Origin: Rhizobium sp. EC-SD404
Lineage (GTDB): Bacteria; Pseudomonadota; Alphaproteobacteria; Rhizobiales; Rhizobiaceae
Reading direction: 5' to 3'
DNA: 64,000 bases
NCBI RefSeq assembly: GCF_902498825.1
Contig: NZ_LR701459.1
Span: 2,527,890-2,591,889 of the forward strand
Below, one piece after another: positions 1-64,000 of this stretch (position 1 is its first letter; each line of letters opens with the position of its first letter). The notes beneath the pieces are model-generated. The model was not told the origin of the DNA, did no database searches, and was given only the letters and a program-made list of their open reading frames with translations. A program made the translations under genes and the position numbers.

Positions 1-405
1 GGCATGCCGCTCGCCTTCATTCTCGGCATCATCGCCGGTCTGCTCGCCTTCATCCCCAACATCGGTCCGGTCTTGGCAGTCGCGCCCGCGCTGTTGCTCG
101 CCTTCGGCGAAGGCCCGTCCATGCTGCTCTGGGTCGCAGCCGTCTATCTCGCGGTACAGACGCTGGAAAGTTACGTGATCACGCCGCTCGTGCAGCAGGA
201 GCGCGTTGATCTGGCACCCGCGCTGGTCATCGCCGCGCAGTTGCTGTTCGGTGTGCTTTTCGGCCTTCTCGGCCTGGCGCTCGCCATGCCGCTGGTCGCC
301 GTCGGGCGCATGCTCACCAAGGAGCTCTACGTTCACGATTTCCTGGAGCGCGAAGCACCGCGCGAGACGCAGTTGCAATCGGCGGAAGACGAGCGGCGCA
401 ACTAG
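1..405 (+). CDS. AI-2E family transporter, C-terminal part
   Basis: Partial gene: the frame is open from base 1, so only the last 134 codons lie in the window. The product is the C-terminal part of an AI-2E/PerM-type inner-membrane permease. Hydrophobic helices are visible at about codons 2-26, 39-55 and 77-100. The family-typical 'FIPNIGPV' turn and 'ESYVITPLVQ' segment are present, followed by 'LFGLLGLALAMPL', and a charged tail ends the protein. Family members are thought to move small signals or ions; the substrate cannot be read from sequence. The gene converges on alaS across a 106-bp gap that holds a GC-rich hairpin. Confidence 0.85.
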   Translation, partial: GMPLAFILGIIAGLLAFIPNIGPVLAVAPALLLAFGEGPSMLLWVAAVYLAVQTLESYVITPLVQQERVDLAPALVIAAQLLFGVLFGLLGLALAMPLVAVGRMLTKELYVHDFLEREAPRETQLQSAEDERRN

Positions 406-407
406 GC

Positions 408-434
408 TGTTGCGGGGCAATCTCGCCCCCAACA
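408..434 (+). terminator. hairpin in convergent gap, possible terminator
   Basis: Inverted repeat TGTTG-C-GGGGC / GCCCCCAACA with one bulged base and a 6-nt loop, directly after the permease stop codon. No T-tract follows, so it is at best a weak terminator or an mRNA 3' end stabiliser. Confidence 0.35.
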
Positions 435-511
435 GACCGACCTCGATATCGAATGACAGTCATTCTTGACCGACGGGAGAACTCAGCCGGTCAAGGCAGC
501 TGAGCTGGCCG

Positions 512-3175
<2,664 letters not shown>

Positions 3176-3309
3176 GAAACGCCCTTTTTCTTCTGTTCGA
3201 CCAGCCCCCGATAGGGCCGCCAGCCTTTGTGTGTCCGGCTTTTATCGTTCGTCACAAACCCTGTCCAGCATCGCAAACGCCGCGCTTTGCGACTGCCTGA
3301 AACGAAGAC

Positions 3310-3332
3310 GGCGGACCCGGATGGGGCCCGCC
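3310..3332 (-). terminator. recA downstream hairpin
   Basis: On the minus strand GGCGGGCCC pairs with GGGTCCGCC (one G-T pair, 5-nt loop) about 43 nt after the recA stop codon. The following GTCTTCGTTTC is only moderately T-rich. It probably acts as the recA terminator. Confidence 0.5.
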
Positions 3333-3374
3333 GCAATCGATCGATGCGAAACTGTTGAGGGAATGGCGGCCTCG

Positions 3375-4460
<1,086 letters not shown>

Positions 4461-4518
4461 ATGATCCACCTTTAGGTTATTCGAGCCGGACAGGCAAACA
4501 TGCCATCTGTTCTCGTTT

Positions 4519-4533
4519 GTACCTATTTTGTTC
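4519..4533 (-). promoter_or_regulatory. LexA (SOS) box candidate before recA
   Basis: On the minus strand the sequence reads GAAC-N7-GTAC, one base from the alphaproteobacterial LexA consensus GAAC-N7-GAAC/GTTC. A further GTTC half-site lies at 4509-4512. It sits about 60-75 bp upstream of the recA start codon, the usual place for an SOS operator. LexA itself is not in the window. Confidence 0.6.
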
Positions 4534-4671
4534 TCATTTGGCAAGTGCCTTCTAAATCTCTGGCCCGCCGTTGTTTTTCCACGTTTATTCCCGGATTGTT
4601 CCGCGCATGATCAGCATTACCCGCAAATCGGGAAAGAAGCCAGGATCACCTATCCTGTGGAAGGTTTGCCG

Positions 4672-5622
4672 TTGAGGCGATTCCTTGTCATCGGTGGGGC
4701 GCATCTCGATCGGCGCGGGCAGGTGAAGGGCCCGCTGCATCTCCACGCCAGCAATCCCGGGCAATGGGCGGAGATGGCCGGCGGCGGCGCGTTCAACGCC
4801 GCCCGCAATCTCGCGCGGCTTGGTCATGCGGTCCGTCTGGTGGCGCCGCGCGGCGGCGATCCAGCCGGCGAAACGGTGGCACGGGCGGCGGCCGATGCTG
4901 GCGTCGAGGATACGCCGATCACGTTCCTCGATCGGGCGACGCCCACCTATTCGGCCATTCTCGATTCGCACGGCGATCTCGTCGTCGCGCTTGCCGACAT
5001 GGCGCTTTACGATGCCTTTTCGCCCCGCCAATGCGATCGCCGCACCCTGCGCGATGCCATAGCAGATGCCGATGCGGTGTTGGTCGACGCCAACCTCCCG
5101 GAAGCGACCATCGCGCGCCTGGCGCGGCGGTGCGACGAGGCAGGCCGGCCCTTGTCCGCCATCGCCATTTCGCCGGCCAAGATCGTGCGGCTGGAACCCG
5201 TGCTAGCCTCCCTCTCCAGCCTGTTCATGAACCGGCGCGAGGCCGAAGCGCTCGTCGGTCCGCTGGCAGACGACTGGCGGGCGCAGGCAGAGCAGCTGCG
5301 CGCCGCAGGCATCGAACGCGGCATTGTCACGGCCGGCGCCGGCGCGGCCCTCGCCTTCGATCGACATGAGACGTTCCTGCTGCCCGCGATCGAGGGCTGC
5401 AGCATCGTCGATGTCACCGGCGCCGGAGACGCGCTCGCTGCCGCCACCCTTGCCTTCCTGCAGAACGGACTGCCCTTCACCGATGCCTGCAGGCACGGCG
5501 TCGCCGCCGCCTCACTTGCCGTCGAAAGCGCCGAGCCGGCACCGCCCGGGCTGACGCTGAATGCCGTGCGGGCGCGCCTTGCCCTTGTGCCCCCGATCGA
5601 TCCATTGCATCTGAAGCGCTAG
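4672..5622 (+). CDS. psuK: PfkB-family pseudouridine kinase
   Basis: Sugar/nucleoside kinase of the PfkB (ribokinase) family, 316 aa. The N-terminal 'GGGAFNAARNLARLG' and C-terminal 'DVTGAGDALAAA' signatures are both present; the latter carries the catalytic Asp of the GAGD motif. The adjacent pseudouridine-5'-phosphate glycosidase gene makes pseudouridine the likely substrate: PsuK phosphorylates it and PsuG then splits the C-C glycosidic bond to uracil and ribose-5-phosphate. The start is probably the TTG at 4672 ('LRRFLVIGG'), 7 nt after GTGGAAGG. Longer non-ATG starts run back toward the recA promoter. Substrate assignment rests on context. Confidence 0.85.
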   Translation: MRRFLVIGGAHLDRRGQVKGPLHLHASNPGQWAEMAGGGAFNAARNLARLGHAVRLVAPRGGDPAGETVARAAADAGVEDTPITFLDRATPTYSAILDSHGDLVVALADMALYDAFSPRQCDRRTLRDAIADADAVLVDANLPEATIARLARRCDEAGRPLSAIAISPAKIVRLEPVLASLSSLFMNRREAEALVGPLADDWRAQAEQLRAAGIERGIVTAGAGAALAFDRHETFLLPAIEGCSIVDVTGAGDALAAATLAFLQNGLPFTDACRHGVAAASLAVESAEPAPPGLTLNAVRARLALVPPIDPLHLKR

Positions 5623-5681
5623 CCGGGCGCGAGCCGCCACGACGTTATCCCGATGCAGACACAAGCCGTGAGAAGACGAAG

Positions 5682-6605
5682 ATGAGCCTGAAAGACGAAA
5701 CCGGTCTTATCGCCTATGCCCCGGATGTTGCCGAGGCGCGGGCGTCCGGCAAGCCCATCGTGGCACTGGAATCGACCATCATCACCCACGGCATGCCCTT
5801 TCCGGGCAACCTCGACATGGCCCGGGCGGTCGAGGCCATCGTGCGCGAGGAAGGCGCAACGCCCGCCACGATCGCCGTCATCGATGGTGTCCTGAATGTC
5901 GGCCTGTCGGACGAAACGCTCGCCGCCCTCGCCTTGCGCAAGGATGCGATGAAGCTGTCGCGCGCCGATCTCGCCTTCGCCCTGGCTGAAGGCCGCACAG
6001 GCGCCACGACGGTTGCCGCCACCATGATCGCCGCCGCCCATGCCGGCATCGGCGTCTTTGCCACAGGCGGCATTGGCGGCGTCCATCGCGGCGCCGAAAC
6101 GAGCTTCGATATCTCCGCCGATCTCGACGAGCTTGCCCGCACCGGCGTCATCGTCGTCTCCGCCGGCGCCAAGGCCATCCTCGATGTGCCGAAAACGCTC
6201 GAAGTGCTGGAAACCCGCGGCGTGCCCGTGGTCACCTTCGGATCGGATGAGTTTCCCGCATTCTGGTCGCGCCAATCCGGCCTGACATCGCCGCTGCGCC
6301 TCGACACTCCGGATGCGATCGCCCGTTTTCAGAAGGTCCGCACCGCCATGGGCATCACCGGTGGCATGCTGATCGCCAATCCCGTGCCGGCCGAGGACGA
6401 AATCGCCCGCGAAATCATGGAAGCCCACATCCGCGAAGCCATGGCCCGCGCCGAAAAAGCCGGCGTCAGCGGCAAGGCCGTGACGCCGTACCTGCTGTCC
6501 GAACTCGTCGACATCACCGGCGGAAAGAGCCTTGAAACCAACATCGCGCTGGTCAAGGCGAATGTCCGTCTCGCCACGCGCATCGCCGTCGCCCTGGCGG
6601 CCTGA
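5682..6605 (+). CDS. psuG: pseudouridine-5'-phosphate glycosidase
   Basis: Cleaves pseudouridine 5'-phosphate to uracil and ribose 5-phosphate; 307 aa, full length for the PsuG/IndA family. Conserved blocks are 'VALESTIITHGMPFPGN' near the N-terminus (with the family's catalytic Glu), 'IGVFATGGIGGVHRG' in the middle and 'VSAGAKAILDVPKTLE' (with a conserved Lys), then 'NPVPAEDEI' and the C-terminal 'GGKSLETNIALVKANVRLA'. It follows psuK by 59 bp on the same strand, so the two likely form an operon for recycling modified nucleosides from RNA turnover. Confidence 0.95.
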   Translation: MSLKDETGLIAYAPDVAEARASGKPIVALESTIITHGMPFPGNLDMARAVEAIVREEGATPATIAVIDGVLNVGLSDETLAALALRKDAMKLSRADLAFALAEGRTGATTVAATMIAAAHAGIGVFATGGIGGVHRGAETSFDISADLDELARTGVIVVSAGAKAILDVPKTLEVLETRGVPVVTFGSDEFPAFWSRQSGLTSPLRLDTPDAIARFQKVRTAMGITGGMLIANPVPAEDEIAREIMEAHIREAMARAEKAGVSGKAVTPYLLSELVDITGGKSLETNIALVKANVRLATRIAVALAA

Positions 6606-6684
6606 TCGGACCCGTCGAGCGGCCATGCGGAAACAGGCGACCCGCGCGCGGATCGCCTGCCAAACGCGGGGCTGAACGGCCGGG

Positions 6685-7158
6685 TCAGCGGTCGAAGGTT
6701 TCCATCGACAGCATCGCGTCGCAGACCGCGCCGTCATGGGTTCCGACCCAAACGTCGAGCCAGCCGTCCGACGGACGCGTCAGGCTGACCTTCGCATCCA
6801 GATTGCCGTTGTCGTCGTCGTCATAGTACCAACCCGCAGACGCGGTGTTTACCAGCAGCACGCTGTCGCAATCGCTCTCCACCGATACGGTCAGGATATA
6901 TTTCCCCATTCCGCTCAGGTTGAAGGTGAAGTCCGGCGCTTCCGTCACATAGCCGCGGCCGCGATCGGTCTGCGGCGTGACGTTGCCGCACTTCTCGATG
7001 TTGATGTTTCCGCCTGCGCGCACATTGTACTGGTGCACGGTGTAAAGATCGGCCCCGGAAAGCTCGTACGTATCGCCGGACTTTGCAAAGTCCGGACACG
7101 CCAAAGCGCTCCCGCCGGAAAGAACGAGAAACGCGAAAACCCAATAGATCCTGTTCAT
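6685..7158 (-). CDS. secreted protein of unknown function
   Basis: 157 aa with a clear signal peptide (hydrophobic core 'WVFAFLVLSGGSALA', cut predicted before 'CPDF'). The mature part is short and beta-rich by eye, with four cysteines and an acidic run 'YYDDDDNGNLD' flanked by 'ILTVSVESDCDSVLLVN' and 'DGWLDVWVGTHDG'. This pattern resembles small periplasmic beta-sandwich domains of the PPC type, but I cannot assign a family with confidence. The acidic run could bind calcium. The ATG at 7158 follows GGGGGACTTTCATC. It lies on the minus strand between psuG and the OmpA-type lipoprotein gene. Confidence 0.7.
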   Translation of the reverse strand: MNRIYWVFAFLVLSGGSALACPDFAKSGDTYELSGADLYTVHQYNVRAGGNINIEKCGNVTPQTDRGRGYVTEAPDFTFNLSGMGKYILTVSVESDCDSVLLVNTASAGWYYDDDDNGNLDAKVSLTRPSDGWLDVWVGTHDGAVCDAMLSMETFDR

Positions 7159-7260
7159 GATGAAAGTCCCCCAGAAGACTTTTCAAGATACCGCCGAACT
7201 GGCCGAAAAACCATAGATTTCAGGTGGCTGGGGGCCACTCATCCACGTCTATGGTGAACG

Positions 7261-7286
7261 CCGGCCCGGCATGTAGACCGGGCCGG
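7261..7286 (-). terminator. hairpin after OmpA-type gene
   Basis: Perfect 9-bp inverted repeat CCGGCCCGG / CCGGGCCGG with an 8-nt loop, about 20 bp beyond the stop codon of the OmpA-family gene on the minus strand. The trailing sequence is GCGTTCACC, without a real T-tract. Confidence 0.45.
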
Positions 7287-7304
7287 GAATCATGATGTGG
7301 GTGT

Positions 7305-7970
7305 TCAACCCTGGATCGGGACGATGCGGATCTCGACGCGGCGGTTCGCGGCGCGACCTGCTTCGGTCGAATTGTCGGCAACCGGCTGGTTGAAGCCGAA
7401 TCCCTGCGCCTGGAAGCGGCGCGGATCGAGGCCCTGGGACGTCAGATAGCCGAGAACCGACTGGGCGCGCCGCTGCGACAGATCGAGGTTGTAGCTCGCC
7501 GAACCGACATTGTCCGTGTGGCCGAGCACGTCGACGAGTGTCCGGTCGAATTCGCGCAGAACCAGCACGACCGAATTCAGCGTGTTGTAGAAGTCCGGAC
7601 GGACGCTCGCTTCGTTGGTGCCGAAGGTGATGTTGGACGGCATGTTCAAGATGATGTTGTCGCCATTGCGGGTCACCGAAACGCCGGTGCCCTGCAGCTG
7701 TGCGCGCAGGCGCGCTTCCTGATTGTCCATGTAGCCGCCGATCGCCCCACCGGCCAATGCCCCGATGCCGGCGCCGAGAAGAGCGTTGCGGCGGTCGTCG
7801 CCACCAGCCAGAAGGCCGAGACCGGCACCGGCAGCAGCACCAAGCATGGCGCCGCCGGCCGTGTTGGACAGCTGCTGCTGGCCGGTAAATGGGTCGCTCG
7901 TGCAACCGGCAAGCAGCGCAGTTGCCAGGCCGGCGGAAACAATCCGCAGCCTGAATGCTGATCTGGTCAT
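7305..7970 (-). CDS. OmpA-family outer-membrane lipoprotein
   Basis: 221 aa. A lipoprotein signal peptide ends at the lipobox 'LLAGC' (Cys about residue 22). A glycine-zipper segment follows ('GAMLGAAAGAGLGLLAGG', 'GAGIGALAGGAIGGYM'), then an OmpA-like peptidoglycan-binding domain with 'HTDNVGSASYNLDLSQRRA' and 'GFGFNQPVADNSTEAGRAANRRVEI'. The architecture matches YiaD-type lipoproteins that tether the outer membrane to peptidoglycan. The start is the ATG at 7970 after GGAGAGGACCCATC; upstream in-frame codons are not supported by a signal peptide. Confidence 0.9.
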   Translation of the reverse strand: MTRSAFRLRIVSAGLATALLAGCTSDPFTGQQQLSNTAGGAMLGAAAGAGLGLLAGGDDRRNALLGAGIGALAGGAIGGYMDNQEARLRAQLQGTGVSVTRNGDNIILNMPSNITFGTNEASVRPDFYNTLNSVVLVLREFDRTLVDVLGHTDNVGSASYNLDLSQRRAQSVLGYLTSQGLDPRRFQAQGFGFNQPVADNSTEAGRAANRRVEIRIVPIQG

Positions 7971-8078
7971 GATGGGTCCTCTCCAGGAATGTCTCGAATG
8001 GTGATCGTTAGAACCGAACGGGGGATTCGCGTCAACACGAAGGCCGTTTGCCTTGGAAGCCTGCAAACATGGCGCCAT

Positions 8079-8582
8079 TCAGGCTGCACGGATGAAGCAC
8101 CGATCTGAATCGGAAATGCCGACGCTGCCGTAGATTTCATCCAGGCCATGCTCGTTCACATGGAAGCGCGCCTCGGTTCGAATGAAGATCCAGCCGTCGT
8201 CATCGCCGGCCGCATGTCCCGGCTTGATCCTGAGGTTGGAAGAGAAGCCGTGGCGGTCGCGGGTCGCGCGGTCGATCATGTCGAACAGCGGCTCGCGGTC
8301 CTCGAGATGGTAGCTGTTCATGCCGCGGGCGAAATTGACCGGCCCTGCGGCTATCTCGAAACCGTAGATGTCGAAGACCGTTGGCGACCAGTAGAGCAGA
8401 CCGGATGTCAGCTCCGCTTTCCAGACCCCCGACACGGGTAGGCTGCACAGGACCTCGACCACCGCAGAGCCGGGCGAACAATCGTTGCGACCGACAAACG
8501 CGGTCAACAGCGCCAGCGCGTCATCCGGTGCCGTCACCGCACGGCCGGAAAACTCCGGATCATGCATGATATGCTCGTTCAT
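8079..8582 (-). CDS. PAS-domain-like protein
   Basis: 167 aa from the ATG at 8582 ('MNEHIMHDPEF'). Residues ~50-160 look like one PAS fold of the type seen in rhizobial sensors: 'SGVWKAELTSGLLYWSPTVFDIYGF', then 'REPLFDMIDRATRDRHGFSSNLRI', then 'DGWIFIRTEARF'. No kinase, cyclase or DNA-binding output domain is attached, and no membrane helix is seen, so it is probably a small cytoplasmic sensor that works through a partner. The Shine-Dalgarno sequence is weak. An upstream in-frame start at 8705 is possible but runs through sequence that looks non-coding. Confidence 0.65.
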   Translation of the reverse strand: MNEHIMHDPEFSGRAVTAPDDALALLTAFVGRNDCSPGSAVVEVLCSLPVSGVWKAELTSGLLYWSPTVFDIYGFEIAAGPVNFARGMNSYHLEDREPLFDMIDRATRDRHGFSSNLRIKPGHAAGDDDGWIFIRTEARFHVNEHGLDEIYGSVGISDSDRCFIRAA

Positions 8583-8790
8583 GGTTCTGCTGCCCCTACC
8601 ATACCGCAGGCGCAGTATTGCGCGCTCCGCGGCAGGAATTGCATCAAACGCTACTTGGCAAACGGACGATCGGGCAAGAATTCCAGTATCGATATGCACA
8701 CGCAAATGTCGAAAGATGCACTAAAGTAGAAACTGCTAACCGACAAGCCTTGGCGGCCTTCAGGCCAAGCGCGTTATGGGACCTATGGTC

Positions 8791-11382
8791 CTAGGAATTC
8801 AGCGTTTCGCTGACTGTGATCGCCAGCTGCTTCAGCGAAAACGGCTTCGGCAGGAAGCCGAATTTCGCGTCGGCAGGCAGGTTTTTCGCAAAGGCCTCCT
8901 CCGCATAACCGGAAACGAACACGAATTTCAGGTCCGGGTAGTCCTTGCGCAATTCGCGCAGCAGCGTCGGCCCGTCCATTTCCGGCATCACCACGTCCGA
9001 CACCACGATGTCGACCGCCCCGTCGAGTTCCTCCATGATTTCCAGCGCCTCGACGCCGGATGCAGCCTCGTGCACCGTGTAGCCTCGCGTTTCCAGCATG
9101 CGCTTGCCGCCGCGGCGCACGGCTTCCTCGTCTTCGACGAGCAGCACGACGGCGCTGCCGGTCAGGTCCACCCGATCGGCATTCGGTGCCTGCGGCGCGG
9201 CTACTGGAACCACTGCTAGAGCAGCCTCGCCTTCTGCCGCTGCCTCGACCGGCACCTCGATGTGGCGCGGCAGGAAGATCTGGAACGTGGTGCCCTTGCC
9301 CACTTCCGAAATGGGATAGATGTAGCCGCCCGATTGCTTGACGATGCCGTAGACCATCGACAGGCCGAGACCGGTGCCCTTGCCCACGTCCTTGGTGGTG
9401 AAGAACGGCTCGAAGATCTTGTCGATGATCTCGGGCGAAATGCCTGTGCCCTCGTCTGCCACTTCGATCAGCACGCAATCCTGCGCTTCCAGCCCGCGAT
9501 AGTTGAGCTTGCCCACCTCGCTTGCCGAGATGTTGCGCGTGCGGATCGTCACGGTGCCGCCCTTCGGCATGGCGTCTCGCGCATTGACCGCCAGGTTGAT
9601 CAGCACCTGCTCGAACTGCCCGAGATCGGTCAGCACCGGCCAGAGATCGCGGCCATACTCGATGGCGAGCTTCACATTGGTTCCGGTGAGCCGGTCGATC
9701 AGCATGCGCAGATCCCCGATCACGTCGGTCATCGACAGCACGCTTGGCCGCATCGTCTGCTTGCGCGAGAAGGCAAGCAGCTGGCGCACGAGTACAGCTG
9801 CGCGATTGGCGTTGCGCTTGATTTCCATCAAATCGGCGAAACTTGCGTCCGATGGCCGAAGCGACAGCAGCAGATGGTCGGCCGAAAGCAGGATGGCGGT
9901 CAGCACATTGTTGAAATCGTGCGCGATGCCGCCGGCGAGCGTGCCGACCGCATTCATCTTCTGCGTCTGCGCCATCTGCTCTTCGAGCGCTTTCTGCTCG
10001 GTCGTTTCCACCACGTAGATGATCGCCGCTTCCTCGCGCGATTCCGCATGATCGATGACGGCATTCACATAGAGCCGGAAATGGCGCGCCACATCGTTCG
10101 GATGGCGCGTGTCGACGGCGGCGATGTCGCTCTGGCCGTCGCGGGCCTGCTCCAGCCCCGCCTTGAAAGATGTGACGTCGTTGTCGTGGATCACCGTCTC
10201 GAAGCGCGCGCCGTTTTCGAGATCGTCGCGGGTGACGAGGCCGGAGAACATCTTGAGGAACGGCGCATTGGTGCGCAGGATCCGCCCGTCGCCGTCGACG
10301 GAGGCGATCGCCATCGGCGTGTTGTTGAAGAACCGCGTGAAGCGCATCTCCGCCGTCGCGGCGGAATGATCGCTGCCTTCGGTGCCGCTGCGCGCGAGAA
10401 CGATCGTCCGGCTTTCACCGGGCGCGCCGTCACGGGTAGCCGATACCCGGTGTACGAGACGCACCGGAACGCTCTGGCCGTTGGTCTTGCGCAGATCGAG
10501 GTCGAGCGTCGCTGTCTTGTTGCGGCCAGGCTCCGCCTGCACCGAATCGATCAGCGCCATACCCTCGCCGGCGATCATCTCGGCGATCGTCAGCGACCCC
10601 GGCCGGAACTTCGTCAGGTCGATCGACAGCCAGTCGGCAAGCGTCGCGTTGATGTAGACGATGTCGCCCTTCCGCCCTGCCGAGAAGAAGCCGGCCGGCG
10701 CATGGTCGAGATAGTCGATCGCGTGTTGCAGGTCCTTGAAGAAGCGCTCCTGCTCTTCCCGCTCCGCAGTGATGTCGCAAAGCTGCCAGGCAAAGAGCTT
10801 CTCGCTTTGATTTTCCTCGAGCAGAAGCGGCCTGCCGCTCAGCCGATACCAGCGCGCGCCGACGACGCCGGATGCCGGGTTCAGCGCCCGCGTCAGGCGA
10901 AATTCTTCCTGTCCGTGGCGGCCCTCGCGCAGCACGTTGGTCAGCCGGTAGACCGCTTCGGACGATTCCTTGCTGCGCGACAGGAGGGCTTCGACCGACT
11001 GGACGTCGGCTGCCTTCTTGGCACCCGTCAACTGGCCATAGGCCGCGTTGGCATAGACCGCCCGGCCCTTGCGGTCGGTGATCAGCGTGCCTTCCGCCTG
11101 CCCGTCGACGAAGCTGCGTGCCAGCGGATCGGAGCTTCGGTGCGGCATCACCTGGATGAAGCCGATCATCGAGGACACGATGAAGAATATCCCCAGCAGC
11201 GAGAGGAAGCCGAGCAGCCCCAGCACAATCGAAGGGCTCAGCGCATCGCGCAGGAACACGAAGGCGATGGCCGCCGCGATCAGGACACCCGCCAGCAGGA
11301 ACAGCCGCATCAGCGTTCTGGGACTGGCGGCCCGGTCCACGATCGGGCTCGGATAGGGTTCGCCCCCACTCTTATTGGCCAT
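8791..11382 (-). CDS. cckA: cell-cycle hybrid histidine kinase CckA
   Basis: 863-aa membrane hybrid kinase. Two N-terminal transmembrane helices (about residues 25-70) are followed by PAS-type sensing regions (~85-430), an HisKA domain with the phospho-acceptor motif '[14 protein letters not shown]' (His near residue 488), the HATPase domain ('[14 protein letters not shown]', '[11 protein letters not shown]') and a C-terminal receiver domain ('[15 protein letters not shown]', phospho-acceptor Asp near 794). This order and the HDFNN motif are typical of CckA, which feeds phosphate through ChpT to CtrA and CpdR in alphaproteobacterial cell-cycle control. The ATG at 11382 is chosen because GAGGACTGGA precedes it; an ATG at 11394 is also in frame. 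Confidence 0.95.
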
Positions 11383-11697
11383 TCCAGTCCTCATGATCGG
11401 GCAGTGTCAGATTTGGCCGCAAGGCCTCGGTCGTCTCGGTCGAAGCGTGCGGTGCGTCAGCCAATCGACGTGTATCGGATCGGACCATATCCATCCCCCT
11501 GTCGAAAGTCATGAAACCCCGCATGATTCGCGCGCGATTGTCGGGGGAATATCGCGAAATATCCATGATCGAGGCTTACGGCCGTCGATGACCAACTGCT
11601 AAAGATAAATGGCGACACGGTTCAGGGACAGGGCATCGCGGCTTCGACCGATGCCATGGGAGCCACAGGCGCCGTCGGTAAACGGAGTGCTGAGACT
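11383..11697. other. divergent intergenic region cckA / fliO-like
   Basis: 315 bp between divergent genes that must hold both promoters. A 64-codon minus-strand frame (11372-11566) overlaps the cckA start but has no convincing ribosome-binding site. I see no further feature. Confidence 0.5.
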
Positions 11698-12468
11698 ATG
11701 GATGGACTGTTTTCCGGAATGCTCGACGAGCGCGGCAGCGCGCTGGTGACGGCGATATTGGCCGTTTCGATCGCACTCCTCGCCCTCGTCGTCGTCTTCT
11801 GGATCTACCGCATGCGCAGCGGCCGACCGGTCACGGGACTTGGTGGCCGGACCCGCCGGGAAAACCGTCTCTCGGTCGTCGAGAGCGCCATGGTCGACAC
11901 CAAGCGGCGCATCGTCCTCATCCGGCGTGACGATGTCGAGCACCTGATCCTGATCGGCGGCCCGGCCGACGTGGTCGTCGAAAGCGGTATCGGCGGTAAA
12001 ACTCGAGCACCTTCGATCGAAACCGATTGGGGACCGTCCGAAACTGCCGATGTGCAGAAGGCTGGGCGCACGGCCGAACAACCGGCACGCTCTGCGCCAG
12101 AAATAGCCGCCGCCGCGACCGCACCGGTCGCGCCCGTCGCAGCAGAAGCTCCCCGACAATTCCCTGCGGACCGCTTCGCTACGCAACCCGCACCCGTAGC
12201 GGCAGAGCCGCAGGTCGATGGCGTCAAGGCCGGCAATCCCTTCGATGAGGCCGAGTTCTCCGCCGTGCTCGCCGCCGAGATGGAACGCAACCGCCCCGTC
12301 AAGGTCACGCCCTTCGTGACGCTCGACCGGGATGCGGCCGAGCGTGCCAAGGCGTCGATCCCGTCCATCGAGCCACCTCAGGAGATGACCCCACAACAGA
12401 AAAAGGCCACCTCCCTGCAAGAGGAGATGGCCCGTCTTCTCGGTGAGATGAAGCCCCAGCGGCGCTGA
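11698..12468 (+). CDS. FliO-like flagellar biosynthesis protein
   Basis: 256 aa. One membrane helix (~residues 15-40, 'ALVTAILAVSIALLALVVVFWIY') is followed by a cytoplasmic segment of FliO type: 'ENRLSVVESAMVDTKRRIVLIRRDDVEHLILIGG' then 'DVVVESGI'. FliO assists assembly of the flagellar export gate protein FliP. The rest is a Pro/Ala-rich linker and a charged C-terminal helix. The ATG at 11698 follows GGAG at a good distance. No other flagellar gene is near; FliO-like proteins next to cckA are recurrent in rhizobia, so the link to flagella here is by family only. Confidence 0.75.
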   Translation: MDGLFSGMLDERGSALVTAILAVSIALLALVVVFWIYRMRSGRPVTGLGGRTRRENRLSVVESAMVDTKRRIVLIRRDDVEHLILIGGPADVVVESGIGGKTRAPSIETDWGPSETADVQKAGRTAEQPARSAPEIAAAATAPVAPVAAEAPRQFPADRFATQPAPVAAEPQVDGVKAGNPFDEAEFSAVLAAEMERNRPVKVTPFVTLDRDAAERAKASIPSIEPPQEMTPQQKKATSLQEEMARLLGEMKPQRR

Positions 12469-12492
12469 GGTTCAAACCGTCTCGCGCAAGAC

Positions 12493-13308
12493 TCAGCTTT
12501 TCAGGAACGCGATCAGGTCTTCGGTCAGTTCATCGCCATGGGTGGCGAACAGGCCGTGCGGCGCATCTTCATATTCCTTCAGCTCCGCATTGCGGATGCC
12601 TTTGACGGCCTCGCGGGCCGATGCATCGATCGGCACCGTTTCGTCGGCCGTGCCGTGGATGATCAGCGTCGGCACCTCGAATGCCTGCAGGTCTGGCCGG
12701 AAATCGGTCGTCGCGAATGCTTCCGCGCAGGCAAGCGTCGGGCGAAGTCCGGATTGCATGCACAGACCCCAAGCCCAATGCAGGCGTTCATCGCTGACAT
12801 CGTTTTCCTCGGCACCGAAGAAGTCTTCGAGGAAATCCGCGAAGAACTCCGCACGGTCCGCCTTCATGCCGGCCGTCATTTCGTCGAAGACCGATTGCGG
12901 CACACCGTTCGGATTGTCGTCGGTCTGGAGCATGTAGGGAACCACGGAGGCGATCAGCCCCGCCTGCTTCACGCCCTTGCCGCCATGACGCGACATGTAG
13001 CGGGCCACCTCGCCGCCGCCCATCGAAAAGCCGATGATCGCCGCGTCGTCCGCACCGGTGGCCGCCATGACGTCGGCAAGATCGTCCGAAAGCGTGTCGT
13101 AGTCATAGCCCGTCCAGGGCTGCTCGGAACGCCCGAAGCCGCGGCGGTCGTAGGATATCGCGCGGAACCCCGCCTCAGCGAGCGCGAAAGCCTGATCGTC
13201 CCAGCTGTCAGCCGAGAGCGGCCAGCCATGCATCAGGATGACCGGACGGCCTTCGCCCCAGTCCTTGACGTAGAGTTGCGTATTGTCGCGGGTTTTGATC
13301 ATCGGCAT
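12493..13308 (-). CDS. alpha/beta hydrolase, haloperoxidase-like
   Basis: 271-aa alpha/beta hydrolase of the cofactor-free haloperoxidase/esterase group. The oxyanion-hole motif 'LMHGWPLSADSW', 'YDRRGFGRSEQPW' and the nucleophile elbow 'GFSMGG' (Ser95) are present. The catalytic Asp lies in 'IIHGTADETVPID' and the His in 'APHGLFATHGDEL'. No signal peptide, so probably cytoplasmic. The family covers perhydrolases, arylesterases and lactonases; the physiological substrate cannot be deduced. It converges with the fliO-like gene, 24 bp apart. Confidence 0.9.
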   Translation of the reverse strand: MPMIKTRDNTQLYVKDWGEGRPVILMHGWPLSADSWDDQAFALAEAGFRAISYDRRGFGRSEQPWTGYDYDTLSDDLADVMAATGADDAAIIGFSMGGGEVARYMSRHGGKGVKQAGLIASVVPYMLQTDDNPNGVPQSVFDEMTAGMKADRAEFFADFLEDFFGAEENDVSDERLHWAWGLCMQSGLRPTLACAEAFATTDFRPDLQAFEVPTLIIHGTADETVPIDASAREAVKGIRNAELKEYEDAPHGLFATHGDELTEDLIAFLKS

Positions 13309-13445
13309 AAGCGCCTCCTTTGTTCAGGAGACGAATGCGCAGCTGTGCGTCACAGTTCCACGAACCGTGGAGCACTAAAGTGTGAGAGACGAGTCCAAGT
13401 CTCGCCTCAAAGCCGCAGGCGCAACAAGCGCCGGTCGGCCCCTAC

Positions 13446-13868
13446 CTATTCGTCGCGATAGACCTTCTCGCGCCGCTCGTGGCGCTCCTGGGCCTCGATC
13501 GACAGTGTCGCGATCGGCCGTGCGTCCAGCCGCTTCAAGCTGATCGGCTCGCCAGTCTCTTCACAATATCCGTAGGTGCCTTCGTCGATGCGCTGCATCG
13601 CCGCGTCGATCTTCGAGATCAGCTTGCGCTGGCGATCGCGTGCACGCAGCTCTATCGCCCGATCCGTTTCCGAAGAGGCGCGATCGGCAATGTCGGCGTG
13701 GTTGGCATTTTCCTCGGCAAGATTGTCGAGTGTCTCTCGCGCTTCGCGGAGAATGTCGTTTCGCCAGGCAACGAGTTTGGCCCGAAAATAGGCCCGCTGC
13801 TTGACGTTCATGAATTCCTCGTCCTCGGAGGGAACATAGGAAGAAAGGTCGATCTTCTCACCCACCAC
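13446..13868 (-). CDS. dksA: RNA polymerase-binding factor DksA
   Basis: 140 aa. A long coiled-coil hairpin (~residues 20-95) is followed by the remnant of the zinc-finger region 'GTYGYCEETGEPISLKRLDARP' and a C-terminal helix. DksA inserts into the RNA polymerase secondary channel and, with ppGpp, adjusts transcription in starvation. The finger keeps one cysteine instead of four, so zinc binding is unlikely; this is the usual rhizobial form. GTG start at 13868, with GGGGAG just upstream; the next codon is also GTG. Confidence 0.95.
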   Translation of the reverse strand: MVGEKIDLSSYVPSEDEEFMNVKQRAYFRAKLVAWRNDILREARETLDNLAEENANHADIADRASSETDRAIELRARDRQRKLISKIDAAMQRIDEGTYGYCEETGEPISLKRLDARPIATLSIEAQERHERREKVYRDE

Positions 13869-14119
13869 GAATCTCCCCGAACCGTTGGCTGGGCCGCTGT
13901 ATAGCCACTGCGAAATCTGCTCGCAAGCGCAAAAGATTTGCCGTTTTTCACATTAGCGTGCGATTCGCCTTCACTTAAATGCCTCAATTCACATCGTTAT
14001 TTTCGCTTTCGCTCATAAAGCTCAACGCATTTACCCCGCATCCCGGCCACACGGCGGCCGATCCTCGCTTGCGTCTTTGCCCGAGTTCCCCCTATTTCAG
14101 CAGGATGATCGCGACCCCC

Positions 14120-14623
14120 ATGCTTCGAATTTATCTGCTGCGCCACGCGCGCGCCGTTTGGGCCGAGCCTGGCACGCGGGATTTCGATCGCGCGCTGGAT
14201 GCCCGCGGCCGAGAGGATGCGCGCGCGCTCGGCATCGAAATGGCGGCCAAGGATCTCCGCCCCGACCGCGTCATCTGCTCGTCGGCCAAGCGCTGCCGCG
14301 AGACCTGGGACCTCGTCGCCGAGGCGCTGCCCATCTCCGATGTCACCTTCACCGAGGCGCTCTATGTCGAGGATCAGGCTGCCTATCTCGACATCATCCG
14401 GGATATCGAAGGCACCGGTTCGGTCATGCTCGTGGGCCACAACCCAATGATGGAAGACACGGCCACCGCACTTCTCGAAGATGATGGCCGGAAGGCCAGC
14501 GCCGAACTCCGGCGTGGCTTTCCCACCTGCGGCCTTGCCATCATCGATCTGACCGAAGTGTCACCGGACCTGCCCGCCCGCAAGGCAAGCCTGCATGCCT
14601 TTCTAAAGCCCGTCGAGGCCTGA
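14120..14623 (+). CDS. SixA-like histidine phosphatase
   Basis: 167 aa (172 if the ATG at 14105 is used). The 'LRIYLLRHARAVW' motif carries the RHA-type catalytic His, then 'ICSSAKRCRETWD', 'VMLVGHNPMMEDTA' (second His) and a C-terminal strand 'CGLAIIDL'. This is the minimal histidine-phosphatase fold of SixA, which in E. coli removes phosphate from phosphohistidine proteins. Whether it acts on an Hpt protein such as the one at 22915-23280 is open. The ribosome-binding site (AGGA) is far from the 14120 start and too close to 14105, so the start is uncertain. Confidence 0.85.
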   Translation: MLRIYLLRHARAVWAEPGTRDFDRALDARGREDARALGIEMAAKDLRPDRVICSSAKRCRETWDLVAEALPISDVTFTEALYVEDQAAYLDIIRDIEGTGSVMLVGHNPMMEDTATALLEDDGRKASAELRRGFPTCGLAIIDLTEVSPDLPARKASLHAFLKPVEA

Positions 14624-14713
14624 CATCAGTCGATCGCCACAACGCTGCCTTTTATCGACGGGTCGCCACGCCTATATCGCGCAGGTTCCTATGTGATGTG
14701 AGAGGCCTTGCCT

Positions 14714-16192
14714 GTGGCGCGTTCGCTGACGACTTTTTCCGATGAGGCGCGCATTGCCTTCGACAACATCGCCGACCGTGCCGCAGGCCTGATCCATCCG
14801 TCGATCCGTTTCGGCGTCACGGGCCTTTCGCGGGCCGGCAAGACGGTGTTCATCACCGCACTGGTTCACAATCTCCTGCATGGCGGTCGCCTGCCGCTCT
14901 TCAACGCCCACCACACCGGCCGCATCGCGCGCACCTATCTCGAGCCGCAGCCCGACGACGACGTGCCGCGCTTCCAGTACGAGGATCACGTCCGCGCGCT
15001 CATCGAGGACCGGCTCTGGCCGGATTCGACGCGCGCCATCTCCCAGCTTCGCCTGACGGTCGAATACGAGTCCGCAAGCGGCTGGAATCGCATGCTGTCT
15101 GCCGGAAAGCTGTCGATCGACATCGTCGACTATCCCGGCGAATGGCTGCTCGATCTGCCTTTGCTGGCCCAGGACTTCCGCGAATTCAGCGCCAATGCCG
15201 TCGAGCTCGCCCGCTCGCGCGCCCGCGCCGACCTCGCCGAACAATGGCTTGCCCGCGCCACGGCCATCGACCCGAAAGCGACCGCCGACGAAACCACCGC
15301 CCGCGAGCTTGCGCAGCTCTTCGCCACTTACCTGAAGGCCTGCAAGTCCGACGCCCGAGCGCTGTCCACCCTGCCGCCCGGCCGTTTCATCATGCCGGGC
15401 GACCTCGAAGGTTCGCCGGCGCTCACCTTCTCGCCCTTGCCAGATCTGCCACCCACCGGCAGCGCGCCGAAAGGCTCGGTCTGGGCAATGATGGAGCGCC
15501 GCTTCGAGAGCTACAAGCAGGTCGTGGTGAAGCCGTTCTTCCGCGAGCACTTCGCCCGCCTCGACAAGCAGATCGTGCTCGTCGACGCATTGCAGGCGAT
15601 GAATGCCGGCCCTGACGCGGTGCGCGATCTCGAACGCGCGCTCGGCGATATCCTGTCGTGCTTCCGGACCGGTCGCAATTCGCTGCTGACCTCTCTCTTC
15701 ACGCGCCGCATCGGCCGCGTGCTGATCGGCGCGACCAAGGCAGACCATCTCCACCACGAAAGCCACGACCGGCTGGAGGCCGTCGTCCGCCGGCTCGTCG
15801 ATCGCGCCGCCGAGCGGATCCACTATTCCGGTGCCGGAATCGACGTAATGGCGCTCGCCGCCGTTCGCGCAACCCGAGAAGCCAGCATCGACGAGGGCGG
15901 CGAAACGCTGCCCGTCATCGTCGGAACGCCGATCCGGGGCGAAAAGATCGCCGGCCAGACCTTCGACGGCGAAACGAAAACCGCTGTGTTTCCGGGGGAC
16001 TTGCCGGAGAAACCGGATTCGATCTTTGAAGCGCTTGACCAAAAACCGCATGGCGAGCCGGTGACCGACATCAATTTCGTCCGCTTCCGCCCGCCGCAGC
16101 TGGAAAGAACCGCGGAAGGCATCACCTTGTCCCTGCCCCACATCCGGCTCGACCGTGCCCTTGAGTTCCTGTTCGGGGATGACCTCGCATGA
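14714..16192 (+). CDS. YcjX-family GTPase-like protein
   Basis: 492 aa. A P-loop 'GVTGLSRAGKTVFITAL' near residue 35, a switch-like 'SIDIVDYPGEWLLDLPLL' and the later 'VLIGATKADHL' (NKxD-like) define the YcjX/DUF463 family of predicted nucleotide-binding proteins linked to phage-shock and stress operons in other proteobacteria. The start is probably the GTG at 14714 after GAGAGG; a TTG at 14708 is in frame. Its stop overlaps the start of the next gene by 4 bp (ATGA), so the two are translationally coupled. Confidence 0.9.
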   Translation: MARSLTTFSDEARIAFDNIADRAAGLIHPSIRFGVTGLSRAGKTVFITALVHNLLHGGRLPLFNAHHTGRIARTYLEPQPDDDVPRFQYEDHVRALIEDRLWPDSTRAISQLRLTVEYESASGWNRMLSAGKLSIDIVDYPGEWLLDLPLLAQDFREFSANAVELARSRARADLAEQWLARATAIDPKATADETTARELAQLFATYLKACKSDARALSTLPPGRFIMPGDLEGSPALTFSPLPDLPPTGSAPKGSVWAMMERRFESYKQVVVKPFFREHFARLDKQIVLVDALQAMNAGPDAVRDLERALGDILSCFRTGRNSLLTSLFTRRIGRVLIGATKADHLHHESHDRLEAVVRRLVDRAAERIHYSGAGIDVMALAAVRATREASIDEGGETLPVIVGTPIRGEKIAGQTFDGETKTAVFPGDLPEKPDSIFEALDQKPHGEPVTDINFVRFRPPQLERTAEGITLSLPHIRLDRALEFLFGDDLA

Positions 16193-17331
16193 GCGACGAC
16201 GACCGCCGCATGCCACCGCGCCGCCCCGCGGTCTTCACCGTCGGCAACGAACCCGCTGCCGCGCCACCCAAGGCTGAAATCCGCGCCAAGCCGGCGCCGG
16301 AGCGTCCCCGCGCGCCCGTTGCGCGCCCCGCCGAGAAGATCGTGATCGACGAAATCGATCCGTTCATCGCACCGGACCCTATCGATCCGGAAAGCATTGC
16401 CGAGGCCAACGCGCTCACGCCGCCTCCGGCTATTTCCCGCAAACCCGGCTTCTCGTTCGGCAAGCTCGCGGCGGGAGCCTTCGGTATCCTCATCTCGCTG
16501 GCCGTCGGCATCTGGACAGACAGCCTCATCCGCGATCTCTTCGCCCGTTCCGACTGGCTCGGCTGGGCGGCGATGGGAACGGTTGCTGTCTTCGTCTTCG
16601 CCATGCTGGTCGTCGTCGGCCGCGAAGTTCTGGCCCTCATGCGTCTGTCCGCCGTTCAATCTCTCAAGCAGTCGGCAGTCGAAGCGCTGACCGAACGAAA
16701 GCCCGCCAAGGCCCGCTCCGTCGTCACGCAACTGGTCACCCTCACAGTCGACAAGCCCGAGACGGCACGCGGCCGTGCCGCCATCGCCGATATGGAAGGC
16801 GAGATCGTCGATGGTCCGCAGCTTCTCGCTTTTGCGGAAGCCGAGCTCCTGGCGCCGCTCGACGTCCAGGCCCGCCGCCTCATCCTCAATGCCTCCAAGC
16901 GCGTCTCCATCGTCACGGCCGTTTCGCCGCGCGCCATCGTCGACCTCGCCTATGTGCTCTATGAAAGCTCCCGCCTCGTGCGGGCCATGGCGACGCTCTA
17001 TGGCGGCCGCCCCGGCGCGCTCGGCCTGATGCGGCTCTTCCGTGATGTGATCGCCCATCTCGCGGTCACGAGCTCGATCGCGGTCGGCGACAGCCTCGTG
17101 CAGCAGCTCGTGGGCCACGGCGTCGCCTCGCGGCTCTCCAGCCGGCTCGGCGAAGGCGTGATCAACGGACTGATGACGGCCCGCATCGGAATTGCCGCCA
17201 TGGATCTCTGCCGCCCGCTGCCGTTTCGGGCGGTCAAGCGGCCCGGCATCGGCGATTTCGTGCAGGACCTGACCCGCATCGCATCCCGCGAAGAATCGCG
17301 CGTCGCCAGTGCCGCGGAAACCACCCGTTAA
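16189..17331 (+). CDS. TIGR01620/YcjF-family membrane protein
   Basis: 380 aa. A Pro/Ala-rich N-terminal cytoplasmic region is followed by two transmembrane helices (~residues 85-110 and 118-143), a helical domain ('LLAFAEAELLAPLDVQARRLI', 'AIVDLAYVLYESSRLVRAMATLYGGRPG') and a C-terminal amphipathic part. This is the YcjF partner that follows YcjX across proteobacteria. The conserved pair and 4-bp overlap suggest a membrane complex in envelope stress; its biochemical role is unknown. Confidence 0.9.
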   Translation: MSDDDRRMPPRRPAVFTVGNEPAAAPPKAEIRAKPAPERPRAPVARPAEKIVIDEIDPFIAPDPIDPESIAEANALTPPPAISRKPGFSFGKLAAGAFGILISLAVGIWTDSLIRDLFARSDWLGWAAMGTVAVFVFAMLVVVGREVLALMRLSAVQSLKQSAVEALTERKPAKARSVVTQLVTLTVDKPETARGRAAIADMEGEIVDGPQLLAFAEAELLAPLDVQARRLILNASKRVSIVTAVSPRAIVDLAYVLYESSRLVRAMATLYGGRPGALGLMRLFRDVIAHLAVTSSIAVGDSLVQQLVGHGVASRLSSRLGEGVINGLMTARIGIAAMDLCRPLPFRAVKRPGIGDFVQDLTRIASREESRVASAAETTR

Positions 17332-17388
17332 CCATTCTCGGCGATCTTCAACGCAAGCTGATTTCGCGTCACGAGTAAGGGTCGTCCC

Positions 17389-17916
17389 ATGGGCATGAAG
17401 CACCGTATCGCAGCCGCCATCGTCTCGGCTGCAGCATTTGTCGCTCCCGCCCAGGCGGCCGATCAGGCGTTCTTTAGCAATGTCGCCGGCGTGTGGAACG
17501 GTCCCGGCGAGATCGTTGCCGGCAAGTACCAGGGCACCAAGTTCAACTGCAGCCTGATGGGCAATCCCGTCGCCGATGCCGAAGCCGGCATCGCGCTCGA
17601 TGGATCATGCCGCGTCGGTGTGTTCAGCCAGAAAATGTCGGCCGTGATCCGCAAGGTTTCAGGCGACTATGAAGGCAGCTTCCTCGATGGCGCAGCAGGC
17701 GAAGGCCTCGACATCACGGCAGGTCGCATCGATGGCGACCGCGTGCTCATGGCGATCGAGCGCAAGCAGCTCGAAGGCGCGATGGTCGCCCGCATGATGG
17801 ATGCGAACACCATGAACGTCACCGTCTCCGTCAAGGTCGGCGACAGCATGGTCCCCGTCATCGGCATGACGCTCGCACGCGACCTCGACAACATGGCCGT
17901 CGGATCCGTTCAGTAG
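17389..17916 (+). CDS. secreted protein of unknown function
   Basis: 175 aa with a signal peptide cut after 'APAQAA' (residue ~24). The mature protein looks like an all-beta fold: 'VAGVWNGPGEIVAGKYQGTKF' opens it, followed by paired strands and two cysteines likely to form a disulfide ('FNCSL', 'GSCRV'). The N-terminal motif recalls lipocalin-like periplasmic proteins, but no catalytic residues can be named. The ATG at 17389 follows AAGGGTCGTCCC. A RIME-like element begins 4 bp after the stop codon. Confidence 0.7.
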   Translation: MGMKHRIAAAIVSAAAFVAPAQAADQAFFSNVAGVWNGPGEIVAGKYQGTKFNCSLMGNPVADAEAGIALDGSCRVGVFSQKMSAVIRKVSGDYEGSFLDGAAGEGLDITAGRIDGDRVLMAIERKQLEGAMVARMMDANTMNVTVSVKVGDSMVPVIGMTLARDLDNMAVGSVQ

Positions 17917-17920
17917 GGTC

Positions 17921-18022
17921 AGAGCGTTTCCAGGTGAAGTGGATACCGGTTCACCGTCCGGAAGCGCAACAAATCAAGAACCTGGAGTAGTTGAGCGATT
18001 CGAAGAAGAGCGAAACTGCTCT
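17921..18022. repeat. RIME-like palindromic element, copy A
   Basis: Complete copy. The 44-bp core (17924-17967) is a nested palindrome, GCGTTTCC...GGAAGCGC outside and GGTGAA...TTCACC inside. A second half ends in GAAACTGCTCT, the inverted complement of the AGAGCGTTTC start. It fills the gap between two convergent genes, and its last 2 bp overlap the folK stop codon. Confidence 0.75.
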
Positions 18023-18545
18023 AGCTCCGCCACCAATCGGGCTCGCCGATCCGCTCGATCCCCGTCGCATCGATCGCCGCTGCCCAATCCTCGATCGTCT
18101 TGCCGTCGACCACGATATGCGGCGCGATTTCGCCGAGCGGAAGTAGCACGAAACCGCGATCCGTCATCCTTGGATGCGGGACGACCAGTGCGTCGGTCCG
18201 GATGGTCTGGTCGCCATAGGTCAGAACGTCGATGTCGATCGGCCGCGGCCCCCACCGCGTCGCGCCGGACCGGTCGCGCTTCAGCGCCTTTTCGACATCG
18301 AGACACGCAGCGAGCAGTTCGTCTGCCGGCAACTGCGTCTTCACGAGAGCGGCGCAATTCAGAAAATCCGGCTGGTCCGTCAGCCCCCAGGGCGGGGTTC
18401 GGTAGAGCGAGGAGACCGCGGCCACATCCGTGTCGTTCCGCGCGTCGAGCATGGCGAGAACCGCCCGCATCGCCGCAGCAACATCGCCGATATTGCCGCC
18501 GAGACCGAGCGCCGCCGTAACCGGCCCCTCAAGCACGCGCGACAT
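18021..18545 (-). CDS. folK: HPPK, folate biosynthesis
   Basis: 2-amino-4-hydroxy-6-hydroxymethyldihydropteridine diphosphokinase, 174 aa. It transfers pyrophosphate from ATP to 6-hydroxymethyl-dihydropterin. Signature blocks are 'LGLGGNIGD', 'SSLYRTPPWG', 'DRSGATRWGPRPIDIDVLTYG' (metal-binding Asp pair) and 'VPHPRMTDRGFVLLPL'. It overlaps folB by 17 bp and is the last gene of folP-folB-folK. The TAG stop lies in the edge of a RIME-like element. Confidence 0.97.
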   Translation of the reverse strand: MSRVLEGPVTAALGLGGNIGDVAAAMRAVLAMLDARNDTDVAAVSSLYRTPPWGLTDQPDFLNCAALVKTQLPADELLAACLDVEKALKRDRSGATRWGPRPIDIDVLTYGDQTIRTDALVVPHPRMTDRGFVLLPLGEIAPHIVVDGKTIEDWAAAIDATGIERIGEPDWWRS

Positions 18546-18897
18546 GCTCGACCGTCACCTCGACATGATCCAGCACGCCGGGCACCGGCGCGTTCGGCTT
18601 GCGAACCGTGATCCGCGCAACCGTGATCTGCTCGAACCGCTCGCACAGCGCCCGCGCGACATCCATCGCCAGCGCCTCGATCAGGAAACGCCGCTTGCCG
18701 GTGATGATCGCTTCGATGACCTGGAATGCGACGCCGTAATCCACCGTGTCGGCAATGGCGTCGTCGCTCAGAGCGCTTGGCGAATCGACGATCAGTTCGG
18801 CATCCACGAAGAAGCGCTGTCCGAGAAACTCTTCTGCATCGTGCACGCCGTGGCGCGCGAAAAAGGCGCAGTTCTTCAGGTGAATTCGGTAGGTCAT
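18529..18897 (-). CDS. folB: dihydroneopterin aldolase
   Basis: 122 aa; converts dihydroneopterin to 6-hydroxymethyl-dihydropterin and glycolaldehyde. Family features are 'LKNCAFFARHGVHDAEEFLGQRFFVD' (active-site region with the conserved Glu), 'DTVDYGVAFQVI', 'FLIEALAMDVARAL' and 'VRKPNAPVPG'. The start at 18897 ('MTYRIHL') is set by the 4-bp overlap with the folP stop codon and a GGAAG element. Middle gene of the folate operon. Confidence 0.96.
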   Translation of the reverse strand: MTYRIHLKNCAFFARHGVHDAEEFLGQRFFVDAELIVDSPSALSDDAIADTVDYGVAFQVIEAIITGKRRFLIEALAMDVARALCERFEQITVARITVRKPNAPVPGVLDHVEVTVEHVARA

Positions 18898-19787
18898 GAA
18901 ACGTCGCTTCCGGTTTCCTGAGCCAGCCTGTCGCACATCGCTTCGGTGACCGAAAGAGCATCCCGACTTTTCGCGACGTCGTGGACGCGGAAGATGCGTG
19001 CGCCGGCCGCCCGCAGCAGCGCCGTAGTCGCCGCCGTCGCCACGTCCCGCTCGCCGGCTTCCCTGCCCGTCGCAGCACCGAGAAAGCGCTTGCGTGATGT
19101 CCCGACGAGAAACGGACGCCCGAACGCATGCAGCGCGCCAAACCGCGCCATCAGCGCAAAATTGTCGTCATTGTCCTTGGCAAAGCCGAAGCCCGGGTCG
19201 AGCACGATCTGACGCGCGTCGACACCCGCCGCCTCGGCCAATTCGAGCGAGCGACCGAGAAAGACCATCTGGTCCTCGATCACGTCCGGCAGCTTTTCAC
19301 GCCCACGCCCCGTGTGCATGACGACGAGTCCCGCGCCGGTCTCGCGCGCCAGCTCCGCCATCCCCGGTTCGCCCTGCAGCCCGGAAATGTCGTTGATGAT
19401 GTGCGCCCCGGCTTCAAGCGCCAGCCGTGCGGTCTCCACCCGGTAGCTGTCGACGGAGATCAGCATCGCCTCATTGTCGGCGAACCGCTCCGCAAGCGCG
19501 GTGATCACCGGCAACACGCGGGCCTGCTCGGTCTCAGCATCGACGGGTTCGGCGCCGGGGCGGGTGGATTCCCCGCCGACATCGATGATCGTCGCGCCCG
19601 CATCCGCCATCGCCTGCGCTTCGGCAAGTGCAGCGGCGACGTCGGAAAATCGGCCGCCGTCGGAAAAGGAGTCCGACGTCACGTTGAGCACGCCCATCAG
19701 CACGCCGCGCCGGCTGAGATCGATCTCACGGCCATGACCGACGCGCCAGGTCCAGCGATCGGGGCGTTCAGCGGGCTGGTCTTGCAT
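18894..19787 (-). CDS. folP: dihydropteroate synthase
   Basis: 297 aa; joins 6-hydroxymethyl-dihydropterin pyrophosphate with p-aminobenzoate, the sulfonamide target. A TIM-barrel with 'GVLNVTSDSFSDGG', 'GATIIDVGGESTRPGAEPVD', 'INDISG', 'VVMHTGRG' (usually MHxxG), 'DPGFGFAKDNDDN' and 'GTSRKRFLGA', all recognisable family blocks. First gene of a tight folP-folB-folK operon with overlapping ends. Confidence 0.97.
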   Translation of the reverse strand: MQDQPAERPDRWTWRVGHGREIDLSRRGVLMGVLNVTSDSFSDGGRFSDVAAALAEAQAMADAGATIIDVGGESTRPGAEPVDAETEQARVLPVITALAERFADNEAMLISVDSYRVETARLALEAGAHIINDISGLQGEPGMAELARETGAGLVVMHTGRGREKLPDVIEDQMVFLGRSLELAEAAGVDARQIVLDPGFGFAKDNDDNFALMARFGALHAFGRPFLVGTSRKRFLGAATGREAGERDVATAATTALLRAAGARIFRVHDVAKSRDALSVTEAMCDRLAQETGSDVS

Positions 19788-19914
19788 AGATGCATCTCTC
19801 CGGCAAATTCAAGCGGTTGTGACCGTGTGCCTGTTGCATCGCCCGGACGCATGACGCAAGCTGTTTGGATGCGCTTGTCGGACCGGGGCTCGTCCCTCGC
19901 CTCAGGCTGATGGA

Positions 19915-20625
19915 ATGATCTGGATCAGCACGCCGTCCGCTAGAAACGGCAAGATGATCCCGCGCAATCGAGGCTGGCAATTCTTGTATCATCGTTTTGC
20001 ACGTTCCGCGGCAATCGCGGGTATTGTCGTCGTTGCTGCCGTGTCGGCGCCATTTCTCATGGGCCCCGCCGAGGCCGAGACCGTGATTACGAAGTCGTTC
20101 TCCTATTTCCCCGTTCGCGGTCGCACCGCGGCTGATCTCGACGAAGCGCTGTCGCAAAGCGGCCCACTGCTACAGGGAACCGGCATCCGCCATCCCGGCG
20201 CGACCGAAATGCGCTTCGGAGGGACTGTGACCTATGCCGATCAGGGCACGCGCTGCACTGTCGATTCCGCCCGCATCACGCTCGATACCAAGATCATCCT
20301 GCCGCGCTGGACCCAGCGCCGCCGCGCCGAAGCAGACCTCGCGCTCATCTGGGATACGCTTTCCGGCGACATCAAGCGCCACGAAGAGCGCCATGCCGAG
20401 ATCGCGCGGCAATACGCCCGCAGGCTGGAAGGCGAGGTGAAGGACCTGCGCGCGCAGCCGAACTGCGAAGCCATGGAAACCGAAGTCGCTCGCATCACCG
20501 AAAGCGTGCTTGCCGAGCATGATGCCGATCAAGCCCGCTTCGACCGCATCGAGGCGATCAACTTCGAGCGCCGCATGGTGCGCCTCCTGCAATACCGGCT
20601 CGAGCAGATCAAGGCGCAGGAATAG
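19915..20625 (+). CDS. DUF922 secreted protease-like protein
   Basis: 236 aa. A signal-anchor or signal peptide ('AIAGIVVVAAVSAPFLMGPAEAE', ~residues 33-55) is followed by a DUF922 domain: 'KSFSYFPVRGRTAADLDEAL', 'ARITLDTKIILPRW' and the motif 'HEERH' (HExxH-like), a probable zinc site. The C-terminus is a charged helix. Members are predicted periplasmic metallopeptidases without a known substrate. Two ATG starts (19915 and 19954) are possible, neither with a strong ribosome-binding site. It is divergent from folP. Confidence 0.8.
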   Translation: MIWISTPSARNGKMIPRNRGWQFLYHRFARSAAIAGIVVVAAVSAPFLMGPAEAETVITKSFSYFPVRGRTAADLDEALSQSGPLLQGTGIRHPGATEMRFGGTVTYADQGTRCTVDSARITLDTKIILPRWTQRRRAEADLALIWDTLSGDIKRHEERHAEIARQYARRLEGEVKDLRAQPNCEAMETEVARITESVLAEHDADQARFDRIEAINFERRMVRLLQYRLEQIKAQE

Positions 20626-20860
20626 CGCCTCCAGCACTTCCCATCATCTGACAAAGTGGAATCGGCAAGTGTCGCAAAAGACGCACACTGTGCGTGTTGT
20701 CGCGATCAGAGCGGTGTCGCAGCGTCTGAGAATTCGATTGAAGAAATTCTTTGAAAGCGTTGATCATCCGCAGGTAATTCAGATGATCTTGTGACCGGTG
20801 TTGCAATTTTTCCCCAGAATTCGCTGAAATTCACACATACGAATTCTTGCAGTGGCGACT
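20626..20860. other. AT-richer intergenic stretch
   Basis: About 235 bp with no protein-coding signal. It is visibly less GC-rich than its surroundings and holds two GAATTC-containing segments. It probably carries promoter sequence for the small RNA candidate downstream. Confidence 0.5.
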
Positions 20861-20879
20861 CAGTCGCGTATCGCTTACC

Positions 20880-21044
20880 ATCTCATTACTGGTTCCGATA
20901 GCACGACATGTACTTTCCGGTTTGAAGTCCTTCTGTGGCCTCCCTGGCGCATTCGGTTTGACGGGCGTTCCTTCCACCCGGTTTACGATGCGCACAACTG
21001 CACCCCGCTGCGGCACGCACATGCATGGCAGCGGGGTCTTTTTT
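20880..21044 (+). ncRNA. small RNA candidate with strong terminator
   Basis: No gene on either strand explains this stretch, yet it ends in an excellent rho-independent terminator on the plus strand (21003-21044). Upstream, CTTGCA at 20846 and TATCGC 17 bp later resemble a rhizobial sigma-70 promoter (CTTGAC...CTATAT), which would give a transcript of about 160 nt. The body holds GC blocks such as TCCGGTTTGAAG that could form internal stems. The 5' end is inferred; the terminator is seen. I do not recognise a named RNA family. Confidence 0.45.
21003..21044 (+). terminator. rho-independent terminator of orphan transcript
   Basis: Perfect 9-bp stem CCCCGCTGC / GCAGCGGGG with a ~17-nt loop followed by TCTTTTTT. 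It is polar: the minus strand has no T-tract. No plus-strand gene lies between it and the DUF922 gene about 380 bp upstream. Confidence 0.8.
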
Positions 21045-21054
21045 GTGCGCGAAT

Positions 21055-21120
21055 AGAGCGTTTTCACGTAAAGTGGTCACCGGTCCACCGTCCGGAAACG
21101 CGACAAACCACTTAACTGAG
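21055..21120. repeat. RIME-like palindromic element, copy B
   Basis: The core at 21058-21101 matches the other copies (GCGTTTTC...GGAAACGC, 44 bp). The inner stem has drifted and the second half is degenerate. It lies between the small RNA terminator and the reductase gene. Confidence 0.6.
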
Positions 21121-21141
21121 AGCGACTGAGCGTGCTCGGCG

Positions 21142-22203
<1,062 letters not shown>

Positions 22204-22398
22204 TCAATGCCGCCGCTCCGCGCCGATTGTTGCTGGTTTTGGGTTGCGCCCACGGGCGAGCGCTGCCTTTCCAAGGGAATTATGGCTGTCGTTTATCCGC
22301 ATCGCCGGCCCGGATCAAAGGTGATCCGTCCTAGTCTTCGGCCCAAAAGCGGAAAATCTGTGCGCAGGCTTCAGCGTTGAGCCTGCCTTCAGATCCGG

Positions 22399-22719
22399 TC
22401 AGGCCTGTCGCTCGGGCACGTGAACGACCAGTCCGTCGAGTTTGTCGGACACCCGGATCTGGCAGGACAGGCGCGAGTTCGGCCGTACATCATAGGCGAA
22501 ATCGAGCATGTCTTCTTCCATTGCTTCCGGTTCGCCCACGGCAGCCTTCCAGGCGTCGTCCACATAGACGTGACAGGTCGCGCAGGCGCAGGCGCCGCCG
22601 CACTCCGCCTCGATGCCGGGCACCGAGTTGCGGATGGCGTTTTCCATGACGGTGGAGCCGTTTTCGGCTTCCAGTTCATGGCGCGTGCCGTCGAAGGCGA
22701 CGAAAGTGATGGTGGTCAT
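22399..22719 (-). CDS. [2Fe-2S] ferredoxin, adrenodoxin type
   Basis: 106 aa. Ligands follow the adrenodoxin pattern C40-x5-C46-x2-C49 in '[12 protein letters not shown]', plus the distal Cys in 'RLSCQIRV' (about residue 86). The helix '[13 protein letters not shown]' matches the acidic interaction helix used with reductases and P450s. This class delivers electrons to P450s or to iron-sulfur assembly. Pairing with the downstream reductase suggests an NADPH-reductase-ferredoxin chain; the final acceptor is not in the window. Confidence 0.93.
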
Positions 22720-22914
22720 TCAATGGATCTCCGCTGGCAGGTCCGGCGCTCTCAAGGTCCTCGGGAAAAGACCGGCGATCCGATCTCCACGCGCAAAACC
22801 CCGACGGCTGGCAATATGCTCAAGCCGCCGAGTTAAAGAGTGGAACGGGAAAGTCAAGGAATGCCAGGTCGCCTGCGCATATATGGCGCGCGGGAAACCA
22901 GTTCCGGGAACGTC

Positions 22915-23280
22915 CTAGCGCGAAAGACGCAGCAGGAAATTCTCGACCGCGACGACGGCCTCGCAAAGCGCTTCCACGCGCTCGGCATCGTCCGGCATCT
23001 CTTCCAGCCGTGCGGCATGGTCGGCGACGGCAAACGCGCCGATCCCGCGCGCAGATCCCTTCAGCGTGTGCGCGATGCCGATGCGAACCTGCCCCTTGCT
23101 GGCATGGATGCTGCGGACGCAATCGCGTGCCTGGCGCATGAACAGACGAAGCACTTCCGCCTCGAGGTCCTTCTGCCCCATCGTCTGCCGGGCGAGATGA
23201 TCGAAGTCGATGGGACGCTCGGCGGAGGTCATTCGGCATTCCGTTTCGGGACGATTGAAGGCGATTGCGTAAGCGGGCAT
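22915..23280 (-). CDS. histidine phosphotransfer (Hpt) protein
   Basis: 121 aa, a single Hpt four-helix domain. The phosphorylatable His71 lies in 'IGIAHTLKGSARGIGA', followed by the helix 'FAVADHAARLEEM'. There is no kinase domain, so it must receive phosphate from a hybrid kinase elsewhere; CckA at 8791-11382 is one candidate in the window, although its usual partner ChpT is a different, larger protein. The ATG at 23280 is chosen because related rhizobial proteins share the N-terminal '(Y)AIAF-PE' stretch; 23232 is an alternative. It is divergent from the giant GPR gene. Confidence 0.85.
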   Translation of the reverse strand: MPAYAIAFNRPETECRMTSAERPIDFDHLARQTMGQKDLEAEVLRLFMRQARDCVRSIHASKGQVRIGIAHTLKGSARGIGAFAVADHAARLEEMPDDAERVEALCEAVVAVENFLLRLSR

Positions 23281-23693
23281 GGGACAACTGTCTCTGAGGT
23301 CTGTTTCGATGATGAGCATAAACCCGGGCAACACGCCGGCAATTTAACGCAAGCGGGGCAATACCGAGAAAACTTCACGGCATGGTTAACGCCCGGTAAA
23401 TAAGAAAAATTTGCGGCATTCCGCGGCCGAAATGTTAAAAAACTCCGTCTTACTTCATGACGCTCGTGTGGACGGAAATGCGACACGAATTGTTAATGTA
23501 TCGGCTTTGTGCCACTACGATACGGATGGACTGCCCATGCGCAGGCCGCTTTTTACACCTTGGCGACGTGACGTCGCCTGTTTCACCGTGGGGGCTGGGA
23601 CATAAGGTGTAGGCGGGCGAGTAGATGTGCATGACGCGCAATTCGCTACGGGCGATGATCGCCGGTGGTTGTGAGTAACGAGGCGTGACGGAC
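23281..23693. other. divergent promoter region Hpt / GPR
   Basis: 413 bp without a supported gene, AT-richer than average around 23340-23510. It must carry promoters for the Hpt gene and for the GPR gene and contains one CtrA-like box (23386-23400). Confidence 0.55.
23386..23400. promoter_or_regulatory. CtrA-like box, degenerate
   Basis: TTAA-N7-TAAA, one base from the CtrA consensus TTAA-N7-TTAA, 106 bp upstream of the Hpt start and about 300 bp upstream of GPR. Suggestive only. Confidence 0.3.
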
Positions 23694-26600
23694 ATGGCGA
23701 AGAAGACGGCAGCCAACGAATCGATCGATGACAAGGCGTTCCAGGCCCTCGAGGACGCGCTGACCATCGATTTCAACGATGACGACGAGCGCGCGCTCTT
23801 GGACGAAATGTCTTTCGAAGAGCTGGAGACACAGGTCTCGCAGGCCGCGCGCGAGCTTGCCGAAGCCGACCGGGAAGCCGAACGCACCGCCGCCCAGCGC
23901 CCTGCCCGTGCCACATCCAATCCTGTCGGCGACGCCAAGATTTCGGCCGCTGCCGGAATCACTGCCGCCAACGCGCCGGCCACCATGCGGCGCGCCGCAG
24001 CGCCCCAGCCCCAGCCGCAACGCCCGGCAGACGATCGCGCGGCCCAAACTCAGGCTCAACCTGCCGCTCACGCACCTGCCAATGACGACGGCCGCCGTCC
24101 AACCGCCTTCATTCTGCGCAATCTCGACAGCCAGAAGTCGCGCGCCTATCTGCGCACCGCATTGATCATGTCGGCCCTGTGGCTCGTCGGCGCCATTGCC
24201 GTCGCCCACCTCCTCTTCTCGCCGGACATCTGGCAGATCCGCTCCGTCGCCGACCTGATGGCGATGCCGCCGGCGGTCATCCTTCTGATCGCGACATTCC
24301 TGCCGATCATGATGTTCTTCGCCTTCGCGGCGATGATGGCGCGCGCCCAGGAACTGCGTAGCGCCGCCCGCTCCATGGCCGAGATCGCGCTGCGTCTCTC
24401 CGAGCCGGAGACCGTCGCGTCCGATCGCATCATTTCCGTCGGCCAGGCGGTCCGCCGCGAAGTGTCCGCCATGAACGAAGGCATCGAGCGGACGATCGCC
24501 CGTGCCTCCGAGCTCGAAACGCTGGTGCATTCCGAAGTGAACGCGCTCGAGCGCAGCTATACCGACAACGAGATGCGCATCCGCTCGCTGGTGCATGAAC
24601 TCGGCACCGAGCGCGACGCCATCGTGAGCCATGCCGAGCGCGTCCGCGCCTCCATCTCCGGCGCCCACGAGCAATTGAAGGACGAACTGTCGACCGCCGG
24701 CGACGAAATCTCCGCGCGCATCGCCACCTCCGGCGAAGGCGTTGCCCGCCTTCTCGAAACCCGCGTCACGGCCATCACGACCGGTGCGGACGAGGCCTCT
24801 CGCGCCCTCGACACGATGCTGACCGGCCGCACCGAGAAGATGCTGGAGACGCTCACGCGCTCCACCGATACGCTCGGCAAGGAATTCGACAGCCGCATGG
24901 ACATGCTCGACCACCAGCTGGTCGTGCGTGGCGAAGCGCTGCTCTCGCAGTTCGAAACCCGCGCCTCGTCGCTCGACACCAACACCGAGCGTCTCAACCA
25001 GGCCCTCAACGAGCGCGCCAAGCAGCTCAACGACACGCTGATCGCCCGCACTCGCGACATTTCCGAAAGCCTCCGCGTCGGCGAAGCTGCGGTCAATCGC
25101 GGCCTGGACGACGTCATCGCCGCTCTCAATGCGACGCTGGACGAAAAGGGCGCGAATTTCCGCCAGTCGCTGAAGTCGAGTGTCGAGGACGCCATCGTCG
25201 ATCTCGACCTGCGTTCCGGCTTCTTCGAGGACAAGCTGCAGGCGACCGTCGGCTTCCTCAACACCGCCTTCGACGACCGCGTCTCGGAATTCACCAACGC
25301 CTTCGATCAGCGGTCCGGCACCCTCGATGCCAAGCTCTCCGAGGGCCTTGCCCGCATCAACCAGACCGTCAGCGGCAGCAGCGAAGCGATCGACGGCATC
25401 CTGTCCTCGTCGCTGGAGCGCATCGGTGCATCTCTCGGCGAACGCTCCGAGCAGTTGTCCGGCATGCTGTCGGGCGCCCATGAGCGCATGACCGGCGCCC
25501 TTGCCTCGCAAAGCGCCGGCATCGCCAGTGCGCTGTCCGAGCAGAACGACCGCCTCTCCACCAATCTGTCGGAAGGAAACGCGCGCCTTGCTGCCACCCT
25601 TTCCGAAGCCGCTTCGTCCATCGACGCCACCTTCGGCCAGCGCAGCGAAGCCCTCACCGGCACCGTCAACGCGCTGCACGATCGTCTCGCCGGCACGCTC
25701 GAAGTCCAGGGCGCAGCTCTGGAGCGCACGCTCAGCGAACGCGGCGAAGGCCTAGCCGCCCGCATCGAAGCCATCGATGCCCGCGTTGCCGAAACGCTCG
25801 ACGGCCGCGGCGAAGCGCTCGAGCGCACCCTGGCCGAACGCACCGACACGCTCGCCATCCGCCTCGGAGGCTTCAACGATCGCATCGGTGAAACGCTGGA
25901 GCAGAACGCCGCCCTCATGGAGCGCACGCTCGGCGAACGCGGCGACCAGCTCGCCTCGCGCATCGAAGGCGTCAACGACCGCCTGGGCGACACGCTGCGC
26001 CATGAAGGCGATGCCATCGAGCGCACGTTGTCCGAGCGCGCCGATACGCTCGCCTCGCGTATCGAAGGCGCCAACGAGCGTTTGGCCGGCACCTTCGAAT
26101 TGCACGGCCCGGCGATCGAGCGCACCTTCAGCGAACAGAGCGAAGCCCTTGCCGCGTCGCTCGCCGCACAAAGCGCCGCCATCCACTTCACCATGAGCGA
26201 GCGCCAGGAGGCCATGGAGCGCCTTCTGGACGAGCGCAGCGAAGCACTCGACCGTTCGCTCGCCTCGCGCGCCGAAGCCATCACCGGCCGCGTCTCGGAA
26301 GGCTCCATGCGCATCGAACTCGCGCTTGAGGAAGGCGCAAGCCTCATCGACCGTGCGCTCACCCAGAGCAACGACCGCTTCGCTGACACGCTCGAAAGAC
26401 GCGCCGGCGGCCTGTCGACCATCGTCGACGGCGGTGCAGAGCGCATCGAAGCCAGCCTCTCCGGTACGGAAGAGCGCCTGTCCGCCCGTCTTGCCGAAAG
26501 CGAAACCCGCATCGGCGGTGCGCTCGAAGGCCGTGTCGGCGCCATCGAGGACACGATCATCGCCGGTGCCGACCGCATCGATCTCGCCATGCGCTCCGCC

Positions 26601-29600
26601 GGCGACAATTTCGACCTGCGCCTCGACGAGACGGCAAGCCACATCGCCCAGACCCTGCATCGGGGTACGTCGGCCATCGACACCGCGCTGACAGGCGGTG
26701 CCGAGCGCATCGAAGCGGCCTTCGGCGATCGCGCCGCTGAGATCGGCTCCGTCATCGAAACCGGCGCGGAACGCGTCGAGGTCAGCCTGCGCGACGCCAC
26801 GAGCGGCTTCAACGAGCGCCTGGAGCGCACCGAGACCGGCATCCGCACCGTGCTCGACAGCCGCGCCGAGCGCATGGAAGCAGCCTTCGGAGACCGCGCT
26901 TCCGAAATCGGCGCCACTATCGAATCCGGCGCAGAACGCGTCGAGACCAGTCTGCGCGACGCCACGAGCGGCTTCAACGAACGCCTCGATCGCACCGAGA
27001 CCGGCATCCGCACCGTACTCGACAGCCGCGCCGAGCGCATCGAAACCGCATTCGGCGACCGCGCATCCGAGATCGGCGCGACCATCGAAAGCGGTGCGAC
27101 TCGCGTTGAGACCAGCCTGCGCGATGCGACGACCGGCTTCAACGACCGCCTGGAGCGCACCGAAAACGACATCCGCACCGTGCTCGACAGCCGTGCCGAG
27201 CGCATCGAAACCGCATTCGGCGACCGCGCATCGGAAATCGGCGCGACCATCGAAAGCGGCGCCACACGCGTCGAAACGAGCCTGCTCGATGCCACGACGG
27301 GCTTCAACGAGCGCCTCGACCGCACGTCCGACGACATCCGCACCGCGCTTGCCGCGCGCGCCGATGCGATCGACACGGCGCTTGCCGGCGGTCTCGGCAC
27401 CATCGACGCCGCCCTCGGCGCCCGCGCCGGCGAACTCGAAGCCACCATCACCTCGGGCGCAGATCGCCTGCGCTCCGCCATCGAAGAGGCCAGCACGCCG
27501 ATTTCCAGCGGCTTCGCAGACAGCGCCCGCCACTTGGAAGAAACCCTGTCGCGCCATTCCGAAGCCTTCGAGATCAAGGCCGGCGGAGCAGCCGAGCGTC
27601 TTGCCGAAACCCTGGACAGCCGCGGCGCCCATATCGAGGAACGGTTCTCGACCATGGACGCGGCGCTCGGCATGGGCCTCGACAACGTCGCCCGCACCAT
27701 CGAAGCGAAGGCCGGCAGCCTGGCAAGCCGCCTGCGCGATGCCGTTGCCCAGGCGACCGGCGACCTCGATGCGGAAGCCAACCGCGCCGGCGAGACCCTG
27801 TCGGGCGTCTCCGGCGCCTTCGCAGAGCGTCTCGGCCGCGAGAGCGAGGAATTCGCCCGCCAGCTCGACGAGCGCCTCAATGTCCGCACCACGGAGATCG
27901 CCGACCGCGTCGAGGAGATGACGACGCTCATCGACCGCTCGCGCGCGCTCTTCGGCGAAAAGGCCGATGCGATCTCCGACACGATGCGCACCACCGGCTC
28001 GCTGCTCACCCGGCAGTCGGAAGACCTGACCGCCCGCCTCACCACACAGGCGGAAGCGCTGACGGCGAAGCTTTCCGAGCAGAGCGATCTGATCGGGGGC
28101 AAGCTCGACGAGACCGAAAAGGCACTCACCGCCCGCAACGAAACGATCCGCCAGACACTCGACGAGCGCACCCGCGAGCTCAATTCCATGCTGGCGAGCC
28201 GTTCGGCGGAACTTTCGCGCCTCATCGACGAGCAGGCCCGGCCGCTGTTCGACCGTCTTGCAAGCTCCACCAGCGGTGCGGCAGATGAGATCGCCCGCTC
28301 CGGCGCCGAATTCGCAGCCCGTGTCGACGAAGCGACCCGCGAGGGCCGCGATCGCCTACGCACCGAAAACGACGCGCTCATTCAGGCGCTGTCGGCCCGC
28401 ACCACCGAAACGCTCGCCGCCGTCGCCTCCGCCGAAGACAGCCTGCGCGGCAACGTCCTGTCGCTGGTCGACCGTCTCTCCGAAAGCAACGCCGCCATCG
28501 CCGATGTCGTGGCGCGCGCCGCCGACAATCTCGGTTCGGTCGATATCCGCCTGACCCAGACGACCGAAAGCTTCGTCGGCTCTGCCGACAAGGCCGCATC
28601 GCTCGTCGCCAGCTCCACGCGCCTGCTCGAAAACAATGTCGAGAAGCTCGACGGCATCTCGTCGCGCACACTCTCGCAGGTTGGTCAGATCGCGCATCGC
28701 TTCGACGAGCATTCCCGCGTGCTCTCCTCTGCCTCCGATCTTTTGGGCGCCGCCCAGTCGAACCTCGCCAGCACGCTCGAAGAGCGCCGCGAAGCGCTGG
28801 AGCGCCTGTCGGTCGGCCTCGTGTCCCGCTCCGAGCAGATCGAAGGCACGATGCGCTCGCTCGAAGCCATCGTCGAAAAGGCCTTCTCCCGCGCCGACAG
28901 CCTCGCAACCGGCACGGCTGCCAAGCTGAAGTCCGGTCTCGGCGGCTCCATCGAAGAAGTCGCGCGCCTGCTGCAGGAAACGGAAGGCCGTTCCGCCACG
29001 ACCGCAGAGCTCGTCCGCAAGGCGACGCGCGAAGCCGTCGAGGAAGCCGTCGCCCGCTTTGCCGGTGCCACCGACGAAATCCGCCGCGCCTCGTCCGAGA
29101 TCCGCAAGGAGCTCGGCGCCACTCGCGAGGAACTGAAGCGCGGCGCCTTCGACCTGCCGGAGGAGACCCGCAGCAACGCCGCCGCCATGCGCCGCGCCGT
29201 CGCCGAGCAGATCCAGGCATTGAAGGACCTCTCGCACATCGTCGAGCGGTCGGATCGTGCGCTCGACGTATCGAGCCGCAACGACACGACCCAGACGCTC
29301 GCTCAGCCCCGCGCGCAAGCCGCCGCTCAGCCTGCACCGCAGCCCGCGGCTCAGCGTCCCGCCGCACCGGCCGCCACGCCTGCACCGACCCCGGCGCCCG
29401 CGCCGTCGGCGTTCCAGGCCGCGCCGCGTCCGCAGATTCCAGGTGCCGCAACACCGCTGCGCCCGAGCCTTGCCGGTGATGCCGGTGCGACGAGCTCGAC
29501 CAGCCGTCAGGGCGGATGGGTGAGCGATCTCCTGCGTGGCGCTTCGCTCGACGAGACCGATGCACCCGCACCGCAGCAGACCGCCCGCCCGCAGGCAGCG

Positions 29601-29990
29601 GCGCCCGCACCGCAGGCCCCAGCTCGGGATGGCCGCAACCCGCGCCATGTGGTGGAATCGCTGAACTCGCTCTCCGTCGACATCGCCCGCGCGATCGACC
29701 ACGAAGCCTCGGTTGAACTGTGGCGCCGCTACCAGCGCGGCGAACGCGACGTTTTCACCCGCAAGCTCTACACGCTGAAGGGCCAGCAGACCTTCGACAA
29801 CATCCGCGACAAATATGCCCGCGAGCCGGAATTCCGCACGGCCGTCGATCGCTACGTCACCGATTTCGAAAAGCTGCTCGCCGACGTCTCGCGCAACGAC
29901 CGCGACAACATGATGACTCAGACCTATCTGACCTCCGACACCGGCAAGGTCTACACCATGCTCGCCCACGCCGCCGGCCGCTTCAAGTAA
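23694..29990 (+). CDS. growth pole ring protein (GPR/RgsE-type)
   Basis: 2098 aa. An acidic, Pro/Ala-rich cytoplasmic N-terminus is followed by two transmembrane helices (~155-175 and ~190-215), then ~1700 residues of almost uninterrupted amphipathic helix, a Pro/Ala/Gln linker (~1870-1970) and a conserved C-terminal domain ('HVVESLNSLSVDIARAIDHEA', ~1980-2098). The helical part has apolipoprotein-like repeats: four 33-residue units and four 55-residue units, both multiples of 11. Length, membrane pair and repeats match Agrobacterium GPR and Sinorhizobium RgsE, which form a ring at the growing pole and organise polar peptidoglycan synthesis. ATG at 23694 is preferred (AGG 10 nt upstream); GTG 23685 is also in frame. 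Confidence 0.88.
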   Translation: MAKKTAANESIDDKAFQALEDALTIDFNDDDERALLDEMSFEELETQVSQAARELAEADREAERTAAQRPARATSNPVGDAKISAAAGITAANAPATMRRAAAPQPQPQRPADDRAAQTQAQPAAHAPANDDGRRPTAFILRNLDSQKSRAYLRTALIMSALWLVGAIAVAHLLFSPDIWQIRSVADLMAMPPAVILLIATFLPIMMFFAFAAMMARAQELRSAARSMAEIALRLSEPETVASDRIISVGQAVRREVSAMNEGIERTIARASELETLVHSEVNALERSYTDNEMRIRSLVHELGTERDAIVSHAERVRASISGAHEQLKDELSTAGDEISARIATSGEGVARLLETRVTAITTGADEASRALDTMLTGRTEKMLETLTRSTDTLGKEFDSRMDMLDHQLVVRGEALLSQFETRASSLDTNTERLNQALNERAKQLNDTLIARTRDISESLRVGEAAVNRGLDDVIAALNATLDEKGANFRQSLKSSVEDAIVDLDLRSGFFEDKLQATVGFLNTAFDDRVSEFTNAFDQRSGTLDAKLSEGLARINQTVSGSSEAIDGILSSSLERIGASLGERSEQLSGMLSGAHERMTGALASQSAGIASALSEQNDRLSTNLSEGNARLAATLSEAASSIDATFGQRSEALTGTVNALHDRLAGTLEVQGAALERTLSERGEGLAARIEAIDARVAETLDGRGEALERTLAERTDTLAIRLGGFNDRIGETLEQNAALMERTLGERGDQLASRIEGVNDRLGDTLRHEGDAIERTLSERADTLASRIEGANERLAGTFELHGPAIERTFSEQSEALAASLAAQSAAIHFTMSERQEAMERLLDERSEALDRSLASRAEAITGRVSEGSMRIELALEEGASLIDRALTQSNDRFADTLERRAGGLSTIVDGGAERIEASLSGTEERLSARLAESETRIGGALEGRVGAIEDTIIAGADRIDLAMRSAGDNFDLRLDETASHIAQTLHRGTSAIDTALTGGAERIEAAFGDRAAEIGSVIETGAERVEVSLRDATSGFNERLERTETGIRTVLDSRAERMEAAFGDRASEIGATIESGAERVETSLRDATSGFNERLDRTETGIRTVLDSRAERIETAFGDRASEIGATIESGATRVETSLRDATTGFNDRLERTENDIRTVLDSRAERIETAFGDRASEIGATIESGATRVETSLLDATTGFNERLDRTSDDIRTALAARADAIDTALAGGLGTIDAALGARAGELEATITSGADRLRSAIEEASTPISSGFADSARHLEETLSRHSEAFEIKAGGAAERLAETLDSRGAHIEERFSTMDAALGMGLDNVARTIEAKAGSLASRLRDAVAQATGDLDAEANRAGETLSGVSGAFAERLGRESEEFARQLDERLNVRTTEIADRVEEMTTLIDRSRALFGEKADAISDTMRTTGSLLTRQSEDLTARLTTQAEALTAKLSEQSDLIGGKLDETEKALTARNETIRQTLDERTRELNSMLASRSAELSRLIDEQARPLFDRLASSTSGAADEIARSGAEFAARVDEATREGRDRLRTENDALIQALSARTTETLAAVASAEDSLRGNVLSLVDRLSESNAAIADVVARAADNLGSVDIRLTQTTESFVGSADKAASLVASSTRLLENNVEKLDGISSRTLSQVGQIAHRFDEHSRVLSSASDLLGAAQSNLASTLEERREALERLSVGLVSRSEQIEGTMRSLEAIVEKAFSRADSLATGTAAKLKSGLGGSIEEVARLLQETEGRSATTAELVRKATREAVEEAVARFAGATDEIRRASSEIRKELGATREELKRGAFDLPEETRSNAAAMRRAVAEQIQALKDLSHIVERSDRALDVSSRNDTTQTLAQPRAQAAAQPAPQPAAQRPAAPAATPAPTPAPAPSAFQAAPRPQIPGAATPLRPSLAGDAGATSSTSRQGGWVSDLLRGASLDETDAPAPQQTARPQAAAPAPQAPARDGRNPRHVVESLNSLSVDIARAIDHEASVELWRRYQRGERDVFTRKLYTLKGQQTFDNIRDKYAREPEFRTAVDRYVTDFEKLLADVSRNDRDNMMTQTYLTSDTGKVYTMLAHAAGRFK
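25719..26114 (+). repeat. four 33-residue (99-bp) repeats in GPR
   Basis: In-frame units beginning '(L/M/I)ERTL.ER' and containing 'R(I/L)......R' recur every 99 bp four times. A fifth degenerate unit ('IERTFSEQ') follows. 33 residues equal three 11-residue turns of an amphipathic helix. Confidence 0.85.
26700..27359 (+). repeat. four 55-residue (165-bp) repeats in GPR
   Basis: Near-identical units starting 'AER(I/M)E.AFGDRA.EIG' and ending 'IRT.L..R', period 165 bp, four copies; units 2-4 are the most alike. 55 residues equal five 11-residue turns. High DNA identity suggests recent duplication or gene conversion. Confidence 0.9.
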
Positions 29991-30020
29991 GCGCTGGTAG
30001 CCGAGAGGCCAAAACGAACA

Positions 30021-30054
30021 AAACCGCCGCGACCCGAAAGGCTCGCGGCGGTTT
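30021..30054 (+). terminator. GPR terminator
   Basis: 12-bp stem AAACCGCCGCGA / TCGCGGCGGTTT with a 10-nt loop followed by CTTC, 31 bp after the GPR stop codon. Confidence 0.75.
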
Positions 30055-30312
30055 CTTCATGTCAGTTGTTCAGTCGGTATGCTGCCGGCCGCGATGTGCC
30101 GACGGGTGCCATCGCTGCGCTGGGCGCATCCTATGGCGACAGACCGCACTGGTTCAGCCCGGCGGCAGCTTCGCTCTGGTCACGCCGAGAGAGACTGGCA
30201 GCGCTCAAGCATCCACGAACAGTAATTGCCGCTCCTCGCGGTCATGCTCACGCCGTGCATCGGCGACACCAGCAATATCCTGAATGCCGCATCGACCCCG
30301 ATCACCCACAAC
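30055..30312. other. intergenic stretch without a supported gene
   Basis: About 260 bp between two facing terminators. A 97-codon plus-strand frame exists, but its composition (His/Pro/Arg-rich, no start signal) looks non-coding. Nothing else recognised. Confidence 0.5.
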
Positions 30313-30343
30313 AAAAAACCCCGCCGGCATCACCAGCGGGGTT
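30313..30343 (-). terminator. terminator of the Mla operon
   Basis: On the minus strand AACCCCGC / GCGGGGTT with an 11-nt loop, followed by TTTT, 28 bp after the lipoprotein gene. Good rho-independent form; it closes the mlaE-F-D-lipoprotein operon. Confidence 0.8.
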
Positions 30344-30371
30344 CTCGAACTTCGTCTGATCGTGGGTTCGA

Positions 30372-30965
30372 TCAGATCCGCTGCATCGTCCAGGAGATGA
30401 TCTCGGGCACGATGGAGTTGAACGCCGCGTCGAGCGAGCGGACATAGGTCTCGTTGCCCGTTCCGGCGACCGGCGCGGTGCCGGTGAAGACGCGCTGGGC
30501 GACGACCGTGCCGTCCCGGTCGTTGATGAGCCGTATCGAGAGCTCCACGGCCGCACGCGGCGAGCCATAGGCCAGCACCTCGAAGCTGCGGATGTTGGTC
30601 AAAAGCTGGAAGTCGATCGCAAGCCCGTCACCCGAGCGGCCAACGCCGCCGAGCTGACCGGTGTTCTCGAAGGCTTCGACGAGCTTCGACTCGACGATAC
30701 GCGGCAGGCGATCGTTCCACTGCGAGTTGGTGAGGTACTGCACCTCCGAATCCGAAACGCGCACCACGATCTGCTCGCTGTCGAGCAGCTTCAGCGCGCT
30801 CGGCTCCTGGATAAGCAGCTGGCGCCGCGCGGCCGCCGGCACGGATGGCGCGGCAGGTGGCGAGGTCAGTGCGAACGTGTCGTTCGGGGTCGAAAAACCG
30901 GGAAGGCCGGCGCAGCCCGAAAGCGCTGCTGCAACGGCGACGATCGATAGAAAACGCTTCAGCAA
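30372..30965 (-). CDS. ABC transport auxiliary lipoprotein
   Basis: 197 aa. The signal peptide ends at the lipobox 'LSGCAG'. The mature protein matches the ABC-type transport auxiliary component family (PqiC/YmbA-like): 'LLIQEPSALKLLDSEQIVVRVSDSEVQYLTNSQW', 'RLPRIVESKLVEAFENTG', 'DFQLLTNIRSFEV'. It is probably anchored in the outer membrane facing the periplasm as the receiving end of the Mla-type lipid pathway. The start is set at the TTG at 30965, 8 nt after AAAGGA; longer frames would put the signal peptide in the interior. Last gene of the operon. Confidence 0.85.
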   Translation of the reverse strand: MLKRFLSIVAVAAALSGCAGLPGFSTPNDTFALTSPPAAPSVPAAARRQLLIQEPSALKLLDSEQIVVRVSDSEVQYLTNSQWNDRLPRIVESKLVEAFENTGQLGGVGRSGDGLAIDFQLLTNIRSFEVLAYGSPRAAVELSIRLINDRDGTVVAQRVFTGTAPVAGTGNETYVRSLDAAFNSIVPEIISWTMQRI

Positions 30966-31082
30966 ACGAAAAATCCTTTCATCAAAAGGCAGTCGGCGCC
31001 GCACTCGGCGGCTGCCGGAAAAAGGGAGTGGCCCTCGGTAACGCACCGCGTTCAAAGGGCCTGTCTTGCTGTCCGTTTCGCA

Positions 31083-32771
31083 TCAGCGGCGCACCCGGCC
31101 GTCGAACTGCTGCACGTCTTCGCCGCCAAAGATCAGGCGCTGAGGATTGCGCTCGATGGAGGAGATGCTGCGCTCGATCCGGTTGATAGAACGGCGCGTC
31201 TCGACGATGAGCGATTCGACATCGCGCAGGCCGCTGTTGGAGAAGCGCTCCAGGTTCTCCGCGATCGGCCCCACGCGTCCGTTGATGTTGTCGGCGACCT
31301 GGCGGAACGACGTGATCGCAGCCTCCGCTTCGGCCAGCAGGTTGGAGGCATCGCCCTCGCCCAGGAACCCATCGACCTTGGCAAGCACACCGTCGACGCG
31401 CACCGAAGCCGCGTTCAGGCGGTCCGCCATCTGCGTGACGTCGGAGATGAAAGCGTCGATGTCGTCCTCGCGCTCGGCGAAGTTGCCCGTCAGGCGGCGC
31501 GTGTCGTCGGCTGCCTGGCGCACGCTGTCGCTCGCGGACGCAATGTCGGTCAGCGCCTGGTTCACCTGCGTGGAATCGATCGCCGAAGCGAGTTCCGAGA
31601 ACGACTGGACGGCCTGCTGCACGTCGGCGAGCAGATTGGCGACGTCGCCTTCCCCAAGCGCCGTGTCCACTTTGGCCACCACGCTGTCGACTCGGGTCGA
31701 GGCGGCGTTCAGGCGGTCGGCCATTTCCGTCACGTCGCTGATGAAGCGGTCGACATCTTCGCCGCGGGCGTTGAAGCGCTCGGTGATCTGCGCCGTGTTC
31801 TCGATCGCCGCACGTGCGTCGGCACTCGCAGCCGAGATGTTCTCGACAAGCGTGCCAACCTGCTCTGCATCGACGCTGGCGATGATCTGATCGACATTTC
31901 CGATGATCTGGTCCACCCGTGCGATCGAGGCGCCGGCGGTCGTGGCGAAAGTCTCGAATGTCGCGGCCGTATCGCGGAAGCTTGCGACCACTTCCGTTAC
32001 GTCGCCTGAAGCGACGGAGAGATTGGCGGTGACGGTGTCGACATTGGTGAGGATCGAATCGATCTTCTGCCCGTCGATCGAGGTCATCAACTGCTCGGCC
32101 GCCGCCATGGTCGTGTCGAGCCGGCCGGAAAGACCGTCGAATGTCTGTGACAGCGCACCGACGCTCTGCAGGAACTGGTCGATATTGTCGGCATTGTCCG
32201 TCAGCGCACGCGAGAAGGTTTCGGTGTTGCGCAGCGTGTTGGTCAGCGGCCCCCGTGCATCCACGACGAAGCCCTCGATTTCTTCCACAACGTCATTGGC
32301 GCGCGTCAGAATCTGATCGGCCGTCGACAGAAGGTTCGTCACGCTCGACGGATCTGCCGTCAGCTGTGCCGGCACGCCGCTGTCGATGGCTTCGAGCAGG
32401 ATGCTCTGCTGGCCAGGCGTCTGACCGGCGCTGAGCTCGATATAGGCCGCACCCGTCAGGCCCTGGATTTCCAGAATGGCTTCCGTGGCCTCGGTCACCG
32501 GCGCATCGGCGCGCACGTCGGTCCGCGCCACGACGAAGCTTGCATCGTTCTCGTCGATCGTCAGTCCGCGCACGGAACCGACAGAAATGCCGTTGAACCG
32601 CACCGGCGATCCTACGCTCAGGCCGTTGGCCGAGCCTGGGATGCGCACGTTCAGCGGCGCCGTTTCGCTCTGGTTGCCGTAATTCGTCATCCAATAGACG
32701 AATCCGAAGGAGGCGACGAGCACGAGGACCGTGAACAGGCCGACAATGGCGTAGTTGGCTCTTGTTTCCAT
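31083..32771 (-). CDS. mlaD: MlaD-family MCE protein with long helical tail
   Basis: 562 aa, much longer than E. coli MlaD (183 aa). N-terminal membrane anchor (~8-28, 'VGLFTVLVLVASFGFVYWM'), one MCE domain (~40-118; 'GLSVGSPVRFNGISVGSVRGL', 'IQGLTGAAYIEL'), then about 430 residues of predicted alpha-helix. The tail contains two related segments 98 residues apart, each with 'FISDVT.MADRLNAAS.RVD'. MCE proteins bind lipid and bridge the periplasm; a long helical tail may form a tube or barrel. It starts 7 bp after mlaF. Confidence 0.9.
   Translation of the reverse strand: METRANYAIVGLFTVLVLVASFGFVYWMTNYGNQSETAPLNVRIPGSANGLSVGSPVRFNGISVGSVRGLTIDENDASFVVARTDVRADAPVTEATEAILEIQGLTGAAYIELSAGQTPGQQSILLEAIDSGVPAQLTADPSSVTNLLSTADQILTRANDVVEEIEGFVVDARGPLTNTLRNTETFSRALTDNADNIDQFLQSVGALSQTFDGLSGRLDTTMAAAEQLMTSIDGQKIDSILTNVDTVTANLSVASGDVTEVVASFRDTAATFETFATTAGASIARVDQIIGNVDQIIASVDAEQVGTLVENISAASADARAAIENTAQITERFNARGEDVDRFISDVTEMADRLNAASTRVDSVVAKVDTALGEGDVANLLADVQQAVQSFSELASAIDSTQVNQALTDIASASDSVRQAADDTRRLTGNFAEREDDIDAFISDVTQMADRLNAASVRVDGVLAKVDGFLGEGDASNLLAEAEAAITSFRQVADNINGRVGPIAENLERFSNSGLRDVESLIVETRRSINRIERSISSIERNPQRLIFGGEDVQQFDGRVRR
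31290..31757 (-). repeat. internal duplication in MlaD tail
   Basis: Two ~57-residue segments with the shared core 'MADRLNAAS', 294 bp (98 codons) apart, both in frame. Divergence at third positions indicates an old duplication. Confidence 0.6.
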
Positions 32772-32778
32772 ACTGCTT

Positions 32779-33633
32779 CTATCCGTTCATCGTTCCGGCT
32801 TCAGCGCCGGCTCGGTTCGGCTGTCCGTCGTCGCGGACGATCGAACGCGCCCGCTTGCCGTGGAAATAGGACTGGATCCATTCGTCGTCGAAGGCCAGCA
32901 TCTCTTCGATCGTGCCTTGCGCCTTGACCTTCTTGTCCCCCAGCACCGCGATACGGTCGCAGACGGAAAACAGGCTGTCGAGGTCGTGGGTCACCATATA
33001 AACGGTCAGACCCAGTGTATCGCGCAGGCGCGCGATCAGTTCGTCGAATTCCGCCGCGCCGATCGGGTCCAGGCCCGAGGTCGGCTCGTCGAGAAAGACC
33101 AGGTCGGGATCAAGGGCCAAAGCCCGCGCCAACGCCGCGCGCTTGATCATGCCGCCCGAAAGCTCCGAGGGGTATCTGTCCGCCGCCTGCGGCGCGAGGC
33201 CCACCATCTCGATCTTGAGCATGGTGAGTTCGTCCATCAGCGATTGCGGCAGATCGAGATATTCCCGCATCGGCACCTGGATGTTCTCCCGCACCGTAAG
33301 CGACGAGAACAGCGCACCCTGCTGGAAGAGGACGCCGAGCCGCATGTCGAGCGCCATGCGCTCCGCATCGGAAACGGTCTCGTAGTCGTGCCCGAGGATC
33401 CAGATCTTGCCACTCTGGCGCGGCAGGAGCCGCAGCACGGCGCGCATGAGCACCGACTTGCCCGTGCCCGAAGGCCCGATGAAACCGAGGATCTCACCGC
33501 GATAGATGTCGAGGTCGAGATCCTGCAGCACGGTGTTGCTGCCGAAGGAGACATTGACCCCGCGCACGGAAAGAACCGTGTTGCGGTCGGCCCCGCTGGC
33601 ACCCGTCGCCTTCATGTCTGTCTGGTCGGACAT
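32779..33633 (-). CDS. mlaF: Mla-type ABC transporter ATPase
   Basis: 284 aa ATP-binding subunit. Walker A 'GPSGTGKSV', Q-loop 'GVLFQQGALFSSLTV', signature 'LSGGMIKRAALARALAL', Walker B 'LVFLDEPTSGLDP' and H-loop 'VTHDL' are all present. It drives lipid movement together with MlaE, 9 bp upstream, and MlaD, 7 bp downstream. The C-terminal extension ('DDEWIQSYFHGKRARS') is the usual MlaF tail that packs on the partner subunit. Confidence 0.93.
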   Translation of the reverse strand: MSDQTDMKATGASGADRNTVLSVRGVNVSFGSNTVLQDLDLDIYRGEILGFIGPSGTGKSVLMRAVLRLLPRQSGKIWILGHDYETVSDAERMALDMRLGVLFQQGALFSSLTVRENIQVPMREYLDLPQSLMDELTMLKIEMVGLAPQAADRYPSELSGGMIKRAALARALALDPDLVFLDEPTSGLDPIGAAEFDELIARLRDTLGLTVYMVTHDLDSLFSVCDRIAVLGDKKVKAQGTIEEMLAFDDEWIQSYFHGKRARSIVRDDGQPNRAGAEAGTMNG

Positions 33634-33642
33634 CGGCGCTCC

Positions 33643-34857
33643 TCAGAAATCGATCGCGGCGTAGAAGATGGCGAACAGGCCGTCGACCAGGATGACGACG
33701 AAGATCGCCTTTACCACCGCCGCCGTTACGTGGCGGCCGAGCGATTCGGCGCTGCCGCCGACCTTCATGCCTTCCACCGAGGCGACGATGCCGATGATCA
33801 GCGCCATGAAGGGCGCCTTGATCATGCCGGCAATCAGCGTCGAGACGTCGGCCGCTTCCTGCAGGCGGGCCAGGAACGTGTCGGGCGTGATCCCCGAGTA
33901 GCTCCAGGCAACGACGCCAGCGCCGAAAAGGGCCGAGAAATTGGCGATGACCGTCAGAAGCGGCAGCGCGATCGTCAGCGCCACGAGGCGCGGGAAAATC
34001 AGCACGCCGATCGGGTTGAGGCCCATCACCTTCAGCGCGTCGACCTCTTCGCGCATCTTCATCGAGCCGATCTCGGCCGTGATGGCGCTGCCCGAACGGC
34101 CGGCGATCATGATCGCAGTCAAAAGCACGCCGATCTCGCGAAGCTGCAGGATGCCGACAAGGTCGACGACGAAGAGTTCGGCGCCGAAATAGCGCAGCTG
34201 GAACGCACCCTGCTGCGCGATGATCGCGCCGATCAGAAACGACATCAGCGCGATGATCGGAACGGCGCGCACGCCCATATGGTCGATCTGCGAGACGATC
34301 GCGGCCGGTGATACGGGGGCGTTCTTCTCCAGCTTCTCCTGCGCACCGCGCACGGCCGAGCCGAGAATGAACAGAGCCGCGACGATGTCGTCGAACACGG
34401 CATAGACGATCTTGCCGGTCGGCGTGAACAGACGCTCGAAAAGCGGCACCGCCTCTTTCGGCGTGCGCCCGTCATGCAATTCTTCCGGCACGGCGACGAG
34501 AAGCGCCTTTTCCGTCTCGTCTGCGCCTTCCACCGAAAACCCGATACGCTTGGCACGCATCTGAGCCTGCAGGCGGCGCACGAGCCAGGCACCAGCCGTG
34601 TCGATCTGCGTGACGGCGCTCATGTCGACGATGACGGCGCGCGCGTCGGTCTTCTCGTGAAACTCGGTTAAGGCAGCGTTTACCTCTTTCACCCCATGGT
34701 GGCGCCAGTCGTCGGACATCGCCAGCCGCACGGTACCGTCTGCCTCGTCACGAATGTCGAGGCGCGCCCTGCCCATGATGCTGGTATCCGCGCCGCGCAC
34801 AGAATTGCGCGCAGCTGCGTGATCCGCATGTTCGGGACTGACGACTGCATCTACCAT
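33643..34857 (-). CDS. mlaE: MlaE-type permease with fused STAS domain
   Basis: 404 aa. Residues ~30-120 are a STAS domain ('RAVIVDMSAVTQIDTAGAWLVRRL'), the equivalent of the separate MlaB subunit of enterobacteria. Residues ~160-400 are the MlaE permease with 'IALMSFLIGAIIAQQGAFQLRYFGA', 'REIGVLLTAIMIAGRSGSAITAEIGSMK', 'EVDALKVMGLNP' and 'IGIVASVEGMKVGGSAESLGRHVTAAVVKA'. First gene of the mlaE-F-D-lipoprotein operon, which moves phospholipids between the inner and outer membrane; direction is not readable. Confidence 0.94.
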   Translation of the reverse strand: MVDAVVSPEHADHAAARNSVRGADTSIMGRARLDIRDEADGTVRLAMSDDWRHHGVKEVNAALTEFHEKTDARAVIVDMSAVTQIDTAGAWLVRRLQAQMRAKRIGFSVEGADETEKALLVAVPEELHDGRTPKEAVPLFERLFTPTGKIVYAVFDDIVAALFILGSAVRGAQEKLEKNAPVSPAAIVSQIDHMGVRAVPIIALMSFLIGAIIAQQGAFQLRYFGAELFVVDLVGILQLREIGVLLTAIMIAGRSGSAITAEIGSMKMREEVDALKVMGLNPIGVLIFPRLVALTIALPLLTVIANFSALFGAGVVAWSYSGITPDTFLARLQEAADVSTLIAGMIKAPFMALIIGIVASVEGMKVGGSAESLGRHVTAAVVKAIFVVILVDGLFAIFYAAIDF

Positions 34858-34978
34858 TCGCGAAGCCTTATCCGCTCAGTTCTTCACTGTCACGCGCACA
34901 TGACACCGGGTCACAAGCGTTTGAACAGTCGTTGTGTCTTTTTTGAAACCGGCGTTGCCCGCCTGCATCTGCAAGAGC

Positions 34979-36163
34979 TTATGGACGCTGCATTGACCGG
35001 CCCGCGAGGTGGCACGCAATGCCCATTAGCGCAAGAAACGCCATTGCCACGAATGCGGTTCCACCGAATCGGTCGAACAGATAGCCGGACACCACCATCG
35101 ACGTTGCCATGGTGGAGCCGCTGACCATAAAAAACAGGCCTTGCGCGCCCGCTTCCTTCTCTTCGCCCACATACATCACGATCAGCCGCTGCATGCCGAG
35201 AAACACCACCGAAAAGCTGCCGGCGTGCAGCAGCTGCATGGCGAAATACCAGCCTGCACCGAGATCGATGGGAAAAACCGCCCAGCGCAGAGCGGCGACC
35301 AGCCCGCCCGCGACGATGAGACGGGTCACGTCGATATGGCCGATCAGGCGACGCGACATCTGGAAGAGCGCGACTTCGGCAATCACGCCCGTTGCCCAGA
35401 GCGCGCCGATCACCGTGCCCGAATAGCCGAGCTGGCCCCAGTAGATGGCCGAAAAGCCGTAGAGCATCGCGTGGCTGGCATGGATCGTCGCCCCGCCGAT
35501 CAGCATCACCACGAAGGGCCGGTTGGCAAGCAATCCCGCCTGCCCGCCGCCCGCAAGCGCCGAAGGCCGGCGCGGACGCCCGACCCGCGGCACCAGCAGG
35601 CTCGCGCCGAACGTCGTGATCTGGCCGAGAATCAGCAACGGCAACACCGCGCCCGCCCCTTGCCGCGCGATCACGTAGCCGCCGATGACATTGGCGACAA
35701 CGAAGGCGAGCGAGCCCCAGAGGCGGACCCGCGCGTAGTCCGTCCGGTAGCGTCGCACACCCGTGATGGTGATGGAATCGATGATCACCACATGCGGCGC
35801 AACCACGATCGCCTGCGCCAGCACCACCACGAGCAGCATCCAGAACCCGTCGACGACGAACAGCAGCGCCGTCACAACGATCGACAGGAATGCGGTGAGG
35901 ATCAGCACATGCGCCCGGTCGGCTGCGCGGTCTGCGTAAGCGGCGATCAGCGGCGTCGTGAGAATGCGCACGAACATCGGCAGCGACAGCAAAAGCCCGA
36001 TCTGCCAATCCTCGAGCGACAGCGATTTCAGCCAGACGGGGAAATACGGCAACATGATCCCGAAGGCGAGAAAGGTGCCGAAGAACCCCGCTCCGGCGCG
36101 CAGGGCAAAAGCAGGCGGCGCTGTCTCGATCGCCCCGGAACTGCCCCTATCGTCGCCTTGCAT
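34979..36163 (-). CDS. MFS transporter, PPP/nucleoside-like group
   Basis: 394 aa with about 12 hydrophobic helices. It resembles the MFS_1-like group of 3-phenylpropionate (HcaT) and nucleoside-H+ symporters: 'GTFLAFGIMLPYFPVWLKSLSLEDWQIGLLLSLPMFVRILTTPLIAAYADR', and in the middle 'RVRLWGSLAFVVANVIGGYVI'. The substrate is unknown. The start at 36163 is favoured by GAAGGG 7 nt upstream; 36211 is a longer option. It lies upstream of the Mla genes on the same strand with a 121-bp gap, so it is probably independent. Confidence 0.88.
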   Translation of the reverse strand: MQGDDRGSSGAIETAPPAFALRAGAGFFGTFLAFGIMLPYFPVWLKSLSLEDWQIGLLLSLPMFVRILTTPLIAAYADRAADRAHVLILTAFLSIVVTALLFVVDGFWMLLVVVLAQAIVVAPHVVIIDSITITGVRRYRTDYARVRLWGSLAFVVANVIGGYVIARQGAGAVLPLLILGQITTFGASLLVPRVGRPRRPSALAGGGQAGLLANRPFVVMLIGGATIHASHAMLYGFSAIYWGQLGYSGTVIGALWATGVIAEVALFQMSRRLIGHIDVTRLIVAGGLVAALRWAVFPIDLGAGWYFAMQLLHAGSFSVVFLGMQRLIVMYVGEEKEAGAQGLFFMVSGSTMATSMVVSGYLFDRFGGTAFVAMAFLALMGIACHLAGRSMQRP

Positions 36164-36337
36164 CGCCCGCCCTTCGCCCGCAAGCGCCGGCGAAATGCCC
36201 AGCCACCGCATGAGATGGCGCGACCGTTACACGAGTCCAGCGGGCTGAGCCAAGCGCCAAACATCGCCAAGCACCTTCGTCGTTTCCTTCGATCCGGCGA
36301 TCTGCTTCATTGCCTGCGACAGGCGGGGGACGATGTC

Positions 36338-36538
36338 TTGCTGAGCGACGACGACAAGGTTCAGATCATGAAGTTCCGCGCCATGCTGAAGGTGGCGATC
36401 CGCGATCAATCCGACCCGGCCATCCTCGCGAAGCTGCGCCTCGCTTTGTCGAGCATAGAGAAGGCCAGCCGCAATGAAGCTGCCTTTGAGGACGAAACCG
36501 AAGCCTTCATGCTCTTCTTCAGCGGCAAGCTGCGCTAA
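36338..36538 (+). CDS. small hypothetical protein
   Basis: 66 aa from a TTG at 36338, 6-7 nt after GGCGGGGGA. The product reads like a real folded helical protein: 'LLSDDDKVQIMKFRAMLKVAIRDQ', 'SDPAILAKLRLALSSIEKA', then an acidic helix and 'FFSGKLR'. I do not recognise a family. A shorter start is the ATG at 36368. It ends 8 bp before the convergent LpxH-like gene; a minus-strand frame on the opposite side overlaps that gene and is judged a shadow. Confidence 0.45.
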   Translation: MLSDDDKVQIMKFRAMLKVAIRDQSDPAILAKLRLALSSIEKASRNEAAFEDETEAFMLFFSGKLR

Positions 36539-36546
36539 GCCTTCGC

Positions 36547-37392
36547 TCAGGCCGCCTCCACCTCCCGCAATTTGACCTGGGCAACCGGCGGCGCGAGCAA
36601 GGGCGGCGTGGTCGTCGGCGTGGTTTCGGCGCGCAGCACCCGCCACGTCAGAAGCGTCATCTCGCCGTCGAGCGTCTCGCCGATCGCAGTACAGCTCTCC
36701 ACCCAGTCGCCGCTGTTGATATAGGTGATCCCGTCCATGTCCTCGATCGCAGCATGGTGGATGTGACCGCAGATCACCCCGTCGACCTCGTGCCGGCGCG
36801 CTTCTTCTGCCACCACCTTCTGAAATTCGCCGATGAAGTTCACCGCCTGCTTCACCCGGTGCTTCGCCCAGGCAGAAAACGACCAGTAGGGCATGCCGAT
36901 CCGGCGCCGCAGCATATTCAGGACGATGTTGATGCCAAGCGCGGCGTCATAGGCCCAGTCGCCAAGATAGGCGAGGAAGCGCGCATGGCGCACCACCACG
37001 TCGAACTCGTCCCCATGCAGCACGAGATAGCGCTTGCCGTCGGCCGCCTCGTGGATCGTGTTGGTCTTCACCTCGATCCCGCCGAAATGGATGCCAGGAA
37101 AATCGCGCAGGAACTCGTCGTGATTGCCGGGAATGTAGATGATGCGGGTGCCCTTGCGCGCCTTGCGCAGAAGCTTCTGCACCACGTCGTTGGCATCCTG
37201 CGGCCAGTACCAGCTGCGCTTCAGCCGCCAGCCATCGACGATATCGCCGATGAGCACGATCGTCTCGGCCTCGTGATGCCTGAGGAAATCGAGCAGATGG
37301 TCCGCCTTGGCCGACTTCGAACCAAGATGCACATCGGAGATGAAGAGCGTTCGAAAGCGGCGCACGGCGGCTTCATTCGTGTCCTGTGACAT
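36547..37392 (-). CDS. LpxH-like metallophosphoesterase
   Basis: 281 aa calcineurin-like phosphoesterase. Metal-binding motifs are 'LFISDVHLGSKSAKADHL', 'IGDIVDGW', 'PGNHDEF', 'VLHGDEFD' and 'CGHIHHAAI'. The overall form matches UDP-2,3-diacylglucosamine diphosphatase family proteins (lipid A pathway). Alphaproteobacteria mostly use LpxI for that step, so this protein could be an LpxH paralogue acting on another lipid pyrophosphate. It has a Pro/Thr-rich C-terminal tail beyond the domain. Confidence 0.85.
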   Translation of the reverse strand: MSQDTNEAAVRRFRTLFISDVHLGSKSAKADHLLDFLRHHEAETIVLIGDIVDGWRLKRSWYWPQDANDVVQKLLRKARKGTRIIYIPGNHDEFLRDFPGIHFGGIEVKTNTIHEAADGKRYLVLHGDEFDVVVRHARFLAYLGDWAYDAALGINIVLNMLRRRIGMPYWSFSAWAKHRVKQAVNFIGEFQKVVAEEARRHEVDGVICGHIHHAAIEDMDGITYINSGDWVESCTAIGETLDGEMTLLTWRVLRAETTPTTTPPLLAPPVAQVKLREVEAA

Positions 37393-37591
37393 GTCGCATC
37401 CTCTGGCTTCATGCGCCCGGATAATCAGAGTCCTGTTTCAGTTGGATGACATCGGCCCGAAATCGCGGAAACATCATCGTGTGACTGGACAGCGGGGACA
37501 CGAATCCGCAAGACACTCCGGACCATCGCGCGGGCGGGCGAAGCGGCGCGCCCCGCGCCATCTTATTCGGCAGGCAGGACGACAGGGCGCT

Positions 37592-39913
<2,322 letters not shown>

Positions 39914-39924
39914 GCCCGTCGCTG

Positions 39925-39953
39925 ATCCAGCCGGCGTCTTGCGCCGGCTGGAT
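39925..39953 (+). terminator. maeB terminator
   Basis: 12-bp stem ATCCAGCCGGCG / CGCCGGCTGGAT with a 5-nt loop, 11 bp after the maeB stop codon. The downstream TGTGATCTTT is only partly T-rich. Confidence 0.65.
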
Positions 39954-40072
39954 TGTGATCTTTATGCGACGAAACAAAATCCGCCCTGCCGCATTAAGGC
40001 TAAAACGCGATGTCGCTTGGCGTCCATCGCAGCAGCCGCTAAATTCGGCGGATCAAAACAGGCGGATAGACA

Positions 40073-40792
40073 ATGAGACCGATCGCAACGGGCGTTGCGG
40101 CGCTGCTGGCCGGTGCCACCCTGACCTTCTCCACGACAGCGTTCGCTGAAGGGTCGGATATCTGTGCGGCTCTGCACCACGATCTGGCGCTCTCGACCGG
40201 CCAGGTGACCAACCCGGCCGTGGACGTGTATCTGGCACAGGCCAAGCAAGCGCTCGGCGAGATCGCAGTCGATCTGCATCACGCCGGCTGCGGCAATTCG
40301 GTGATCGTCTATCGCGGTGGCGAAGGCAACGTATGCGGTCCGCTTGAAGCAGAAGCGGCATCGATGGAAGCGGAAATCGCCTTCCTGCAGGAAGAGCGCG
40401 ATGCGATGCGCCAGTCCGTCATCTATTCCGATCCGGCCTCCATCCGCGCCGAGCTCGCCGCCTATGGCTGCCCAGTCGAGCCGGTTCGCGAGGCCGCGCG
40501 TTACAGCCAGTTCCGAACCGCCTCAGCCGATCAGTCGAGCATCACGGAAATCGTGCCTGCAGCGCCGCCTGCACCGTCATCGAACCAGCTGCAGTCGACA
40601 TTGACGATCCCGGCGCCAGAAGCCCCCGCGCCGATCGTGGCCGAACCGATCATCCCGGCGGAAGACCGTGAACTGGTCGATTTGGACGAGCGGCTGCAGG
40701 AGCGCAATGTCAGGGTCGTCGGGCCGCAATTCCTTCCGGACCAATCAAAGGCAATAGATCTGACATCTCCGGTCCCGACGTTCTTCCCGTGA
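40073..40792 (+). CDS. secreted protein of unknown function
   Basis: 239 aa. Signal peptide cut near 'TTAFA-EGSD' (residue ~25). The mature part has a helical N-terminal half with cysteines at 'SDICAAL', 'HHAGCGNS', 'GNVCGPL' and 'AYGCPV' (two likely disulfides), followed by a Pro/Ala-rich low-complexity stretch and a C-terminus ending 'PTFFP'. The cysteine spacing recalls DUF2865-type rhizobial proteins, but I cannot confirm this. Its last 83 bp overlap the 3' end of gltX on the other strand. Confidence 0.7.
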
Positions 40793-42107
40793 TCGCGATG
40801 CGCAGCGGCATGAAGAGCTGCCGCCCCTTGCGCCCGGTCGCCGCCTTGAGCTGATCGGTCCACAGCTTCCAGGTCGTCCCGTCCCACGGGCCGGCCGGCG
40901 CGCTGTCGAAAGCCTGCCGCGCGAAATCCAGATCCTCGCCGGCGAGTTCCGCATCCCCGTCCCTAGTCGGCCCTTCGGTCACGATGGTCCACCATGCGCC
41001 GGCGTCCGACACGAAGTCGAGATTGCCGCGGATCACCTGCCAGAACGCCTCCGCCTTGTCGCCGACGACACCGAGCTCGGCCAATCGCTCCTGCACATCG
41101 GCAAATTCCAGCTGATGCACCAGCGTTCGGTTCAGCGCCGTCAATTCTTCAGGATCGAACTTCGCCGCCGACTTCGATGCATTGGCCGGGTCGAACTGCT
41201 CCTGCAGCGCATCCATCGAGGGCACGGCTGAAACGCTTTCCGATGATCCGATCAGGATCGCCAGCGAAGCGGCCGACATCGGCTCGAAGCCGCGTTCTCT
41301 GAGCGAGCCGAGCGACAGCGCGCCGGTGCGCTTCGACAGCCCCTCGCCGGAGACCGTCGTCAGGAGATTGTGGTGGCCGAATTCCGGCGCCTCTTCGCCC
41401 AGCGCATGGAAGAGCGCGATCTGCGCGCCCGTATTCGTCACATGATCGTCGCCGCGGATCACATGGCTGATCCCCATCTCGATGTCGTCTACGACCGACG
41501 GTAGCGTATAGAGATAGGTGCCGTCTTCGCGCACCAGCACAGGGTCCGACATGGACGCGAGGTCGACCGTCTGGTGGCCGCGCACCACGTCTTCCCAGTG
41601 GATCTCGGTGCGGCGCGTCTCGAACGGGTCGCTCTCGAAATTCGGCAGCAGGAAGCGCCAGTGCGGCGTGCGTCCTTCAGCCTCGAGCGCCGCACGCTCC
41701 TCGTCGGAAAGCTTCAGCGCGTCGCGGCCGTAGACCGGCGGCAACCGCCGCGTCAGGCGCAGCTTGCGCTTGCGCTCCAGCTCGTCCGCCGTCTCGTAGC
41801 AGGCATAGAGCAGGCCCGCCTCTTTCAGCTTGGCCACCGCCGCGTCGTAGATCGGAAAGCGCTTCGATTGATAGTCGATCCGGTCCGGCGTGATCCCCAG
41901 CCACTCCAGATCGCGCACGATCGCCTCGGCATATTCCGGCTTGGAACGTGCCTGGTCCGTATCGTCGAAGCGAAGGATGAACTCGCCGCCATGCTGCTTG
42001 GCATAAAGCCAGTTATAAAGCGCGGTCCGCGCATTGCCGATATGGATATATCCGGTCGGCGAAGGCGCGAAACGAACGGCGACGGGCATGCGTTCGAATG
42101 TCTTCAT
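40710..42107 (-). CDS. gltX: glutamate--tRNA ligase (GltX2-like)
   Basis: 465 aa class I synthetase. '[26 protein letters not shown]' holds the HIGH-like motif, '[11 protein letters not shown]' follows, then the '[12 protein letters not shown]' segment, and '[13 protein letters not shown]' is the KMSKS equivalent. The anticodon-binding part is alpha-helical. The short form resembles the second rhizobial paralogue (GltX2). No good ribosome-binding site precedes the ATG at 42107 or the one at 42089 ('MPVAVRF'). A RIME-like palindrome starts only 16 bp upstream. The 3' end overlaps a convergent gene by 83 bp. Confidence 0.93.
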
Positions 42108-42120
42108 GGGAAGTTCGGTT

Positions 42121-42221
42121 AAAGCGTTTCCCGGTGAAGTGGAAGCCGGTTCACCGTTTGGAAACGCGACAATCAAGAAAAATAGAGCGGTGGAGGGTCT
42201 CGAAGAATGCGAAACGGCTCT
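42121..42221. repeat. RIME-like palindromic element, copy C
   Basis: Full-length copy (101 bp) with core 42124-42167 (GCGTTTCC...GGAAACGC) and terminal GAAACGGCTCT. Same size and end structure as copy A. It occupies the region just upstream of the gltX start codon. Confidence 0.75.
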
Positions 42222-42291
42222 ATTCGAGATCGCCCTACTCCGCAAGGCTGGCCGCCCCGGCGCGATGCTGTGCTTCGGCACTGAACGCACG

Positions 42292-42315
42292 AAAAAAGCG
42301 GGGTCGCCCCCGCTT
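42292..42315 (-). terminator. rho-independent terminator
   Basis: On the minus strand AAGCGGGG / CCCCGCTT with a 4-nt loop followed by TTTT. It ends either a long rpsU 3' region (216 bp after the stop codon) or the small transcription unit at 42329-42507. Confidence 0.8.
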
Positions 42316-42328
42316 GCGTCATTCCCGT

Positions 42329-42436
42329 CTATGAACGCATGCCGCCCAGAGCAAAAAAGCCAGCGCGGCAGGTCGAGATCACGCACCGTGCTGCCAGTAC
42401 ATCCGTGGTCAGCAACGGCGCGTCAATCTCAGTCAT
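42329..42436 (-). CDS. possible 35-aa small protein
   Basis: ATG at 42436 to TAG at 42329. The peptide begins '[18 protein letters not shown]' and ends 'FFALGGMRS'; it is uncharged at the C-terminus and has two cysteines. It lies between a perfect CtrA-type box (42493-42507) and a strong terminator (42292-42315), as a self-contained gene would. There is no clear Shine-Dalgarno sequence. The DNA for 'TTDVLA' is part of an exact 19-mer also found at 58583-58601. It could instead be a non-coding RNA. Confidence 0.35.
42393..42411 (-). repeat. 19-bp exact repeat, copy 1
   Basis: TGACCACGGATGTACTGGC on the minus strand, identical to 58583-58601 (plus). Both copies lie shortly before a T-tract: 34 and 43 bp after the 19-mer. 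Confidence 0.7.
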
Positions 42437-42492
42437 CCGCTGTAGGCCACGAAGGCCAAATCAGCGGACATGTCAGGCTAAGGTGCAAATGG

Positions 42493-42507
42493 TTAACGAA
42501 ACGTTAA
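42493..42507 (-). promoter_or_regulatory. perfect CtrA-type box
   Basis: TTAA-N7-TTAA inside the near-palindrome GTTAACGAAACGTTAAC. It lies 25 bp beyond the rpsU stop codon and 57 bp upstream of the 35-codon frame on the minus strand. CtrA consensus is from Caulobacter and rhizobia; binding here is inferred. Confidence 0.5.
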
Positions 42508-42531
42508 CACTGAGCCCTACCCGAGAATTCC

Positions 42532-42762
42532 TTAGCGTCGAGCGCCTGTCGTGCGCGGCAGCAGGCCTTCGCGCTGTGCCTGCTTGCGGGCCGCCTTGCG
42601 AACACGACGGATCGCCTGTGCCTTTTCGCGGGCGCGGCGCTCGGATGGCTTCTCGTAAGCCTGGCGCTGCTTCATCTCGCGGAAAAGTCCTTCACGCTGC
42701 AGCTTTTTCTTCAGCGCACGCATGGCCTGTTCGACGTTGTTGTCTCTGACGAGTACTTGCAA
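42532..42762 (-). CDS. rpsU: 30S ribosomal protein S21
   Basis: 76 aa, highly basic. '[46 protein letters not shown]' is the S21 signature; the tail is Arg/Lys-rich. S21 sits near the 3' end of 16S rRNA and helps translation initiation. TTG start at 42762, 5 nt after GGAG. Longer in-frame codons upstream lack family similarity. Confidence 0.95.
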
Positions 42763-43186
42763 TGGTGCTCCAATCCCGATCCCGCCGTCGCGGAAACCGG
42801 CTATCTTGGAAGTCCTGGAGAGCCCAGGGCATTCCCGTTGAGTTCTTGGCCCGACGAGGCGTTGCTTAACGCCGACCTGCCGCTTTGACAGGGCCCGGAG
42901 TGTCCGGGCGGCGCCGACGAGGGAAACGAGTGTCGCTTCGAGGGTCGGACGTCCGTAGGAGGCCAGATGAGGTTGACCGAACAATAATCGGCCATCGTCC
43001 CGCAAAAATCGGGCGCGTCATTGGTCTCCATATACGGTCGCCGGCTCAGCAATTCAATGGCGCAGGGGCACTCGACATCATCCGACGCGTGCCCTCCACC
43101 GGCGACGCTACCTTCGAACCGACAATCCTATGCTTTTCGTTGGGAGGCACATTGCATTCGTGTCTTTTGAGCATAGATTGCGCCGC
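42763..43186. other. long divergent region rpsU / ABC exporter
   Basis: 424 bp without a supported gene. It must hold promoters for rpsU and the ABC genes. It contains GC-rich inverted segments near 42880-42915 (GGGCCCGGAGTGTCCGGGC) that could fold in an rpsU leader. No known leader family recognised. Confidence 0.45.
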
Positions 43187-44113
43187 ATGCAGCCCATCAT
43201 CGCCGTTTCACGCCTTTCAAAACGATACGATTCCGGTTTCCAAGCCCTGAAGGGCATCGATCTCGAGATTGATCGAGGCGAGATTTTCGCGCTTCTCGGC
43301 CCGAACGGCGCCGGCAAGACGACCCTGATTTCCATCATCTGCGGCATCGTGAATGCCAGCGACGGCTCAGTCACCGTCGGCGGCCACGACATCGTGCGCG
43401 ACTATCGCGCCGCCCGCAGCATGATCGGTCTCGTACCCCAGGAACTGACGACTGATCAGTTCGAGTCCGTTTTCGACACGGTCTCGTTCACGCGCGGCCT
43501 CTTCGGCAAAACGCCGAACCCGACCTACATCGACAAGATCCTCAAGGACCTGTCGCTGTTCGACAAGCGCGACAACAAGCTGCGCGAACTCTCGGGCGGA
43601 ATGAAGCGCCGCGTGCTGATCGCCAAGGCCCTGTCGCACGAGCCCGACATCCTGTTCCTCGATGAACCGACAGCAGGCGTCGACGTCTCGTTGCGCAAGG
43701 ACATGTGGGAGGTGATCCGCAAACTGCGCGAATCCGGCGTCACGATCATCCTCACCACCCACTACATCGAGGAAGCCGAGGAGATGGCCGACCGCATCGG
43801 CATCATCTCGCAAGGGCGGCTTCTTCTCGTCGAGCGCAAGGCCGAACTGATGCGCAAGCTCGGCGTCAAGCAGCTGAAGCTCGAGGTGCGCGAGCCGCTT
43901 GCCTCGGTTCCGGAAAGTCTCGCCACCTATAATCTGGAGCTGAACGACGAGGGCCGCACCCTCGTCTACACCTTCGACCGCCAGGGCGAACGCACCCGCA
44001 TCACCGCCCTGCTCGCCGATCTTCAGCAGGCCGGCATTCGCGTCCGCGATCTGGATACCCATCAGAGCTCGCTCGAAGACATCTTCGTCAGCCTTGTGAA
44101 GGAACAGCAGTGA
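43187..44113 (+). CDS. ABC exporter ATPase, NodI/DrrA-like
   Basis: 308 aa. Walker A '[11 protein letters not shown]', Q-loop '[11 protein letters not shown]', signature '[15 protein letters not shown]', Walker B '[13 protein letters not shown]', H-loop '[14 protein letters not shown]', then the C-terminal domain typical of CcmA/NodI-type exporters. It overlaps the permease gene by 4 bp (GTGA). The ATG at 43187 ('[10 protein letters not shown]') fits family alignments but has no Shine-Dalgarno; a GTG at 43160 is in frame downstream of GGGAGG. The exported substrate (lipid, polysaccharide or drug) is not known. Confidence 0.92.
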
Positions 44114-44871
44114 ATTTCCAGGCCGTCAAATCCATCTACATGTTCGAGATGAACCGCTGGAAGCGCACGGTGCTGCAGAGCATCATCTCGCCGGTCATCT
44201 CTACGTCGCTCTATTTCGTCGTCTTCGGTGCCGCGATCGGCTCGCGCATCGAAACCGTCGGCGGCGTTTCCTATGGCGCCTTCATCGTGCCGGGCCTCAT
44301 CATGCTGACGCTCCTCCAACAGAGCGTCTCGGCGGCGGCCTTCGGCATCTATTTCCCCAAATTCACCGGCACGATCTACGAACTCTTGTCGGCACCGGTC
44401 TCGTTCTTCGAGATCGTGCTCGGCTATGTCGGTGCCGGCGCGACGAAGTCTATCATCCTCGGCGTCATCATCCTCGCCACCGCCGCGCTCTTCGTCGATC
44501 TGCGCATCGCGCACCCGTTCTGGATGATCGCGTTCCTGCTGCTCACCGCCTTCACCTTCTCGCTGATCGGCTTCATCATCGGCATCTGGGCAGACAATTT
44601 CGAGAAGTTGCAGCTCGTACCGCTGCTCGTGATCACGCCGCTCGTCTTCCTCGGCGGATCGTTCTACTCGATCGATATGCTGCCGCCCTTCTGGCAGAAC
44701 GTGACGCTGTTCAACCCGGTTCTCTACCTGATCTCGGGCTTCCGCTGGTCCTTCTTCGAAGTATCCGACGTCAGCCTCGTCTGGTCGGTCGCTGCCATCT
44801 TCTTCTTCCTGGTGGCCGCCCTTGCCGTCGTCTGGTGGATCTTCAAGACCGGCTACCAACTCAAGAGCTGA
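44110..44871 (+). CDS. ABC-2 type permease
   Basis: 253 aa, six hydrophobic helices, ABC-2 signature '[23 protein letters not shown]'-like N-terminal region (here 'SIISPVIS'), '[44 protein letters not shown]', and '[20 protein letters not shown]', as in NodJ/DrrB and YadH-type exporters. GTG start within the stop codon of the ATPase gene, hence translational coupling. The two proteins form one export complex in the inner membrane. Confidence 0.93.
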
Positions 44872-44908
44872 TACGTCAGTTTCCGGCGCGCTGAAGCGGA
44901 CCTCTCCG

Positions 44909-45799
44909 ATGAACGCACTTTGGCGATCCGTCTTCGGCCTCCTCGTCGTCACCGGGCTCCTGCTCGGTGCGACACCGCCGCTCGGCAAGGTCGCGACGCT
45001 TGCAGGTGCCCCGCCGCTTCTCTGGTCATTCGTCATTTCCTTCGGCGCCGGGGCACTGCTCCTCGCCGGTCTCCTCGCCCGTGGCGGGCGCGTCGGTCTG
45101 GGCGCCGCGAAACTGCGCTACTTCTTCCTCGCCGCCATCATCTCCTACGCAATCCCCAACCTCCTGATGTTCTCCGCAGTCCCCCATCTCGGCGCGGGCT
45201 ACACGGGCATCATGTTCACGCTCTCGCCGGTGCTGACGCTCCTGCTCTCCATCCTGCTCCGCGTACGCAAGCCGAACGGCCTCGGCATGGCGGGCATCGC
45301 CGTCGGCTTCGTCGGCGCACTCCTCGTCGCCATCACGCGCGGCGAAGCGAATGAGCCCGCAAGCCTGTTCTGGGTCGCGATCGGCCTCCTGATCCCCGTC
45401 AGCCTCGCCGCCGGAAATATCTATCGCACCATCGACTGGCCGAAGGATGCCGGCCCGATCGAGCTCGCAGCCGGCAGCCACCTTGCCGCCGCGCTCGTGC
45501 TTCTTGTCGGGCTTCTCATCACCGGTGACATCGCCGCCCTGCCGGTTCTTGGCACGATCCCGCTTGTCGTCGCGGCGCAGGTTGCCAGCGCATCGGCGAT
45601 GTTCATCTTCTTCTTCCGCCTGCAATCGGTCGGCGGCCCGGTCTATCTCAGCCAGATCGGCTATGTCGCCGCCGCTGTCGGCCTCTTCGCCGGCGTCGTT
45701 TTCCTGGGCGAGCGCTATTCGTTGCTCACCTGGATCGGCGCGCTGATCATCGCCGCCGGTGTCGCCATGACGACCCGAGCGCAGAAGGCCGAAGCCTGA
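44909..45799 (+). CDS. EamA/DMT-family transporter
   Basis: 296 aa with ten predicted transmembrane helices in two EamA repeats. Motifs include 'AIPNLLMFSAVPHLGAGYTGIMFTLSPVLTLLLS' closing the first repeat and 'GGPVYLSQIGYVAAAVGLFAGVVFLGERYSLLTWIGALIIAAGVAM' closing the second. Members export amino acids or other metabolites. Start at ATG 44909; the upstream frame overlaps the ABC permease and has no hydrophobic signal. Same strand, 37 bp after the permease, so possibly co-transcribed. Confidence 0.88.
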   Translation: MNALWRSVFGLLVVTGLLLGATPPLGKVATLAGAPPLLWSFVISFGAGALLLAGLLARGGRVGLGAAKLRYFFLAAIISYAIPNLLMFSAVPHLGAGYTGIMFTLSPVLTLLLSILLRVRKPNGLGMAGIAVGFVGALLVAITRGEANEPASLFWVAIGLLIPVSLAAGNIYRTIDWPKDAGPIELAAGSHLAAALVLLVGLLITGDIAALPVLGTIPLVVAAQVASASAMFIFFFRLQSVGGPVYLSQIGYVAAAVGLFAGVVFLGERYSLLTWIGALIIAAGVAMTTRAQKAEA

Positions 45800-45812
45800 A
45801 GCCTGAAGCGAC

Positions 45813-47483
45813 CTATCGGTCGCGGAAGCGGTTGGTGATTGGGTAGCGCCGGTCGCGTCCGAAATTCTTGCGCGTGATCTTCACGCCGGGCGCCGACTGC
45901 CGGCGCTTGTATTCGGCGATGTAGAGCAGATGCTCGATACGGTGGACGAGTGCCTCGTCATGGCCGCGCGCCACGATCGTTTCCGTCGCCATCTCGCCTT
46001 CCACCAGGCACTCCAGAATGTCGTCGAGCATGGCGTAGTCCGGCAGCGAATCCTGGTCCGTCTGGTTTTCGCGCAATTCCGCCGATGGCGCCTTGTCGAT
46101 GATCGAAACCGGGATCACCTCGCCCGAGGGTCCGCGCGCGCCCTTCGGCTTGTGCGAATTGCGCCAGCGCGAAAGCTGGTAGACCTCTGTCTTGTAGAGG
46201 TCCTTGATCGGGTTGAACCCGCCATTCATGTCGCCGTAAAGCGTGGCGTAGCCGACCGACATCTCCGACTTGTTGCCCGTCGTCACCACCATGGAGCCGA
46301 ACTTGTTGGAAAGCGCCATCAGGATCACGCCGCGGGTCCGGCTCTGCAGATTCTCTTCGGTGATGCCCTCTTCGGTGCCTTCGAACACCGCTTCGAGCGC
46401 CGCGGTGAACCCTTCCACCGGCTCGGCGATCGGCACCACGTCGTAGCGCGTGTTCAGCGCCTTGGCGCAGGCCTCGGCATCGGTCAGCGAGCTTTCCGCC
46501 GTGTAGCGATAGGGCAGCATCACGGTGCGCACCCGCTCATGGCCGAGCGCATCGACGGCCAGTGCCGTGCAGATCGCCGAATCGATCCCGCCGGACAAGC
46601 CCAACACCACCTGCTTGAAACCGTTCTTCTCCACATAGTCGCGCAGGCCGACCATACATGCGGTATAGTCCGCCTCCAGCCTTTCCGGCAGCGGCGCGAC
46701 CGGTCCCTCCGCGCACCGCCATTCGTCGCCGTCGCGAACCCATTCGGTCAGCGCAACCGTCTCCTCGAACTGGCCGAGCTGAAACGCCAGCCGCTTGTCG
46801 GCATTGATCGCGAATGAGCCGCCGTCGAAGACGAGTTCGTCCTGCCCGCCCACCTGGTTGGCATAGAGCACCGGCAGCCCGCTCTCGATGACCTGCCGGA
46901 TCACGACCTGCTGGCGCACATCCATCTTGCCGCGATAATAGGGCGAGCCGTTCGGAACGAGGATCATCTCCGCGCCGCTCTCCGCCAGCGTCTCGCAGAC
47001 GGAGAGGTCACCCCAGATGTCCTCGCAGATCGGAATGCCGATCCGCACGCCGCGAAAACCCACCGGTCCCGGCATCGGCCCCGCCTGGAACACCCGCTTC
47101 TCGTCGAACTCGCCGTAGTTCGGCAAATCCACCTTGTCGCGCGTCGCCGTTACACGGCCACCGTCCAGCACCGCGATGGAATTGTAGCGGCCATGGTCGT
47201 CGCCGCGCGGATAGCCGATGACCACCCCCGGCCCGCCATCCGCGGTATCTTCCGCAAGCGCCTCGACAGCCTGTGCGCACGCCGCGATGAACGCCGGTTT
47301 CAACACCAGATCTTCCGGCGGATAGCCGGCGATGAACAGCTCGGTAAAGAAAACGAGATCGGCGCCTTGGGCTCCCGCCTCACGCCGCGCACCCCGCGCC
47401 TTTTCCAGATTGCCGGCCACATCACCGACGATCGGATTGAGCTGGACGACGGCAATCTTCAGTCGGTCGGGACGGGACGTCAT
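45813..47483 (-). CDS. nadE: glutamine-dependent NAD+ synthase
   Basis: 556 aa. An N-terminal nitrilase-type glutaminase domain ('FTELFIAGYPPEDLV', 'RDKVDLPNYGEFDEKRVF', 'GIPICEDIWGD' with the catalytic Cys) is fused to an NAD synthase domain ('LGLSGGIDSAICTALAVDALG', the PP-loop; 'GNKSEMSVGYATLYGDMNGGFNPIKDLYKT'). It amidates deamido-NAD+ using glutamine, the last step of NAD biosynthesis. The start at 47483 ('MTSRPDRLKIAVVQLNP') is preferred over 47537. Confidence 0.96.
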   Translation of the reverse strand: MTSRPDRLKIAVVQLNPIVGDVAGNLEKARGARREAGAQGADLVFFTELFIAGYPPEDLVLKPAFIAACAQAVEALAEDTADGGPGVVIGYPRGDDHGRYNSIAVLDGGRVTATRDKVDLPNYGEFDEKRVFQAGPMPGPVGFRGVRIGIPICEDIWGDLSVCETLAESGAEMILVPNGSPYYRGKMDVRQQVVIRQVIESGLPVLYANQVGGQDELVFDGGSFAINADKRLAFQLGQFEETVALTEWVRDGDEWRCAEGPVAPLPERLEADYTACMVGLRDYVEKNGFKQVVLGLSGGIDSAICTALAVDALGHERVRTVMLPYRYTAESSLTDAEACAKALNTRYDVVPIAEPVEGFTAALEAVFEGTEEGITEENLQSRTRGVILMALSNKFGSMVVTTGNKSEMSVGYATLYGDMNGGFNPIKDLYKTEVYQLSRWRNSHKPKGARGPSGEVIPVSIIDKAPSAELRENQTDQDSLPDYAMLDDILECLVEGEMATETIVARGHDEALVHRIEHLLYIAEYKRRQSAPGVKITRKNFGRDRRYPITNRFRDR

Positions 47484-47554
47484 ACGGAACCTGTGCGATT
47501 TGGCCTGAACCGGCAGTGTCTTGCGCTGCCCCTTCATAACGGACAGAATGACCT

Positions 47555-47728
47555 ATGGCCAAACCGAAAGAACTGCCGAAACACAGCGATCTTGCCGCAG
47601 CCGGCGCGGAAAGCATCAGCGATCGCAAAAGCTTGGATGCTGCGCTCGAAGCAGGCATTGCAAGCGGCGTTTCGTCCAAATCGATCCTTGAGATCGTGGC
47701 AGAGCTTAAAGCGTTTCGCAGCACCTGA
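47555..47728 (+). CDS. ParD-like antitoxin, short
   Basis: 57 aa. The C-terminal half 'SLDAALEAGIASGVSSKSILEIVAELKAF' looks like the toxin-binding helix of ParD/RHH-type antitoxins; the N-terminal DNA-binding part is short and charged. It is immediately followed by, and overlaps, the ParE/RelE-like toxin frame, which is the main evidence. ParD proteins are usually ~80 aa, so this one may be truncated or of a minor subfamily. ATG at 47555 with GGACAGA upstream. Confidence 0.55.
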   Translation: MAKPKELPKHSDLAAAGAESISDRKSLDAALEAGIASGVSSKSILEIVAELKAFRST

Positions 47729-48030
47729 TTGTAGCACCGCACTATCGTCTAACGCGGCGCGCAGAAACGGATTTCTACGCGATTTATATGTTCACTGCCC
47801 GGGAGTTCGGAGAGAGGCAGGCTGACCGCTACGCCGACAAGTTGCAACGGGTGATGACGAATCTGCTGCGACATCCTGAAATGGGGAGTGTCTATCGCAC
47901 GGCCAACGGACAAGACTTTCATCGTCTGCGCTGTGAAAGCCACTGGGTTTTCTATCAAAAAGCTGAAGACGGCGTCTTGGTCGTGCGCATCTTGCATGTC
48001 GCGATGAATCTTGAAGATCATCTCACCTGA
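47725..48030 (+). CDS. ParE/RelE-family toxin, start codon uncertain
   Basis: Conserved fold from 'PHYRLTRRAETDFYAIYMFTAREFGERQADRYADKL' through 'DFHRLRCESHWVFYQ' to 'VLVVRILHVAMNLEDHL', typical of ParE toxins (DNA gyrase or ribosome-targeting superfamily). The first beta strand lies upstream of the first ATG (47788), and no ATG, GTG or TTG exists between the stop at 47707-47709 and that ATG. The natural start is therefore probably the CTG at 47725, overlapping the antitoxin TGA, or an ATT at 47728. An internal start at 47788 would drop the first strand. Ends 1 bp before the convergent hemerythrin gene. Confidence 0.65.
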   Translation: MIVAPHYRLTRRAETDFYAIYMFTAREFGERQADRYADKLQRVMTNLLRHPEMGSVYRTANGQDFHRLRCESHWVFYQKAEDGVLVVRILHVAMNLEDHLT

Positions 48031-48612
48031 TCACGAGACCCCGAGCGCGTCTTCCCCACGATCCAGCATCAGCGGAATGATCAGGTCTTCCTCGTCTTCC
48101 AGGTGCCTGAGCAGGCCTTTGAGCAATTGCTCCGCGTTCTTGGCGTAGTCCTCGCTGCCGTGCTTCAGCGCATCGCCGCCCGATTGAAGCCCACCCAGAA
48201 AGCCGCGGGCTGACTGCGCATTGGCGGCAAGCAGATCGTGTATGACGTGATGGTCTTCGTCGAGCAGGTCGAAGCCGTGCTTCAGCCGGGCCTCCGCCGC
48301 AGCGAAGACCGGGAAATAATGCTGATCCTCGATCTGGTGATGCCCTTCGAGCTGCGACAGGAAGAAATTGATGCGCGGCACGAACCAGCCGGCAAACGCA
48401 CCGGCTTCCATGCGGCCTTCGCGCAGATCATGCGTCGCGGTCACGAGGCCGGAACCGAGCTCGCGAAACATGTCGTGGCGCTGCAGCCAGAACGATCCCA
48501 TCTGGCCGATCGTATGATCCCTTCCCCAGCTTTCCCGCGGATATTTCGAGAGAAGCAGCTTCAGATCGTCGGGCAGGCCGGAACGTGAAAAAAGTGCCAG
48601 ATCGGGTGTCAT
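48031..48612 (-). CDS. hemerythrin-domain protein
   Basis: 193 aa helical bundle. Metal ligands are visible in 'HHQIEDQHYFPVF' (HxxxE...H) and 'DEDHHVIHDLL', with further His/Glu in 'LLRHLEDEEDLIIPLML'. This is a HHE-type di-iron protein, which in bacteria may sense or carry O2 or protect from oxidants and NO. It starts 8 bp after dgkA on the same strand, so the two are likely co-transcribed. Confidence 0.88.
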   Translation of the reverse strand: MTPDLALFSRSGLPDDLKLLLSKYPRESWGRDHTIGQMGSFWLQRHDMFRELGSGLVTATHDLREGRMEAGAFAGWFVPRINFFLSQLEGHHQIEDQHYFPVFAAAEARLKHGFDLLDEDHHVIHDLLAANAQSARGFLGGLQSGGDALKHGSEDYAKNAEQLLKGLLRHLEDEEDLIIPLMLDRGEDALGVS

Positions 48613-48619
48613 CGGGTCT

Positions 48620-48970
48620 TCAAGCCAAAAATCGGAGATACAGGGCGCTCAGCCAGACGGTGCCGGCAGCGAGTACGGAGAACAGCACCGCCGCGGATCC
48701 GCAATCCTTGGCGATCTTGATCTCCTCCATGTAGTCGCGCGACAGCCCGTTACAAACCGCCTCCACACCTGTGTTGAGCAGTTCGACGATCATCATGAAC
48801 ACGATCGCCCCCATCAGCGCCAGAAACATGCCGAGACTGTTGCTGACGAGAACCGCGACCGGCAGCGCCAGGAAGAACAGGATCAGCTCCTGCCTGAACG
48901 AGGCTTCATGCGCCGCCGCATAGCGAATGCCCGCCAGAGAGTGGCGAAAGGCATGGAACAGCCGCTTCAT
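48620..48970 (-). CDS. dgkA: diacylglycerol kinase
   Basis: 116 aa, three membrane helices. 'HSLAGIRYAAAHEASFRQELILFFLAL' and 'MIVELLNTGVEAVCNGLSRD' (catalytic Glu and metal-binding Asn-Glu region) followed by 'IKIAKDCGSAAVLFS' are family motifs. It phosphorylates diacylglycerol released by osmoregulated glucan or lipopolysaccharide modification and returns it as phosphatidic acid. ATG at 48970 after GAGGATTTCG. Confidence 0.94.
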   Translation of the reverse strand: MKRLFHAFRHSLAGIRYAAAHEASFRQELILFFLALPVAVLVSNSLGMFLALMGAIVFMMIVELLNTGVEAVCNGLSRDYMEEIKIAKDCGSAAVLFSVLAAGTVWLSALYLRFLA

Positions 48971-49070
48971 CGAAATCCTCGCACGCCAATCATCGATCCG
49001 GCCACTTCCGCACCGTGGATCGAGCGGCATCCGACCTTTGCCGGAGACTTTAGAGTGCGAGGATCAATCT

Positions 49071-49880
49071 TCAATGAAATGCGTAGGCATCCATCGAAAG
49101 CACGCCGAATTCCTGGCTGGAGTGCAGCGCTTCCGCCTCGAACCGGCTCGTTTCCTTGCCGATCGCCGCACCGATCGCGACGAAGAGCGGCATCAGATGC
49201 TCGTCCGTCGGGTGATTCTCGACGGCAAACGGAGCCTCTTGGCGCCAGCGCCGCAGCTTCTCGATGTCGCCGGCACGGATCCGGTCGTCCATCCAAGCCA
49301 CGAAATCCTCGACCCAGTCCGGCACCGGCGCCTGCCGCTGACCGGTCCGCAGCATCTTGAACGCTTCACCGAGATTGTGAGTGAACGAGCCGGAGCCGAT
49401 CACGAGAATGTCCTTCTCGCGCAAGCCCGCCAACGCCTGGCCGAGTGCCATGTGGTAGGCCGCGTCCTTGGTCGGATCGACCGAGACCTGCACGACCGGA
49501 ATGTCGGCATCTGGATAGATCAGGCTGAGCGGCACCCATGTGCCGTGGTCGAAGCCGCGGCCGTGAATGGCCTGCGCGCGAAAGCCGGCGGCCGTCAGTT
49601 CGGCCGCAATGTCTTCGGCGAGCGCCGGCGCGCCCGGTGCATCGTAGTGGATTTCATAGAGAGCACGGTCGAAGCCGCCGAAATCGTGGATCGTCTCGGG
49701 CTTCGCGTCGGCCGAAACGGCAACGCCGCCGCCCACTTCGAAATGCGCGCTCGCTACCACGATCGCCTTCGGCTTCGGCATCGTCTCTGCGAACCGGCGC
49801 ATGAAGGCGGCAGCCGCAGTATCTGCAATCGCCGTGTCGGGCGATCCATGCGAGATGAAGAGACTTGGAAAAACGGTCAT
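49071..49880 (-). CDS. LigB/DODA-type extradiol dioxygenase
   Basis: 269 aa, class III extradiol ring-cleavage fold. 'LFISHGSPDTAI' (metal His), 'VVASAHFEV', 'GRGFDHGTWVPLSLIYP' (second His), 'VIGSGSFTHNLG' and 'HPTDEHLMPLFVAIGAA' are typical of YgiD/4,5-DOPA dioxygenases. It acts on aromatic diols with Zn2+ or Fe2+; the natural substrate is unknown. ATG at 49880 follows AAAAGGAGGGTC, one of the best ribosome-binding sites in the window. Confidence 0.92.
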   Translation of the reverse strand: MTVFPSLFISHGSPDTAIADTAAAAFMRRFAETMPKPKAIVVASAHFEVGGGVAVSADAKPETIHDFGGFDRALYEIHYDAPGAPALAEDIAAELTAAGFRAQAIHGRGFDHGTWVPLSLIYPDADIPVVQVSVDPTKDAAYHMALGQALAGLREKDILVIGSGSFTHNLGEAFKMLRTGQRQAPVPDWVEDFVAWMDDRIRAGDIEKLRRWRQEAPFAVENHPTDEHLMPLFVAIGAAIGKETSRFEAEALHSSQEFGVLSMDAYAFH

Positions 49881-49961
49881 ATGACCCTCCTTTTGTAAGG
49901 AAGATAATCGACGCTCATTGTTCACATAAGATGCGGAAACAGCCACGCACTGTTCGCTATT

Positions 49962-50375
49962 TCAGGACGGCCCCGCATCCTCATAGACCGGCCGGCCATC
50001 GTCGATCGTGTAATAATCGCCTTTTTCAGCCGCAAAGATATGACGATCGATCATAAGCCCGGTGGCCCCGTCCAGACTACCCGCCATGATCGAGGTCGAG
50101 GAACGCGCGTCCGCTTTCCAGAACAGAAGCGACCCACAAATCCTGCAAAACCCGCGCTTGGCCTCCGGTGACGCCGCAAACCACGTCAGATTGTCGCCGC
50201 CCGTCACCGTCAAGGCGTCATCGCTCGCCGCAGTGGCCGCGACATAATGCCCGGACTGCCGGCGGCATTCGACGCAATGACAGGCAAAGATCCCCCGCAT
50301 CGGACGCGCCTCGTCGCTCACGACACAGTACCGCACCGCCCCACAAAGGCATCCGCCTGCCCTGGTCGTCACCAT
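49962..50375 (-). CDS. GFA-family (CENP-V-like) protein
   Basis: 137 aa. Zinc-binding cysteines at 'GGCLCGAVRY', 'FACHCVECRRQSG' and 'GFCRICGSLLFW' define the GFA (glutathione-dependent formaldehyde-activating) fold. Many members do not act on formaldehyde; the role of this one is unknown. Monocistronic by spacing. Confidence 0.9.
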   Translation of the reverse strand: MVTTRAGGCLCGAVRYCVVSDEARPMRGIFACHCVECRRQSGHYVAATAASDDALTVTGGDNLTWFAASPEAKRGFCRICGSLLFWKADARSSTSIMAGSLDGATGLMIDRHIFAAEKGDYYTIDDGRPVYEDAGPS

Positions 50376-50499
50376 CGCATCCCCCCACGCGTCATATAGC
50401 CTGAAACGAGACCTACGCTCCTGAAGCCACTAGCGAAGTTCCATCACCGACAACCGCTCCATCATAGGCGTCGATCCTACGATCGCGCTGCCCCGCGGC

Positions 50500-51522
50500 T
50501 CACTCCTTGCCGCTGACCCCCGCCTGGGAAAACGTCGCCATGCCCGAATGGCAGAGCGCGGCTGCCTTGACGATGCCGGCCGCGAGTGCCGCGCCGGTGC
50601 CTTCGCCGAGCCGCATGCCCATGGCGAGCAGCGGGGTCTTGTCGAGTTTCTCGATCGCGCGTGCATGGCCGGGCTCGGCCGATACGTGGCCGATCAGGCA
50701 GTGATCGAGTGCCGCGGGGTTTGCCTTGTGCAGCACCGCTGCGGCCGCCGTCGCCACGTAGCCATCGATGATGACGGGGATGCGTTCCACGCGCGCCGCC
50801 AGAATGGCGCCTGCCATCGCCGCGATTTCGCGACCGCCGAGCCGGCGCAGCAGCTCCAGCGGATCGGACAGATGCGGCTTGTGCAGCGCCACGGCGGCCT
50901 TCACCGCAGCCACCTTGCGGGCAAGCACGTCGCCTTCGGCGCCTGTCCCCGGCCCCACCCAATCCTCCGCCTCGCCGCCATAGAGCCCGTGGAACATGGC
51001 GGCCGCCACGGTGGTGTTGCCGATGCCCATTTCGCCGATGCAGAGCAGGTCCGTGCCCCCTGCGATCGCCTCCATGCCGAACGCCATGGTGGCCGCGCAA
51101 GTACGCTCGTCCATCGCGGCTTCCTTGGCGATGTTGCCGGTCGGCACTTCGAGTGCGAGATCGAACACCTTGAGGCCGAGATCATAGGCCACGCAAATCT
51201 GGTTGATGGCCGCCCCGCCGGCCGCGAAATTCGAGACCATCTGCGCCGTCACGTCTGCCGGAAAGGGCGACACGCCCTCCTCCGTCACGCCGTGATTGCC
51301 CGCAAAGACGGCGACGAGCGGCCGGTTCACGGCCGGCGCGCGCCCGGTCCAGGCCGCCAGCCATTCCGCCAGCGCTTCCATCCGTCCGAGCGATCCGCGC
51401 GGCTTCGTCAGGTCGCTGTCGCGCGCACGCACCGCCTCCACGGCGGCCCGGTCGGCACCGGGCAGATTGGCGAGAAGCGTGCGAAAATCGTCGAAGGGCA
51501 GTCCGGTGGCATTGGCGGGCAT
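50500..51522 (-). CDS. cobT: nicotinate-nucleotide--DMB phosphoribosyltransferase
   Basis: 340 aa (CobU in the Pseudomonas denitrificans naming). 'TKPRGSLGRMEALAEWLA', 'VAVFAGNHGVTEEGVSPFPADVTAQM', 'NFAAGGAAINQIC', 'EMGIGNTTVAAA' and 'RLGEGTGAALA' (with the catalytic Glu) are family blocks. It makes alpha-ribazole phosphate for the lower ligand of cobalamin. It is divergent from cobS. ATG at 51522 follows AGGACGCGCC; the longer frame runs into a RIME-like element. Confidence 0.95.
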   Translation of the reverse strand: MPANATGLPFDDFRTLLANLPGADRAAVEAVRARDSDLTKPRGSLGRMEALAEWLAAWTGRAPAVNRPLVAVFAGNHGVTEEGVSPFPADVTAQMVSNFAAGGAAINQICVAYDLGLKVFDLALEVPTGNIAKEAAMDERTCAATMAFGMEAIAGGTDLLCIGEMGIGNTTVAAAMFHGLYGGEAEDWVGPGTGAEGDVLARKVAAVKAAVALHKPHLSDPLELLRRLGGREIAAMAGAILAARVERIPVIIDGYVATAAAAVLHKANPAALDHCLIGHVSAEPGHARAIEKLDKTPLLAMGMRLGEGTGAALAAGIVKAAALCHSGMATFSQAGVSGKE

Positions 51523-51620
51523 GGCGCGTCCTGTCTTGCCCCGGCTTTGAGCGACAGGGCCTTGAAAGAATGTTCGGCGCCACTGGTAAAAGCATCCGGC
51601 CTTCGCCACAACTGCGTAAC

Positions 51621-51674
51621 GCGTTTCCAGGTGAAGTGGATACCGGTTCACCGTCCGGAAACGCGAAACGGCTC
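51621..51674. repeat. RIME-like palindromic element, copy D (short)
   Basis: Core 51621-51664 is intact (GCGTTTCC...GGAAACGC), but the second half is deleted; the core runs straight into the terminal GAAACGGCTC. It sits between divergent cobT and cobS. Nothing matching a cobalamin riboswitch was found next to it. Confidence 0.7.
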
Positions 51675-51736
51675 GGTAGGCCACAGCCGCTTTGCGCCTG
51701 TGCCATTGCTAGTAGTCAGCCACGGTCGGGACATTC

Positions 51737-52513
51737 ATGCGCGCCTTCATCGACGATATCGCCCGGTCGATCGCCTTCCTGAGCCGTCTGCCGGTTCCGG
51801 CGCGCCATTTCCACGGCGATGACCACGGCCTCTCGCGCACCGTGCGGGCCTTCCCGATCGCCGGCGCCGTCATCGCGCTGCCGGCTGCCCTCCTCGCCGC
51901 GGTGCTCGCGGTCATCGTCGCGCCGCCCTTCGTCGCCGCATCGCTGATCGTCGCACTTCAACTCATGATCACCGGCGCGCTGCATGAGGATGGCCTTGCC
52001 GATACCGCCGACGGCCTCGGTGCCGGCCGCGACCGGGAACGCGCGCTCGCCATCATGAAGGACAGCCGCACCGGCGTCTTCGGCGTCGTCGCCCTCGTCA
52101 TGACGCTCCTGATCCGCGTCGCGGCGCTCGCGACCCTCGTCGTCATCCTCCCACCCGAAGCTCTCCTCCTGGCGCTCATCGCCATTGCCGCCTTCAGCCG
52201 CGCCGCCATGGTCTGGCACTGGCACATGCTGCCGCCGGCCCGCGTCGATGGTCTTGCAGTGTCGATGGGCCGCCCGGCTCCCGCATCCGCGCGCCTGGCG
52301 CTCTTCCTCGGCTTTCTCGTCGCGCTGCCGCTGCTGCCTTTTGCCGCCGGGCCCGTCGCCGCCCTCATCGCGGTGGCTGCCGCCATCCTCGCGTTCTTCG
52401 TCTTCACGAGCCGGACTCGCAAGCGCCTTAACGGTGCCACGGGCGACACGATCGGCGCCACGCAACAACTCGTCGAAGTCGCGCTTCTCGCCGGCCTTGC
52501 CCTTTGCCTCTAG
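51737..52513 (+). CDS. cobS: adenosylcobinamide-GDP ribazoletransferase
   Basis: 258 aa integral membrane enzyme (CobV in P. denitrificans naming) that joins alpha-ribazole to adenosylcobinamide-GDP, the final step of cobalamin assembly. 'FLSRLPVPA', 'MITGALHEDGLADTADGLGAGRDRERALAIMKDSRTGVFGVVAL' (acidic metal-binding motif) and multiple hydrophobic helices identify it. Divergent partner of cobT. The DUF1289 gene follows after 9 bp. Confidence 0.95.
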   Translation: MRAFIDDIARSIAFLSRLPVPARHFHGDDHGLSRTVRAFPIAGAVIALPAALLAAVLAVIVAPPFVAASLIVALQLMITGALHEDGLADTADGLGAGRDRERALAIMKDSRTGVFGVVALVMTLLIRVAALATLVVILPPEALLLALIAIAAFSRAAMVWHWHMLPPARVDGLAVSMGRPAPASARLALFLGFLVALPLLPFAAGPVAALIAVAAAILAFFVFTSRTRKRLNGATGDTIGATQQLVEVALLAGLALCL

Positions 52514-52522
52514 GCAAACGAT

Positions 52523-52804
52523 ATGAACATCAACGACATGAAGAGAGAGATCCGCCCGCCCCGTGAGCGTCGCCCCGTGACCATCGAAAGCCCCTGTATC
52601 CTCGTCTGTTCGATCGACCGGCGCACCGGCCACTGCTTCGGTTGTGGGCGCACCAGTGCCGAGATCACGAACTGGCTCGCCTATTCCGCCGCCGAGCGCC
52701 GCGCGATCATGGACGAGCTGCCGGCTCGCATGGGCGAGATCGAGCGCAAGCCGCGTCGCATCACCAAACGTCAGCGGCTCGCCCTCGAACGTGACGAGGG
52801 CTGA
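52523..52804 (+). CDS. DUF1289 protein
   Basis: 93 aa. Contains the cysteine motif 'SPCILVCSIDRRTGHCFGCGRTSAEITNW' (CxxxC...CxxC, probable metal or Fe-S site) and 'AERRAIMDELPARM', characteristic of DUF1289. The basic C-terminus may bind nucleic acid. It follows cobS by 9 bp and precedes the aspartic protease gene by 4 bp, so a three-gene operon is likely. Confidence 0.9.
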   Translation: MNINDMKREIRPPRERRPVTIESPCILVCSIDRRTGHCFGCGRTSAEITNWLAYSAAERRAIMDELPARMGEIERKPRRITKRQRLALERDEG

Positions 52805-52808
52805 GCGC

Positions 52809-53519
52809 ATGCGTCGCAACCCCGTCATTTTCTATGTGGCAATGGCAATCCTCGCGACCGGCCTCGGCCTCCTGCTGTGGAACCACAATTCCGGCCAGAC
52901 CCTCGGTCTCGACAACGACCAGTTCGGCAATCTCGTCACCGGCGTCGCCCTGCTCACGGTCCTGTCGTCCGCATTCCTGATCCGCGGCCGCTTCGGCCAG
53001 ATGCTCAAGGCTGCCCTCATCTGGGCGGTCATTATCCTGGCCTTCAGCGCGCTTTACGTCTTCCGCTACGACATCCAGTCGCTCGGCACGCGGCTTCAGG
53101 CCGGCCTCATGCCGGGCACCGCTGTCATGCGCCAGCTCGATGACGGCACCAGAGAAATCGTCATCCAGAAAGGCATCGGCGGCCAGTTTGCCACCGAGAT
53201 CAGCATCAATGGCGAGCCCGTCAGCGTCATGGTCGACACCGGCGCCTCGTTGATCGCGCTCTCCTACCAGGATGCCGAACGATTGGGCCTTGACCCGCAA
53301 AACTTGAGCTTCAGCCAGCCGGTCTCGACCGCCAACGGCCAGGCGCTTGCCGCCATCGTCACCCTGGACGCCGTCGCCATCGGCTCGATCGAACGCAACC
53401 GCGTCCGCGCCCTTGTTTCGGAGGACGGCGCGTTGTCGCAAAGCCTGCTCGGCATGAACTTCATCGGCGAGCTCTCGTCCTTCGAGATGCGCCGCGACGA
53501 GCTTATTCTGCGAGACTGA
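52809..53519 (+). CDS. TIGR02281-type membrane aspartic protease
   Basis: 236 aa. Three N-terminal membrane helices are followed by a retropepsin-like domain: 'ISINGEPVSVMVDTGASLIALSYQDAERLGL' with the catalytic 'DTGAS', and 'SLLGMNFIGELSSFEM' near the end. This is the clan AA single-domain aspartic protease of alphaproteobacteria, likely a dimer with the active site in the periplasm. Start at ATG 52809, 8 nt after GAGGG. Its 3' end overlaps the convergent TSUP gene by 17 bp. Confidence 0.9.
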   Translation: MRRNPVIFYVAMAILATGLGLLLWNHNSGQTLGLDNDQFGNLVTGVALLTVLSSAFLIRGRFGQMLKAALIWAVIILAFSALYVFRYDIQSLGTRLQAGLMPGTAVMRQLDDGTREIVIQKGIGGQFATEISINGEPVSVMVDTGASLIALSYQDAERLGLDPQNLSFSQPVSTANGQALAAIVTLDAVAIGSIERNRVRALVSEDGALSQSLLGMNFIGELSSFEMRRDELILRD

Positions 53520-54324
53520 TCGCGAAGCGCACGGCAACGATCAGCAGGAATATCCCGAAGCCGATCTCCAACTGCCGCTTGCTCGCCCGGTGCGCCAGCG
53601 CCACGCCGACAGGCGCAACGAGCAGCGTGATCGGGATGATCAGCGCCACAGCCACCCAGTTGATGTAGCCGGTCGAAAACGGCGGCAGGCCGGACGCACC
53701 CCAGCCCGCGATCACGTAGCCGATGAGCCCCGGTATCGAGATCAGCACGCCGACGCCGGACGATGTCGCCACCGCCTGGTGCATCGGGCGCCCGTAAAGG
53801 CTCATGAAGGTGTTGTTGAGAACCCCGCCGCCAATGCCCATCAGGCCTGACAGCAGCCCGATCACGACGCCTGCGATATACTTGAACGGATTGCGCGGTA
53901 GGTCGTCGCCAAGCCGCCAGGAAGCCCGGTTGAACAGCATGCGGAAAGCGACGAGCACAGCGATCACCGCAAAGATCCCGCGAAGCGCCTCGCTCGAGGA
54001 ATAGGCCGCGACGACGGCTGCAAGCAGTGCCCCGAGCGGCACGGCCGTTATCCAGGATTTCAGGAGGACATCGTCGACCGCGCCGCGTTTGCGGTGCGAG
54101 AAGTAGGATCGCAGCGATGTCGGCACGATGATCGCGAGAGACGTGCCGACCGAAAGGTGCATCCGCACCGCCTCGTCGACGCCCACCATCGCGAACACCT
54201 GGTAGAACACCGGCACCAGGATCGCCCCGCCTCCGATGCCGAACAAGCCTGCCAGGATACCGGCAACGACACCGGCGCCGGCGAGCGCCAGCGCAAATAG
54301 GATCAGATCTTCGATGGGGGGCAT
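53503..54324 (-). CDS. TSUP (TauE/SafE) family anion exporter
   Basis: 273 aa, about eight hydrophobic helices in two repeats. 'AGILAGLFGIGGGAILVPVFYQVFAMVG' and 'GLLSGLMGIGGGVLNNTFMSLYG' are the TauE/SafE signatures. Members move sulfite or organosulfur anions; the substrate here is open. ATG at 54324 with a weak ribosome-binding site. Confidence 0.9.
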   Translation of the reverse strand: MPPIEDLILFALALAGAGVVAGILAGLFGIGGGAILVPVFYQVFAMVGVDEAVRMHLSVGTSLAIIVPTSLRSYFSHRKRGAVDDVLLKSWITAVPLGALLAAVVAAYSSSEALRGIFAVIAVLVAFRMLFNRASWRLGDDLPRNPFKYIAGVVIGLLSGLMGIGGGVLNNTFMSLYGRPMHQAVATSSGVGVLISIPGLIGYVIAGWGASGLPPFSTGYINWVAVALIIPITLLVAPVGVALAHRASKRQLEIGFGIFLLIVAVRFAISLAE

Positions 54325-54699
54325 GGGACCGGCATTCGCGAGAGTTGAAAATTGTATGCAATCGCCATAGCGCGAAAGCGGCAAAATGCAAAACCCGTCT
54401 TTGGGACCCTGGGGACATCACTTCGCCCGTGCGTGGCCCGGACATCACCACCCGCATCACCAAAGGTTTCAGACGGAAAAATTTTGGGGTAGTTTGGAAC
54501 ACGAGGCGGACGCAGATGTTCCGCCGATGTCCGATGCGCGCGTCGAGCCGCCGGAATGATGAGGAAATCCGCGGCCAGCCAGCCGCTCGCCGGTAAGTCG
54601 TCCTGCCTTGCCCTATCGGATTTCGATCCGCTCTTTCGGTCGCCCACGGCGTTTGTCGGACGCCTTTGAACGAACCGAACGACAATGAGGAGATGGACG
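54325..54699. other. divergent region TSUP / ectD
   Basis: 375 bp without a supported gene, containing AT-rich patches (about 54341-54362 and 54471-54500) that could hold promoters. No operator or riboswitch recognised. Confidence 0.5.
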
Positions 54700-55626
54700 A
54701 TGGCAGAGATCCACGACCTGTACCCGACCCGAAAAGGCACGGAACCTGACGTCCGAGACCGTCAGGACCCGGTGATCTATTCCAAGTGGAGCAAGGACTC
54801 GCCGCTCAGCCGGGACGAATATCGATCCTACGAGGACAAAGGCTTCCTCTTCCTGCCGGGCCTTTTCAAGGCGAACGAACTGCAGATCCTTCTTGATGAG
54901 TCCACGCGGCTTCGCACCTCCAAGGATGCGCTCGAAGACGAGACCCTGATCGCCGAACCGAATTCCGGAGATGTCCGCTCGATCTTCGCCTTGCACCGGC
55001 AGAGCGCCATCATGCACCGGCTTGCCAGCGACGAGCGTCTTGCCGGCATCGCGCGCTTCCTGCTCGGCGACGAGATCTACATCCACCAGTCGCGGCTGAA
55101 CTTCAAACCCGGCTTCCGCGGCAAGGAATTCTACTGGCACTCCGATTTCGAGACCTGGCACGCCGAAGACGGCATGCCCCGCATGCGCGCGCTGTCCATG
55201 TCGTTGCTTCTCACCGACAACGAGCCGCACAATGGCCCGCTGATGCTGATGCCCGGCTCGCACAAGCGCTTCATCGGAACGGTCGGCAAAACGCCGAAGG
55301 ACAATTACAAATCCTCTCTCAAGGCCCAGGAGACCGGTACGCCCGACGATCGGAACCTGACGCGGCTTTACGATGAGTTGGGGCTGGAAACGCCAACGGG
55401 CCCAGCCGGTTCGCTGCTCATCTTCGACTGCAACACGATGCATGGCTCGGCGTCGAACATCTCGCCTATGGCGCGATCGAACGCCTTCTTCGTGTTCAAT
55501 GCCGTGTCGAACAAGCTCGTCGCCCCGTTCTCCGCAGGAACGCCGCGCCCGGAATTCGTGGGCGCACGCGACAATGTGGAGCCCGTAAAGGTGATCGAAC
55601 GAAACGCAAAACTACTCGCCGCCTGA
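54700..55626 (+). CDS. ectD: ectoine hydroxylase
   Basis: 308 aa Fe(II)/2-oxoglutarate dioxygenase that converts ectoine to 5-hydroxyectoine. The EctD signature 'FYWHSDFETWHAEDGMPRMRALS' contains iron ligands His147 and Asp149; the third ligand is His248 in 'TMHGSASN'. Numbering and spacing match studied EctD proteins closely. 'IHQSRLNFKPGFRGK' precedes it. ATG at 54700, 7 nt after AGGAG. No ectA, ectB or ectC is adjacent, so ectoine must be made elsewhere in the genome or taken up. Confidence 0.94.
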   Translation: MAEIHDLYPTRKGTEPDVRDRQDPVIYSKWSKDSPLSRDEYRSYEDKGFLFLPGLFKANELQILLDESTRLRTSKDALEDETLIAEPNSGDVRSIFALHRQSAIMHRLASDERLAGIARFLLGDEIYIHQSRLNFKPGFRGKEFYWHSDFETWHAEDGMPRMRALSMSLLLTDNEPHNGPLMLMPGSHKRFIGTVGKTPKDNYKSSLKAQETGTPDDRNLTRLYDELGLETPTGPAGSLLIFDCNTMHGSASNISPMARSNAFFVFNAVSNKLVAPFSAGTPRPEFVGARDNVEPVKVIERNAKLLAA

Positions 55627-55639
55627 CGGCGAGGCATTC

Positions 55640-55713
55640 GGACGCCCCGGCGAAGGGCGTCCGACAGAAGGATCGGGTCCACGGACCTGATGAAAGCCGT
55701 CTCGTCGAGACGG
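55640..55713 (+). promoter_or_regulatory. three consecutive hairpins
   Basis: GGACGCCC/GGGCGTCC (55640-55662), a tight ATCGGGTCC/GGACCTGAT (55672-55691) and CCGTCTCG-T-CGAGACGG (55697-55713) follow one another in the gap between ectD and the next small gene. The last is 26 bp before its start codon and could be an operator or a 5' UTR hairpin. No T-tract. Confidence 0.4.
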
Positions 55714-55739
55714 TGATTGGAAGAGGGAGGCATTGTCCC

Positions 55740-55955
55740 ATGGACAAGAAAACCGGATCGTTCCGGGTGCGCGACGGCAAGGCCGCCGAGCGCCGCGTGG
55801 ACGAATACCACGACCTCATGGCGAGCGGCGCGCTCGGCATGAAGCACTACATTCTCGACGACGGCCGTAAGGTTACCCATGTCGAGGAAGGACGCTACGT
55901 CATCGATATCACCCGCGAGGAACTCATCCTCATCGACGAGCCCGAACCGGCCTGA
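55740..55955 (+). CDS. small hypothetical protein
   Basis: 71 aa: 'MDKKTGSFRVRDGKAAERRVDEYHDLM' then 'GMKHYILDDGRKVTHVEEGRYVID' and an acidic end. Charged, with no signal peptide or membrane segment; a helix followed by a small beta part is likely. I do not recognise the family. The ATG follows GGGAGGCATTGTCCC. Codon use matches the neighbours. Confidence 0.7.
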   Translation: MDKKTGSFRVRDGKAAERRVDEYHDLMASGALGMKHYILDDGRKVTHVEEGRYVIDITREELILIDEPEPA

Positions 55956-56067
55956 CTTAGGCCTCTTAGCACCGATAAGGCCGGGGCCTTCGTCCCGGTC
56001 GAAGACGCGGCATCGAGCCCGCGCCGTCCATTCCTCCCGATCTCATCGACATTGTTTGCCGGCCCGC

Positions 56068-56096
56068 TGTCGGGTACCGCTTGTTCCGTTCGTCCT
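56068..56096 (+). promoter_or_regulatory. ECF-type promoter, site 1
   Basis: TGTCGGG-N15-TCGTCCT, 22 bp before the YCII start codon. The same motif with identical spacing occurs at 58714 and 59252. TGTCG-type -35 elements are described for ECF42 sigma factors; here the sigma gene lies in the operon that follows. Confidence 0.7.
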
Positions 56097-56118
56097 GTGA
56101 GCAAGCGAGGCCAAACCC

Positions 56119-56502
56119 ATGCTGTATGCGATCCTGTGTTATCACCATGAAGACATCGTCGGTGCCTGGAGCAAGGAAGAAGACGATGCCGTCATGGCGC
56201 GTCTCCTGAAGATAACCGGTAAGCTGCAGGACGAAGGCCGGCTTGGCCCCGTCGCCCGCCTCATGCCGACCAGCGCCGCCACCACGCTGCGCAAAGGCGC
56301 AGACGACCCGCTCGTCATCGACGGTCCCTTCGCCGAGACCAAAGAGCAGTTTCTGGGCTTCTACCTCGTCGATTGCGCCACGCTCGACGATGCGCTGGCG
56401 ATCGCGCGCGATCTTGCCGAAGCAAATCCCGGCGGCGGTTCCTACGAGATCCGGCCGGTCGGCTTTTATCAACCCGCAACACCGAAGGCCGAGACGAGAT
56501 GA
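56119..56502 (+). CDS. YCII/DGPF-family protein
   Basis: 127 aa. 'DDPLVIDGPFAETKEQFLGFYLVD' carries the DGPF motif; the fold is a ferredoxin-like YCII domain. These proteins are the standard genomic partner of ECF42-type sigma factors; their chemistry is unknown. The stop overlaps the sigma gene start (ATGA), so the two are translated together. Confidence 0.92.
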   Translation: MLYAILCYHHEDIVGAWSKEEDDAVMARLLKITGKLQDEGRLGPVARLMPTSAATTLRKGADDPLVIDGPFAETKEQFLGFYLVDCATLDDALAIARDLAEANPGGGSYEIRPVGFYQPATPKAETR

Positions 56503-57809
56503 GCGACCCCGCCTGGATCGAGACAGCACTGACCGCCGCCCGTCCGCAGGCGGTCGCAGCGCTTCTTCGCTATTTTCGCGATCTCGACCGGGCCGAAGAG
56601 GCTTTCCAGGAAGCCTGCCTCAGGGCGCTGAAATCCTGGCCGAAGAACGGACCGCCGCGTGATCCCGCCGCCTGGCTGATCTTCGTCGGTCGCAATGCCG
56701 GCGTCGATGGCGTGCGGCGCGACAGTCGCCTGCGGCCGCTCCCGGAAGAGGACCAGATCTCCGACCTGTCCGACGCCGAAACCGATATCGCCGAACGGTT
56801 GGACGAAAGCGCCTACCGCGACGACGTGCTGCGGCTTCTTTTCGTCTGCTGCCATCCCGATCTGCCGACGACGCAGCAGATCGCTCTCGCCTTGCGGATC
56901 GTTTCGGGGCTCACCGTGCTTCAGATCGCACGCGCCTTTCTCGTCTCCGAAGCGGCGATGGAACAGCGCATCACCAGGGCCAAATCCAAGGTTGCTCGTG
57001 CCGGCGTTCCCTTCGAGGCACCGGACCGTGAGGCGCGCGCCGAGCGACTGCTGACCGTCGGCGCCATGCTCTATCTCGTCTTCAACGAAGGCTATTCCGC
57101 CCGCGCAAGCGATGTCGCGAAAACCCGCGAGGCCGAACGGTCGGCCTCGGTGTTTGCGCAGGAGGCGATCCGCCTCGCCCGCCTGATGGTCAAGCTCTTC
57201 CCCGCCGAGCCGGAGATCGCGGGCCTGCTCGCGCTTATGCTTCTGCAGCATGCCCGCAGCCCTGCCCGCTTCGATGCCGCTGGCCAGATCGTGCTGCTCG
57301 AAGATCAGGACCGCACGCTCTGGAACGGCGCGATGATCGGCGAAGGCCTCGCGATGCTCGACAAGGCGCTGCGTCACGCGCGCCCCGGCCCCTACCAGCT
57401 CCAGGCCGCGATTGCCGCCACCCATGCCCGCGCGAAGACCGCCGGCGAGACTGACTGGGCGGCGATCGACCTGCTCTACCGCACGCTGGAAGTCGTGCAG
57501 CCATCCCCCGTCGTGACGCTCAACCGAGCGGTCGCGATCAACAAGCTCGCCGGCCCTGAGGCAGCGCTGGCGCTGATCGATCCGCTGGCCGATCGGCTCT
57601 CCGGCTACTTCTATTTCCACGGCTTGCGCGGCGGCCTTCTGAACGAGCTTGGCCGGCGCCCAGAGGCGATTGAGTCCTTCAACCGTGCCATCGCGCTCGC
57701 CAACAGCCCCGCCGAAGCGGCGCATATCCGGCGTCACCTCGACGGCTTAGGCAAAGCCCCCGAAACGGCGCCTGAAACAGCAGACCTGTCGCAAACGACG
57801 AATGTCTGA
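56499..57809 (+). CDS. ECF42-type RNA polymerase sigma factor
   Basis: 436 aa. N-terminal sigma-2 region ('VAALLRYFRDLDRAEEAFQEACLRALKSWP') and sigma-4 region ('TTQQIALALRIVSGLTVLQIARAFLVSEAAMEQRITRAK') are followed by a ~250-residue C-terminal helical extension ('LLTVGAMLYLVFNEGYSA', 'LLALMLLQHARSPAR', TPR-like 'NELGRRPEAIESFNRAIALA'). This extension is the mark of ECF42 and is needed for activity; no anti-sigma gene accompanies such factors. ATG overlaps the YCII stop. It probably drives sites 1-3 described here. Confidence 0.92.
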   Translation: MSDPAWIETALTAARPQAVAALLRYFRDLDRAEEAFQEACLRALKSWPKNGPPRDPAAWLIFVGRNAGVDGVRRDSRLRPLPEEDQISDLSDAETDIAERLDESAYRDDVLRLLFVCCHPDLPTTQQIALALRIVSGLTVLQIARAFLVSEAAMEQRITRAKSKVARAGVPFEAPDREARAERLLTVGAMLYLVFNEGYSARASDVAKTREAERSASVFAQEAIRLARLMVKLFPAEPEIAGLLALMLLQHARSPARFDAAGQIVLLEDQDRTLWNGAMIGEGLAMLDKALRHARPGPYQLQAAIAATHARAKTAGETDWAAIDLLYRTLEVVQPSPVVTLNRAVAINKLAGPEAALALIDPLADRLSGYFYFHGLRGGLLNELGRRPEAIESFNRAIALANSPAEAAHIRRHLDGLGKAPETAPETADLSQTTNV

Positions 57810-57870
57810 TATAAGGACTTCAGAGAACGCAGACTGCGTTCATTGTGTTCAGACATAGTCAGGAAAACGA

Positions 57871-58116
57871 TTGGCCCAGCCCTTCAAAACGCCGTCCACG
57901 GAAAAGCGCTCCTCCTCCGAAGCCAAGTGGTCATCGACCAACAATGAAGCCCGCACCATCATGGAGAAGGAAGCTGTTGCCCGTGAGCGCAAGACAGAGC
58001 GGCTGAAGGCACAGCGCCTGGCGATGGAAGCCGAAACTCCCGAGGTCGAAGTCGCCAAGGCGACCGTCCGTAAACCGCGTGCGAAAGCCGCTAAAAAGGG
58101 CGTCGGCAGCAGATAA
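57871..58116 (+). CDS. small charged helical protein
   Basis: 81 aa, 'MAQPFKTPSTEKRSSSEAKWSSTNNEARTIMEKEAVARERKTERLKAQRLAMEAE' then a Lys/Arg/Ala-rich tail. It is hydrophilic, helical and basic at the end, without membrane segments. TTG start with AGGA 6 nt upstream. It looks like a conserved small rhizobial protein of unknown role. The antisense frame 57849-58166 is judged non-coding. Confidence 0.75.
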   Translation: MAQPFKTPSTEKRSSSEAKWSSTNNEARTIMEKEAVARERKTERLKAQRLAMEAETPEVEVAKATVRKPRAKAAKKGVGSR

Positions 58117-58304
58117 ATCGGCCGCGCCCGGCCTTCAGCATTGACATTTCGTCGGCAAGGGCGCACCTATGTCAAATCGATCTGAGTAACCGAACTTGTT
58201 TAGGCGCCACGGCGCATGCGACGACTTTCCCTTACCTATCGATCCACCGCCCTTTGACTTCTGGTCGATTGGCAAATTCTCTATGCGATTGAAAGGTAAT
58301 CGTC

Positions 58305-58514
58305 ATGGCTACTGGTACTGTAAAATGGTTCAACGCCACCAAGGGTTACGGCTTTATTGAGCCGAACGATGGCAGCGCAGACGTATTCGTCCACGTTTCG
58401 GCCGTTGAGCGCGCCGGCATGTCGTCCATCGCCGAAGGCCAGAAAGTGCACTTCGACGTTGTTCGCGACAGCAAGAGCGGCAAGATGAGTGCAGGCAACC
58501 TCGCCGCCGCTTAA
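58305..58514 (+). CDS. cold-shock protein
   Basis: 69 aa CspA-type OB-fold. '[20 protein letters not shown]' (RNP1) and '[14 protein letters not shown]' (RNP2) bind single-stranded nucleic acid. A 188-bp upstream gap would allow the long 5' UTR usual for csp genes. ATG after GAAAGGTAATCGTC. Confidence 0.96.
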
Positions 58515-58525
58515 TCAAGCTCTTC

Positions 58526-58558
58526 TAGAGCGTTTCCAGCGAAAGCTGGTTTGCTCTG
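58526..58558 (+). repeat. RIME-like fragment or hairpin, copy E
   Basis: AGAGCGTTTCCAGC-GAAA-GCTGGTTTGCTCT: it shares the first 12 bp (AGAGCGTTTCCA) and the GCTCT end with copy A but has a short CCAGC/GCTGG stem in the middle. Located 12 bp after the cold-shock gene. Confidence 0.5.
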
Positions 58559-58582
58559 AAAAGTTTGTCATCGCCTTCCCTG

Positions 58583-58601
58583 TGACCACGGATGTACTGG
58601 C
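58583..58601 (+). repeat. 19-bp exact repeat, copy 2
   Basis: Identical to the minus-strand sequence at 42393-42411. Followed 22 bp later by a terminator. Confidence 0.7.
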
Positions 58602-58623
58602 TCAGGATGCGGCAATGGCAATG

Positions 58624-58650
58624 AAAGGCCGGTTCATACCGGCCTTTTTT
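58624..58650 (+). terminator. rho-independent terminator
   Basis: AAAGGCCGGT / ACCGGCCTTT with a 4-nt loop and T6. It ends the cold-shock transcript or a short RNA starting after the gene. Confidence 0.85.
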
Positions 58651-58713
58651 GCGTTCTAGGGCCACCGAAACGCAGCTGCGCCAAGCAAAGACTCCAGATT
58701 TTTTGCGTCCCCC

Positions 58714-58742
58714 TGTCGGGACGTGGCATTCTCCATCGTCCT
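58714..58742 (+). promoter_or_regulatory. ECF-type promoter, site 2
   Basis: TGTCGGG-N15-TCGTCCT, 33 bp before the AHSA1 start codon. Same motif and spacing as sites 1 and 3. Confidence 0.7.
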
Positions 58743-58775
58743 TTGATCGAAATGGACACGGATTGGAGATGCCAG

Positions 58776-59234
58776 ATGGCACAGACACACGAACTTACCC
58801 TCACCCGCCTGATCGACGTCCCGCGCGAGAAGCTTTATCGCTGCTGGACAGAGGCCGACCTCCTGAAGCAGTGGTTCGTGCCGGCCCCCTGGACGATCGC
58901 ATCGGCCGAAATCGACGTGCGCCCGGGCGGCATCAGCCACGTCGTCATGGCCGACCCCGACGGCAATCAGTATCCGAACCGCGGCGTCTATCTCGAAGTC
59001 GTCCCGAACGAGAAGATCGTCTTCACCGACGCTTATGTCGACGCGTGGACGCCCTCGGAAAAGCCCTTCTTCACGGGCATCATCACCTTCGCAGATGAAG
59101 CCGGCGGCACGCGTTACACCGCGGTCGGGCGCCATTGGACCGAGGCCGACATGAAGTCCCACGAAGAGATGGGCTTCCACGACGGCTGGGGGAAAGCCGC
59201 CGACCAGATGGCCGCGCTCGCCGCCACGCTCTGA
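58776..59234 (+). CDS. SRPBCC/AHSA1-family protein
   Basis: 152 aa. 'LTLTRLIDVPREKLYRCWTEADLLKQWFVPAPW' at the start and 'FHDGWGKAADQMAALAA' at the end are typical of Aha1-C-like START-fold proteins, which hold a hydrophobic pocket. The ligand is unknown. ATG at 58776 after GGAG. Directly controlled by ECF-type site 2. Confidence 0.92.
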   Translation: MAQTHELTLTRLIDVPREKLYRCWTEADLLKQWFVPAPWTIASAEIDVRPGGISHVVMADPDGNQYPNRGVYLEVVPNEKIVFTDAYVDAWTPSEKPFFTGIITFADEAGGTRYTAVGRHWTEADMKSHEEMGFHDGWGKAADQMAALAATL

Positions 59235-59251
59235 AAATAATTCGGCCGGAC

Positions 59252-59280
59252 TGTCGGGTGAAGGCCGCCCCGATCGTCCT
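59252..59280 (+). promoter_or_regulatory. ECF-type promoter, site 3
   Basis: TGTCGGG-N15-TCGTCCT, 35 bp before the DUF1428 start codon and 17 bp after the AHSA1 stop codon. Confidence 0.7.
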
Positions 59281-59315
59281 TCGTTTATCGCAAGACACCA
59301 AAGAGGAGTATCGCA

Positions 59316-59669
59316 ATGCCTTACGTCGATGGATTTCTGCTCGCAGTCCCCAAGGACAAGCTCGAGGACTACAAGGCGATCGCCGCAAACGCCGGCCGCA
59401 TCTGGATGGAGCACGGCGCCCTGTCCTACGTCGAATGCAAGGCCGACGACGTGCCCTATGGCGAGCTCACGTCCTTCCCACGCGCGGTGCAGGCAAAGGA
59501 CGACGAAACCGTCATCTTCGCCTGGATCACCTATCCCTCCCGCGAGAAGCGCGACGAGATCAACAAGAAGGTCTTCGAGGACGAGCGCCTGCAGATGGAC
59601 ATGGCAAAGATGCCCTTCGACACCAAACGCATGATCTTCGGCGGCTTTGAAAGCTTCGTCGAATTCTGA
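59316..59669 (+). CDS. DUF1428 protein
   Basis: 117 aa. 'YVDGFLLAVPKDKLEDYKAIA', 'ALSYVECKADDVPYGELTSFPRA' and 'RMIFGGFESFVEF' are the family marks; a dimeric alpha-beta barrel is expected. Function unknown; often found with VOC and AHSA1 genes. Strong ribosome-binding site GAGGAG. First gene after ECF-type site 3, with the two VOC genes behind it. Confidence 0.93.
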   Translation: MPYVDGFLLAVPKDKLEDYKAIAANAGRIWMEHGALSYVECKADDVPYGELTSFPRAVQAKDDETVIFAWITYPSREKRDEINKKVFEDERLQMDMAKMPFDTKRMIFGGFESFVEF

Positions 59670-59712
59670 CCGGCCCAGTTTAAGCATTGGTTGAACCCGG
59701 AGGAACATCCCC

Positions 59713-60135
59713 ATGTCTGAACAGACCAATCCGCAGGAATGGACCGCGTCCATCCCCGGCGTCATTCCCTATCTCGCCTCCAAGGATGCGAGCGCGGCCA
59801 TCGATTTCTACAAGAAGGCCTTCGCCGCAACCGAGGACAGCCGCATGCTGATGGATGACGGCAAGCGGATCATGCACTGCCAGCTCACCATCAACGACGG
59901 CAAGTTCATGCTGGGCGATGCCATGCCCGAATACGGCTATCCCTGGGTCGAGCCGCAGGGCACGACGCTGACGCTCGCCGTCATGAATGCACGCGAATGG
60001 TGGGACCGCGCCACGGCGGCCGGCTGCACCGTCGTCATGCCCTTCGAGGTCGCCTTCTGGGGCGATCTCTACGGCCAGTTGAAGGATCCCTTCGGCCACA
60101 TGTGGGCCATCGTCGGCCCGCCGGACGGCCGTTGA
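59713..60135 (+). CDS. VOC/PhnB-like protein
   Basis: 140 aa, glyoxalase/bleomycin-resistance fold in the PhnB-like group: 'VIPYLASKDASAAIDFYKKAFAA', 'IMHCQLTINDGKFMLGD', 'GDLYGQLKDPFGHMWAI'. Possible metal ligands His and Glu are present. Ligand unknown. 43 bp after DUF1428, probably in the same operon. Confidence 0.92.
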   Translation: MSEQTNPQEWTASIPGVIPYLASKDASAAIDFYKKAFAATEDSRMLMDDGKRIMHCQLTINDGKFMLGDAMPEYGYPWVEPQGTTLTLAVMNAREWWDRATAAGCTVVMPFEVAFWGDLYGQLKDPFGHMWAIVGPPDGR

Positions 60136-60209
60136 GCCTGCCAAAACACAAGCCGGCGAGACGGCCAGCGACAAAATCAGCGACACGATCAGCGACGGAG
60201 GCGCTCACC

Positions 60210-60653
60210 ATGCCCACCATCACACCCTGCCTCTGGTTCGATGACCAGCTGGAAGAAGCGATCGAGTTCTACAGCGGCATCTTCCCCGATGCCGCCATCC
60301 TCGAAGCGACCCGCCATGCCGACGGCAAGCTCTTCGTCGCAACCTTCCGCCTCGCCGGCCGCGACTTCATGGGTCTCAATGGCGGGCCCATGTTTCCCTT
60401 CACCGAGGCGATCTCGCTCTCCGTCGCCTGCCTCGACCAGGCGGAGATCGACCGGTACTGGAATGCGCTCGGTGAAGGCGGCACCATCCAGCAATGCGGC
60501 TGGCTGAAGGACCGATACGGCCTCTCCTGGCAGATCGTGCCCGCCATCCTGCCCAAACTGATGAACGATCCAGACCGCGCAAAAGCCGCCCGCGTCCAAG
60601 CCGCCCTCATGGGCATGGTCAAGCTCGACATCGCCGCCCTGGAAAACGCCTGA
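60210..60653 (+). CDS. VOC/PhnB-like protein (3-dmu-9_3-mt type)
   Basis: 147 aa. 'TITPCLWFDDQLEEAIEFYSGIF', 'RDFMGLNGGPMFPFTEAISLSVACLDQAEIDRYWNAL' and 'QCGWLKDRYGLSWQIVP' match the group often named 3-demethylubiquinone-9 3-methyltransferase, a label without proven function. ATG at 60210 with GGAGG 9 nt upstream. Last gene of the cassette. Confidence 0.92.
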   Translation: MPTITPCLWFDDQLEEAIEFYSGIFPDAAILEATRHADGKLFVATFRLAGRDFMGLNGGPMFPFTEAISLSVACLDQAEIDRYWNALGEGGTIQQCGWLKDRYGLSWQIVPAILPKLMNDPDRAKAARVQAALMGMVKLDIAALENA

Positions 60654-60810
60654 GCCGAATAAGAGACTTCTAACAGAATTGACGGATAGCGGCAGCGACG
60701 ACCCGTTTGTTCATGGCGCGTAAACGCATTTGCGCAAGAAGATAACCCATGAAAATCCACGGGGAATTGCCGCGCCAAGGCGGCATCTCTCCTCTCATGA
60801 AGAGATCGAA

Positions 60811-62580
60811 ATGCTGCAGTTTCTTGCGCGCGACGCGAATGCCGTTCTTGACGCACTGAACGCATCCCAGGCCATCATCGAGTTCAGCCTCGACGGCACG
60901 ATCCTGAAAGCCAACGACAATTTCTGCCGCACGATGGGCTATCGCGCCGAGGAGATCGTCGGCCGCCATCACCGCATCTTCGTCGATCCGGCCGAAGCAG
61001 GAAGCCCGGACTACACCGCCTTCTGGACGAAGCTCGCCGCTGGCCAGCACGATCAGCAGCAATATCGCCGCCTGCGCAAGGATGGTTCGGAGGTCTGGAT
61101 TGCGGCCTCCTACAATCCGGTCATGCGCGGCGCCAAACCCTACAAGATCGTGAAATTCGCGACCGACATCACGGCGCAGACGCTGCAGGCGGCGGAAGAC
61201 CGCGGCAAGCTGGAGGCCCTGTCGCGCGCCCAGGCCGTCATCGAATTCACCCCGACCGGCAAGATCCTCACGGCGAACGCGAATTTCCTGAAGGCGATGG
61301 GCTACGAGCTCGACGATATCGTCGGCCGCCATCATGCGATCTTCTGCGAGCCCGCCTATGTCGCCTCCAACGCCTACCGGCGGTTCTGGCCGGAGCTCGC
61401 CGCAGGACGCTTCCTCTCCGACGAATTCACCCGGATCGGCAAGAACGGCCGCCCCGTCTTCATCCAGGCGTCCTACAACCCGATCCTCGATGCCGACTGC
61501 AAGGTCTTCAAGATCGTCAAGCTCGCGACCGACGTCACCGATCGCGTCGCCAATGTGGAGAGCCTCGCCGCTGCCTTGAAGAAGCTCTCGGCCGGCGATC
61601 TCACCACCACGCTGGAGCAGCCATTCCAGCCGGCGCTCGAACGCCTGCGCGTCGATTTCAACGAAACATCCTCGACGCTGAGAACGGCGCTGCACACGAT
61701 CTTCGGCGCCGCCGAGGCGATCACGTCCGCCTCGCGCTCCATCGACGCCACGTCGCAGCACCTTGCACGCCAGACAGATGCGCAGGCCGCCTCGGTGGAG
61801 GAAACCGCTTCCGCGCTGGAAGAGATCACCGTCACGGTTACCGATACCGCCGAGCGCGCGCGCGATGCCGGCGGCAAGGCCCGCGAAACCCGGGAGCGCG
61901 CCGAGCAGTCCGTCACCGTGATGACGCAGGCGATCGACGCCATGGGCAAAATCCGGACATCCGCGAGCGAGATTTCCGGCATCAGCGGCGTCATCGACGA
62001 GATCGCGTTCCAGACGAACCTGCTTGCCCTCAATGCCGGCGTCGAGGCAGCGCGCGCTGGCGATGCGGGGCGCGGCTTCGCCGTCGTCGCCCAGGAAGTG
62101 CGCGCGCTCGCCCAGCGGTCCGCCACCGCCGCCAAGGAGATCAAGGTCCTCATCCACGGCTCCAACGATCTGATCGGGCGCGGCGTCACGCTCGTCGAGA
62201 ACACCGGCGAGGAACTCGGCGCCATCGTCGATCGCGTCGTCGACGTCGACCGCGACCTGCAGGCCATCGCCGAAGCCTCAAGGCAGCAGGCGATCGGCCT
62301 CAAGCAGATCAACAGCGCCGTCAACATGATGGACCAGACGACGCAGCAGAACGCCCAGATGGTCGTCGAGACATCCAGCGCGACGGCCAGGCTCTCGGAA
62401 GAGGCCGGCACCCTCTTCGATCTCGTCGCCGATTTCGAGATCAGCGGCACGCCACGCTCCGCGTCCGGCTTCCGCCCCGCCGCCACCGCACATACCGGCA
62501 GCGGCTTGCAAAGGAACTCCGGCACCGCCTCCGGCGCCGACATCCACACCCACCAAGTCTCGCTGCGAAATTGCGCCTGA
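60811..62580 (+). CDS. soluble PAS-PAS methyl-accepting chemotaxis protein
   Basis: 589 aa. Two PAS domains (~10-120 and ~132-242; each with 'MGY...(E/D)(E/D)IVGRHH.IF' and 'SYNP'), a short HAMP-like linker ('LKKLSAGDLTTTL') and the MCP signalling domain with the hairpin tip 'IDEIAFQTNLLALNAGVEAARAGDAGRGFAVVAQEVRALAQRS'. No transmembrane segment, so it senses an internal signal such as redox or an intracellular ligand. No CheR-tether pentapeptide at the end. The ATG at 60811 is the first with family similarity. Confidence 0.93.
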   Translation: MLQFLARDANAVLDALNASQAIIEFSLDGTILKANDNFCRTMGYRAEEIVGRHHRIFVDPAEAGSPDYTAFWTKLAAGQHDQQQYRRLRKDGSEVWIAASYNPVMRGAKPYKIVKFATDITAQTLQAAEDRGKLEALSRAQAVIEFTPTGKILTANANFLKAMGYELDDIVGRHHAIFCEPAYVASNAYRRFWPELAAGRFLSDEFTRIGKNGRPVFIQASYNPILDADCKVFKIVKLATDVTDRVANVESLAAALKKLSAGDLTTTLEQPFQPALERLRVDFNETSSTLRTALHTIFGAAEAITSASRSIDATSQHLARQTDAQAASVEETASALEEITVTVTDTAERARDAGGKARETRERAEQSVTVMTQAIDAMGKIRTSASEISGISGVIDEIAFQTNLLALNAGVEAARAGDAGRGFAVVAQEVRALAQRSATAAKEIKVLIHGSNDLIGRGVTLVENTGEELGAIVDRVVDVDRDLQAIAEASRQQAIGLKQINSAVNMMDQTTQQNAQMVVETSSATARLSEEAGTLFDLVADFEISGTPRSASGFRPAATAHTGSGLQRNSGTASGADIHTHQVSLRNCA

Positions 62581-62924
62581 AGCGATCATCGTCTCCTGCG
62601 ACCCAGGCGCCAGCACGCCCAGAGCCTGCAAAGGTTCCGCGGCCAATGTCACCATTGCGGCCATGCCGAACCGCCCGTCACTGACCCTGACGTGCGTTCT
62701 ACAACTGTGGCTATCGGCAAGCCGCCGCCACAGACACTTAAAGACCACGCCGAAGCGCATCCTCACCGCGCTCCACAGATCGGAGACGTGCCGTCGCGCC
62801 CGTGTATCGAGCAAGCAGGCCGCGGCGCGCTACACGCGTTTCCCGCCGTCGGCAGCACTTTTCGATGTAGAACCTGACGCGGCGGGTCTCCGCTGATCGA
62901 GACCTTTTAACCGGGGACCATCCA
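62581..62924. other. intergenic stretch without a recognised gene
   Basis: 344 bp. Short frames on both strands have compositions like random GC-rich sequence. I see no repeat, RNA or promoter that I can defend. Confidence 0.5.
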
Positions 62925-63245
62925 TTGCCGACGCTCGCCGCCTATGTCGCCGCCGCCATGGCCGAAATAGCCGGCTGCTTCGCCTTCTGGGCGTGGCTGC
63001 GCCTCGACAAATCGGTGCTCTGGCTCATCCCCGGCATGATCTCGCTCACATTGTTCGCGTGGTTCCTTACCTTCGTCGACAGCGACGCCGCCGGCCGAGC
63101 CTAAGCCGCCTATGGCGGCGTCTACATCGTAGCCTCGCTCGCCTGGCTCTGGCTCATCGAAGACATCCGCCCCGACCGCTTCGACCTCACCGGCGCCACC
63201 CTCTGCCTGATCGGCGCGGCCATCATGATTGCGGCACCGCGGTAA
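62925..63245 (+). pseudogene. ynfA: ynfA (UPF0060) membrane protein, nonsense mutation
   Basis: 107 codons from TTG 62925 to TAA 63243. Both halves are intact YnfA: '[29 protein letters not shown]' and '[20 protein letters not shown]...GA'. In between, 'DAAGRA' is followed by TAA (63102-63104) where the family has Tyr in '[12 protein letters not shown]'. One base change (TAT or TAC to TAA) thus splits a four-helix membrane protein. No frameshift is seen. A sequencing error or readthrough is possible. Confidence 0.88.
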
Positions 63246-63414
63246 GCACCCGTCGCATCGATCATCTGAACTGCCGCCCCACCGCTACTTTGGCAGCACC
63301 CGTCACCTTTTTACGCGTTTTCCACCCAAACACGGTCTAACTTAGCGTGGGGGGACTGCGCTTCGAGATCGAGTCGCTGAAGCTCCCGCGTGAGAGGGAG
63401 GTTGATCGCTGTTT

Positions 63415-64000
63415 ATGCATGCTCCGGTAAAATCGCCGCGCCTTCGCGATCCGCACGCTCAACCCGAGAAGGCGCGCTTTTCTGAGCTGTTCAAGCCGAA
63501 GCTTGTGACGGTGCTGGAGGAAGGCTACCGGCTATCCCATTTCAGGGCCGATGCCGTTGCGGGCCTGACCGTCGCCATCGTCGCCCTCCCGCTCTCCATG
63601 GCGATCGCCATCGCGTCGGGCGCGACGCCGGCGCAGGGGCTGATCACGGCCATCGTCGGCGGCTTTCTCGTCTCGCTGCTCGGCGGCAGCCGCCACCAGA
63701 TCGGCGGTCCGGCCGGCGCCTTCATCGTGCTCGTCGCCGCCACCATCCAGGCCCATGGCATGGGCGGCCTCGTCCTCGCGACCTTCTTGTCCGGCCTCAT
63801 GCTCGCCGCCATCGGCTTCCTGCGGCTCGGTACCTACATCAAGTTCATTCCCTACCCCGTCACGGTCGGGTTCACGGCCGGCATCGCCGTCATCATCTTC
63901 GCCAGCCAGTTGACCCCGCTTTTCGGGCTGACCCTCGGTTCGCCCGAGCCCGGGCCCCTGCTCGAGAAGCTGCCGGTGATCTTCGCGGCCCTGCCAACGA
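63415..64000 (+). CDS. SulP-family anion transporter, N-terminal part
   Basis: Runs off the window end; 195 codons are visible. A charged start is followed by the SulP/SLC26 transmembrane region: 'RADAVAGLTVAIVALPLSMAIAIASGATPAQGLITAIVGGFLVSLLGGSRHQIGGPAGAFIVLV', then 'YPVTVGFTAGIAVIIFASQL'. Probably an inorganic anion (sulfate, bicarbonate) carrier; a C-terminal STAS domain is expected outside the window. ATG at 63415; GGGAGG lies 14 bp upstream. Confidence 0.93.
   Translation, partial: MHAPVKSPRLRDPHAQPEKARFSELFKPKLVTVLEEGYRLSHFRADAVAGLTVAIVALPLSMAIAIASGATPAQGLITAIVGGFLVSLLGGSRHQIGGPAGAFIVLVAATIQAHGMGGLVLATFLSGLMLAAIGFLRLGTYIKFIPYPVTVGFTAGIAVIIFASQLTPLFGLTLGSPEPGPLLEKLPVIFAALPT

Follow-up and report, generated by a model that had tools for sequence, protein, structure and literature searches.

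ECF42 sigma factors are widespread. The regulon reported for RpoE10 (SMc01150), an ECF42 factor of S. meliloti, consists of SMc01151-rpoE10, SMc01149-SMc01148 and SMb20475-SMb20474, and targets carrying the promoter core were established there by overexpression and mapped start sites (available text of PMC6180224). Six genes rose when RpoE10 was overexpressed, but the YCII gene did not. ECF-10 of Pseudomonas putida has been connected with antibiotic and oxidative-stress phenotypes (available parts of PMC8999054 and PMC6180224). This factor and three ECF42 sigmas of Streptomyces venezuelae (Sven_0747, Sven_4377 and Sven_7131) are described as having a C-terminal TPR extension and a conserved YCII partner (PMC8999054, in the parts available). 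The locus analysed here resembles these systems in both respects and, as at the RpoE10 locus described in PMC6180224, its YCII gene lies directly upstream of the sigma gene.

Organization of the locus

The window, i.e. the whole 64-kb stretch of DNA analysed, contains an ECF42-type operon and a nearby cassette of small genes with the following features:

56068..56096, + strand: predicted ECF42-type promoter of the YCII-sigma operon (TGTCGG as -35, CGTC as -10); core also present in both sibling genomes
56119..56502, + strand: YCII-domain protein, 127 aa (Pfam PF03795, 6.1e-20)
56499..57809, + strand: ECF42-type sigma factor, 436 aa (sigma regions r2 and r4, DUF6596, TPR-like C-terminal extension)
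58714..58742, + strand: predicted ECF42-type promoter of AHSA1; both sibling genomes retain the half-sites and most of the spacer
58776..59234, + strand: AHSA1 protein, 152 aa (Pfam PF08327, 1e-32)
59252..59280, + strand: predicted ECF42-type promoter of the DUF1428-VOC-VOC genes; half-sites kept and spacer diverged in two sibling genomes
59316..59669, + strand: DUF1428 protein, 117 aa (Pfam PF07237, 1.4e-43)
59713..60135, + strand: VOC/glyoxalase-fold protein, YjdN-like, 140 aa (Pfam PF00903, 1.8e-12; below the NCBIfam YjdN cut-off)
60210..60653, + strand: 3-dmu-9_3-mt family protein, 147 aa (Pfam PF06983, 1.4e-39)

In this stretch the two sibling genomes hardly differ from one another, so they amount to about one comparison. 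Pfam assignments bear out the gene identities first proposed from the translations (YCII; sigma r2 and r4 with DUF6596; AHSA1; DUF1428; Glyoxalase; 3-dmu-9_3-mt). We take the AHSA1 protein to have a START/SRPBCC-like fold and the 3-dmu-9_3-mt protein to belong to the VOC superfamily. An in-frame ATG at 58752 means that the AHSA1 start may differ from the one listed.

The sigma gene has several traits of its class. Sigma70_r2 (residues 15-77) and Sigma70_r4_2 (115-164) both score above the Pfam cut-offs, the start of the gene is overlapped by a YCII gene whose translation contains a DGPF motif, and the promoters assigned to it have a TGTCG-type -35 and a CGTC -10. The expected TPR extension of about 200 residues corresponds to DUF6596 at 183-290 and a TPR_1 match at 375-400 that lies below its own cut-off (E 0.0011). 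In the AlphaFold model the C-terminus is helical, with block pLDDT above 90 over residues 301-400, while residues ~81-180 are poorly modelled. The top fold matches were mostly of TPR type, as we classify the leading proteins, but TM values were low and only one match had E <= 0.001. The genome contains one match to the window sigma at E <= 1e-60.

Two further hallmarks of ECF42 factors are a neighbourhood without an anti-sigma gene and a C-terminal extension on which activity depends. No anti-sigma family was recognised by Pfam among the ten proteins scanned; two small adjoining ORFs gave no family and, by eye, contain no long hydrophobic stretch. The original prediction of a response without an anti-sigma factor fits the neighbours of the sigma gene. 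It is less secure as a statement about regulation, since the partner of rpoE10 is labelled ecfR10 in the strain table of PMC6180224, and the YCII protein itself may be a regulator.

The predicted promoter motif and its core

TGTCGGG-N15-TCGTCCT occurs exactly three times in the window, always on the + strand, and ends 22, 33 and 35 bases before the ATG codons at 56119, 58776 and 59316, as had been noticed from the sequence. With uniform base frequencies, ~0.0005 exact 14-base matches are expected in 64 kb on both strands; three copies are far beyond chance. The claim that the window has no further copy also held up: ten matches were found with up to three mismatches (8.31 expected from shuffles), and the seven inexact ones, each with exactly three mismatches, were rejected as chance-level. 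A scan of the region for the sigma-70 consensus gave no match.

The genome-wide scan that had been proposed (4.2 Mb) yielded no exact copy other than the three in the window and one single-mismatch copy, a TGTCGGC variant at C18:1491716. Matches with up to two mismatches are mostly noise, judging from 45 for the motif and 30 for its reversed control. The fourteen bases described as fixed are indeed invariant in the window, but two of them vary in sibling species: at both the AHSA1 and the DUF1428 copy the -10 half differs in its first T, and at the DUF1428 copy the -35 half also differs in its seventh base. The constrained core is therefore TGTCGG-N17-CGTCCT. It has five sites in the genome. 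Besides the three in the window, one lies upstream of a DrrA/DrrB-type ABC exporter and the last upstream of a further VOC gene.

Shorter forms of the core were also commoner than their reversed controls when both strands were counted together, with seven matches to TGTCGG-N16-TCGTC (one for the reversed control) and 19 to TGTCGG-N17-CGTC (four for the control). Sixteen of these 19 overlap some ORF of at least 60 aa, including all three window sites, so that overlap with an ORF says little against a site. By this weak criterion, three other TGTCGG-N16-TCGTC matches within ORFs of at least 132 aa were set aside (C17:39569, C18:2260115 and C18:2998614). An overlapping ATG ORF of 345 aa also follows the C17:39569 match at a distance of 116 nt.

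Conservation across relatives

None of the following tests, whether of loci, of 297 family genomes or of drrA orthologues, can treat related genomes as independent events. In 74 of 78 related ECF42 loci the core stands no more than 150 nt upstream of YCII, and in 66 of these 74 promoters CGTC ends 21-25 nt ahead of the chosen ATG. Half-site spacings of 16 or 18 were found upstream of YCII in none of the 78 loci, and each of 500 permuted motifs in at most one. As for the assumption that ECF42 factors act on their own YCII promoter, overexpressed RpoE10 did not raise YCII expression in the S. meliloti data available (PMC6180224); autoregulation is accordingly not assured and may differ between species.

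Among the 80 named loci, which are the best of 548 confirmed relatives and hence dominated by close rhizobial ones, TGTCGG-N16-YCGTC gave 99 matches, of which 57 lie before YCII, 13 before AHSA1, 11 before VOC, three before sigma and one before 3-dmu genes, and 14 are unlabelled. The reversed pattern gave one match on the same loci and ten shuffled patterns 0-7, none of them before these families. The core was also found at AHSA1, VOC and DUF1428 genes of other loci. A Pfam tally of the genes behind the core drew on 30 loci and hand-picked regions, mostly from many-copy genomes, and is thus an uneven sample with no control set. It covered 88 sites, 15 of them with no ATG ORF of at least 70 aa within 150 nt, and 93 of 94 ORFs (all except L150:1595-2941), several being alternative frames; 32 families were matched, 25 of which were listed. 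In a scan of 20 relatives, matches in G004 and G012 fall within ORFs. The same scan placed a G015 match 41 nt before a DGPF-containing ORF and a third G002 match at C3:512474.

When the 297 family genomes were divided by the presence of a close ECF42 sigma, the strict motif was found in 97 of 112 genomes with it (301 copies, 2.69 per genome) and in 39 of 185 without it (47 copies, 0.25 per genome; 25 for the reversed control); Fisher's test on the genome counts gave 7e-30. Because 39 genomes that lack a close ECF42 sigma carry it, the strict motif does not prove ECF42 control. Conversely, 15 of the 112 genomes have a close sigma without the strict motif, at least one of them (G009) with a relaxed form before drrA.

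Additional candidate targets

The exporter site lies 1.09 Mb from the window sites. The ATPase matches TIGR01188 (drrA) with 353.6 bits against a cut-off of 312.45; the permease is above the cut-off for ABC2_membrane and below those of the NCBIfam DrrB/DrrC families. The core precedes 13 of 40 drrA-type orthologues and is missing from 27, compared with at most one of 40 for 499 permuted motifs. It was found in 12 of 29 genomes with a close ECF42 sigma versus one of 11 without (Fisher 0.068), a link to sigma presence that is suggestive only. Other members of the same genera without the core before drrA include G144, G208 and G298. The exporter is a likely further target of the ECF42 sigma; no report of such a link was found in the literature searched, and the words 'ABC transporter' occur zero times in the main text of PMC6180224 as available. 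The fifth core site (C18:3136990) precedes a lone VOC gene with no good sibling match (29% identity at most in G001 and no match in G002), which is less surely a target.

Interpretation of the motif

The three window sites are very probably promoters for the ECF42-type sigma encoded at 56499-57809, as judged from motif distribution and conservation. The proposed promoter link between this operon and the cassette is supported by the S. meliloti regulon, which shares the core and the kinds of target (PMC6180224, in the text available), by the 74 of 78 loci, by the 297-genome association and by the half-sites kept in siblings. That another ECF sigma, for example of ECF41 type (TGTCAC/CGTC), reads the sites and the ECF42 operon is merely one of its targets seems improbable. 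The similarity of ECF41 promoters gives this some ground, the S. meliloti RpoE9 promoter holding TGTCACA and CGTC (PMC6180224, Table 1), yet the last two -35 bases here are GG rather than AC, motif copies track close ECF42 orthologues over the 297 genomes, and in the available account RpoE10 induced genes with this very core.

The 29-base pattern might instead be a duplicated or repressor-binding sequence, which we regard as very unlikely. A 7-7 pattern at fixed spacing could be an operator, and spacers are partly conserved among the 74 YCII promoters and, at the AHSA1, YCII and drrA sites, largely shared by the window genome and its siblings. Against this, the three window copies have different spacers, the one at DUF1428 has changed in the siblings, neither half is an inverted repeat of the other, and the distance between the halves is the same as in the promoters given for RpoE10 targets (PMC6180224, available text). 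It is similarly hard to believe that the YCII-sigma promoter alone functions and the cassette copies are chance occurrences or relics, given the three exact copies, the half-sites preserved before AHSA1 and DUF1428, and the core at such genes elsewhere.

Under the preferred ECF42 promoter reading, RNA polymerase with the window sigma would read a TGTCGG -35 and a CGTC -10 element separated by 17 bases, and would transcribe the YCII-sigma operon, AHSA1 and DUF1428-VOC-VOC and, by the same core, the exporter and less surely the lone VOC gene. If starts fall about 9 nt beyond CGTC, an offset that we read from the lower-case base at SMc01149 in Table 1 of PMC6180224, those in the window would lie near 56103, 58749 and 59287. 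With no anti-sigma family recognised among the neighbours, it is probably the TPR-like C-terminal extension that controls the sigma, perhaps by way of the YCII protein from the same operon. Small proteins of ligand-binding or modifying families and an exporter make up the products, so a response to toxic small molecules would be the likeliest role; we infer sigma dependence, start sites, signal and function in this organism, together with the coordinated detoxification role, from sequence comparison. More broadly, we lean slightly towards a dispersed ECF42 chemical-defence regulon in Rhizobiaceae-type bacteria, in which one core would couple small-molecule proteins (AHSA1, VOC, YCII, DUF1428, RibD_C, GST and alpha/beta-hydrolase) to DrrA/DrrB-type efflux, with direct control of the exporter in at least four genera. 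A one-component TPR sigma would then induce the binding or modification of a toxic compound jointly with its export.

Comparison with known systems

Relative to ECF41 factors, the window sigma shares a C-terminal regulatory extension and similar -35 and -10 elements. The extension is SnoaL-like in ECF41 (PMC8999054, in the parts available) and TPR-like here, and the -35 of the ECF41-type RpoE9 promoter is TGTCAC (PMC6180224), whereas that of the window sites ends in GG.

The closest parallel is the RpoE10 regulon as described in the available text of PMC6180224. TGTCGG-N17-CGTC is found at all three S. meliloti promoters listed, targets are few, and a hydrophobic-ligand-binding/glyoxalase-like pair adjoins the sigma gene, judging by locus numbers. 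In the window, by contrast, the cassette starts only after ~1 kb that holds a small ORF and a cold-shock gene, and it has two predicted promoters and a DUF1428 gene. The YCII promoter ends 22 bases before the ATG in the window, whereas the S. meliloti motif is reported to overlap the start site. An exporter core site is present in the window genome, while no exporter is reported there for RpoE10.

The arrangement is not new in kind, since the published S. meliloti regulon matches it in type and shares its promoter core (PMC6180224, as available), and the window itself mostly confirms that finding in another genus. What is added is a catalogue, drawn from the whole family, of genes that follow the core, together with one likely target, the exporter. 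A family-wide promoter core with recurrent kinds of targets makes the role of ECF42 factors testable, and it raises the question of what compound might induce a DrrA/DrrB-type pump along with AHSA1, VOC and DUF1428 genes.

Copies of the shared motif and its constrained core

The window scan recovered three exact copies of TGTCGGG-N15-TCGTCCT, placed 22-35 bases before the YCII, AHSA1 and DUF1428 genes as the original prediction had claimed. Equally in line with it, no further window copy with up to two mismatches was found, and matches with three mismatches were at chance level. Scanning the whole 4,201,592-base genome returned only these three exact copies and a sole one-mismatch copy, at C18:1491716 (contig C18).

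The proposed motif held up; of its fourteen fixed bases, the two next to the spacer vary in two sibling genomes of the same genus (G001 and G002). There, TGTCGGG-N15-GCGTCCT stands before AHSA1 and TGTCGGC-N15-ACGTCCT before DUF1428. The DUF1428 spacer has mostly diverged from that of the window, whereas spacers of the AHSA1, YCII and drrA sites are mostly retained. Since the siblings are nearly identical in this region, they count as about one comparison. The constrained part is TGTCGG-N17-CGTCCT. Altogether five such sites occur in the genome, three in the window and two elsewhere; because the genome scan tolerated two mismatches, all of them are captured.

Sites with the core TGTCGG-N17-CGTCCT in the window's own genome (G000)
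56068, + strand: exact TGTCGGG-N15-TCGTCCT, 22 bases upstream of the YCII ATG
58714, + strand: exact copy, 33 bases upstream of the AHSA1 ATG
59252, + strand: exact copy, 35 bases upstream of the DUF1428 ATG
C18:1491716: fourth site, 35 bases before a DrrA-type ATPase gene, then an ABC-2 permease gene; site and gene pair span G000:C18:1491716-1493596 (5717-7597 of extracted locus L031)
G000:C18:3136990: fifth site, before a lone VOC gene (1501-1944 of locus L266)

The VOC gene behind the fifth site matches Pfam Glyoxalase and Ble-like_N, and no good match to it was found in the two sibling genomes.

Gene products and neighbourhood

Pfam supports the gene identities, namely YCII, a sigma factor with r2, r4 and DUF6596, AHSA1, DUF1428, Glyoxalase and 3-dmu-9_3-mt, the last being a family that we take to belong to the VOC superfamily. 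The YCII/DGPF partner gene overlaps the start of the sigma gene. The C-terminal extension of the ECF42 sigma gives weak TPR matches, and the AlphaFold model of the sigma (mean pLDDT 74.1, pTM 0.59; poor at about residues 81-180) shows a helical C-terminal array, with pLDDT blocks above 90 across 301-400. Fold matches of the model were mostly proteins that we take to be TPR proteins, one at E ≤ 0.001, with low TM.

Between the cold-shock gene and AHSA1, a GC-rich palindrome followed by T6 (58627-58650), by eye a terminator, is identical in the siblings and is not among the features listed by the regional scan. Small ORFs at 55740-55955 (71 aa) and 57871-58116 (81 aa) border the sigma operon on either side; no Pfam or NCBIfam match was found for either, and related sequence occupies the same positions in sibling G002. 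An ectoine hydroxylase EctD at 54685-55626 (TIGR02408, 372.1 bits versus 336.5) hints at a salt-tolerant host.

Association of the core with ECF42 sigma factors

Among 80 loci encoding sigma relatives (the best 80 of 548), a script found a YCII ORF directly upstream of sigma in 78. In 74 of these 78, the 150 nt ahead of YCII contain TGTCGG-N17-CGTC, and for 66 of them its CGTC ends 21-25 nt before the chosen ATG. Half-sites spaced 16 or 18 occurred there in 0 of the 78 loci, and 500 permuted motifs reached at most one. TGTCGG-N16-YCGTC gave 99 matches in the same best 80, preceding genes for YCII (57), AHSA1 (13), VOC (11), sigma (3), 3-dmu (1) and unlabelled products (14); the reversed pattern gave one match and ten shuffled patterns 0-7, none preceding those families. 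Across the 74 YCII promoters (within loci L032-L111), conservation extends into the 3' half of the spacer, with TACTCCTT as the commonest bases ahead of CGTC, a feature absent in the window's genus. At L120 (G015:C4:463959), from another family of the same order, a DGPF-containing ORF that looks YCII-like by eye follows 41 nt after the strict motif.

In 297 genomes of the family, taken from a larger group, the strict pattern TGTCGG-N16-TCGTCCT occurred 348 times, in 136 genomes (reversed pattern, 44). Close sigma orthologues (best E ≤ 1e-160, identity at least 63%, plus a 70% fragment in G098) were present in 112 genomes; 97 of these carry the motif, and its 301 copies amount to an average of 2.69 across the 112 (reversed control 19). 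The motif was found in 10 of 53 genomes with distant sigma relatives only (E ≤ 1e-60; 12 copies, control 9) and in 29 of 132 with no relative at that threshold (35 copies, control 16). The predicted motif-ECF42 link is supported both upstream of YCII and by motif presence in close-sigma genomes versus the rest (Fisher 7e-30, kinship ignored).

Predicted regulon content

The DrrA-type ATPase scores 353.6 bits against TIGR01188 (cut-off 312.45). For 40 drrA-type orthologues (E ≤ 1e-100) among the 297 genomes, the stretch searched ran from 300 bases ahead of the match to 30 bases inside it; TGTCGG-N17-CGTC was present there at 13 and absent at 27. Of 499 permuted motifs, 493 hit none of the 40 and six hit one. 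The core occurs at drrA in 12 of 29 genomes with both a drrA-type gene and a close sigma, spanning four genera (g1, g8, g48 and g98), versus 1 of 11 others (Fisher 0.068). In 11 of the 29 (e.g. G121, G009, G191 and G298), drrA lies within 40 kb of sigma on the same contig, and 9 of these 11 carry the core, compared to 3 of the 18 others, 12 of which have the two genes on separate contigs and hence no given distance (Fisher 0.0013). Those three all belong to the window's genus, where the site is retained in 3 of 3 genomes; outside it, the drrA-site spacers vary.

When the ORFs at core sites were tallied (93 ORFs at 88 sites, an uneven sample without a control set), the families of the window cassette, AHSA1, VOC-type and DUF1428, recurred behind the core. 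Among the matches listed (25 of 32 families), AHSA1 numbered 14; 3-dmu, YCII and Glyoxalase 7 each; alpha/beta-hydrolase (Abhydrolase_1) and RibD_C 6 each; DUF1428 5; GST_N 4; and DoxX_2 2; single members were DUF899, MFS, PAPS reductase, ABC ATPase, SnoaL_3, DUF6958, HAD and a phosphomannomutase family.

From sequence, the drrA promoter and all three promoters in the window are most likely targets of the ECF42 sigma, which with RNA polymerase would read them and, less surely, the fifth site. Its activity is probably set by the TPR-like extension, perhaps together with YCII. Judging by the predicted target products, the regulon may serve to handle a toxic small molecule and export it.

Comparison with known ECF42 systems

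PMC8999054 proposes that the TPR extension exerts control through protein interaction, in which YCII may take part, and according to PMC9023288 activity may be suppressed when the TPR domain binds a ligand or a protein. According to PMC6180224, S. meliloti RpoE10 is an ECF42 factor encoded downstream of the YCII gene SMc01151, and the strain table of that paper names the rpoE10 partner gene ecfR10. When RpoE10 was overexpressed, six genes rose, four of which did so at least 2-fold: SMc01149-SMc01148 (hydrophobic-ligand-binding domain and glyoxalase-like protein) and SMb20475-SMb20474 (glyoxalase-like protein and a protein without predicted function). The listed promoters contain TGTCGGC-N15-TCGTCCT (SMc01149), TGTCGG-N17-CGTC (SMb20475) and TGTCGGC-N15-TCGTC (SMc01151); SMc01151 itself was not raised, and the authors state that the motif there overlaps the start site. 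The window likewise has a YCII-partnered ECF42 sigma, the same core and predicted targets of glyoxalase-like and ligand-binding kinds. Since the published regulon is of the same type, the window represents a further RpoE10-type instance rather than a new kind.
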